The notes under the pieces were generated by a model. It did no database searches. It was not told where the DNA came from and saw only the letters and a list, made by a program, of their open reading frames with translations. The translations under genes and the position numbers were made by a program. From Xenophilus aerolatus (lineage in GTDB: Bacteria > Pseudomonadota > Gammaproteobacteria > Burkholderiales > Burkholderiaceae_C), in NCBI GenBank assembly GCA_030418545.1, contig QAIB01000023.1:1-32466 (forward strand): a stretch of DNA of 32,466 nt, in the 5' to 3' direction. Positions 1 to 32,466 of the stretch are shown here, piece by piece; position 1 is the first letter of the stretch; each line of letters opens with the position of its first letter.

Positions 1-59
1 ATAGCCTCAGCCTTGAACTCCTGTGTGTACTGCCTCTTGGGCAGCTTGCCTTCTCTCAT
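1..59 (-). CDS. IS3-family transposase OrfA, N-terminal part (partial)
   Basis: The first 19 codons of an OrfA-type transposase subunit are visible, beginning MREGKLPKRQYTQEFKAEA. The K-R-x-Y-T-x-E-F-K-x-E-A pattern is typical of the start of the OrfA helix-turn-helix domain, which binds the element ends and is fused to OrfB by programmed frameshifting in intact IS3 elements. A GGAG ribosome binding site lies about 7 bases before the ATG. The gene runs off the left edge, so intactness is unknown. The family call rests only on this short stretch. Confidence 0.6.
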   Translation of the reverse strand, partial: MREGKLPKRQYTQEFKAEA

Positions 60-122
60 TTCGATTCTCCGTACCTCTGAAGTTATCAACTTCCTGCTGT
101 ACGTGAAATCGAGGCAGGGTCA
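1..122 (-). mobile_element. IS3-family insertion sequence, terminal fragment
   Basis: This is one end of an insertion sequence that continues off the left edge. Read on the minus strand, the terminus begins TGACCCTGCC at position 122 and leads, after about 60 bases, to an OrfA-like start at 59. On its other side the sequence changes abruptly into an IS66 transposase reading frame (F-A-G-S at about 124), so the element appears to have landed inside IS66 tnpC. The opposite end is not in the window, so neither the paired inverted repeat nor the target duplication can be checked. Confidence 0.6.
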
Positions 123-312
123 GTTCGCCGGCAGCCTACGCGCAGGCCAGCGGGCCGCAGCGGTCATGAGCCTGGTGCGCTCGGCCAAGATCAACGGCCA
201 CGACCCGTACGCCTACCTCAAGGACGTGCTGGAGCGGCTGCCGACACATCCCGCCAGTCGGATCGAGGAACTGCTGCCGCATCGCTGGACGCCCTTGGCC
301 GCTGCTCACTGA
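123..312 (+). pseudogene. tnpC: IS66 transposase TnpC, C-terminal fragment
   Basis: About 62 codons remain of the TnpC C-terminus, aligning by eye with the end of the complete TnpC at 5835-7412. Shared landmarks are F-x-G-S, R-A-A-A, the S-L-V-x-x-A-K-x-N-G segment, the D-P-x-A-Y-L motif and the I-E-E-L-L-P terminus. The catalytic DDE residues lie upstream and are absent, so the fragment cannot be active. The reading frame remains open into the adjoining IS3 end, but that part is not IS66 sequence. Confidence 0.8.
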
Positions 313-353
313 GCGTGATCGGCGGAGTCAAGATGACTTCGCCGGACGCTTAC
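123..353 (+). mobile_element. IS66-family element remnant (right end)
   Basis: This is the right-hand end of an IS66-family element. It carries the last part of tnpC followed by a terminal repeat, which reads GTAAGCGTCCGGCGAAG from position 353 on the minus strand; the GTAAGCG start is characteristic of IS66 ends. The left part has been removed or displaced by the IS3-type insertion at 122. The terminal repeat differs from that of the complete element at 4976-7978 after GTAAGCGT, so this is a separate IS66 lineage rather than the other half of that copy. Confidence 0.75.
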
Positions 354-366
354 TGCGATCGGACTG

Positions 367-648
367 GTGGAGCACTTCGACGTTGTCAAGCGCGAGCGAC
401 TGGCAGAGGTCGTGGTGACCTATGGATGTAAGGGCAACTATTTCGCGCGTGCATTGGCTGGCAAAGGTGCCAAGCTCATGATCAAGGGTGAGTGGCCCGA
501 AGTGGACGCCAGCAAGGGTGGGCGTCCGCGAACCAGGGTCGGACGAACTCGCGAGACTCTGGCGATGCAGTTGGAGCGAATGGGCATCCAGCCTTCACGC
601 AAACTCGTGGAATGGCACGAGATTCCGCAAAGCGAGGTGCCCTACTGA
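367..648 (+). CDS. Hypothetical protein, probably 5' truncated by IS66
   Basis: An open frame of 93 residues starts at a GTG and ends in TGA at 646-648. The product is basic in the middle (a K-G-G-R-P-R-T-R-V-G-R-T-R run) and ends E-V-P-Y; I do not recognise a family. The frame stays open upstream through the IS66 boundary at 353 and no ribosome binding site precedes the GTG. The likeliest reading is therefore the C-terminal part of a longer protein whose beginning was removed by the IS66 element. Confidence 0.4.
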   Translation: MEHFDVVKRERLAEVVVTYGCKGNYFARALAGKGAKLMIKGEWPEVDASKGGRPRTRVGRTRETLAMQLERMGIQPSRKLVEWHEIPQSEVPY

Positions 649-660
649 CGTTGCGATGGC

Positions 661-819
661 CTACAGCACAGGCGATATCACGCGCCGACGCCTTGGACGA
701 GGCATCGGCGTCGCAGTTGAAGAACTCAATTGGGCATACAGCGACCCATTCAAGCCGGTATCGCTTTCTATCTCCGCGCGGCCCCGTTGAATTGAGTCTA
801 GGTCGTCTGGCATGTTCAT
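661..819 (-). CDS. Small hypothetical protein
   Basis: A 52-residue frame on the minus strand begins M-N-M-P-D-D-L-D and ends after an arginine-rich stretch (P-R-P-R-R-R-R-V). The composition is acidic at the front and basic at the back, and looks protein-like. No good Shine-Dalgarno sequence precedes the ATG, and a second in-frame ATG is two codons later. It lies just downstream of the decayed gene at 839-1638 on the same strand and might be a neighbour from the same lost cluster. No function can be assigned, and the frame may be fortuitous. Confidence 0.25.
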   Translation of the reverse strand: MNMPDDLDSIQRGRAEIESDTGLNGSLYAQLSSSTATPMPRPRRRRVISPVL

Positions 820-838
820 GTGACTGCTGAGGGCCAGA

Positions 839-1638
839 CTATGGCTTTGCCAACAAGCTGTCCGGTAACTGGAAGGTATTCGCGTACTCCTGCTTCAACG
901 CATTCATGACTGCCGAATGGCGTAGAACGATTCGATGAAACTCTGGGGCAAAGTCTGTGTTTGTGTTGGCATCTTTTGTAAATCTTCTAATTCGTCGCGG
1001 AAACTCGCTCCTCGGTCAGGAGCCTCGCCTCGACAACGCTGGATTTTGCATCGTTTCTGAGAGGGTGCTCGCACTGGAAATGAACCGCGCCCATCATTCA
1101 TGACGTGGATGTTCTTTCCTTCAGTATTCTTGAGCCGTATGGAATTCGGGGGACTCCCGCTCTCTGCCACGAATCCTGTTGCAGCCGACTGCCTATTGAT
1201 CGCCTCATTGCTTCTTGGACTTAGGTATCCGAGCGTCCGAGCGAAAGGAAATGGCCCGTGCGTTCGCATAGTCTTCTCCAGCAACAAGCCTGATGGCAAT
1301 CTGCTGCGCTGGCTCGTACGCGGCCACCAAGGTAACACTGGAACTGACAGACACCTCAGCCCACTACTTTCCGTCAACTGCCTGAGCACCGCCGCGTAAC
1401 TTTCAGCGGAGAGAACCCCATCGACCGAGGCAGTCCGGCCATTGAACGCAATCTGCCGGTTCGGAGTATTCACAAGAGCAGCCCAGGCATTGAAGTTGGA
1501 TGGCTGCATCTCCGATACCTGCGGCTGCGAAACATCTTGCAGAGAGTAGCCAGGAAGCTTGGCATTGCTGGATGAGTAGAGCCCAAGGCTGTCCTCTCGC
1601 AGGGCGGGCTCGTTTCTTCGGTCTTCTGGGGCGGTGAT
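839..1638 (-). pseudogene. Decayed gene of unknown function, multiple frameshifts
   Basis: Protein-like sequence runs along the minus strand but jumps between frames. One frame carries N-A-W-A-A-L-V-N-T-P-N-R-Q-I-A-F and A-E-S-Y-A-A-V-L-R-Q-L (about 1370-1500). A second carries S-S-S-V-T-L-V-A-A-Y-E-P-A-Q-Q-I-A-I-R and ends in TGA at 1205. The first frame then resumes with S-A-A-T-G-F-V-A-E-S-G-S. Later pieces read V-V-E-A-R-L-L-T-E-E-R-V, then F-A-P-E-F-H-R-I-V-L-R-H, up to a TAG at 839. One switch maps near a GGG run at about 1350-1360. I do not recognise the family. It directly follows the Old Yellow Enzyme stop codon. Confidence 0.45.
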
Positions 1639-2703
1639 TTACGCGACCTGCAGTGTCGGATAGTCTGTATAGCCCTTGGCGCCACCTGCGTAGAACGTGT
1701 TGGAGTCAGGCGCGTTCAGCGGTGCCTTGGCCCTGATGCGTGCGGGCAGGTCCGGGTTAGCCAGGAAGGCGGTGCCAAAGGCCACAGCGTCAAGCTTACC
1801 TTCGGCAATAGCTGCCTCTGCCTCATCAGCGCTGTAACCCATATTGCCCACCAACACACCCTTGTACTTTTCACGCGCTACGGGCATGACATCGGCCTTC
1901 TGCACGCCTAAGAAATCGGCGCGCATCACGTGCAGGTAGGCTAGCTTGAAGGCATTGAGCCTATCGGCCAGGAAGCCGATGAGGGCCAGGGGGTGGCTGT
2001 CTTTCATGCTGTTGAAGCTGTTGAGGGGCGACAGGCGCAGGCCCACACGTTCGGAACCGATCGCCTGGGTCACGGCAGTGAGTACCTCGAACAGCAAACG
2101 TGCACGGTTTTCCAGCGATCCGCCGTAAGCATCGGTGCGCTGGTTGGGCGTGTCGCGCAGAAACTGGTCAATCAGGTAGCCGTTGGCGCCGTGTACTTCC
2201 ACACCATCAAAGCCGGCGGCAATGGCGTTGCGTGCGCCTTGAGCAAACGCAGCCACGATGCCGGGAATCTCTTCGACGGTCAGGGGGCGGGGCACCGCGT
2301 GCGGCACCTTGCCTTGGGGCGTGTGGATCTCACCCTCAATAGCGGTAGCGCTGCTGGAGACAATGGGGGCGCCATCGGCAGCGCCAGGGTAGGCTGCGCG
2401 GCCAGCGTGCCAGATCTGCATGAAGATGCGTCCGCCCTTGGCGTGCACCGCGTCGGTCACCTGCCTCCAGGCTGCAATCTGCGCGTCTTTGTAGATGCCA
2501 GGCTCATTGACGAAGGCCGATGTACCGGGCGCCACCATGGTGCATTCGGAAATCAGCAGGCCGCCGGTGGCTCGCTGGCTGTAGTACTCGGCCATCAGCG
2601 CGTTGGGCATGTGGCCAGCGTCGGCACGGGCGCGTGTCAGTGGTGCCAGAAGGATGCGGTTGGGCAGGGTGAGAGAACCTACTTGAAGTGGATTGAATAG
2701 CAT
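1639..2703 (-). CDS. Old Yellow Enzyme family NADH:flavin oxidoreductase (NemA-like)
   Basis: This 354-residue FMN enzyme reduces activated C=C bonds, nitro groups or quinone-like electrophiles with NAD(P)H in the cytoplasm. It has the OYE barrel landmarks: an N-terminal F-x-P-L-x-V-G-S-L-x-L-P-N-R strand, Q-I-W-H-A-G-R, G-F-D-G-V-E-x-H-G-A-N-G-Y-L-x-x-Q-F-L with the His-x-x-Asn substrate pair, and Y-G-G-S-x-E-N-R. The ATG at 2703 is preferred because homology begins there; the frame is open about 59 codons further upstream, but that extension includes a tandem repeat and is not OYE-like. The length is normal for the family. It is downstream of, and in the same direction as, the GlxA-type regulator. 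The exact substrate is not visible. Confidence 0.9.
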   Translation of the reverse strand: MLFNPLQVGSLTLPNRILLAPLTRARADAGHMPNALMAEYYSQRATGGLLISECTMVAPGTSAFVNEPGIYKDAQIAAWRQVTDAVHAKGGRIFMQIWHAGRAAYPGAADGAPIVSSSATAIEGEIHTPQGKVPHAVPRPLTVEEIPGIVAAFAQGARNAIAAGFDGVEVHGANGYLIDQFLRDTPNQRTDAYGGSLENRARLLFEVLTAVTQAIGSERVGLRLSPLNSFNSMKDSHPLALIGFLADRLNAFKLAYLHVMRADFLGVQKADVMPVAREKYKGVLVGNMGYSADEAEAAIAEGKLDAVAFGTAFLANPDLPARIRAKAPLNAPDSNTFYAGGAKGYTDYPTLQVA

Positions 2704-2767
2704 GTGGATGAAAACCCAGATTAGTGAACAGAAAACAGTGGTAAAGCTAACAGTATTCCCAATACTC

Positions 2768-2807
2768 AGACCTTTGAAAGGTCTCTGAACTTTGAAAGGT
2801 CTCTGAA
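2768..2807. repeat. Two tandem 18-bp repeats with an embedded palindrome
   Basis: The unit CTTTGAAAGGTCTCTGAA occurs twice head to tail (2772-2789 and 2790-2807) without mismatch. The first copy forms, with its left flank, the palindrome AGACCTTT-G-AAAGGTCT (2768-2784). It lies in the 148-base gap between the regulator stop and the Old Yellow Enzyme start, so it could be an operator or simply a slippage duplication. Confidence 0.6.
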
Positions 2808-2851
2808 GACTGCTTTGGCACGGCTGGTGCTTTTGCACCCAACGCCTTTGG

Positions 2852-3814
2852 TCATCCACCGCGTCGCAACTCCCTGACACCCCGGCCCAGCTTGCGGCGC
2901 AACAGGGCCCGCAGGGTCACCCCATCCGAGTACCCGACCTGTGCGGCGACCTGGTCGACGGTGGCGTTCCCGGTGCGCAAGAGATGGACGGCATGCTCCA
3001 CGCGCAGGTCCTGGAAATACGACAGCGGTGTCTTTCCCAAAACGCTTTGCAGCCGCCGCGCCAAGGTGCGCTCGCTTGTGCCCGCGGCGCTGGCCGCCTC
3101 GGTCAGCGAGAACCCCTGCGCGAGCCGACGTCTGGCCCAGCACTCGAAGCGCTCCACCATCGGGTCGGCATGCGCAAGGTGGTCGGGAATCACGAACTCG
3201 GCTTGCGAACTGCGTGTCTCGACCAGCAGATAGCGTGCCACCAGGGCCGCCAGCGCCGGACTGCGCCCTCGGATGATGCGCAAGGCCAAGTCGACGTGGG
3301 CCAAAGCGGCACCCGCGGTGGTGAAGCGTGTCGAGTTCACGATCATGCGTGACTCGTCCAGCGCGACGTTCGGATAGCGCTGCCGAAACATCGGCCCCAG
3401 CCACCATGACGTCGTCGCACGATGCCCATCAAGCAGGCCACTCTCTGCAAGCAAGAAACTACCGGAGCAAGCGGCACCAAGGTGCGCGCCAGCGGTGGAC
3501 CACTGATGTAGCGCCGCGACCGCGTCGGGCACATCGGGGCGTGTGAGTCGAGCCGAGAGCGTGTCAGGCATCTTGTCGCCAAACGCTGGCACGAGCACTG
3601 CGTCTGGTTCGGGCACACCATGCGCAGTGACCACGGGGACCGTCAAGCCTTGCGCAGTTCGGATGCGACGCCGCACGCCCACCAGCGTGAGCTCTATGTG
3701 CGCGGGAGCCTGTGGCAGCGAGCCCGCCATCGCATTGGCTAAGCCCACTGTGTCAGTGAGCGCCGCAAGCCCCAGATCAAACACGCCATCACAAACAAGG
3801 AGGTGGAGTTTCAT
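2852..3814 (-). CDS. GlxA-type transcriptional regulator (DJ-1/PfpI domain plus AraC helix-turn-helix)
   Basis: The 320-residue product has an N-terminal DJ-1/PfpI-like domain with the nucleophile-elbow-like G-A-A-C-S-G-S-F motif, and a C-terminal AraC/XylS DNA-binding domain. The latter shows F-S-L-T-E-A-A-S-A-A-G-T-S-E-R-T-L-A-R-R followed by V-A-A-Q-V-G-Y-S-D. This architecture is that of GlxA/FtrA-like regulators, which sense a small metabolite. It sits between the Old Yellow Enzyme gene and a divergent monooxygenase-like gene and probably controls one or both. The start is uncertain: ATG 3814 matches the domain start but has no ribosome binding site and abuts a 33-bp inverted repeat, while an in-frame ATG at 3865 would add 17 residues. 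Confidence 0.88.
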   Translation of the reverse strand: MKLHLLVCDGVFDLGLAALTDTVGLANAMAGSLPQAPAHIELTLVGVRRRIRTAQGLTVPVVTAHGVPEPDAVLVPAFGDKMPDTLSARLTRPDVPDAVAALHQWSTAGAHLGAACSGSFLLAESGLLDGHRATTSWWLGPMFRQRYPNVALDESRMIVNSTRFTTAGAALAHVDLALRIIRGRSPALAALVARYLLVETRSSQAEFVIPDHLAHADPMVERFECWARRRLAQGFSLTEAASAAGTSERTLARRLQSVLGKTPLSYFQDLRVEHAVHLLRTGNATVDQVAAQVGYSDGVTLRALLRRKLGRGVRELRRGG

Positions 3815-3847
3815 GGCAACAATGATATCAATGTTGTCATTATTGCC
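3815..3847. promoter_or_regulatory. 33-bp imperfect inverted repeat, likely operator
   Basis: Arms GGCAACAATGA (3815-3825) and TCATTATTGCC (3837-3847) are reverse complements with one mismatch, separated by 11 bases. The element is AT-rich in GC-rich surroundings, directly abuts the regulator's ATG, and lies in the divergent gap with the monooxygenase-like gene. Autoregulation by the GlxA-type protein is the natural inference. Confidence 0.5.
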
Positions 3848-3873
3848 TATAGAGATGTCTGTCATGAAGACTT

Positions 3874-3885
3874 AGACTGCAGTCT
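3874..3885. promoter_or_regulatory. Perfect 12-bp palindrome in divergent promoter region
   Basis: AGACTGCAGTCT is a perfect palindrome 46 bases before the monooxygenase-like start. It is a second candidate protein-binding site in this intergenic region, distinct from the 3815-3847 repeat. Confidence 0.35.
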
Positions 3886-3931
3886 CTTCGATCCCTTCAC
3901 CCACTTTTCCATTTACCCAAAGGAATACAGC

Positions 3932-4234
3932 ATGACCAAGCTCGCCCTGTTTGTTCGCCTCGAAGCTAAACCCGGCCAGGAGGCTGCGCTTGCCGACTTC
4001 CTGGCCAGCGCACTGCCGCTCGCCAATGCCGAGTCCGGCACCACGGCCTGGTTCGCATTGAAGTTTGGCCCTTCGACGTTTGGTGTGTTCGATGCCTTTG
4101 CCGATGAGGCAGGTCGCCAGGCACATCTGAACGGCCAGATCGCCGCGGCCTTGATGGCCAACGCAGCGACCTTGCTCAGTTCTCCGCCCAATATCGAGAA
4201 GGTCGAACTGCTTGCAGCCAAACTGCCTGCATGA
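3932..4234 (+). CDS. Putative quinol monooxygenase (antibiotic biosynthesis monooxygenase, ABM fold)
   Basis: This is a 100-residue cytoplasmic protein with the ABM ferredoxin-like fold pattern: a first strand L-A-L-F-V-R-L-E-A-K-P-G-Q-E, a helix E-A-A-L-A-D-F-L-A-S-A-L-P, a strand T-T-A-W-F-A-L-K-F, then G-V-F-D-A-F-A-D-E-A-G-R-Q-A-H-L. Relatives act as small cofactor-free monooxygenases on quinols or as dimeric chaperone-like proteins; the sequence alone does not prove catalysis. The ATG is preceded by AAAGGAA. It is divergent from the GlxA-type regulator and is probably co-regulated with the Old Yellow Enzyme as an electrophile or quinone response. Confidence 0.8.
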   Translation: MTKLALFVRLEAKPGQEAALADFLASALPLANAESGTTAWFALKFGPSTFGVFDAFADEAGRQAHLNGQIAAALMANAATLLSSPPNIEKVELLAAKLPA

Positions 4235-4345
4235 CAACTCGGCCTTGACCCAATCAGGTCACGCTGCAGGATGGGGGTCACACAGCCCTACGTGCGATCC
4301 CAACCTCCTTGCTGTCATTCTTGCAGCCTATGGATTTTCCGGCGA

Positions 4346-4370
4346 GAAAAGGGCAGATTCAAACCTGCCC
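4346..4370 (-). terminator. Rho-independent terminator-like hairpin (minus strand)
   Basis: On the minus strand GGGCAG, loop GTTTGAAT and CTGCCC form a 6-bp GC-rich stem followed by TTTTC. It overlaps the stop of the gene remnant at 4359. Its loop octamer is identical to that of the hairpin at 10448-10467. Confidence 0.55.
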
Positions 4371-4545
4371 ACCCACACCCTTGAACTTCTCCACAAACGC
4401 TGCGATCTTCTGAAACACCGTCTGCTTCTTGGTGAGGTACTACCGGTTCAGAGGGCTCATCTTGGGCAGCACAGCATTCAGTTCAGTGCCGCTGTCTGAG
4501 GCGAATTCACGTTTCAAGGAATTGGTGATGTGGCAATCCCCCCAT
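4359..4545 (-). pseudogene. Gene remnant with in-frame TAG, unknown function
   Basis: A minus-strand frame reads [18 protein letters not shown], meets TAG at 4440-4442, then continues in the same frame as Y-L-T-K-K-Q-T-V-F-Q-K-I-A-A-F-V-E-K-F to a TGA at 4359. Composition on both sides of the TAG is protein-like and amphipathic. It has no start codon of its own and borders the IS3-family remnant. The family is not recognised. Confidence 0.3.
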
Positions 4546-4569
4546 AAACCATCTCTCTGAGAAGTAGAG

Positions 4570-4975
4570 CTATGCGGCCATGGCCAGCCGCTGTTTGGGG
4601 GTGATGCCGCCCAATGCCATATTTGGGCGTTCATGTTTATACCGACACATCCACTGCGTGGCGTAATCTCGCACTTCATCAAGATTGCGCCAATGGTACT
4701 GCGACAGCCATTCATAGCGAACGGTTCTGTTAAAGCGCTCCACATAGGCATTTTGCTGAGGCTTACCTGGCTGGATGTATTCCAGGCGGATACCTTTGGC
4801 GCTCGCCCAGTTTTGCAGTGTTGCGCTGATGTACTCAGGCCCGTTGTCACAGCGAATGACTTGGGGTTTGCCACGCCACTGCATGATTTGCTCCAAGACC
4901 CGAATCACACGTAGCGAGGGCAATGAGCAGTCCACCTCAATGCGTGGAAATCAACATCAAGACCACGGCATGCTC
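4570..4975 (-). pseudogene. IS3-family transposase OrfB, C-terminal half, cut by IS66
   Basis: The clear part (4570 to about 4935) is the C-terminal half of an IS3-type OrfB integrase domain. It has [24 protein letters not shown] with the second catalytic Asp, and the glutamate region [12 protein letters not shown], ending P-K-Q-R-L-A-M-A-A. Upstream of about 4950 the frame breaks (a TGA is met), and IS66 begins at 4976. The N-terminal half and the first catalytic Asp are missing, so the element is dead. Confidence 0.85.
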
Positions 4976-5076
4976 GTAAGCGTGGCCTCACCACCCCATT
5001 GATGGCACAGCCCTGACCGCCGAGCATGTGTGTCCATATGCAGGACTCTGGACACATCTCTCAATGGAGCGGCCCG

Positions 5077-5430
5077 ATGGTCGAGCGCACTATGCGCAAT
5101 GGCAAACGGATCTACACCTCGGCATTCAAGGCTTGGTTGGTGGAACATGCCCGTGTGCCGGGCGTGTCGGTCTCCGGCCTGGCGGTGCGCCACGGCGTCA
5201 ACGCGAACCTGCTGCGCCACTGGATGCGCCTGGAGCACTGGGGCTCTTCTGCGACTGCTCCCGTGCTGTTGCCCGTGACCGTCACGCAGCCAGAGCCTGC
5301 CGCAGTGCCGACGCGCATGGCCGAAGGATCGGCACCGATTGAGATCGCGCTGGGCGAGGCCGTCGTGCGGGTTCCGGCCGACGCGAACCTTCAGCACCTG
5401 CGCCTCGTCCTGCAGGCGCTGCGCGCATGA
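5077..5430 (+). CDS. tnpA: IS66 accessory protein TnpA
   Basis: This 117-residue protein has the TnpA pattern: a basic N-terminus with Y-T-x-x-F-K, a [18 protein letters not shown] helix-turn-helix, a variable linker and a C-terminal strand [12 protein letters not shown]. It is required with TnpB and TnpC for IS66 transposition. The ATG at 5077 has GGAG eight bases upstream; an in-frame ATG at 5026 would give 134 residues but has poorer spacing. The stop overlaps the tnpB ATG (ATGA). Confidence 0.88.
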
Positions 5431-5774
5431 TCGGCCCGCCAGCGAACACCCAGGTCTGGCTGGTGGCCGGTCACACCGACATGCGCAAGGGCTTCGACGG
5501 CCTGGCCGCGCTGGTGCAGACGGCCCTGGCGCAGAGCCCGTTCAAGGGCCACGTCTTCGTCTTCCGTGGCCGCCGCGGTGACATCGTCAAGCTGCTGTGG
5601 TTCGACGGCCAGGGGCTGTTGCTGCTGAGCAAGCGGCTGGAGCGAGGGCGCTTCATCTGGCCGCAGGCCAGCAGCGGCAGCGTGGCCCTCACGCCAGCGC
5701 AACTGTCCATGCTGCTGGAGGGCATCGACTGGCGCATGCCGGTGCGCACGCACCACCCCGAGTTGGCGGCATAG
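5427..5774 (+). CDS. tnpB: IS66 accessory protein TnpB (Orf2)
   Basis: This 115-residue protein matches the IS66 Orf2 family along its length. Landmarks are [34 protein letters not shown], a [11 protein letters not shown] stretch, and a C-terminal [10 protein letters not shown] segment. Translation is coupled to tnpA through a 4-base overlap. Its biochemical role is unclear, but it is conserved in and needed by IS66 elements. Confidence 0.93.
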
Positions 5775-5834
5775 CCACACCGGCGTGCCGTCGGTGGCAC
5801 TACCGATTGCCCAGGGTGCGCCCCTGCGGCACAG

Positions 5835-7412
5835 TTGAGGCCTGTGTCGACACCACCACCCGCCGAGCCCCACACCGTCGAAGGCTTGCTGCGCGTGATC
5901 GAGGTGCGCGATGGCGAACTCGCCGTGCTGCGCCTGATGGTGGACAAGCTCAAGCTGCAACTGCTGCGCCGCGTGCGCGCGCAGTTCGGCAGCTCCAGCG
6001 AACAGCTGCAGGCCAGCCTGATCGACGAGCAGGCGCTGCCCGTTGCGACCTGCAAGCCCACTGGCACCAAGACCGAGGCCGCCAACGCACCCACCATCGA
6101 CCGCAGCCTGCCGGCGCACCTGCCGCGCGAGGCGCAAGTGCATCGCCCCGAGACGAACGCCGCACACCACGACGCATCAGGCCAGCCCTGCGGTTGCACC
6201 GCCTGTGGCGGGCGGCTGCGCCAGATCGGCCAGGACGTCTCCGAGCAACTGGAGTACGTGCCGGCGCGCTTCAAGGTGATCCGCCATGTGCGGCCCAAGC
6301 TGGCCTGCGTGCGCTGCCAGTCCATCTTCCAGGCGGACGCCGCCAGCCGGCCCATCGCACGCGGGCTGGCCGCAGCAGGCCTGCTGGCCCACGTGCTGGT
6401 GTCCAAGTATTGCGACCACCTGCCGCTGTACCGGCAAAGCGGCATCTACGCGCGCAGCGGCGTGCAGATCGACCGCTCCACCATGGCCGGCTGGGTCGAT
6501 CACAGCGAGCGGCTGCTCGCGCCGCTCGTGGCCGCGCTGGGCCGCTACACGCTGGCGGCGGCCAAGCTGCACGCCGACGACACGCCCGTGCCGGTGTTGG
6601 CACCTGGCCAGGGCAAGACGCGCACTGCACGCCTGTGGGTCTACGTGCGCGACGACCGGCCCGCCGGCGCCGGCGAACTACCCGCAGCCTGGTACCAGTA
6701 CACGCCCGACCGCAAGGGCGAACATCCGCAGCGCCACCTGCGCCACTTCCAGGGCGTGCTCCAGGCCGATGCCTACGGCGGCTGGGGCAAGCTATACGAC
6801 AGCGGCCAGGTCACCGAGGCGGCCTGCTGGGCGCATGCACGCCGGCCGTGGTGGGACCTGTACCTGAGCGCCGGCAAGACCGAGGACTCCATCGCAGCCC
6901 AGGCGCTGCAACGCATCGCGGCGCTTTACGCGGTGGAGAAGGAGGTCCGTGGCCAGCCACCGGATGTGCGCAAGGCTCACCGCCAGGCCCGCGCCGGCCC
7001 GCTGCTCGATGAGCTGCACGCCTGGCTGAGCAGCCTGGTGGGGCGCGTGTCGGCCAAGTCCGATCTGGCGCGCGCCATCGGCTACACCCTCACACGCTGG
7101 CAGGCGCTGACGCGCTACCGCGATGACGGGCGCATCGAGATGGACAACAACGCAGCCGAACGTGCCTTGCGCGGGATAGCGCTGGGCCGGGGCAACTACC
7201 TGTTCATGGGCTCGGATGCCGGCGGCGAGCGAGCCGCTGCGATCTACAGCCTGGTGCACACGGCCAAGCTCAACGGGCTCGATCCCGAGGCCTACCTGCG
7301 CGAGGTGCTGGGGCGCATTGCCGACCATCCGATCTGCCAGATCGAGGAACTGCTGCCGTGGAACATCGGCAGAGGCGAGGCGGTGGGCGACGAGCAGCGA
7401 CGCGCCGCATGA
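5835..7412 (+). CDS. tnpC: IS66-family transposase TnpC
   Basis: The 525-residue DDE transposase appears intact. An N-terminal coiled-coil-like helix (L-R-L-M-V-D-K-L-K-L-Q-L-L) and Q-F-G-S-S-S-E precede a zinc-finger-like segment (C-G-C-T-A-C-G-G near 115-125, with C-V-R-C later). The catalytic core has L-H-A-D-D-T-P near 248, Q-A-D-A-Y-G-G near 311 and M-D-N-N-A-A-E-R with Glu near 441. It begins at a TTG (5835), with an in-frame GTG three codons later as alternative. The stop overlaps the start of the fourth gene. Confidence 0.93.
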   Translation: MRPVSTPPPAEPHTVEGLLRVIEVRDGELAVLRLMVDKLKLQLLRRVRAQFGSSSEQLQASLIDEQALPVATCKPTGTKTEAANAPTIDRSLPAHLPREAQVHRPETNAAHHDASGQPCGCTACGGRLRQIGQDVSEQLEYVPARFKVIRHVRPKLACVRCQSIFQADAASRPIARGLAAAGLLAHVLVSKYCDHLPLYRQSGIYARSGVQIDRSTMAGWVDHSERLLAPLVAALGRYTLAAAKLHADDTPVPVLAPGQGKTRTARLWVYVRDDRPAGAGELPAAWYQYTPDRKGEHPQRHLRHFQGVLQADAYGGWGKLYDSGQVTEAACWAHARRPWWDLYLSAGKTEDSIAAQALQRIAALYAVEKEVRGQPPDVRKAHRQARAGPLLDELHAWLSSLVGRVSAKSDLARAIGYTLTRWQALTRYRDDGRIEMDNNAAERALRGIALGRGNYLFMGSDAGGERAAAIYSLVHTAKLNGLDPEAYLREVLGRIADHPICQIEELLPWNIGRGEAVGDEQRRAA

Positions 7413-7930
7413 GCCGCGACGTCGACCCGCGCCTGCTGGAACTGCTGAACACCGCCAGCAGCCTGCAGCTGTTCGAGCTGAGCACCGTCATCGAGCGGCT
7501 GCTGGCCGATCCGCGTCGCATCATCGCCGTGCGGGTGAACCTGCACCTTGGCCAGACGGTACGCTTCCTGGACTGGCGCGACGGCGGCCTGCGCGAGGGC
7601 AAGGTGCTGGCCATGAAGGACACGCAGGTCGTACTGCAGGACCTGCGCGAGCGGCGTGAATGGAAGCTGCCCTATACGGCCATCGAGCCGCCGTCAGCCG
7701 ACGCCGACCGAGCGCAGCAAGGCGCAGCGATGCCGCCTGCGCCGAATGCGCCCAAGCCCACGCGCGAGGACTTCCGCCGCGGCGACAAGGTGGCCTTCGA
7801 GGACAAGTATCTGCAGACGGTGGTTGGCACCGTCGTGCGGATCAACGAGCGCACGGCGACGGTCGATGCCGGTGGTGGCAATACGTGGCGCGTGGGCTTC
7901 GCGCTGCTGCGCCGCGTGCTGGACATCTGA
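7409..7930 (+). CDS. Fourth gene of the IS66 element (passenger protein, function unknown)
   Basis: This 173-residue protein starts at an ATG overlapping the tnpC stop and ends 48 bases before the right terminus, so it travels with the element. The N-terminal part is helical and leucine-rich (L-L-E-L-L-N-T-A-S-S-L-Q-L-F-E-L). Then two similar beta-rich halves follow: V-R-F-L-D-W-R-D-G-G with L-A-M-K-D-T-Q-V-V-L, and later G-D-K-V-A-F with R-I-N-E-R-T-A-T-V-D-A-G-G-G-N-T-W-R-V. The repeated small beta-barrel-like modules would suit nucleic-acid binding, but that is inference. It is not one of the three canonical IS66 proteins. Confidence 0.75.
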   Translation: MSRDVDPRLLELLNTASSLQLFELSTVIERLLADPRRIIAVRVNLHLGQTVRFLDWRDGGLREGKVLAMKDTQVVLQDLRERREWKLPYTAIEPPSADADRAQQGAAMPPAPNAPKPTREDFRRGDKVAFEDKYLQTVVGTVVRINERTATVDAGGGNTWRVGFALLRRVLDI

Positions 7931-7978
7931 GATTCCGCCGAACAGCCAGGGTCAAGATGGGCCTTCGCCCACGCTTAC

Positions 7979-8411
7979 TCCTCTTGGCCACCTCTTGAAG
8001 ATGATTGACGCGACTCGGAGCCGAGATATCGATGAGATCTACTCATCAGTGTCTGCGTTCACAGTGTTCAATCGTAGTCACCGCACAATCGTCTTCAACG
8101 AATCTCACAGCCCCGCAAGGCATCGGTCAAACATGGCGCACGAGTTGGCCCATGCGCTATTGATGCATCATGCAGAGCGCAGCGGGGTCGGAGAGGCTCA
8201 AGAATTACTTCATGAGAAAGAGGCTACATGGCTTGGGGGAGTGTTGATGCTCACCGCTGATCAGGCACACCAAATTGTCACCTGCAATCTTCCGGACACA
8301 ACGGCAACGCATCTGTTTTGCGTGAGCCCTGAAATGCTCCGCTATAGGCTGAATGTCACCGGTGCGGCTAAGTTAGCGCGAGGCCGAAACCTTCCCGCAA
8401 CCGCCGCCTAG
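7979..8411 (+). pseudogene. ImmA/IrrE-family metallopeptidase, N-terminally truncated by IS66
   Basis: The frame downstream of the IS66 terminus encodes a zinc protease domain of the ImmA/IrrE type. It shows F-T-V-F-N-R-S-H-R-T-I-V-F-N-E-S-H-S, then M-A-H-E-L-A-H-A-L-L-M-H-H with the HExxH zinc motif, then E-K-E-A-T-W-L-G-G-V-L-M, the usual third-ligand region, and a C-terminal M-L-R-Y-R-L-N-V-T-G-A. Family members cleave repressors of mobile elements or regulate stress responses and often carry an N-terminal Cro-type DNA-binding domain, which would have been upstream of 7979. An ATG at 8001 could still produce a 136-residue catalytic fragment. It lies 253 bases ahead of the Ntn-hydrolase gene. 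Confidence 0.8.
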
Positions 8412-8664
8412 TAGGGACGGCGCAGACCGTGCGTCCTATCGTTGCACAATGTCGGCGCCCCTCTCACGCCGGAGTGGGAAGAGAGTTAATGCGCGCATGG
8501 GACCATGCCTGAGTCTCCCGACATAGCCAAAACGGACTTTGCTCGACCGAAATGGCCACCGGCGAGACTGTCGGGAGTATGTCGGTGTCGTCGCTGCCCT
8601 GTACCATCGCGTTTCGATCCACTTACTTAATAGCCTGCTGACGTGTCAGTGAGAGGAGACTGTT
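8412..8664. promoter_or_regulatory. Intergenic region with inverted repeat upstream of the Ntn-hydrolase gene
   Basis: The 253-base gap holds no gene. CTCCCGACA (8515-8523) and TGTCGGGAG (8569-8577) are exact reverse complements 45 bases apart, and another GTCGG follows just after the right arm. A clear ribosome binding site (GAGAGGAGA, 8651-8659) precedes the TTG start of the next gene. Promoter hexamers could not be placed with confidence. Confidence 0.4.
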
Positions 8665-9966
8665 TTGACTTGTGAAGTAGCTGTCGCCAACCGCCTGGGA
8701 ATTGCACTAGCCGCAGATAGCGCTGCAACATTTACTCAATCCGGTACAGGGTCACGAACATACGCCACAGGTGCAAATAAGATTTTTCAGCTTGCCGAGT
8801 TTGATCCGGTTGGTTGCATGATCTTTAATAATTCGGCACTCGCAGGGATACCTTGGGAACTGTTAATCAAGGCGTTTCGGGCAACACAGCACAATACTTT
8901 GCCGACTGTTCAGGACTATTGCGACGACTTTCGCGATTTCGTTGCGGGCCAACGTTCTACAGGCCTTCTTCCATTAAGCGTCCGTGGAATTAGCGAACAA
9001 TCGTCGCTGTTGTTCGCTATGCAATCTGTAATGAGCAGCCTAATTGGGACGATGCAGAGTTTGCAAGGCCAAGCACCTGATCCTGCAAGCGCGGCGCAGC
9101 GGACTATGGAACTCGCATCCACGCATGTCGATTCCAGCGCAATCACTGCTCCACTCAGTGCGGAAGACATGGCAGAGACAATCTTGACCCATCAGGCCGA
9201 AATTAGCCTGGCGGTCGAAAAGCTCCTCGAAAGCCCCAAACACTTGGCGATCAAAGGGCTAATTCCGGTTGGATTTATTGTTGACTTAGTATTTAAATCA
9301 CTATTTCAACGCACCTTTGAGACTCTGTCTCAAGCATACACCGGAATTGTCGTCGCTGGTTTTGGTGAATCTCAATATTTGCCAAGCTGCGTGAGCATCA
9401 AAGTATATGGTTTCGTTGCAGGAAAATTGCTTTTTGAGCATGGCGATGGCTTTGCTATGGAACACACTGGGCGCGATTGCTTTATCACGCCGTTTGCGAC
9501 GAGAACGATGGTCGAAACATTCATGCTCGGTGCGAGCTCGAATGTATATGGATTTGTCCAAAATCACTTCGTTTCAAATGCGTCCGCAGCTTGCGACGCC
9601 GTCCTCAAAGCGTCCGGTAGCCAAGTAGACGCGCAAGTCGTCGAGCAGGCAGTGCAGAGTGCGATGGCCCCATTTATGGACGGTTGGATCAGAGACACCT
9701 CGTCAGCTCACTTGCTGCCGCTGCTACGCGTAGTTGGGGGTCTCTCCCTAGGCGAACTGGGGGAGTTGGCAGATACGCTAGTTATGCTAGAGTCGTTGAA
9801 AGAGAAAGTGACCTACCGGACGCAGTCAGTCGGGGGGCCTGTTGACGTTGCACTGATCACAAAATCCGACGGCCTTGTTTGGATCAAGCGCAAGCTCTAC
9901 TTTGATTCGTCACTGAATCATCGATATTTCGCCCGGATGGAACGGAAGCACAAAGGTGCTGCATGA
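8665..9966 (+). CDS. Proteasome beta-subunit-like Ntn-hydrolase, extended
   Basis: The 433-residue protein starts at TTG six bases after GAGAGGAGA, giving Met-Thr-Cys-Glu. After Met removal Thr2 would be the N-terminal nucleophile. The first 45 residues fit the proteasome/HslV pattern: Thr1 (mature numbering), G-I-A-L-A-A-D-S with Asp17, and G-A-N-K-I-F-Q-L with a lysine at 38 where the canonical one is 33. The C-terminus (G-G-P-V-D-V-A-L-I-T-K-S-D-G-L-V-W-I) also resembles the last strands of that fold. The protein is nearly twice the length of HslV; residues about 70-370 form a long, largely helical insertion or second domain. GC content is visibly lower than in neighbours, suggesting transfer. 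The stop overlaps the next gene's start. Peptidase activity is inferred, not shown. Confidence 0.7.
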   Translation: MTCEVAVANRLGIALAADSAATFTQSGTGSRTYATGANKIFQLAEFDPVGCMIFNNSALAGIPWELLIKAFRATQHNTLPTVQDYCDDFRDFVAGQRSTGLLPLSVRGISEQSSLLFAMQSVMSSLIGTMQSLQGQAPDPASAAQRTMELASTHVDSSAITAPLSAEDMAETILTHQAEISLAVEKLLESPKHLAIKGLIPVGFIVDLVFKSLFQRTFETLSQAYTGIVVAGFGESQYLPSCVSIKVYGFVAGKLLFEHGDGFAMEHTGRDCFITPFATRTMVETFMLGASSNVYGFVQNHFVSNASAACDAVLKASGSQVDAQVVEQAVQSAMAPFMDGWIRDTSSAHLLPLLRVVGGLSLGELGELADTLVMLESLKEKVTYRTQSVGGPVDVALITKSDGLVWIKRKLYFDSSLNHRYFARMERKHKGAA

Positions 9967-10199
9967 TGAACTACTACTCGTCGGGTCAGCCTAGTACGTC
10001 GAACATCATCGCCGTGGCTGATCGCGTGTTGGCATCGGCTGGGCGTCTCGTCCATCCGCACAAAGTCAGCGAGCCCGTACCTACCCCCAGCCAATCTCAG
10101 GTCGATGCCTATCGCCAACTGAGAGAGGGCATTGAGCGCAAGCAGGCGTCGGAGCGCACAGTCGAAGACTCTGCGGGGTTTCCTTCGACGTCAATGTGA
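9963..10199 (+). CDS. Small hypothetical protein coupled to the Ntn-hydrolase
   Basis: A 78-residue protein starts at the ATG of ATGATG, which overlaps the preceding stop by four bases, so the two are almost certainly co-translated. It has a tyrosine- and serine-rich start (M-M-N-Y-Y-S-S-G-Q-P), a short amphipathic segment (I-I-A-V-A-D-R-V-L-A-S-A-G-R-L), and a charged helix (Y-R-Q-L-R-E-G-I-E-R-K-Q). No signal peptide, membrane segment or known domain is visible. A strong terminator follows 22 bases after the stop, closing the two-gene unit. It could be an adaptor, substrate or inhibitor of the hydrolase; nothing in the sequence decides. Confidence 0.65.
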   Translation: MMNYYSSGQPSTSNIIAVADRVLASAGRLVHPHKVSEPVPTPSQSQVDAYRQLREGIERKQASERTVEDSAGFPSTSM

Positions 10200-10221
10200 G
10201 AGCATCCACCCTTGAAGTTCG

Positions 10222-10242
10222 GCCCGCATGCGCGGGCTTTTT
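10222..10242 (+). terminator. Rho-independent terminator
   Basis: GCCCGC, loop ATGC, GCGGGC and then TTTTT form a textbook intrinsic terminator 22 bases after the stop of the 78-residue gene. It ends the Ntn-hydrolase transcript. Confidence 0.9.
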
Positions 10243-10512
10243 CATGTCCTCTGTGTGCGAGTCGCACCCCCGTTTGAGCCAGCCGCAGTCACTCCGAGAC
10301 CATCTACCCTTCGCATTCCTACTGGAGCTCAGCTTCTCGGAAGAGCCTGCTCTTCCCAATCTGAGGCGGCTCGCAGATGCAGTTTCATCAATTGGGGGGT
10401 TGGCTGGTCGCCAGCGAAAGTTGCCTTTAGCGCCATCACCGGTCCGTGGCGAAATTCAAACTTCGCCTGCGTTCGCGATGTCGTAGGTGGACTGAGTGTT
10501 GCGTTCTGCAAT
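10243..10512. other. Intergenic region with a hairpin
   Basis: No convincing gene lies between the terminator and the KfrA-like gene stop. A 6-bp stem with an 8-base loop (GGCGAA-ATTCAAAC-TTCGCC, 10448-10467) is present but has no T-tract on either side. The loop is the same octamer as in the hairpin at 4351-4370. A 60-codon minus-strand frame across this region is probably fortuitous. Confidence 0.4.
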
Positions 10513-11580
10513 TCACTTCGACGGCCGAGGCCGTTTGCCGGAAGAAGCCGCCGGCGCTCGCTCTTTCAGCGATACACCGCGCTTCAGGGCCGCTGCCAGC
10601 AGGTCGCGGGTAACGGCGTGAGATGCCCTTTCCTCGTCGACGCGTAGTTTCAGCGCTGCGGCCTCAGCCGAGCCGGAGGCCACGCACGCGCGGGCGTGTG
10701 CAAGGTCCTGGTCTCGCGCCGCCAGTTGCTCCCGAAGGGCAGCCTCCGCCGCCCGTGCCGCATCGCGAAGGCTGGCTTGCTTGTCCAGCTCGACCTCGAG
10801 CCGCTTCGCCGCCGTCTCTTCGATCTTGACGCGCCGCTGCTGCTCCTTCGCCATGTCACTCTCCAGCGCTCGAGCCGCCTGCCGCGCGCGGTCGACCTCG
10901 GCCAGCATGTGCTTCTCTTGGCCAGCATGCCGCTCCAGCGCCTGGCGCAGATCATGGTCCTTCGCAGCGACAATCTTGGCGTGCTCTCGACGCATTTGCT
11001 CATGGGTGCCGGTCGCCTGTGCGAGGAGAGCGGTTAGCCGCTTCATCTCGTCCTCCAGGCCCATTCGCACGCGCTGCGCCTCGACGGCGTGCTCCTTGAG
11101 TTGTCGCTCCAGCGTCTCGCGCGCCTGCTGCGAGGAGGCGAGCGCGGCATCCAGGCTGGTTCGTGCCTGCACGAAAGCATCCTCACGCTGGCCCAACGCC
11201 GCCTGAGCTGCGGCCAGCGCCTCTTCCCGGGCGTGCAGCTCGCCCTGAGTCGATTCCAGCGCAACGCGCTGCACTTCCTCGGCCTCGCGCCGCGCCGTCT
11301 CCCAGAGCAGCCGCGCCGCGTTGCGCACGCTCGTGGGCATGCCGTCCGAGTCGTTCCCGGCGGGCTTGCCGGCCGCCGGCTTCACGCCCACCACGCGCTC
11401 GCCGAGCGTGGCGAACCATCGCTCGAGCATCGGGCTCACGGTGTTGGGCGAGCCGCGGCCGATCTTCAGGCGCACGCGCTCGATCGTGGGCCTTTTCCCC
11501 TCGGCGAGCAGGGCATCGGCGGCCGTGAAGACGTCGACCTCCTGGATGCCGCGCCCGCGCGACTCGTTGAACTCGATCAT
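10513..11580 (-). CDS. KfrA-like DNA-binding protein with long coiled coil
   Basis: The 355-residue protein has an N-terminal KfrA-type DNA-binding domain: V-F-T-A-A-D-A-L-L-A-E-G-K-R-P-T-I-E-R-V-R followed by G-R-G-S-P-N-T-V and M-L-E-R-W. About 200 residues of Ala/Glu/Arg/Gln-rich coiled coil follow, then a basic tail ending R-P-R-P-S-K. KfrA proteins of plasmids bind operators upstream of their own genes and form filaments that aid plasmid stability; related genes also occur on integrative islands next to recombinases, as here. ATG 11580 has GAGAGG upstream; the frame stays open further up but loses family resemblance. Palindromes at 11675-11726 are plausible autoregulatory sites. Confidence 0.82.
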   Translation of the reverse strand: MIEFNESRGRGIQEVDVFTAADALLAEGKRPTIERVRLKIGRGSPNTVSPMLERWFATLGERVVGVKPAAGKPAGNDSDGMPTSVRNAARLLWETARREAEEVQRVALESTQGELHAREEALAAAQAALGQREDAFVQARTSLDAALASSQQARETLERQLKEHAVEAQRVRMGLEDEMKRLTALLAQATGTHEQMRREHAKIVAAKDHDLRQALERHAGQEKHMLAEVDRARQAARALESDMAKEQQRRVKIEETAAKRLEVELDKQASLRDAARAAEAALREQLAARDQDLAHARACVASGSAEAAALKLRVDEERASHAVTRDLLAAALKRGVSLKERAPAASSGKRPRPSK

Positions 11581-11674
11581 GAGGACCTCTCGCTCCAAAG
11601 CTGCCGATTCCGTGCCGTGCGCCGACCTCGGACGCCGACAACGCGATTCACCCCAAACCGGCCAAAATAACCCT

Positions 11675-11693
11675 CGATAAGGCAAAGTTATCG
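11675..11693. promoter_or_regulatory. Inverted repeat upstream of the KfrA-like gene
   Basis: CGATAA (11675-11680) and TTATCG (11688-11693) flank a 7-base spacer about 95 bases before the KfrA-like start. The sequence is AT-rich against the local background. KfrA proteins autoregulate through operators in this position, so it is a candidate site. Confidence 0.35.
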
Positions 11694-11705
11694 TGATCTA
11701 TCAGT

Positions 11706-11726
11706 GTATGATGTCGCAAATCATAC
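11706..11726. promoter_or_regulatory. Perfect 7-bp-arm palindrome upstream of the KfrA-like gene
   Basis: GTATGAT and ATCATAC flank the spacer GTCGCAA with no mismatch. It has the same 7-base spacing as the neighbouring repeat at 11675-11693 but different arms. It is a candidate operator for the KfrA-like protein. Confidence 0.4.
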
Positions 11727-12035
11727 GTGATATGTAGAATTCAACATTGAACTCAGCGAATCGAACCCCGTCGGGCCCACTGGCGGCTTCCCTCAACAAG
11801 TGATTCGTTTGACAAAGCTCAGGTAAATCCTTTGGGGGGCCGGGTGACGGGCTTGGTGGCTCACGCTTTCCCCGAAGAACGTGGCCGACTGAGCCCCCTC
11901 GCCGGAGACCCCCCTGATCGGTCGGCTGTGTCACTCCGCCGTCGTCGAGTCCCCCGTCAAAGAGCGAGAGCCGAGGCACACCAGCCTCAAAAGTCGAAGG
12001 CGGTGCAGAAAAGATGCGAAACCTGATGCAAAATG
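11727..12035. other. Intergenic region without recognisable genes
   Basis: About 300 bases between the KfrA promoter region and the VapBC operator contain no gene I can support on either strand. The middle part (about 11835-11965) is rich in C and G runs and may be old mobile-element debris, but no family is recognisable. Confidence 0.3.
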
Positions 12036-12051
12036 GAATCACTATTGATTC
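12036..12051 (+). promoter_or_regulatory. Inverted repeat, likely VapBC operator
   Basis: GAATCA, spacer CTAT and TGATTC form a perfect inverted repeat ending 10 bases before the antitoxin ATG. Type II toxin-antitoxin operons are normally repressed by the antitoxin or complex at such a site. The repeat occupies the place of the ribosome binding site region. Confidence 0.5.
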
Positions 12052-12061
12052 AGGACTGGCC

Positions 12062-12268
12062 ATGCGAACCACCGTCACCATCGAAGACTCTCTGTTCGAG
12101 AAGGCCCTTGAACTGGCCGATCCCGAAATGGACAAGGCGGAGATCTTTCGCGAAGCGATCCGCACGTTCGTGCGTGTTCAGGCGGGCAAGCGCCTCATTG
12201 CGCTCGGAGGGGCCGCCCCTGACATCAAGGACGTCCCACGGCGTCGAGGCGAGTTGATCTCGCGATGA
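12062..12268 (+). CDS. vapB: VapB-type antitoxin
   Basis: The 68-residue protein begins [11 protein letters not shown], the typical start of ribbon-helix-helix VapB antitoxins, followed by [12 protein letters not shown]. The C-terminal part ([14 protein letters not shown]) is the flexible toxin-binding tail. It would neutralise the downstream PIN-domain RNase and repress the operon through the palindrome at 12036-12051. The ATG at 12062 is preferred over an upstream in-frame ATG at 12014 because the family begins here. Its stop overlaps the toxin start by four bases. Confidence 0.88.
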
Positions 12269-12639
12269 GCGTGCTCGTCGACACCTCCGTCTGGATCGAC
12301 CATTTCCGCAGCGGCAACGCCGCCCTGGCAAACCTGGTCGGCTCGGACCTCGCCTTGACCCATCCGATGGTGATCGTTGAATTGGCCTGTGGCACCCCTC
12401 CATCTCCGAGAGAGCAATCGCTTGGCAGCCTGAGCCTGCTGAAGTCGTGCAATCAGGCCACGCTGGACGAAGTGCTCGAACTGATCGAGCGAGAAAAGCT
12501 GTACGGACTCGGGTGCGGATTGGTCGACATGGCGCTACTTGCGTCGACCCTCATCACCCCAGGCGCGCGCCTATGGACCCTCGATCGGCGCCTGTTGGAA
12601 TTGGCGCAGCGATTCGACGTCGCACATGGCCTCCACTGA
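12265..12639 (+). CDS. vapC: VapC-type PIN-domain ribonuclease toxin
   Basis: The 124-residue PIN-domain protein has the expected acidic metal-binding residues: Asp6 in V-D-T-S-V-W-I-D, Glu39 in V-I-V-E-L, Asp88 in G-L-V-D-M-A-L-L-A and Asp107 in W-T-L-D-R-R-L. VapC toxins cleave tRNA or rRNA when the antitoxin is degraded. Length and motif order are those of an intact toxin. It is translationally coupled to vapB (ATGA) and lies between the KfrA-like gene and the integrase, where it could stabilise the island. Confidence 0.92.
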
Positions 12640-12690
12640 AAGCCAAGTCATGGCAAACGAATTGATGGAACATCCCTCGCACAATCCGTC

Positions 12691-13998
12691 ATGAATTCAC
12701 CCCGCCGATCCGGTCCGAGCCCCCTGGCGATCACAGGACCCACCGCGGCCGCCCTCGAGGCATCAGCAGCCGCTGCGGACCATCCGCTGGCCACGCTGGC
12801 CGATCGCCGCGCCGTGCTCGATCCGAAGCGGCTGGCGACGACTGCGGAGCAAGCGGCCCGCGCGCTGCTGCGCCAGGGCGAGTCGAGCAACACGCGCGCC
12901 TCGTACGGCTCGGCCATGCGCTACTGGTGCGCTTGGTATGCGGCACGCTACGGCGGCGCGCTGGCGTTACCCGTACCCGTGCCGGTCGTGGTGCAGTTCA
13001 TCGTCGATCACGCGGCACGCCGCCTGGACGAGCCTGAGGACCCCGTCGCTCCGAACGCGCCCTCGGAGACAAACGACGACGTCCAGAAGCAGCCCACGGG
13101 CCGCAAGCGCCGCATAAACAAACTGAGCGCCGAACTCGTTACCGAGCTGCCGGCCGATGTCGACGAGGCGCTGGTGCGCAATGGCTACAAGGCCAAGCTC
13201 GGTCCGCCGGCATTGAACACGCTGGTGCATCGCGTTGCAGTGCTCTCCAAGGCGCACCAGATGGCCAGATCCGGAGCTGCGGGCGGCACTGTCTCGCGAG
13301 ACGGAGATGTCGCCAATCCCTGCGCCGACGAGTTGGTGCGCGAACTGCTCGCGCGCACCCGCCGGGCCTACGCGCAGCGCGGCGCGCGCCCCAAGCGCCA
13401 GCGTGCGCTGACGAAGGACCCGCTGCAGCTGCTATTGGCCACGTGCGACGAGTCTCTCAAGGGCAAGCGCGACCGCGCGCTGCTGCTTTTCGGATGGGCC
13501 ACCGGCGGGCGCCGGCGCTCCGAGATCGCCTCGGCCACGCTCGAGAACCTGCAGCGCATCGATGCCGAGGCCTTCGTCTACACCCTCGCCCACTCCAAGA
13601 CCAACCAGCGCGGCGACGTGCGGCCCGAAGACGTGAAGCCTCTCGTGGGCAGCGCCGCGGCGGCCATGCGGGAATGGCTCGCGGTCCTCCGAGCGCAGGG
13701 AATCCAGGACGGGCCCATCTTCCGGCGCATCCGCCGCGGCGGGCACCTGGGCGAGCCGCTCGCGGCGGCCGCCGTGCGCGACATCGTGAAGGAGCGTTGC
13801 GCGCTCGCCGGGGTCGAGGGGAGCTTTTCGGCGCACTCGCTGCGCGCGGGGTTCGTCACCGAGGCGGGCCGCCAGAACATGCCGCTGCCCGAGACCATGG
13901 CCATGACCGGACACCAGAGCGTGGCGACTGTGGTGGGGTACTTCCGCTCTGAGAGTGCGCTCGCCGGAAAGCTCGGGCGCCTGCTCGACGACACGTGA
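12691..13998 (+). CDS. Tyrosine-type site-specific recombinase (integrase)
   Basis: The 435-residue recombinase has an N-terminal SAM-like core-binding domain (S-S-N-T-R-A-S-Y-G-S-A-M-R-Y-W near 70-85) and a C-terminal catalytic domain. The latter shows G-G-R-R-R-S-E with Arg274-276, H-S-L-R-A-G-F with His382 and Arg385, G-H-Q-S with His408, and V-V-G-Y-F with nucleophile Tyr417, so the active site appears complete. A charged insert near 115-145 separates the halves. It probably mobilised the segment carrying the KfrA-like and VapBC genes. Immediately downstream the sequence changes to a broken sensor kinase, so the gene sits at a boundary. Confidence 0.92.
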   Translation: MNSPRRSGPSPLAITGPTAAALEASAAAADHPLATLADRRAVLDPKRLATTAEQAARALLRQGESSNTRASYGSAMRYWCAWYAARYGGALALPVPVPVVVQFIVDHAARRLDEPEDPVAPNAPSETNDDVQKQPTGRKRRINKLSAELVTELPADVDEALVRNGYKAKLGPPALNTLVHRVAVLSKAHQMARSGAAGGTVSRDGDVANPCADELVRELLARTRRAYAQRGARPKRQRALTKDPLQLLLATCDESLKGKRDRALLLFGWATGGRRRSEIASATLENLQRIDAEAFVYTLAHSKTNQRGDVRPEDVKPLVGSAAAAMREWLAVLRAQGIQDGPIFRRIRRGGHLGEPLAAAAVRDIVKERCALAGVEGSFSAHSLRAGFVTEAGRQNMPLPETMAMTGHQSVATVVGYFRSESALAGKLGRLLDDT

Positions 13999-14354
13999 GG
14001 CGATCTGGATCGGCAAGTGATGTGCCCGACGCCGGTCGAGGCAGGTCGCTGAAAAGCGATTCCCTCGCTTCGTCCCGCAATCGGCTCTCCGTTGGCACGC
14101 CAGACACGGGTGACGAGTTCACCCTGGTCAGGAGAAGGGGTCTTGGGACGGGAGGGAAACGCCCGCTCAAGCGACGCCCGGCCCCCATCCTCGTGATAAC
14201 TCGCAACGGCGGTGGCGACCTGGCGAAGGTTGTCGTCGAGCACCTCGTTCATCTCATCGAGCATCACCACGTAGGTGACCAGCACGAGCAGGATCAAACC
14301 GAATCCAAACGCTCCGAGAGTCCATTGGAGCAGGCCAGATCGAAGCGAATTCAC
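13999..14354 (-). pseudogene. Sensor histidine kinase, N-terminal fragment
   Basis: The fragment encodes the start of a membrane sensor kinase: a basic leader, a transmembrane segment (L-G-A-F-G-F-G-L-I-L-L-V-L-V-T-Y-V-V-M-L), and then the start of a periplasmic sensor region with D-D-N-L-R-Q-V-A and later V-T-R-V-W-R-A-N-G-E-P-I. This resembles QseC/TctE-type kinases. Family similarity fades near 14020 and the frame then runs antisense into the integrase, so the histidine box and ATPase domains are lost. It follows the response-regulator remnant by five bases, as in an ordinary two-component operon. Confidence 0.75.
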
Positions 14355-14359
14355 AGCGC

Positions 14360-14735
14360 TCAGCCAGCGACGCGGTAGCCGACGCCGCGAACGTTCACGA
14401 CTGCCGAGGCGCCCAATGTCCTGCGCAGGCGATGCAGGTGAACTTCAACCGCATTGCTTCCGATCTCTTCGCCCCGGCCGTACATGGACTCTTCCAGCTT
14501 CTCTCGTGAGAGCACGGCGCCCGGTCGTTGCATGGGGACCTTCAGCAGCGCGAACTCACGCGGCGACAGCGAAACCGGCGTTCCGGCCTGGCTCACTGTC
14601 TTGCGCACCGAATCGAGCACGAGGTCTCCAGCCGCCAGGATCGACGATCCGACGCCCGCATGCCGGCGCAACAAGGCGCGAACACGGGCGATCAACTCCT
14701 CCATGTCGAACGGCTTGACGAGATAGTCGGCGGAG
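14360..14735 (-). pseudogene. OmpR-family response regulator, C-terminal fragment
   Basis: The visible part starts at G-S-A-D-Y-L-V-K-P-F-D-M-E-E-L, the end of a receiver domain with its conserved Lys-Pro. A complete winged-helix DNA-binding domain follows (L-S-P-R-E-F-A-L-L and N-A-V-E-V-H-L-H-R-L-R-R, ending G-V-G-Y-R-V-A-G). The phosphoacceptor Asp and most of the receiver domain are missing. The break near 14727-14740 joins it to a deaminase fragment on the other strand. It resembles QseB/TctD-type regulators, which pair with the kinase type that follows. Confidence 0.8.
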
Positions 14736-14820
14736 CCTTGCGCTATGTGTGCGGGCGCCATCTACTGGGGCAACATCGGCCGGGTCGTCTACGCCGTGTC
14801 GACTTCCTCCGCGGGCAAGC
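14727..14820 (+). pseudogene. Cytidine-deaminase-fold nucleoside deaminase, internal fragment
   Basis: A short plus-strand stretch reads A-E-P-C-A-M-C-A-G-A-I-Y-W-G-N-I-G-R-V-V-Y. This is the PCxxC zinc-binding motif and following strand of guanine or tRNA-adenosine-type deaminases. Both the upstream HAE motif and the C-terminal part are missing. The fragment is wedged between the response-regulator remnant and the end of the aldehyde dehydrogenase. The right boundary is approximate. Confidence 0.7.
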
Positions 14821-14829
14821 ATCTCGCGT

Positions 14830-16170
14830 TCACGCCGTCGGCACAAACCAAGCCGGCCCGGGCTGGTTCTGCAGCGTGATGGCCTTGAGGTGGGTGTACA
14901 TGTTCAGCGTTTCCTTGCAGTACTCGCTACCGATGCCGCTTTCCTTGAAGCCGCCAAAGGGTGATCCGCTCGCGAGATTGAAGTAGCTGTTAATCCAGAC
15001 GGAGCCTGCTTCGAGGCGGTCCGCCGTCTCCAGGGCGTTGCGCAGGTTTGTTGTGTAGAGGCCGGCTGCGAGCCCATAGCGCACCCCGTTGGCTTGACGC
15101 AGCATCTCTTCATAGTCGTTCCAGCGGATCAAGGACAGGACCGGACCGAAGATCTCCTCTTGCGCGATCCGCATATGGTTGCCGGCTTCGAAGACTGTCG
15201 GCGCGATGAACTGGCCGGCTTCGTGACCGTCCACCGTCACGCGATCACCACCACACAGAAGGCGGGCGCCCTCGGCCTTTCCGATGCCAATGTAGTCCAT
15301 GACCCGCTGGCCCTGCTTCTCCGAAACCAGCCCCGAGAGGATCGTGTCCGGTGCTAGCGGCCCCCAACCCGCACTCTTCGCACACCGGCAACAAGGCGCT
15401 CGACAAACTGGTCGTAGATCGCGTCGTGCACGAACAGGCAGGTGCCGGCAAGGCAGGACTGGCCGTTGCAGTAGAGCGTGGCGAAACTTGCGTTGTCCAC
15501 TATGGCGTGAAGATCTTCGACGTCTGGAAATACGATGTTGGGACTCTTGCCACCCAACTCTAGCGATGCAGGTACGAGACGCTGAGCACCCGCGGTGGCC
15601 ACGATTCGTCCGACCTCCGAACTTCCAGTAAAGCCGAGTTTGGCGACACCAGGATGAGCGGTAAGTGCCGCCCCGGCTTCGTCGCCAAAGCCCGGGACTA
15701 CGTTCACGACACCCGGTGGAAAAATTTTCGCGACATGGCGGCACAGTTCCAGCGTGCTGAGCGACGCATTCTCATTAGGCTTGAGCACGACCGTGTTTCC
15801 TGCGGCCAACGCGGGGGCGATCTTGAACGCAGCCATGATGGCCGGCACGTTCCACGGAATGATCTGTCCGCAGACCCCATAGGGCTCGCGTTTCGCTACA
15901 AGGTAGCCATTTGGGATGGGTCGCCCAAACCCTTCCAGCGTGACGCCGGCTGCAGCGAAATAGCGGTATTGGGCGATCGCGATGTTGTGGTCGAACGTGG
16001 TCTCCCATAGGCGCCGACCGATATCCATCGCGTCGATTCGCGCAAGGCGTTCAATGTCCGCTTCGAGCGCGCTGGCCAGGGCCAGCAGCATGGCCGAGCG
16101 CTCTTCGGGAGCGCGGGCCTTCCATTCCGGAAATGCACGCGCTGCCGCTTTCACGGCTGCATCCGCGCCC
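14830..16170 (-). pseudogene. NAD(P)-dependent aldehyde dehydrogenase, truncated and frameshifted
   Basis: Most of an aldehyde dehydrogenase is present. One frame covers I-I-P-W-N-V-P, K-P-N-E-N-A-S, G-F-T-G-S-S-E-V-G, L-E-L-G-G-K-S-P-N and N-G-Q-S-C-L-A-G-T with the catalytic Cys. It ends in TAG just after a GGGGG run at 15361-15365. The adjacent frame continues with P-L-A-P-D-T-I-L-S, E-E-I-F-G-P-V and F-G-G-F-K-E-S-G-I-G to the normal C-terminus at 14830. One missing base at the G-run explains the break. About 40 N-terminal residues are absent where the gene meets the LivF fragment near 16161-16170. Confidence 0.85.
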
Positions 16171-16430
16171 TATCGACGAACCCCCGGTTGCTCATCCTCG
16201 ATGAGGCGACGGAAGGCCTGGCGCCGGTCATCCGGGACGAGATCTGGCGATGCCTGCGTGTTCTGAAAGAGGCAGGCCAGACCACGCTGGTGGTGGACAA
16301 GTATGTCCATCGACTCCTGGAGCTTGCCGATCACCACGCCATCCTCGAGCGGGGCCGCGTCGTGTGGAAAGGCGATTCAAGGACGCTCGCTAGCGACAAG
16401 TCACTATTGGGCCGATATCTCGAAGTTTGA
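16161..16430 (+). pseudogene. livF: LivF-type branched-chain amino acid ABC ATPase, C-terminal fragment
   Basis: About 90 codons remain of a LivF-type ATPase: R-A-L-S-T-N-P-R-L-L-I-L-D-E-A-T-E-G-L-A-P with the Walker B aspartate and glutamate, then I-L-E-R-G-R-V-V-W-K-G-D and the C-terminal L-L-G-R-Y-L-E-V. Walker A and the signature motif are missing. The usual LVEQN stretch with the switch region reads V-V-D-K-Y-V-H here. It abuts the truncated N-terminus of the aldehyde dehydrogenase on the opposite strand, with no insertion sequence between them. Confidence 0.8.
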
Positions 16431-16556
16431 CCCTTCGCGGACTTGGCGCAAGCTTCGAAAAGCGCTTCGCGCATCGCGTGGTCAGCACGATTGCCCGCCG
16501 TCTTGGGTCAATGGTGCAATCTTGCCATTCAAGGCCGCGTGGGCGCGCACTGGTCT

Positions 16557-17564
16557 TTAATCCAGTCGAACTCCGGTCGCGCGGATCACTTTGCCCCAGC
16601 GTTCCGTTTCCGTGCGGATCAGGTCGCCGAACTCGGCCCGCGAGCTGGGCGCGATCGCCAGTCCGAGGTCGGTATAGCGCTGCACCACATCGGGCGACTG
16701 TACGGCCTTGACCAGTTCGTCGTGGAGCAGGTTCGCGATTGCCTCCGGCGTCCCGCTCTTCACCACCATGCCGGTCCAGCCCGGCACGTTGAGCGAAGGA
16801 AGGCCGAGCTCGCCGATGGTCGGCACCTGCGGCAACTGGGCAAGACGGCGCTCGCTGCCCACCACCGCGAGCGCGCGGGCCTTGCCTTCGCGCACCAGCG
16901 GGATGCTGCTCGGCGTCACATCCAGCATCGCGTCGATGTGGCCGGCCATCAGGTCCTGCACCGCGGGCGCACCGCCTTTGTAGGCCACGTGGGTGAGCCT
17001 GCCCTTGATCTCGCCGTTCAGCATCTCCATCCAGATGTGCGGCTGGCTGCCCATGCCGTAGGAGCCGTAGTTCAGGCCCTTCTCCGATTTGGCGGCCTGC
17101 ACGAAATCCTGCCAGGTCTGCAGCCGGCTGCTGGCCGGAACGATCAGCAGCGTCGGCGAGACGAGCAGGCGCGAGAGCGGCGTGAAGTCCTTGAGCGTGT
17201 CGTAGCTCAACTTCGGATAGAGGCCCGCATTCATCGAGAGCGGACCGAGGTCGCCGTAAAACAACGTGTAGCCGTCGGCCGGTTGCTGCTTCACGAAGTT
17301 CGCGCCGATCTGCCCGCCGGCGCCGGGGCGGTTGTCGATGACCACGGGCTGCTTAAGGCTCGCCGAGAGCTTCTGCGCGAGCATGCGCGACAGGGCGTCG
17401 CCGAAACCACCGGCCGGATAGGGCACGACCCAGGTGATCGGACGCGTGGGATAGGCGGAAGCGCCCTGCGCCATCGCGGAGGACGCCAAAGGGCCGAGCG
17501 GTGCGAGCGGCAGCGCAGCGGCGGCGCGGAGGAGTGATCGTCGGGTCGGGTTCGAGAAGGTCAT
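16557..17564 (-). CDS. Bug-family (tripartite tricarboxylate transport) periplasmic binding protein
   Basis: The 335-residue protein has a twin-arginine-like export signal (R-R-S-L-L-R-A-A-A-A-L-P-L ... A-M-A-Q-G) and the Bug fold signatures Y-P-T-R-P-I-T-W-V-V-P-Y-P-A-G-G, V-V-I-D-N-R-P-G-A-G-G and P-A-D-G-Y-T-L. It would bind a carboxylated compound in the periplasm. It is the last intact gene of the long minus-strand series, 60 bases after the D-2-hydroxyacid dehydrogenase gene. No TctA or TctB membrane partner is encoded in the window, so it must use a distant transporter or act as a sensor. Confidence 0.92.
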   Translation of the reverse strand: MTFSNPTRRSLLRAAAALPLAPLGPLASSAMAQGASAYPTRPITWVVPYPAGGFGDALSRMLAQKLSASLKQPVVIDNRPGAGGQIGANFVKQQPADGYTLFYGDLGPLSMNAGLYPKLSYDTLKDFTPLSRLLVSPTLLIVPASSRLQTWQDFVQAAKSEKGLNYGSYGMGSQPHIWMEMLNGEIKGRLTHVAYKGGAPAVQDLMAGHIDAMLDVTPSSIPLVREGKARALAVVGSERRLAQLPQVPTIGELGLPSLNVPGWTGMVVKSGTPEAIANLLHDELVKAVQSPDVVQRYTDLGLAIAPSSRAEFGDLIRTETERWGKVIRATGVRLD

Positions 17565-17624
17565 GGTTGAAAGACGGCGCGAGCAGCTGGGATGGGAAAT
17601 GCGTTGGGAAAAATGCGGCTCTGC

Positions 17625-18557
17625 TCAATAGCCGGCGCGGGTGTCCACGAGATCGAGCGGCGCGAGACCCTGCCGGAGGCGCCGCACACTGGCCGCGAAC
17701 TGGGCGACCACGTCGGCGACGTCGACCGAGCGACACGCATGGGGCGTGACCACGATGCGCGGATGGCGCCAGAGCGGACTGTCGGGAGCCAGCGGCTCCT
17801 CGCGGAAGACGTCGAGCGTGGCGGAAGACAACCGGCCGCTGTCGAGCGCGGCGAGAAGGTCCTGCTCGACGAGATGTTCTCCTCGCCCGACGTTGATCAG
17901 CCTCGCGCCCTGCGGAAGCTGCTGCAGCAGACGGGCATTGAGGATGTTCTCCGTCTCGGGCGTGAGCGGCAGCAGGTTCACCAGCACGTCGCTTCGCGAA
18001 AGAAGCGAGCGCAGCCCCTCTTCTCCGTGCAGCACGGTCACCGCAGAGGCCGGCCAGGGGCGGCGTGCCCACGCCATCACGTCGAAGCCGACCTGCGCGA
18101 GCAATGCGGCTGCCGGCGCCGCCATGCTGCCGTAGCCGAGGAAGCCCACCCGCCTCTGCCGCACAGGCACCGGCGGCAGCTTCTTCCAGCGGACCTCGCG
18201 CTGGGCCGCGATGTACGACGGCATGTCACGATGGTGCATGAGGACCTGGGTCAGGATGAACTCGCTCATCAGCGGATCTCCATCCCGCGCGATCGGCCTC
18301 GTCAGATGCACCGATGCGGGCCACTCGGATCCGCGCAGCAGGTGATCGACCCCCGCGTGGAGCGATCCCACGAGCCGAAGGTTCGGCAAGCCCTGCAACA
18401 CACCATGCGGCACGCGTGACACGAGCGCGAACTCGACGTCCCGCGGATCGCCGATCTCGGGCCAGACGCGCAGACTCAGGTCCGGGAGCTGCGCCTCCAG
18501 CGCCTGGCACAGTTCGTCGACCGGGACCGGGCCGGCATGCAGAAGAAGCGCGCTCAC
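17625..18557 (-). CDS. D-2-hydroxyacid dehydrogenase (GhrA/glyoxylate-hydroxypyruvate reductase type)
   Basis: The 310-residue enzyme interconverts a 2-oxo acid and a D-2-hydroxy acid with NAD(P)H. It has a Rossmann loop V-G-F-L-G-Y-G-S-M-A (the last glycine of GxGxxG is Ala146) and the catalytic set Arg225 in N-V-G-R-G-E, Glu254 in D-V-F-R-E-E-P-L and His273 in V-T-P-H-A. The family fit is good at full length. Translation starts at GTG 18557, overlapping the stop of the preceding Bug gene (GTGA). In the operon it may act on an oxo or hydroxy acid released by the hydrolases. Confidence 0.9.
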   Translation of the reverse strand: MSALLLHAGPVPVDELCQALEAQLPDLSLRVWPEIGDPRDVEFALVSRVPHGVLQGLPNLRLVGSLHAGVDHLLRGSEWPASVHLTRPIARDGDPLMSEFILTQVLMHHRDMPSYIAAQREVRWKKLPPVPVRQRRVGFLGYGSMAAPAAALLAQVGFDVMAWARRPWPASAVTVLHGEEGLRSLLSRSDVLVNLLPLTPETENILNARLLQQLPQGARLINVGRGEHLVEQDLLAALDSGRLSSATLDVFREEPLAPDSPLWRHPRIVVTPHACRSVDVADVVAQFAASVRRLRQGLAPLDLVDTRAGY

Positions 18558-19546
18558 TCCGCCCGGATGTGGTTCTTGCGAATGACTTCGCCCCAGCGCC
18601 GCTGTTCGTCGGCCAGGAGGCTGGCGAACCTGGCGGGTGTGTCGATCGCAGGTTCGCCCGCGGTCCTGGCGGCGAACTGGATGATCTCCGGCTTGGCCAT
18701 GACGCGCGATGCCGCGTCGTGCACCCTCGACAGAATCGGCCCCGGCAGCCCCGGAGGCGCCACCAGCCCCATCCAGTAGTCGGTCGTGCCATCGAACACG
18801 CCCATCTCGACCAGCGTCGGCACGTCCGGCATGACGGACGAGCGCTTGTCGCCGGTCGTCGCGAGCACCTTGACCTTGCCCTGCTGCAGCCAGTTCTGCG
18901 CGCTCGGGATCGTGTCAAAGAAGAGCTGCACCTCGTCGGCCGCGAGCGCGGTGCTTGCCGGCGCCGAGCCCTTGTAGGGAACATGGACCAGTTCCATGCC
19001 GGTGCGGTTCTTCAGCATTTCGCCCAGCAGATGATTGGTGCTGCCGATGCCGGACGACGCGTAGTTGAGCTTGCCCGGACGTTGCTTGGCGTATGCGACG
19101 AACTCCTGGAAAGTCTTGCCGGGGAACGAATTGCTTGCGAGCAGCACCCCACCGAAGCGGATGAGCAAGGTGACCGGCGTGAAGTCCTTCGCGCCGTCGT
19201 AGGGCGGCTTTTCCATCAGCAGTGGCGCGATCACCTGGTTGGTCGAGGTCGTGAAGATCAGCGTGTAGCCATCAGCCGGCGCGCGCATGCCGAAGGCGGT
19301 GCCGAGCGTCCCGGTTGCGCCGGGCCGGTTGTCGACCACCACCGACTGCCCGAGTTCCTGCCGCAATCCGTCTGCGAACATCCGGGCGCTCACGTCCGTT
19401 CCACCGCCCGGTGCGAAGGGCACGACCAGCTTGATGGGCGCCTTGGGATAGTCGGCCTGGGCCCACGCCGGCACGGACAGCGCGGCGCCGCCCGCGGCCA
19501 ACAACATGTGGCGGCGCGTCACGCCGATATCGAGATCGCTGCTCAT
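18554..19546 (-). CDS. Bug-family (tripartite tricarboxylate transport) periplasmic binding protein
   Basis: This second Bug protein has 330 residues. It has T-R-R-H-M-L-L-A-A-G-G-A-A-L-S-V-P-A-W-A-Q as export signal, then Y-P-K-A-P-I-K-L-V-V-P-F-A-P-G-G-G-T-D, V-V-V-D-N-R-P-G-A-T-G-T and P-A-D-G-Y-T-L. It is only moderately similar to the Bug protein at 16557, so the pair probably have different ligands. ATG 19546 overlaps the stop of the alpha/beta hydrolase (ATGA), with AAGGAGCG upstream as ribosome binding site. As with the other Bug gene, no TctAB partner is present. Confidence 0.93.
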   Translation of the reverse strand: MSSDLDIGVTRRHMLLAAGGAALSVPAWAQADYPKAPIKLVVPFAPGGGTDVSARMFADGLRQELGQSVVVDNRPGATGTLGTAFGMRAPADGYTLIFTTSTNQVIAPLLMEKPPYDGAKDFTPVTLLIRFGGVLLASNSFPGKTFQEFVAYAKQRPGKLNYASSGIGSTNHLLGEMLKNRTGMELVHVPYKGSAPASTALAADEVQLFFDTIPSAQNWLQQGKVKVLATTGDKRSSVMPDVPTLVEMGVFDGTTDYWMGLVAPPGLPGPILSRVHDAASRVMAKPEIIQFAARTAGEPAIDTPARFASLLADEQRRWGEVIRKNHIRAE

Positions 19547-20715
19547 GTCCGCGCTCCTTGTGTGTTCGGCCCCAGCACACCGCCGAGGACCTGTGCGACC
19601 CAATCGGCCATGTAGTCCGTGCCCAGGGTCTGGTTGTCGACGTGGCAGTGCTCGCAACCGCCTTCGGCCGGCGTGAAGACGCGCAGTTCCTTGCGCTCGC
19701 TCTTCACCGCCTCGAACACCTTGTGCGCTTCGCTCACGGGCGTCTGGAGGTCCCGCTCGCCATGCGTGATGAGCAGCGGGCAGCGAAGCTGCTCCGCAAT
19801 GCCGTCGAGGCGCATGGGCGCCATCTTCCGGATGACGTCATCCACGCCTTCGGCGCCGTAGACCCACTCGGCGTGTTCGAGATGGAAATGCACCGCCTGG
19901 GCCAGCGCGCCATTGAGCCGCTTCTCGAACAGGGCGCCCCAGTCCCACACGCCGGTCCACGCGACGCAGCAGGCAAAGCGCGGTTCGAGCGCGGCGGAAC
20001 GCACGGCGTGATAGCCCCCGGCCGACGGCGCGATGATGCCGATGCGCGTCGGGTCCACCTCGGGCCGGGTGAGCAGGTAGTCGAGGCTCGCGGTCGCGGG
20101 CTTTTCGGTCTGCGGCATGCCCTTCAGGCCCTGCAGCCGGAGCGCTTCGCCCACGCCGGGGTGATCGACGATGAGCAGCGAGACGCCGCGTCGGCGGAAG
20201 TCCTCGTGGATGCCCATCAGGCAGATGGTTTCCTTCATGATGTCGAAGCCATCGAACATCACCATGCAGGGGCCGGCCCCTTGTCCCGCACGCACGAAAA
20301 GCGCCGGCAGCGTCGTTCCTTCGTAAGGCACCGCGCACCGTTCCACCGGCTGTACCTGCGCGCCCTGCCAGGCCGCGAACTGGTCCAGCATCCGGCGATA
20401 CACCACCATGCGCTGCGGATCGACATGACGCATCTGCCGCTCCGCCATCATGTAGTAGGCGCATGCGCGGCGATGCTTGCGCCCCGCACTGAATGCACGC
20501 CCCACCGCTGCATCGGCCTCGGCCTGTACGCGCACGCGATCGGCAATGCGCAGCCAGTTTTCGGCCCAGGCGGCGGATGACGCTTCGCCCGGCTGGCGCG
20601 CGAAGTCCTTCAATGGTCGGCAGGCGTCGTCGATCTCGCCGATCGCGCCGCCGCAGGCATCGGCCATCATGACCGCGAGGCTCCAGGCGTAGTTGTCCGG
20701 GAAATACTCAAACAC
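19543..20715 (-). CDS. Alpha/beta hydrolase related to 2,6-dihydroxypseudooxynicotine-type C-C hydrolases
   Basis: This 390-residue protein has a helical N-terminal domain of about 120 residues followed by an alpha/beta hydrolase core. The nucleophile is Ser231 in I-A-P-S-A-G-G-Y, with Asp322 in H-G-E-R-D-L-Q-T-P-V and His356 in G-G-C-E-H-C-H. This size and layout resemble the DUF1100/FrsA-like group that includes 2,6-dihydroxypseudooxynicotine hydrolase, which cleaves a C-C bond next to an aromatic ring. Esterase activity is an alternative. Translation begins at GTG 20715 behind AAGGAG, overlapping the amidohydrolase stop by eight bases. Confidence 0.82.
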   Translation of the reverse strand: MFEYFPDNYAWSLAVMMADACGGAIGEIDDACRPLKDFARQPGEASSAAWAENWLRIADRVRVQAEADAAVGRAFSAGRKHRRACAYYMMAERQMRHVDPQRMVVYRRMLDQFAAWQGAQVQPVERCAVPYEGTTLPALFVRAGQGAGPCMVMFDGFDIMKETICLMGIHEDFRRRGVSLLIVDHPGVGEALRLQGLKGMPQTEKPATASLDYLLTRPEVDPTRIGIIAPSAGGYHAVRSAALEPRFACCVAWTGVWDWGALFEKRLNGALAQAVHFHLEHAEWVYGAEGVDDVIRKMAPMRLDGIAEQLRCPLLITHGERDLQTPVSEAHKVFEAVKSERKELRVFTPAEGGCEHCHVDNQTLGTDYMADWVAQVLGGVLGPNTQGART

Positions 20716-21823
20716 GGTATGCGACTCCTTGGTGAATCCGGCGGGTGTCGAGCAGCCGGCGTGCGTTGTCGCCGAGGATGGCCGCCCTCCCCTCGTCGCT
20801 CAGCCCGGGCACGGCACCCACCAGCGCCGAAGGCTCATAGCTGCCCATGTCGAAGGGATAGTCCGTGCCGGTCACGACCTGCGAAAGGCCGACCGTGTCG
20901 ATCAGGTGGCGCAACGACTGCGGCTCGTACACCACCGTATCGAACCAGATGCGCCGCAGGTAGTCACGCGGCGCCCTTGCGATGCGCTGTGCTTCGGGCC
21001 GCACGCGATGCGCGTGCTCGGCACGCCCCATGTGAAACGGCAGATAGCCACCGCCGTGCGCGGCGAGCAGACGCAGATCGGGATAGCGGTCCAGCGTTCC
21101 GCTGAAGATCAGGTGCGACAGGGCGATCGCCGTCTCCAGCGGTTGCCCGATCACGTTGGTGAGGTAGTAGGCATTCAGTCGTTCGAAGGCCGAGGTGCCC
21201 AGCGGATGGATGAAGACGACACACTGCAGTTCGTTGGCAGCCGCCCAGACCGGCGCGAGTGCAGGGTCGGCCAGCTCGCGCGCACCCACGGAAGTGGAGA
21301 TCTCGACGCCCCGCAGGCCAAGCCGCGAGACCGCATCGCGAAGCTGCCCGGCGGCCATCTCGGGATGCTGCAAGGCCACGGTGCCGAGTCCGAGGAGCCT
21401 ATCGGGGTGCTGCGCGCACAAGGCTGCGATGTGCTCGTTCTGGACACGCACCACGTCTCTCGCCAGGTGCTCGTCGGCCCAGTAGTAGTACTGATTGGGC
21501 GACGGGCTCAGCACCTGCACGTCCACGCCCATGGCGTCCATGTCGGCAAGTCGCTTCTTCAGATCGGTCAGGCGGGGCATGGCCTGCGGCAGCATGTGCG
21601 TCGCGTTGTGACGCGCCGACGCTTCACCGAGCGTGCGAACCATGATCTCCGGTTCGGCGCGCCGTTCGGGGTGCTCGGCCACCAGTTGCTCGACCTCGAC
21701 GCTCAGCGCGTGGCAATGAAGGTCGATGGTGAAGAAGCGGCGTGCGCTTTCGCGACCGCGCCCGCCGGTGCCCGCCTCGGACGCGGGCGAGCAGCACGGT
21801 TGAAAGCATCGATAGATGGGCAT
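20708..21823 (-). CDS. Amidohydrolase family 2 protein (ACMSD-like decarboxylase or hydrolase)
   Basis: The 371-residue metalloenzyme has the D-L-H-C-H metal motif (His36 and His38), a central V-F-I-H-P-L-G, an L-L-A-A-H-G-G-G motif, and T-G-T-D-Y-P-F with the catalytic Asp near the C-terminus. These are the landmarks of the amidohydrolase-2 group with ACMS decarboxylase, 5-carboxyvanillate decarboxylase and related ring-acid decarboxylases or lactone hydrolases. The start at ATG 21823 is chosen because the frame upstream lacks family resemblance; the first 30 residues are atypical, so a later start is possible. It lies eight bases after the second ABC binding-protein gene. Confidence 0.88.
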   Translation of the reverse strand: MPIYRCFQPCCSPASEAGTGGRGRESARRFFTIDLHCHALSVEVEQLVAEHPERRAEPEIMVRTLGEASARHNATHMLPQAMPRLTDLKKRLADMDAMGVDVQVLSPSPNQYYYWADEHLARDVVRVQNEHIAALCAQHPDRLLGLGTVALQHPEMAAGQLRDAVSRLGLRGVEISTSVGARELADPALAPVWAAANELQCVVFIHPLGTSAFERLNAYYLTNVIGQPLETAIALSHLIFSGTLDRYPDLRLLAAHGGGYLPFHMGRAEHAHRVRPEAQRIARAPRDYLRRIWFDTVVYEPQSLRHLIDTVGLSQVVTGTDYPFDMGSYEPSALVGAVPGLSDEGRAAILGDNARRLLDTRRIHQGVAYRV

Positions 21824-21831
21824 GGCCTGGG

Positions 21832-22758
21832 CTACCGGGCGATCAGTTGCGCGGCATTCGCCCGTGTCTTGACCAGGCCCATCTGCTGCATCGTGTCGGC
21901 CCAGTAGCGCAACTGCGGCTCGGTGACGTCGGCATACAGGCGCGGCATCGGAATCGAGGCCAGAACCTCGGGGGGCAGCTTGATGTACTTGCCCAGATGC
22001 GCACGCGCTGCTTGCGGGTCCTTTTGCGCGAACGCGACCGCCTCCGCGATCGCGGCGCGGAACCCACGGACCGCCGCGGGATTCGTGTTCGCCCACTGCC
22101 GCGTCGTCGCATAGAAGACGCCGGTCGTCTGCGGCGGCAGGCCCTCCGCGAAGTAGGCAAGCGGCTTTGCGGCACCGGTCGCGAGCGCGCGCTTCATGAA
22201 CGGGTCGGCGCTCACGCCCGCCTGGATGGAGCCGGACTTCAGCAGATCGGCCGTCTGGGGAAAGTTGACCTCCACGAAATCAACCTGCTTCGCGCTCAAG
22301 CCCTGGTCCTCGATCCACTTGCGGGCCATGACGTAGAGGAAGCCGCCGATCGACGGCACCCCGATCTTCTTTCCCACCAGGTCCTTTGACGTGTTGATGC
22401 CCGAGGTGGCGCCCACCAGCAAGCCGACGTTCTGGTCGCTCTTCTCGAAGACGCTGGTTCCGGCGACGGCCACGAGATCGAGGCCGCCATCGTTGGCCAG
22501 CAGCAGGTTCGTCGGCGGGAGCGTCGCCATCTGCAGCGAGCCGCCCTGCAGCCCTGGCACCAGCGCGCCGCCGGCGACTTGCTGGAACGTGACCTCGAGG
22601 CCGTGCTTGCGGAAGATCCCCTCTTCCTGCGCCACGAAGGCGGCGAGGTATTCGGCGACGCCCGTGTGTCCCAGGGTCATCCGGGTCTGCGCCTGCGCGG
22701 AAAGGCTCATGGCAGCGGCACAAAGCGCCATCGCAGCGCGACGAAGGAAGCGCGTCAT
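21832..22758 (-). CDS. ABC-type periplasmic substrate-binding protein (SsuA/TauA/NMT1-like)
   Basis: The 308-residue exported protein begins with a Sec-type signal (F-L-R-R-A-A-M-A-L-C-A-A-A-M-S-L-S-A-Q-A) and then T-L-G-H-T-G-V-A-E-Y-L-A-A-F-V-A-Q-E-E-G-I-F. L-V-G-K-K-I-G-V-P-S-I-G-G follows, typical of nitrate/sulfonate/taurine-type binding proteins. Its C-terminal G-K-Y-I-K-L-P-P-E-V-L-A-S is shared with the binding protein at 26933-27886, so the two are paralogues probably feeding the same permease pair. ATG 22758 overlaps the CocE-type hydrolase stop (ATGA). Confidence 0.92.
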   Translation of the reverse strand: MTRFLRRAAMALCAAAMSLSAQAQTRMTLGHTGVAEYLAAFVAQEEGIFRKHGLEVTFQQVAGGALVPGLQGGSLQMATLPPTNLLLANDGGLDLVAVAGTSVFEKSDQNVGLLVGATSGINTSKDLVGKKIGVPSIGGFLYVMARKWIEDQGLSAKQVDFVEVNFPQTADLLKSGSIQAGVSADPFMKRALATGAAKPLAYFAEGLPPQTTGVFYATTRQWANTNPAAVRGFRAAIAEAVAFAQKDPQAARAHLGKYIKLPPEVLASIPMPRLYADVTEPQLRYWADTMQQMGLVKTRANAAQLIAR

Positions 22759-24539
22759 TCGGAGTCTCCTGATTGTTTTGGCGGAACGATGGGCAGCAGC
22801 AGGTACGAGGCATGAACGCCGCCGGTGTGGAGCGTCGTCGTTCCATCGAACAAGGCCGGCGGGCGGTCGTCTGCATCGTCGTGCACATGAATGGCGCATC
22901 CGGTCTGCCGGATGCCGCCGTACTGCGGCGGTGCCTTGGGCACCAGCGGCCCGGGCAGCTCATGGTCGTAGTCCTGGCCGCCGACCGTGAGCGCAATGCG
23001 CCAGCCGGGCTTCAGAACGATCGAGGTCGGCCAGATCTCGATGTCGAGCTCATAGATCGAACCGGGCGTGAGCGGCTCTTCCTCGTCGTGGATGTGCCAC
23101 GGCCGGTATGGCAGGCTCCTCGCGGGATCGAGCTTGCGATGGGAGGCCCGCAGCCAACCGAAGGCCAGAGGCACATTCGGCTCCGATGCGCCTTGGAAGA
23201 GCGCTTCGCGTCCATTGGGTGCGTACGCTCGAAGGCTCAGGAAGATGTCGGTGTCGCGCGTGCTGGAAGACACGAAGACCTTGGCCGCCACGGGACCCGT
23301 GATTTCGGTGGTGCGGGTGACCGGAGCGCTGCAGAACGTCACGCCTTGAGAGAGCCCGCGGAACGGTTTGCTGGTCTGTGCGCCGGGCTCTCGTATCAAT
23401 GCCTGCTCGTTCGCGTCGAGGTAGTAGCGGGTCCACTGCGTGCGGGCGAGTGGCCACTCGTCTTCGGTTCGAGGCTCGAACTTTTCCCCGGGGTGGCGAA
23501 CGTTCAGCATGACGCTCGGCAGCGAGTCCCAGCCGTTGTCTTCGCCCTTGAGGAAATGATCGAAAAAGCGCCGCATCAGCGCGCGGCCTTCGCGCGTGTA
23601 GTACTCGGTCCAGTGGGTGTCGCCGTGCATCTCGAGCCACTTCCGGCTCGATCCGGCACGCATGAAGCCTTCGGTATTGCCGCGCAGGTGCAGGCCGATC
23701 CCGCCCCAATTGCCGCGCGAGAAGACGGGGACCTCGATGTCCTCGAGCTTGGGCGTGCGCTCCACGAAGTAAGGATCCGTCGCGAATTGCGCTGCCCGCT
23801 GCTGCGCTGGGAGATCGGCGATGTGAGCCGCCATCTCTTCGGATGACAGCGTCTGCGGTCCTGCGATCGGTTCGCCCGTGTTGCGATTGATGCGACCGCG
23901 AGTTCCGAGTCCGTGCTGAACCGAGGACACCTGGGCCGGGTACCAGCGGATCCAGAAGCTCGTCAGGATGCCGCCATGCCGAACGCCGTCGCGATAGAGA
24001 TCCGCAGCGCCCTCGAACGGGCAGATGGCCGCCAGATGCTTGGGCCGCAGCGCAGCCACCTGCCATTGGTTCATCGCGTAATACGAGATGCCCGTCAGCC
24101 CGACCTTGCCATTGCTCCAAGCCTGTTCGCCGGCCCACTCGACGCAGTTGGCGAAGTCGCGCGTCTCCCGGGGGCTGAAGCAGTCGAGATACCCTGGCGA
24201 ACGCCCGGCGCCACGCGAATCGACGCGCACGCAAACATAGCCCCAGTCGCGCGTCCAGACTTCCGGGTCCGGTGTTTCCCAGGACTGGTACTTGTTGGAC
24301 GAGCCCTCGATCGCATCGGGACGGTCACGCTCCATTTGCATCCAGGCGAACGCGAAGCCCTCCTGGAAGGACAACCCCTTTGCATAGGGACCGTGCGTCA
24401 TCAGCACGGGATGACGACTCGTGCCCTGCGGCCGGTAGATGTCGGCGCGAAGCACGAGCCCGTCGTCCATCTCGATCGGCGCATCCCATTCGATGACCAT
24501 GCCGTCTCGTTCTTCGATCCTGTGCTGAGGGTCTTGCAC
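22755..24539 (-). CDS. CocE/NonD family hydrolase (peptidase S15 fold)
   Basis: The 594-residue hydrolase has the CocE/X-Pro dipeptidyl-peptidase layout: an N-terminal alpha/beta core with D-G-L-V-L-R-A-D-I-Y-R-P, D-S-R-G-A-G-R-S-P-G and nucleophile Ser152 in L-T-G-I-S-Y-Y-A, and a C-terminal jelly-roll domain (V-A-A-K-V-F-V-S-S-S-T-R-D-T-D). Relatives hydrolyse esters such as cocaine, amides or acyl groups. No signal peptide is visible, so it is probably cytoplasmic. Translation starts at GTG 24539, behind AAGGAG with six bases spacing; the long upstream frame is antisense-like read-through over the permease. The 104-base gap to that permease may hold an internal promoter. Confidence 0.9.
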   Translation of the reverse strand: MQDPQHRIEERDGMVIEWDAPIEMDDGLVLRADIYRPQGTSRHPVLMTHGPYAKGLSFQEGFAFAWMQMERDRPDAIEGSSNKYQSWETPDPEVWTRDWGYVCVRVDSRGAGRSPGYLDCFSPRETRDFANCVEWAGEQAWSNGKVGLTGISYYAMNQWQVAALRPKHLAAICPFEGAADLYRDGVRHGGILTSFWIRWYPAQVSSVQHGLGTRGRINRNTGEPIAGPQTLSSEEMAAHIADLPAQQRAAQFATDPYFVERTPKLEDIEVPVFSRGNWGGIGLHLRGNTEGFMRAGSSRKWLEMHGDTHWTEYYTREGRALMRRFFDHFLKGEDNGWDSLPSVMLNVRHPGEKFEPRTEDEWPLARTQWTRYYLDANEQALIREPGAQTSKPFRGLSQGVTFCSAPVTRTTEITGPVAAKVFVSSSTRDTDIFLSLRAYAPNGREALFQGASEPNVPLAFGWLRASHRKLDPARSLPYRPWHIHDEEEPLTPGSIYELDIEIWPTSIVLKPGWRIALTVGGQDYDHELPGPLVPKAPPQYGGIRQTGCAIHVHDDADDRPPALFDGTTTLHTGGVHASYLLLPIVPPKQSGDSE

Positions 24540-24643
24540 GCTTGTCTCCTTCTGGTTTGCGGTCGATGCTAGGCAGCACGTCGGCTGCGCGCCAATCGAC
24601 TTTGCTGATTCGAGGCATCGGGCTGGCCGATACCTTCTCGTCG

Positions 24644-25396
24644 CTAGCTGCGCTGCCAGCGCAGAAGATGCCGCTCGGCCTGCGCAAGCAGCAGGTTGGC
24701 GACGAAGCCGATCGCGCCGAGCAGCACGATCCCCGCGAAGAGATCGCTGGCACGAAAGGACCTCGCGGCCATCAGGATCGCCTGCCCGAGCCCCGATTGC
24801 GAGGCGATCATTTCGCCGACCACGGCCACGATGAGCGACACGGTCATCGCGAGCCGCATGCCCGCGAGGATGTCCGGCAGCGCGTTGGGCAGGCCGATCT
24901 TGCGCACGAAGTCGAGACGCGGGATCTGCAGCGCCGCCGCCACTTCGCGCAGGCGCGGCTCGACGCCCGCAAAGCCATGCAGGGTGGCGAGCAGCACCGG
25001 CCACATCGCGCCGAAGGCCACCACGAACAGCACCATGCCGCCACCCAGCCCGAAGATCGAGATCGCCAGCGGCATGACGGCGGATGCGGGAAGCGGCCGA
25101 ACGAACTCCAGCAAGGGTTGCAGCCATGCCCGAGCCGCGGCGGAGGTCCCGATCAAGGCGCCGAGCAGAACACCGGCTGCGCACGCCAGCAGCCAACCCT
25201 TGACCATGCGAGCGACGGTCGCCAGCGTCTGCTCGCGCAGCGCGCCTTCGCCGAGGCCCTCCCGCAGGCTCGCAAGTGCCGCTTCGGGCGTCGGCAGGAA
25301 CACCTTGCTGACCCACTGCAGATGACTGGCAATCCACCAGAACGCCAGCGCCAGTGCCAGGACGATCAGCGAACCGGCGAGATCCGAGCGCTTCAT
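24644..25396 (-). CDS. ABC transporter permease (SsuC/TauC type)
   Basis: This 250-residue inner-membrane protein has about six hydrophobic segments, starting with L-I-V-L-A-L-A-L-A-F-W-W-I. It carries the permease EAA loop, recognisable in E-V-A-A-A-L-Q-I-P-R-L-D-F-V-R-K-I-G-L-P-N-A-L-P-D. The SsuC/TauC type imports sulfonates, nitrate, pyrimidine precursors or aromatic acids. ATG 25396 overlaps the stop of the other permease gene (ATGA). With that permease, the ATPase and a binding protein it forms a complete importer, probably with the two permeases as a heterodimer. Confidence 0.93.
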   Translation of the reverse strand: MKRSDLAGSLIVLALALAFWWIASHLQWVSKVFLPTPEAALASLREGLGEGALREQTLATVARMVKGWLLACAAGVLLGALIGTSAAARAWLQPLLEFVRPLPASAVMPLAISIFGLGGGMVLFVVAFGAMWPVLLATLHGFAGVEPRLREVAAALQIPRLDFVRKIGLPNALPDILAGMRLAMTVSLIVAVVGEMIASQSGLGQAILMAARSFRASDLFAGIVLLGAIGFVANLLLAQAERHLLRWQRS

Positions 25397-26157
25397 GTCG
25401 CAGCTCCCATCGCACGCGCGACACGGCGCTCCAGCATCAGCGCCAGCAGGTTGATCAGGTAGCCGACCACCGCGATCCAGAACAGCCATGCGAGCATCAG
25501 CGCGGGATCGAGGCTCTGCTGCGCGACGATCATGGCGTAGCCCATGCCGTGCGGGTTCGCGGCGATCTCGACCGTCACCGCCACCACCAGTGCGATCGCC
25601 ATGCCGAGCCGCACTGCGACGAACAGCCGAGCGACCATTGCCGGCAGCACGATCTTGACGACGCGTGCAAGCGGCGAAAGGCTCAGCGCATCGGCGACTT
25701 CCAGCAGGCGCATATCCACCTGCCGGGCCGCGGCCTGCGCCAGCACGAGGATGGGCCAGAAGACCGCAAAGGCCACCACGGCGCTTTCCATTCGGACGCC
25801 GAATCCGAAAACCAGCATCGCCAGCGGAATCAAGGCGACGGAAGGAATCGGCCGCAGTACCTCGATGGTGAGGAAACTCCACGCATCGGCGCGCCGCGAC
25901 AGGCCCAGCCAGATGCCGAACAGCGTGCCGGCGATCAGCGCGATCGCCAACCCGAGCGCGGCGCTGCCGAGCGTGAACAGCGTGCCCTGCAGTAAGGAGC
26001 CATCAACGAGCGCCCTCCCGAGGGATCTCGCCGCCGCGGTGGGCGCGGCGAGCGAATCACTGCTCTTGCCGGGCCCTCGCATGTAGATCTCCAGCATCGC
26101 CAGCAGGCCGATGGGAACGACGAGGCCGCGTGCGGCATTCAGGAGCCGTGTGCGCAT
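25393..26157 (-). CDS. ABC transporter permease (SsuC/TauC type)
   Basis: This 254-residue integral membrane protein is the second permease of the importer. Hydrophobic segments include L-V-V-P-I-G-L-L-A-M-L-E-I and G-L-A-I-A-L-I-A-G-T-L-F-G-I-W-L-G; the R-P-I-P-S-V-A-L-I-P-L-A pattern and the EAA loop region (L-E-V-A-D-A-L-S-L-S-P-L-A-R-V-V-K-I-V-L-P) are typical. The ATG at 26157 shares one base with the ATPase stop codon. Having two different permease genes suggests a heterodimeric channel. Confidence 0.93.
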   Translation of the reverse strand: MRTRLLNAARGLVVPIGLLAMLEIYMRGPGKSSDSLAAPTAAARSLGRALVDGSLLQGTLFTLGSAALGLAIALIAGTLFGIWLGLSRRADAWSFLTIEVLRPIPSVALIPLAMLVFGFGVRMESAVVAFAVFWPILVLAQAAARQVDMRLLEVADALSLSPLARVVKIVLPAMVARLFVAVRLGMAIALVVAVTVEIAANPHGMGYAMIVAQQSLDPALMLAWLFWIAVVGYLINLLALMLERRVARAMGAAT

Positions 26158-26936
26158 CAGTGGTGCCCGAGGTAGTGATAGAGCTCGCGCCGCAGCCGCA
26201 GGTAGTCCGGGTGCTCCTTGGTTTCGAGCTGGCTGCGCGGATGCGGGATCGGCACATCCACCAGCGCAGCCAGGCTGGGCTTCTCCGCGTTGGGGTTCGC
26301 ACGCAGCGCAATGACGCGGTCGCCCAGGTAGATCGCTTCGTCCAGGTCGTGCGTGACGAACAGGACGGTGAGCCCGCTGCCCTGGACCAGCCGCGCGACC
26401 TCGTCCTGCAAGGACTCGCGCGTCATCGCATCGAGCGCGCCGAAGGGCTCGTCCATCATGAGCAGGCGCGGCTCCTGGGCGAGGCAACGTGCGATCTGCG
26501 CGCGCTGCTGCATGCCGCCCGAGAGCTGCAATGGAAACTTGTCCGCGTGGGCCGAGAGGTTCACCGTCTCGAGCACCCGCGCAATGCGGGCCGGTCGCTC
26601 GGCGGACGGAATGCCGGCTGCTTCGAGCGCGAGGCTCACATTGCCTGCGACCGTTCGCCACGGCAGCAACGCGCGGCCGTAGTCCTGGAAGACGAAGGCG
26701 GCCTCGCGCGCAGGCCCCTGCACGAGATTCCCAAGGCGACGCACTTCGCCGCCGCTGGGCTGAACGAAACCGGCAGCGGCGCGCAGCAGGGTCGTCTTGC
26801 CGCACCCCGAAGGCCCGATGATGCAGACGAACTCTCCCTGCCGCACCTGCACGCTGGTAGGCGAGAGGATCTCCCGTCCGCCGAGGTGGATCGAAACGCC
26901 GTCGAAACTCAGGACGGGGCTGAGGTCCGCCTTCAT
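26157..26936 (-). CDS. ABC transporter ATP-binding protein (SsuB/TauB type)
   Basis: The 259-residue ATPase is complete. It has Walker A G-P-S-G-C-G-K-T at 41-48, the Q-loop glutamine at about 84, signature L-S-G-G-M-Q-Q at 138-144, Walker B L-L-M-M-D-E-P-F-G-A-L-D and the switch histidine in V-T-H-D-L-D-E-A. It energises the two downstream permeases from the cytoplasmic side. ATG 26936 overlaps the stop of the binding-protein gene (ATGA), and its own stop touches the permease start, so the importer genes are tightly coupled. The type fits taurine/nitrate/sulfonate importers. Confidence 0.96.
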   Translation of the reverse strand: MKADLSPVLSFDGVSIHLGGREILSPTSVQVRQGEFVCIIGPSGCGKTTLLRAAAGFVQPSGGEVRRLGNLVQGPAREAAFVFQDYGRALLPWRTVAGNVSLALEAAGIPSAERPARIARVLETVNLSAHADKFPLQLSGGMQQRAQIARCLAQEPRLLMMDEPFGALDAMTRESLQDEVARLVQGSGLTVLFVTHDLDEAIYLGDRVIALRANPNAEKPSLAALVDVPIPHPRSQLETKEHPDYLRLRRELYHYLGHH

Positions 26937-27886
26937 TTCAGGATCAGGCCGCCGAGCGCCGGCCGTGCCTTCAGCAGCTTCTGGTCGACCATCTGGTCCG
27001 CCCACCAGCCGAGCGATTGATCCGTCACCACCGGCAGCGGCGGGCTGATCTGCGCACTCGCGAGCACGTCCGGCGGCAGCTTGATGTACTTGCCGATGTG
27101 CTCGCGCACCCTGGCGTTGTTCTTCGGGTCGTTCAGGAAGCCGGCCGCCTCGCCGATCGCCGCCTGGAAGCCCTTGGCGGCGGACATGTTCTTCTGCACC
27201 CAGTTACGACGCGCAACGAACACCAGCGACGGCAACCCGTCCGGTAGGAAGGTCGAGTAGTACGACGCGACGTACCCGTTGCCGCTTGCCACGATGCGCG
27301 ACATGAATGGATCGGCGGTGACCACCGCATCGAGCGATCCGCCGCGCAGCAGGTCGCCATGCTGCGGAAAGGCGGCCTCGATGAAGTTCACCTGGTTGTA
27401 ATCGACGCCTTGCGACTTGAGCCAGGCCCGGAAGCCTACGTGCAGGAAGGCGCCCAGGCCCGGCACGCCGATCTTCTTGCCGATGCAGTCCTGCGCGGAC
27501 TTGATCCCTGAGCCCGAGCGGGCAACCAAGCCGAGACCGGTCATCTTCTTCGAGGTCGCACCACCACCGGTGAGCACCACATGATCGAGACCGCCGTCCG
27601 CCGCCTGCAGGAACACCGAAGGCGTCGGCCCACCGAGTTGGATCGAGTCGGACTGGATCGCCGGCGGGATGGACGGATTGAGCGGAATGAGCTTGGGCTC
27701 GACGTCGATGCCGCGGCGAATGAAGTAGCCCTCCTCGCGTGCGATGAAGAGGGTTGCGAAATCGGTCACCGCCGTGTAGCCGAATACGGCCTTGACGGGC
27801 GCCTGAGCGCGAAGCGGCATGGCTGCTGCCGCAAGAGTCGCGGCCGCAGCCCCTAGCGCCGTACGGCGCGTGATTCCATGTCGCAT
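26933..27886 (-). CDS. ABC-type periplasmic substrate-binding protein (SsuA/TauA/NMT1-like)
   Basis: The 317-residue protein has a twin-arginine-like export signal (G-I-T-R-R-T-A-L-G-A-A-A-A-T-L). F-G-Y-T-A-V-T-D-F-A-T-L-F-I-A-R-E-E-G-Y-F and C-I-G-K-K-I-G-V-P-G-L-G-A follow. The C-terminal G-K-Y-I-K-L-P-P-D-V-L-A-S is shared with the paralogue at 21832-22758. It is the first gene of the importer block, with AGGAGA about nine bases before its ATG, and overlaps the ATPase gene. The ligand is unknown; the catabolic neighbours suggest an organic acid, ester or amide. Confidence 0.93.
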   Translation of the reverse strand: MRHGITRRTALGAAAATLAAAAMPLRAQAPVKAVFGYTAVTDFATLFIAREEGYFIRRGIDVEPKLIPLNPSIPPAIQSDSIQLGGPTPSVFLQAADGGLDHVVLTGGGATSKKMTGLGLVARSGSGIKSAQDCIGKKIGVPGLGAFLHVGFRAWLKSQGVDYNQVNFIEAAFPQHGDLLRGGSLDAVVTADPFMSRIVASGNGYVASYYSTFLPDGLPSLVFVARRNWVQKNMSAAKGFQAAIGEAAGFLNDPKNNARVREHIGKYIKLPPDVLASAQISPPLPVVTDQSLGWWADQMVDQKLLKARPALGGLILK

Positions 27887-27907
27887 GGGTCAAAGTCTCC
27901 TAGTTTT

Positions 27908-28855
27908 TCATTCACGATGTGTCTCCAACGCCCGGCGCACGAGCGCCTCCGGAGTGCCATCATCCGAGAGACCCAGCGCACGCGCGGCGCCATCGTCCAG
28001 GACTGGGTATCGTCCGAACACCGCTTCCAGCTGCGGCTTCGGCTCGTAGGTCACGAGCTCGCGGCGGTCATCGCCATAGAGCGTTGCGAGGGTGTTCACG
28101 ATCTGCGCGATAGACAGACGCAGGACCGGCAAAGTCCATGCGCGACCAGGATCGGCGTTGCTAACGTTCATAGCAGCCCCATGGAGCATGTTGTCCGCGC
28201 AACGCCACGCGGACATCCACCAGGCAGTCGCCTCCGGCCCGACCGGGCAGATGTAGCGCTCGCCCGCGGCAAGCGCGTGCAGCAGATCACTCATGAAGGC
28301 CGATGCCAATCCGGCGGGTGCACGTGGACGGGCAACTATTCCCGGCAGACGCAGGGAGCGGCCATCGAGAAGCCCGCGCCTTGTAAAGTCCGCAAGAAGA
28401 ATCTCGCACACCAGTTTGTGCGCACCGTAGGTCAGCGGCGGGCGCAAGGGCGTGGCATCGGAGACCAGGTCAGGCAACGCAGTGCCGTATACCGCGATCG
28501 TGCTCGCGTAGACCACGACCGGCGGCCGCTCGCGGCACGCCAGTGTTTCGAACAGAGCGAGGGTCATGTCCAGATTGACCCGCCGCCCCAAGGCATAGTC
28601 CGCCTCGGCAGCGCCTCCCGGCATGGCGGCAAGATGGAAGATCACATCCGGCCCGAACGACGCGACTCTCGTCAGTGCTTCTGGCGAGCCCAGCTCGCCT
28701 TCCAGTGCAACCGCACCCTTCGGCACCAGCGGGAGACGCTGATCGGCGAGCGCCAGCCCCGTGACCGCCTGCGCGCCGATGCGGCCGCGCGAGACCAGCA
28801 AGTCCACGAGACGCGAACCGATGAAGCCTCCTGCACCGGTGACAAGGACCTTCAC
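27908..28855 (-). CDS. NAD-dependent epimerase/dehydrogenase, DenD-like (SDR superfamily)
   Basis: The 315-residue extended-SDR enzyme has V-T-G-A-G-G-F-I-G-S-R-L for NAD binding and the catalytic set Ser118 in Y-A-S-T-I-A-V-Y-G with Tyr143 and Lys147 in T-Y-G-A-H-K. A-R-P-R-A-P-A-G-L-A-S-A-F and the later C-A-D-N-M-L-H-G resemble D-erythronate dehydrogenase (DenD) and its relatives, which oxidise a hydroxyl on sugar-acid-like substrates; the exact substrate is inference. Translation starts at GTG 28855, one base after the cyclase stop, with GAGG upstream. It ends 21 bases before the importer block. Confidence 0.87.
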   Translation of the reverse strand: MKVLVTGAGGFIGSRLVDLLVSRGRIGAQAVTGLALADQRLPLVPKGAVALEGELGSPEALTRVASFGPDVIFHLAAMPGGAAEADYALGRRVNLDMTLALFETLACRERPPVVVYASTIAVYGTALPDLVSDATPLRPPLTYGAHKLVCEILLADFTRRGLLDGRSLRLPGIVARPRAPAGLASAFMSDLLHALAAGERYICPVGPEATAWWMSAWRCADNMLHGAAMNVSNADPGRAWTLPVLRLSIAQIVNTLATLYGDDRRELVTYEPKPQLEAVFGRYPVLDDGAARALGLSDDGTPEALVRRALETHRE

Positions 28856-28856
28856 C

Positions 28857-29642
28857 TCAGTCCTCAAAGATGGCCACAGCGCGCGTCCATCCGGCAGAAG
28901 CGCCACGGATCTTGTGCGGAAAGCAGCTGATGGTGAATCCGTGGCCCGGCAATGCCTCGAGGTTGTGCAACTTCTCCAGATGACAATAGCCAATGTCGCG
29001 GCCGGCCTTGTGACCCTCCCAGATCAACGACTTGTCGCCGGTCTCTGCGATCTTCTTTGCTGTGTACGAAAAGGGCGCATCCCAGCTCCACGCGTCCGTG
29101 CCGGTCAAACGCACGCCGCGCTCCAGCAGGTACATCGTGGCCGCATACCCCATACCGCATCCAGCCTGCACATAGTCGTTGTGGCCGTAGCGAGAGCCGG
29201 CGCGGGTATTGACAACCACGATGTCGAACCGCTTCAACTGATGCCCGATACGCGCGAGCTCGTCCTCGACATCCTTTGCAGTTGCGACATACCCATCAGG
29301 GAAATGGCGGAAGTCGAGCTTGACGCCAGGACGGAAACACCAATCGAGCGGCACTTGGTCGATGGTCATCGACGGCTTCTTCTCGCCGAGCTTCGCATCC
29401 TGAGTGGAATGAAAGTGATACGGCGCATCGAGGTGCGTTCCATTGTGAGTCGTGAGCGTCACCCACTCGGCTGCGGCCGCCTCGCCGTCGGGATAGTCCT
29501 CCGGCTTCGTTCCGGGGATCATCTGGACGAACTCCGCCAGCGTGTCGGCATGCTTCTGGTAGGTGATCTTTGGCGACAACGGAGGCGGGTCGGAGAGGAC
29601 GTCGTTCTCCAGATAGATCGAAAGGTCAACAAAACGTGGCAT
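28857..29642 (-). CDS. Cyclase-family metal-dependent hydrolase (kynurenine formamidase/isatin hydrolase type)
   Basis: The 261-residue enzyme has the family signature H-N-G-T-H-L-D-A-P-Y-H (His66, His70, Asp72, His76), which ligates one or two metal ions, and a conserved H-G-F-T-I-S-C-F-P near the end. Members hydrolyse formamides, isatin or lactams and cyclic amides. It begins at ATG 29642, directly after the stop of the FAH-family gene at 29644, and its stop is adjacent to the DenD-like start. In the operon it could open a ring or remove an acyl group from the imported compound. Confidence 0.9.
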   Translation of the reverse strand: MPRFVDLSIYLENDVLSDPPPLSPKITYQKHADTLAEFVQMIPGTKPEDYPDGEAAAAEWVTLTTHNGTHLDAPYHFHSTQDAKLGEKKPSMTIDQVPLDWCFRPGVKLDFRHFPDGYVATAKDVEDELARIGHQLKRFDIVVVNTRAGSRYGHNDYVQAGCGMGYAATMYLLERGVRLTGTDAWSWDAPFSYTAKKIAETGDKSLIWEGHKAGRDIGYCHLEKLHNLEALPGHGFTISCFPHKIRGASAGWTRAVAIFED

Positions 29643-29643
29643 G

Positions 29644-30639
29644 TCAGTCTCCTTGACCAGGGCGAATCGCCTGCACGACGCGCTGGTCGATCGCGCCGAA
29701 AACCGACTTGTCTCGCCAGCGGGCTTCCATTCGAATACGGTCGCCGAACTTCATGAAGGGTGTCTTCGGGGCGCCGGTCTCAATCGCCTCTATGGCACGG
29801 CGTTCCGCGATGCATGCCGACCCCTTCTTGCCGCCCGCGTTCGATACCGTGCCCGAGCCAACAATCGTTCCCGCACTGAGACGGCGCGTCGCCGCCGCAT
29901 GGGCAATGAGTTGGTCAAAGCCGAAATTCATCTCCGCGCCGTTCGGATCGCCGAACCATTGACCGTTGTATTCGAGCGCGAGATCCAGGCAGACCCGTGA
30001 GGCCCGCCACGCATCCCCAATTTCGTCCGGCGTGACCGCAACCGGTGCAAAAGCGGTCGATGGCTTCGCCTGAAAGAATCCAAAGCCGCGCTTCATCTCG
30101 AAAGGTGCCATCGCCCTCAGGCTCACATCGTTGATCTGCACCAGCAGCAAGATTCGGTTTGCGGCCATCGTTGCCGAGCAACCCATCGGCACGTTGTCCA
30201 CGATGACCCCGAACTCGCCTTCAAAGTCGATTCCATGCGCCTCGTCCGGAAGCGCAAGGTCCTCACCAGCACCCAGCAGATCGTCTGATCCCCCTTGGTA
30301 CATCAGCGGCACCGTTTCGATCTCCGGCAGCGGTGGGAGATTGAACGCCTGCTGCATCAGCATGCCGTGGTTCAGAAAGGCCGAGCCGTCGCACCACTGC
30401 GGCGCGCGGGGTAGCGGCGCAGCGGCATCCTGCTGATCAAAGTCGAACGCAACTTCGGCGCGGCCGTCGTTGAGTTGGTCATAGAGCGCCAGCAGGCGTG
30501 GCGCGCAATCTGACCAGGTTTCCACGGCGGAAAGCAGACTCGGGGCCACTTCCGTCGCATCAACGGCATGCTTCAAGTCGCGCGAAACCACGACCAAGCG
30601 GCCGTCCTTGCTGCCGTTCTTCAGGGTAGCGAGCTTCAT
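29644..30639 (-). CDS. Fumarylacetoacetate hydrolase (FAH) family protein
   Basis: This 331-residue protein of the FAH superfamily has the metal site G-I-D-F-E-G-E-F-G-V (Glu140, Glu142) and Asp171 in Q-I-N-D-V-S-L-R, followed by G-F-G-F-F-Q-A-K-P-S with the conserved lysine. A G-T-V-S-N-A-G-G-type loop lies towards the C-terminus. Members hydrolyse C-C bonds of beta-diketo acids or decarboxylate or hydrate ring-cleavage products, as expected in aromatic catabolism. The N-terminal domain (M-K-L-A-T-L-K-N-G) supports ATG 30639, which overlaps the SMP-30-like gene stop (ATGA). Confidence 0.92.
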   Translation of the reverse strand: MKLATLKNGSKDGRLVVVSRDLKHAVDATEVAPSLLSAVETWSDCAPRLLALYDQLNDGRAEVAFDFDQQDAAAPLPRAPQWCDGSAFLNHGMLMQQAFNLPPLPEIETVPLMYQGGSDDLLGAGEDLALPDEAHGIDFEGEFGVIVDNVPMGCSATMAANRILLLVQINDVSLRAMAPFEMKRGFGFFQAKPSTAFAPVAVTPDEIGDAWRASRVCLDLALEYNGQWFGDPNGAEMNFGFDQLIAHAAATRRLSAGTIVGSGTVSNAGGKKGSACIAERRAIEAIETGAPKTPFMKFGDRIRMEARWRDKSVFGAIDQRVVQAIRPGQGD

Positions 30640-31673
30640 CGTTGTCTTCCTTGTTCGTTCCAATGCACAAGCGGCAGCCCGGCCACCGGAGACCGAAAAC
30701 TCGGCAAGGTGGTGCCACGCAAACTGCCGATGTAAACGGTCCGTAGATCGGGCCCGCCGAACGTCAGGCTGGCCATCCAGGGCGCCAACGTACCGGCCGC
30801 GGCCGCCATGATCTCGGGCGTGAGGGTGCGCGCCTCGAAGTGCGCGTTCAGGCGCTTCGTGGCTTCCCGGTCGCTGTCGTCCAGCAGCGTGAGCACATCG
30901 CCTTCCGGGGTGATCGCGATGAGCTTGTCTGTCATGACCAGCGTCACCCAGAGATTCCCGTATGCGTCGAAAGCGAAGCCGTCCGGGAAGCCCTCCAGCC
31001 GGCTGGGTCCGTAGACCTCGCGGTCCGTGAGCGATCCGTCATCCTGCACGCGCAGGCGGGAAATGCGGCGACCATTGCTTTCGACGACATAGAGCCATGC
31101 CTCGTCGGCATCCATGCGGATCTCGTTGGTGCCCTCGAAGCCATCTGCGACGATCCGAGGACGCCCTTGTTCATCGAAGAGTGCGATGTAGCCATCGCGC
31201 GCCCGGGCGTTGATCGAATCGGTCCAGGGCTGCATGCGTGTCGTGACCGATAGCCAGAGCCGGCCCTTGCGGTCGCGCAGGGGGAAGTTCGCCTTGCCCA
31301 GCGGCTGGCTGTCGATGTGATCGAACAGGCGCCGGGTCCGCCCGTCGCGCGTCATGACTTCGACCGAATCGCTGCCCCAGTTCGCGATGAGCAGATCGCC
31401 ATTGGCGAGGAAGGTCATCCCGTTCGGAAGCGATCCCTGGCTCCTGATGTAGCGCGCTTCGAAATCGCCGTCCAATGCGACCGGCGCCTGCGGCACGATC
31501 AGGTGTTGAGCGCCATCAGGCGCAATGCGCATGGCGCCGCCGCGCGCGTCGGCGGCCCACACGGTGCCGTCCTTCTCTGCCAGGATGCATTCGGGTCGTT
31601 GAAGGTCACGGCCCACATGGCGGATCGCCGCGCGATCGACCTGCCAGCCTCTCAGAGGATTGTTCTTACCCAT
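30636..31673 (-). CDS. SMP-30/gluconolactonase-like protein
   Basis: The 345-residue beta-propeller protein carries the metal-binding residues of lactonases of this family: Glu28 in R-P-E-C-I, Asn183 in G-T-N-E-I-R and Asp231 in F-P-D-G-F-A-F-D. Repeating blade motifs include G-T-V-W-A-A-D, G-D-L-L-I-A-N-W-G and G-N-L-W-V-T. It would open a lactone ring. ATG 31673 matches the start of the conserved region. It is the first gene of the minus-strand operon; the divergent LysR gene begins about 105 bases away, so the operon promoter lies in that gap. Confidence 0.9.
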   Translation of the reverse strand: MGKNNPLRGWQVDRAAIRHVGRDLQRPECILAEKDGTVWAADARGGAMRIAPDGAQHLIVPQAPVALDGDFEARYIRSQGSLPNGMTFLANGDLLIANWGSDSVEVMTRDGRTRRLFDHIDSQPLGKANFPLRDRKGRLWLSVTTRMQPWTDSINARARDGYIALFDEQGRPRIVADGFEGTNEIRMDADEAWLYVVESNGRRISRLRVQDDGSLTDREVYGPSRLEGFPDGFAFDAYGNLWVTLVMTDKLIAITPEGDVLTLLDDSDREATKRLNAHFEARTLTPEIMAAAAGTLAPWMASLTFGGPDLRTVYIGSLRGTTLPSFRSPVAGLPLVHWNEQGRQR

Positions 31674-31723
31674 AGTCGCCGCCGAGAATACGGAGCTGCG
31701 CGCGATACCACCAACAGTTTCTC

Positions 31724-31757
31724 CCGATGGCAACCATCGGCAGGCGCCATACCTGCC
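31724..31757. promoter_or_regulatory. Two adjoining palindromes in the divergent LysR/operon promoter
   Basis: CCGATGG-CAA-CCATCGG (31724-31740) is immediately followed, with two bases shared, by GGCAGG-CGCCATA-CCTGCC (31739-31757). Both are perfect. They lie between the operon's first start (31673) and the LysR start (31778), exactly where a LysR-type regulator binds. The pair may be a recognition site plus an activation site. Confidence 0.55.
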
Positions 31758-31777
31758 CCGCTATGATTCGCCCCGCC

Positions 31778-32350
31778 ATGCGCTATCAGCGGATCGATCT
31801 CAACCTTCTCGTCGCTCTGGATGCTCTTCTGGCCGCGCGCAGTGTGACGCGGGCAGCAGAACGTATGCACATGACCCAGTCGGCCATGAGCGGCACCCTG
31901 GCACGGCTGCGCGAGCACTTCGACGACCAGTTGCTGGTCCAGGTGGGGCGTTCGATGCAACTGACACCGCGCGCTGAGAGCCTTATTCAACCCGTACGCG
32001 AAATCATCCTGAAAGTGGATTCGACGCTAGGGGTTCGCCCTGACTTCGATCCACCGACGGCGAATCGCCACTTCGTCATCATCGCGTCGGACTATGTCTC
32101 CAACGTCTTGCTGGCGGAGGTCCTTCGGCGCATCTCCCTCGTCGCACCGGGCCTCAGTTTCGATGTCAGGCCCACCAACAATGCAATGGCGCAGGATCTG
32201 GACCAAGGCCGCGTGGACTTCCTGGTGACGCCAGCGCACCTGACATTGGCCGACCATCCGCAAGCCATTCTGTTCGAGGACACCTATCATGTGATCGCAT
32301 GCGCCCAGCATCCAGAACTGGTAGATGGTCTCTCTCTAGGGAAGGTCTGA
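31778..32350 (+). pseudogene. LysR-family regulator, truncated by an IS5-family insertion
   Basis: The gene starts with R-I-D-L-N-L-L-V-A-L-D-A-L-L-A-A-R-S-V-T-R-A-A-E and M-T-Q-S-A-M-S-G-T-L-A-R-L-R, a complete LysR helix-turn-helix of the NodD/LinR-like group. The effector domain follows (F-V-I-I-A-S-D-Y-V), but after about residue 187 the frame enters an insertion sequence at 32340 and stops at TGA 32348-32350, giving 190 residues instead of about 300. ATG 31778 fits the family start; an upstream ATG at 31727 is less likely. A fragment with an intact DNA-binding domain could still bind but not respond to inducer normally. Confidence 0.85.
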
Positions 32351-32466
32351 ACAAGTCCACCAATCCTGCTCACAACCGTTGATTGGTGAGACGAGGACAC
32401 ACGCGATGAGCCAGCTCAGCTTTTCGGACGCGGAGTATGCCGGCAAGAGGAAGAAGACCCGGCGCG
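32340..32466 (+). mobile_element. IS5-family insertion sequence, left end (partial)
   Basis: The element starts GGAAGGTCTGAACAAG at 32340, an IS5-type terminal repeat, directly after CTAG (32336-32339), a plausible 4-bp target site for IS5 insertions. It interrupts the LysR gene and continues beyond the right edge, so the second end and target duplicate cannot be checked. Confidence 0.75.
32406..32466 (+). CDS. IS5-family transposase, N-terminal part (partial)
   Basis: Twenty codons are visible, beginning M-S-Q-L-S-F-S-D-A-E-Y and continuing K-R-K-K-T-R-R, a typical start of IS5-family (IS5 subgroup) DDE transposases. A GAGGA stretch about 11 bases upstream could serve as ribosome binding site. 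The gene is cut off by the end of the window, so its integrity is unknown. Confidence 0.75.
   Translation, partial: MSQLSFSDAEYAGKRKKTRR

What the first reader, a model, noticed from the sequence alone, without database searches (positions are those of the whole stretch)
8665..9966. Oversized proteasome-like Ntn-hydrolase with an encoded N-terminal threonine
Seen: a TTG start behind GAGAGGAGA gives Met-Thr-Cys, then Asp at mature position 17 and Lys at 38, and a C-terminal strand pattern like proteasome beta/HslV proteins. Known: Thr1, Asp17 and Lys33 are the catalytic set of proteasome beta/HslV peptidases, usually about 170-240 residues. Here the protein is 433 residues, with roughly 300 residues of mostly helical sequence inserted between the early and late strands. 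Inference: a self-compartmentalising or regulated peptidase unlike HslV, Anbu or BPH, carried on an island.
Basis: partly seen in the sequence, partly recalled or inferred. Interest (0 to 1): 0.72.

Follow-up and report, generated by a model that had tools for sequence, protein, structure and literature searches.

The report
Phage-borne proteasome-like protease with partner
The gene encodes an oversized relative of the proteasome's cutting subunit, of a kind described in 2021 without a function, and it often travels on phages and mobile islands with a small partner gene attached, which points to a role in contests between phages that can now be tested.

Summary

What I add is context. A short same-strand ORF (window: 9963-10199, 78 aa) is coupled to the gene in 71 of 80 genome loci, against 179 of 742 control genes, and in 46 of 55 viral loci, against 93 of 310. 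It is under purifying selection where testable. Carriers include prophages, streptococcal satellite phages and plasmids; in viral contigs the gene often lies behind the repressor or near antiterminator Q. Best reading: a Thr-peptidase with a small regulatory or adaptor partner, carried as phage-competition cargo. Defence is inferred, not shown.

The parts
8651..8659 (+). ribosome-binding-site-like GAGAGGAGA
   Evidence: sequence
8665..9966 (+). PMI-4-type proteasome homolog, 433 aa, TTG start
8668..8670 (+). codon of Thr2 (Thr1 of the mature protein), putative nucleophile
   Evidence: T 67, S 2 of 69 relatives; aligned range starts at Thr1 of yeast beta5
8716..8718 (+). codon of Asp18 (proteasome Asp17)
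   Evidence: 69 of 69
8779..8781 (+). codon of Lys39 (proteasome Lys33)
   Evidence: 69 of 69; aligned in the PDB profile search
8974..9327 (+). helical insertion 1, residues 104-221, after helices H1/H2
   Evidence: model; low conservation 0.22
9535..9738 (+). helical insertion 2, residues 291-358, between H3 and H4
   Evidence: model; low conservation 0.28
9826..9846 (+). SVGGPVD, start of the conserved C-terminal core strand segment
   Evidence: V389, G390, G391, P392, D394 in 69 of 69; matches SGGMIDV of a 20S beta subunit
9963..10199 (+). small coupled ORF, 78 aa, ATGA overlap with the protease stop
   Evidence: position: 71 of 80 genome loci and 46 of 55 viral loci have such an ORF; no sequence relative of this copy found
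5026..7412 (+). IS66-type insertion-sequence genes upstream
   Evidence: Pfam
10513..11685 (-). KfrA_N protein, flank of the island
   Evidence: Pfam
12691..13998 (+). tyrosine integrase, flank of the island
   Evidence: Pfam Phage_integrase

Best explanation
The protein is a PMI-4-type proteasome homolog. SHOWN by computation: the Ntn (proteasome beta) core, the conserved Thr1/Asp17/Lys33 set, two helical insertions, a coupled small second gene in most relatives examined, and carriage by phages, prophages, phage satellites and plasmids as well as by chromosomes. INFERRED: Met1 is removed after translation to expose Thr1; the fast-evolving insertions form a lid or target-recognition surface near the active site; the small protein, with a C-terminal helix where one could be modelled, docks on the enzyme and controls or targets it; and the pair is made by the lysogen or island carrier to exclude competing phages by cleaving an infection-related protein.
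For: Fold and nucleophile position; catalytic residues; profile match to 20S beta at both ends of the protein; insertions at the PMI-3/PMI-4 sites; coupled small ORF above controls in two partly overlapping sets and in 7 of 11 loci of a phylum scan; dN/dS 0.12-0.29 in the 10 of 15 pairs where it could be computed; 13 phage records, 7 of them satellites, 10 plasmid records, 159 viral contigs; directly behind a repressor-like gene in 11 of 57 viral representatives; E. coli prophage copies, 4 of 22 read; patchy distribution.
Against: No activity, Met removal, complex or phage phenotype is tested. PF00227 is not reached by the window protein and only 17 of 69 relatives give hits at E <= 1; hhalign with a thin HslV profile is weak. 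Nine of 80 genome loci, 9 of 55 viral loci and the second E. coli type lack a near partner, and the window's partner has no detectable sequence relative. Known defence genes among the neighbours scanned are scattered and had no control. No PADLOC model matches the protein. Many carriers are chromosomal loci whose mobility was not tested.
Confidence: 0.5

Rival explanations
1. Element-control protease: it cleaves a regulator (for example a repressor or antirepressor) to tune lysogeny, excision or maintenance of its own mobile element, rather than excluding other phages.
For: Position next to repressors and Q.
Against: The same gene is found on plasmids, in a non-phage-like chromosomal setting in many loci and in several unrelated phage slots, which does not fit one cognate regulator.
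Confidence: 0.2
2. Toxin-antitoxin or addiction module: the protease is toxic and the small protein restrains it.
For: Two coupled genes, one small, on mobile elements.
Against: Partner not found near the gene in 9 of 80 genome loci, 9 of 55 viral loci and the second E. coli type, some of which are broken or may have unrecognised partners; the partner is second in order.
Confidence: 0.15
3. Protein ligase or dedicated processing enzyme, like connectase, acting on the small protein as its substrate.
For: Connectase is a proteasome homolog with ligase activity (PMC8665760 abstract); the coupled small protein could be the substrate.
Against: Connectase's S3/S4 two-helix insertion is not seen in the model; no recognition motif was found in the small proteins.
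Confidence: 0.1
4. General protein-quality-control peptidase that forms rings like HslV or the proteasome.
For: Same fold and nucleophile position.
Against: Rare and patchy; often on phages; the window's genome already has an HslV-type match and two weaker PF00227 matches; two large insertions.
Confidence: 0.05

Closest known systems
PMI-4 (Proteasome homolog with Multiple Insertions 4; Fuchs, Alva and Lupas 2021, PMC8665760)
   Same: Proteasome core with Thr1/Asp17/Lys33; insertions after H1/H2 and between H3/H4; several hundred members across bacteria, Euryarchaeota and phages.
   Different: Direct clustering with the published PMI-4 set was not possible. The paper reports no context suggestive of function; a coupled small gene and recurrent phage slots are added here.
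20S proteasome beta subunit
   Different: About 200 residues, no such helical insertions; PF00227 is not matched by the window protein.
Anbu
   Different: Anbu lacks the two large insertions; sequences far apart.
HslV, BPH and PPH
   Same: Proteasome-type Thr peptidases of bacteria and phages; 4 of 69 relatives weakly match phrog_1040 'peptidase HslV family'.
   Different: Compact, about 140-180 residues (PPH length from the paper); hhalign with four HslV sequences weak.
Prophage and satellite anti-phage cargo (Rousset et al. 2022, PMC9122126, abstract seen; lambda rexAB, recalled)
   Same: Variable cargo slots in prophages and satellites; the position downstream of the repressor resembles rexAB.
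   Different: No defence activity is known for this gene, and the slots here are not those of P2 and P4.

Membership tests
Proteasome-like (Ntn) superfamily | four-layer Ntn fold of the proteasome beta type | tested here: met
Proteasome-like (Ntn) superfamily | N-terminal Thr/Ser1, Asp17, Lys33 | tested here: met
   T 67 and S 2, D 69, K 69 of 69; in register with 20S beta
Proteasome-like (Ntn) superfamily | oxyanion-hole Gly47 | tested here: inconclusive
   the likely position, N55 (placed by eye), is N 35, G 21, D 6, S 5 of 69; no residue-level structural alignment available
Pfam PF00227 (curated model) | match to the Pfam model | tested here: not met
   window protein no match at E <= 1; 17 of 69 relatives with hits at E <= 1, best 0.0033
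PMI-4 | insertion after helices H1/H2 | tested here: met
   helices 104-220 follow H1 64-74 and H2 82-94
PMI-4 | insertion between helices H3 and H4 | tested here: met
   helices 292-317 and 323-358 between 281-288 and 362-383
PMI-4 | broad bacterial, euryarchaeal and phage distribution | tested here: met
   titles of loci include Pseudomonadota, Bacteroidota, Bacillota, Actinomycetota and methanogen MAGs; phages
PMI-4 | clusters with the published PMI-4 sequences (HDY66466.1) | not testable with these tools
   published set not available here
HslV | compact subunit of about 175 residues with HslU partner | tested here: not met
   433 residues with two insertions; no HslU gene among the flanking ORFs scanned in the window
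Connectase | two-helix insertion between strands S3 and S4 | tested here: not met
   no helix before residue 64 in the model
Known anti-phage systems (PADLOC-DB) | match to a PADLOC model | tested here: not met
   no match at E <= 1 for the protease; the small protein was not scanned with PADLOC
Self-compartmentalising protease | ring assembly enclosing the active sites | not testable with these tools
   no complex prediction was available

The most novel reading that the evidence does not exclude
PMI-4 plus its small coupled partner is a two-gene anti-phage (superinfection-exclusion) system: a proteasome-fold Thr-protease as immune effector, licensed or aimed by a fast-evolving small adaptor, carried as cargo by prophages, satellites and islands across bacteria and archaea.
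Probability: 0.38. Interest if true: 0.82.

Novelty: new member of a known kind. Interest (0 to 1): 0.55.

Why it matters
PMI-4 is one of the most numerous of the 22 newly described proteasome homologs, and Fuchs et al. could offer no function or context. A conserved coupled partner and recurrent phage slots (behind the repressor, near Q, and satellite ends) turn an orphan fold into a testable two-component hypothesis, with an E. coli prophage version suited to laboratory strains. If confirmed it would link the proteasome fold to bacterial immunity.

Tried and rejected
Single-sequence searches of Pfam, NCBIfam, PADLOC and PDB sequences found nothing for the protease. The single-sequence viral-contig scan found nothing; the alignment-based scan found 159 contigs, of which 80 were kept. 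hhalign against four HslV sequences was weak (Prob 1.1, E 0.049), perhaps because that profile is thin. Chance ORF as an explanation of the partner in general: rejected by the controls and dN/dS. Homology of the window's own partner to other partners by sequence: not established (where 25 of 1000 shuffles scored as well and at least two other window ORFs scored higher). Defence islands: PADLOC hits among 136 of the 274 neighbour genes listed (even-numbered loci only) were scattered (type I restriction, MADS, PtuA, PDC-S01; no family shown with more than 2 members), without a control, so inconclusive. PHROGs for 67 small proteins: no shared family. Literature: 7 searches; among the rows listed (12 of 129), judged by title and abstract start, only Fuchs et al. 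2021 dealt with this family. PMC13022661 was looked at only by passages, which fell in its reference list.

Rows dropped or overlapping. A2: 108 of the 119 listed homologues besides the window's own record were aligned; 11 were left out, at least 5 because their records lack the N-terminus (seen), the others without individual inspection, so A2's invariant Thr2 is a count on chosen rows. A3: 69 of 80 loci (left out: 7 broken, cut or unclear starts, 3 ambiguous starts, 1 duplicate); by script 69 T and 4 S of 73 loci; one S (L032) looks like a mis-picked start; of 57 viral representatives 54 T, 2 S (both look like mis-picked starts followed by a Thr start) and 1 unassigned. One search includes two identical loci (L022, L025) and some ORFs that may be spurious, as its control does.

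Full report
OBSERVATION. The ORF at 8665-9966 (+) is as described: TTG start after GAGAGGAGA, 433 aa, Met-Thr-Cys-Glu. On its own it has no Pfam, NCBIfam or PADLOC match and no PDB sequence match, but 2205 homologues at E <= 1e-3 among the 8000 candidates scored, of which the best 120 are listed; where the listing gives a name it is nearly always 'hypothetical' or 'uncharacterized' protein. The window is part of Xenophilus sp. E41 (L002).

ARCHITECTURE. The extra residues form two helical insertions: 104-221 after H1/H2 and 291-358 between H3/H4. They are the least conserved parts (mean commonest-residue fraction 0.22 and 0.28, against 0.54, 0.45 and 0.74 for the three core segments and 0.39 for the tail). 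Fuchs, Alva and Lupas 2021 (PMC8665760; abstract, parts 2-4 of 6 of the text, and passages) describe 22 new proteasome homologs. Those with both insertions are PMI-3 (28 sequences at 90%, narrow) and PMI-4 (501 sequences, wide, phages included). Spread and number here fit PMI-4. They state that they found no genomic context suggestive of a specific function. All 69 relatives also match phrog_5990, function unknown.

A COUPLED SMALL GENE. In the window an ORF of 78 aa (9963-10199) starts in an overlapping ATGA. Across 80 genome loci, 71 have a same-strand ORF of 45-110 aa starting between -40 and +35 nt of the stop, against 179 of 742 other genes of 150 aa or more in the same loci (odds ratio 24.8, Fisher p 1.5e-30). 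Of 57 viral representatives (80 loci, clustered at 90%), 55 have enough flank and 46 of these have such an ORF, against 93 of 310 control genes; the two sets share at least three records. Of 11 loci of a phylum scan other than the window's, 7 have one with starts allowed to +60. Of 15 pairs compared, dN/dS could be computed in 10 and is 0.12-0.29; the other 5 are saturated at synonymous sites; in 12 of 15 the small protein has the higher pN. Annotators have called it in a Providencia phage, a Porphyromonas phage and an E. faecium plasmid. A model of one Bacteroidota copy has a low-confidence N-terminal part and a helix at 40-70 (mean pLDDT 71.9, pTM 0.40). The window copy has no relative but itself in the protein database, and its resemblance to partners of nearby relatives is marginal. 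For the window the assignment therefore rests on position.

MOBILITY. The gene lies in a GC dip (0.50-0.51 for 8501-10000, against 0.56-0.72 in the 1-kb windows that do not touch it), with IS66 genes upstream and KfrA-like, PIN and tyrosine-integrase genes downstream. Presence is patchy, the window's own genome being included in each count: 2 of 100 genomes in the family, 4 of 399 in the order (one a C-terminal piece, one a weak 45-residue match), 13 of 397 in the phylum (one a weak 43-residue match), and 2 of 15 in the genus, both the window's species. Thirteen phage records carry it, seven of them Streptococcus satellite phages, in six of which it ends within about 190 nt of the record's end. 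Ten plasmid records (8 over at least 80% of the query) and 159 viral contigs also match.

WHICH PHAGE SLOT. In E. coli, 22 of 5426 genomes match, over 12-16% of the query DNA in the 20 rows listed; the four that I read carry full-length genes in prophages. In one type (2 read) the gene lies on the strand opposite to Q, between Q and a methyltransferase, with an unannotated 49-aa ORF 24 nt behind. In the other (2 read) the annotated start lies 42-45 nt behind a helix-turn-helix gene on the same strand (the Met-Thr start about 141 nt behind), and the nearest small ORF is a doubtful TTG one at +73. Seven related prophages read, of 79 genomes matched, lack the gene; their slot holds other small genes, or perhaps none in one (L141), and two share the same cargo. 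In viral contigs, 27 of 57 representatives have a same-strand upstream neighbour within 300 nt, and 11 of these 27 match phrog_4 'transcriptional repressor'; among 139 of 208 neighbours (those of 95 aa or more), 13 match phrog_4, 10 a Q-like family and 5 a holin family. No formal background rate was computed for these slots. The position behind the repressor recalls lambda rexAB (recalled), and prophage and satellite hotspots of anti-phage genes are documented (PMC9122126, abstract).

MECHANISM. I consider most likely a Thr-peptidase, exposed by Met removal, with its active site screened by the variable helical insertions and its activity or target set by the small coupled protein, made by the lysogen or island carrier to exclude competing phages. 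Fold, residues, operon and carriage are shown by computation; Met removal, lid, docking and defence are inferred. Overall confidence 0.5; my own estimates for the parts are: proteasome-type fold and catalytic set about 0.95, PMI-4 about 0.8, conserved operon about 0.9, defence about 0.4.

VERDICT. The protein kind is already published, so its novelty is limited. The coupled partner and the recurrent phage slots were not found in print in the searches made, which cover open-licence papers only, and they make an open question testable.

Noticed in passing
window 7656-8411 (+): ORF whose residues 137-233 match Peptidase_M78 (ImmA/IrrE-like); the N-terminal part looks unrelated, perhaps a remnant at the IS66 border. 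M78 was seen in only 2 of 136 neighbour genes scanned, so it is not a conserved partner.
   Followed up: partly
window 12014-12639 (+): An 84-aa ORF overlapping a PIN-domain ORF (12265-12639): arrangement of a VapBC-type toxin-antitoxin pair (name recalled).
   Followed up: no
window's genome, contigs 43, 11 and 32 (L096, L106): The genome has three PF00227 matches besides the window gene: a strong HslV-type one, a weaker one and a partial one. The last two look like BPH and Anbu by motifs that I recall.
   Followed up: partly
L022, L025, L036: Members with Ser instead of Thr at position 2: a natural test of the Thr/Ser nucleophile choice.
   Followed up: no
L013, L067, L071, L075: Copies that look interrupted, as expected of a dispensable mobile gene; sequencing errors not excluded.
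   Followed up: no
L137-L143, slot between the repressor gene and the small gene before YdaE: Rac-like E. coli prophages have a variable cargo slot behind the repressor with several unnamed small genes and a KilA-N gene.
   Followed up: partly
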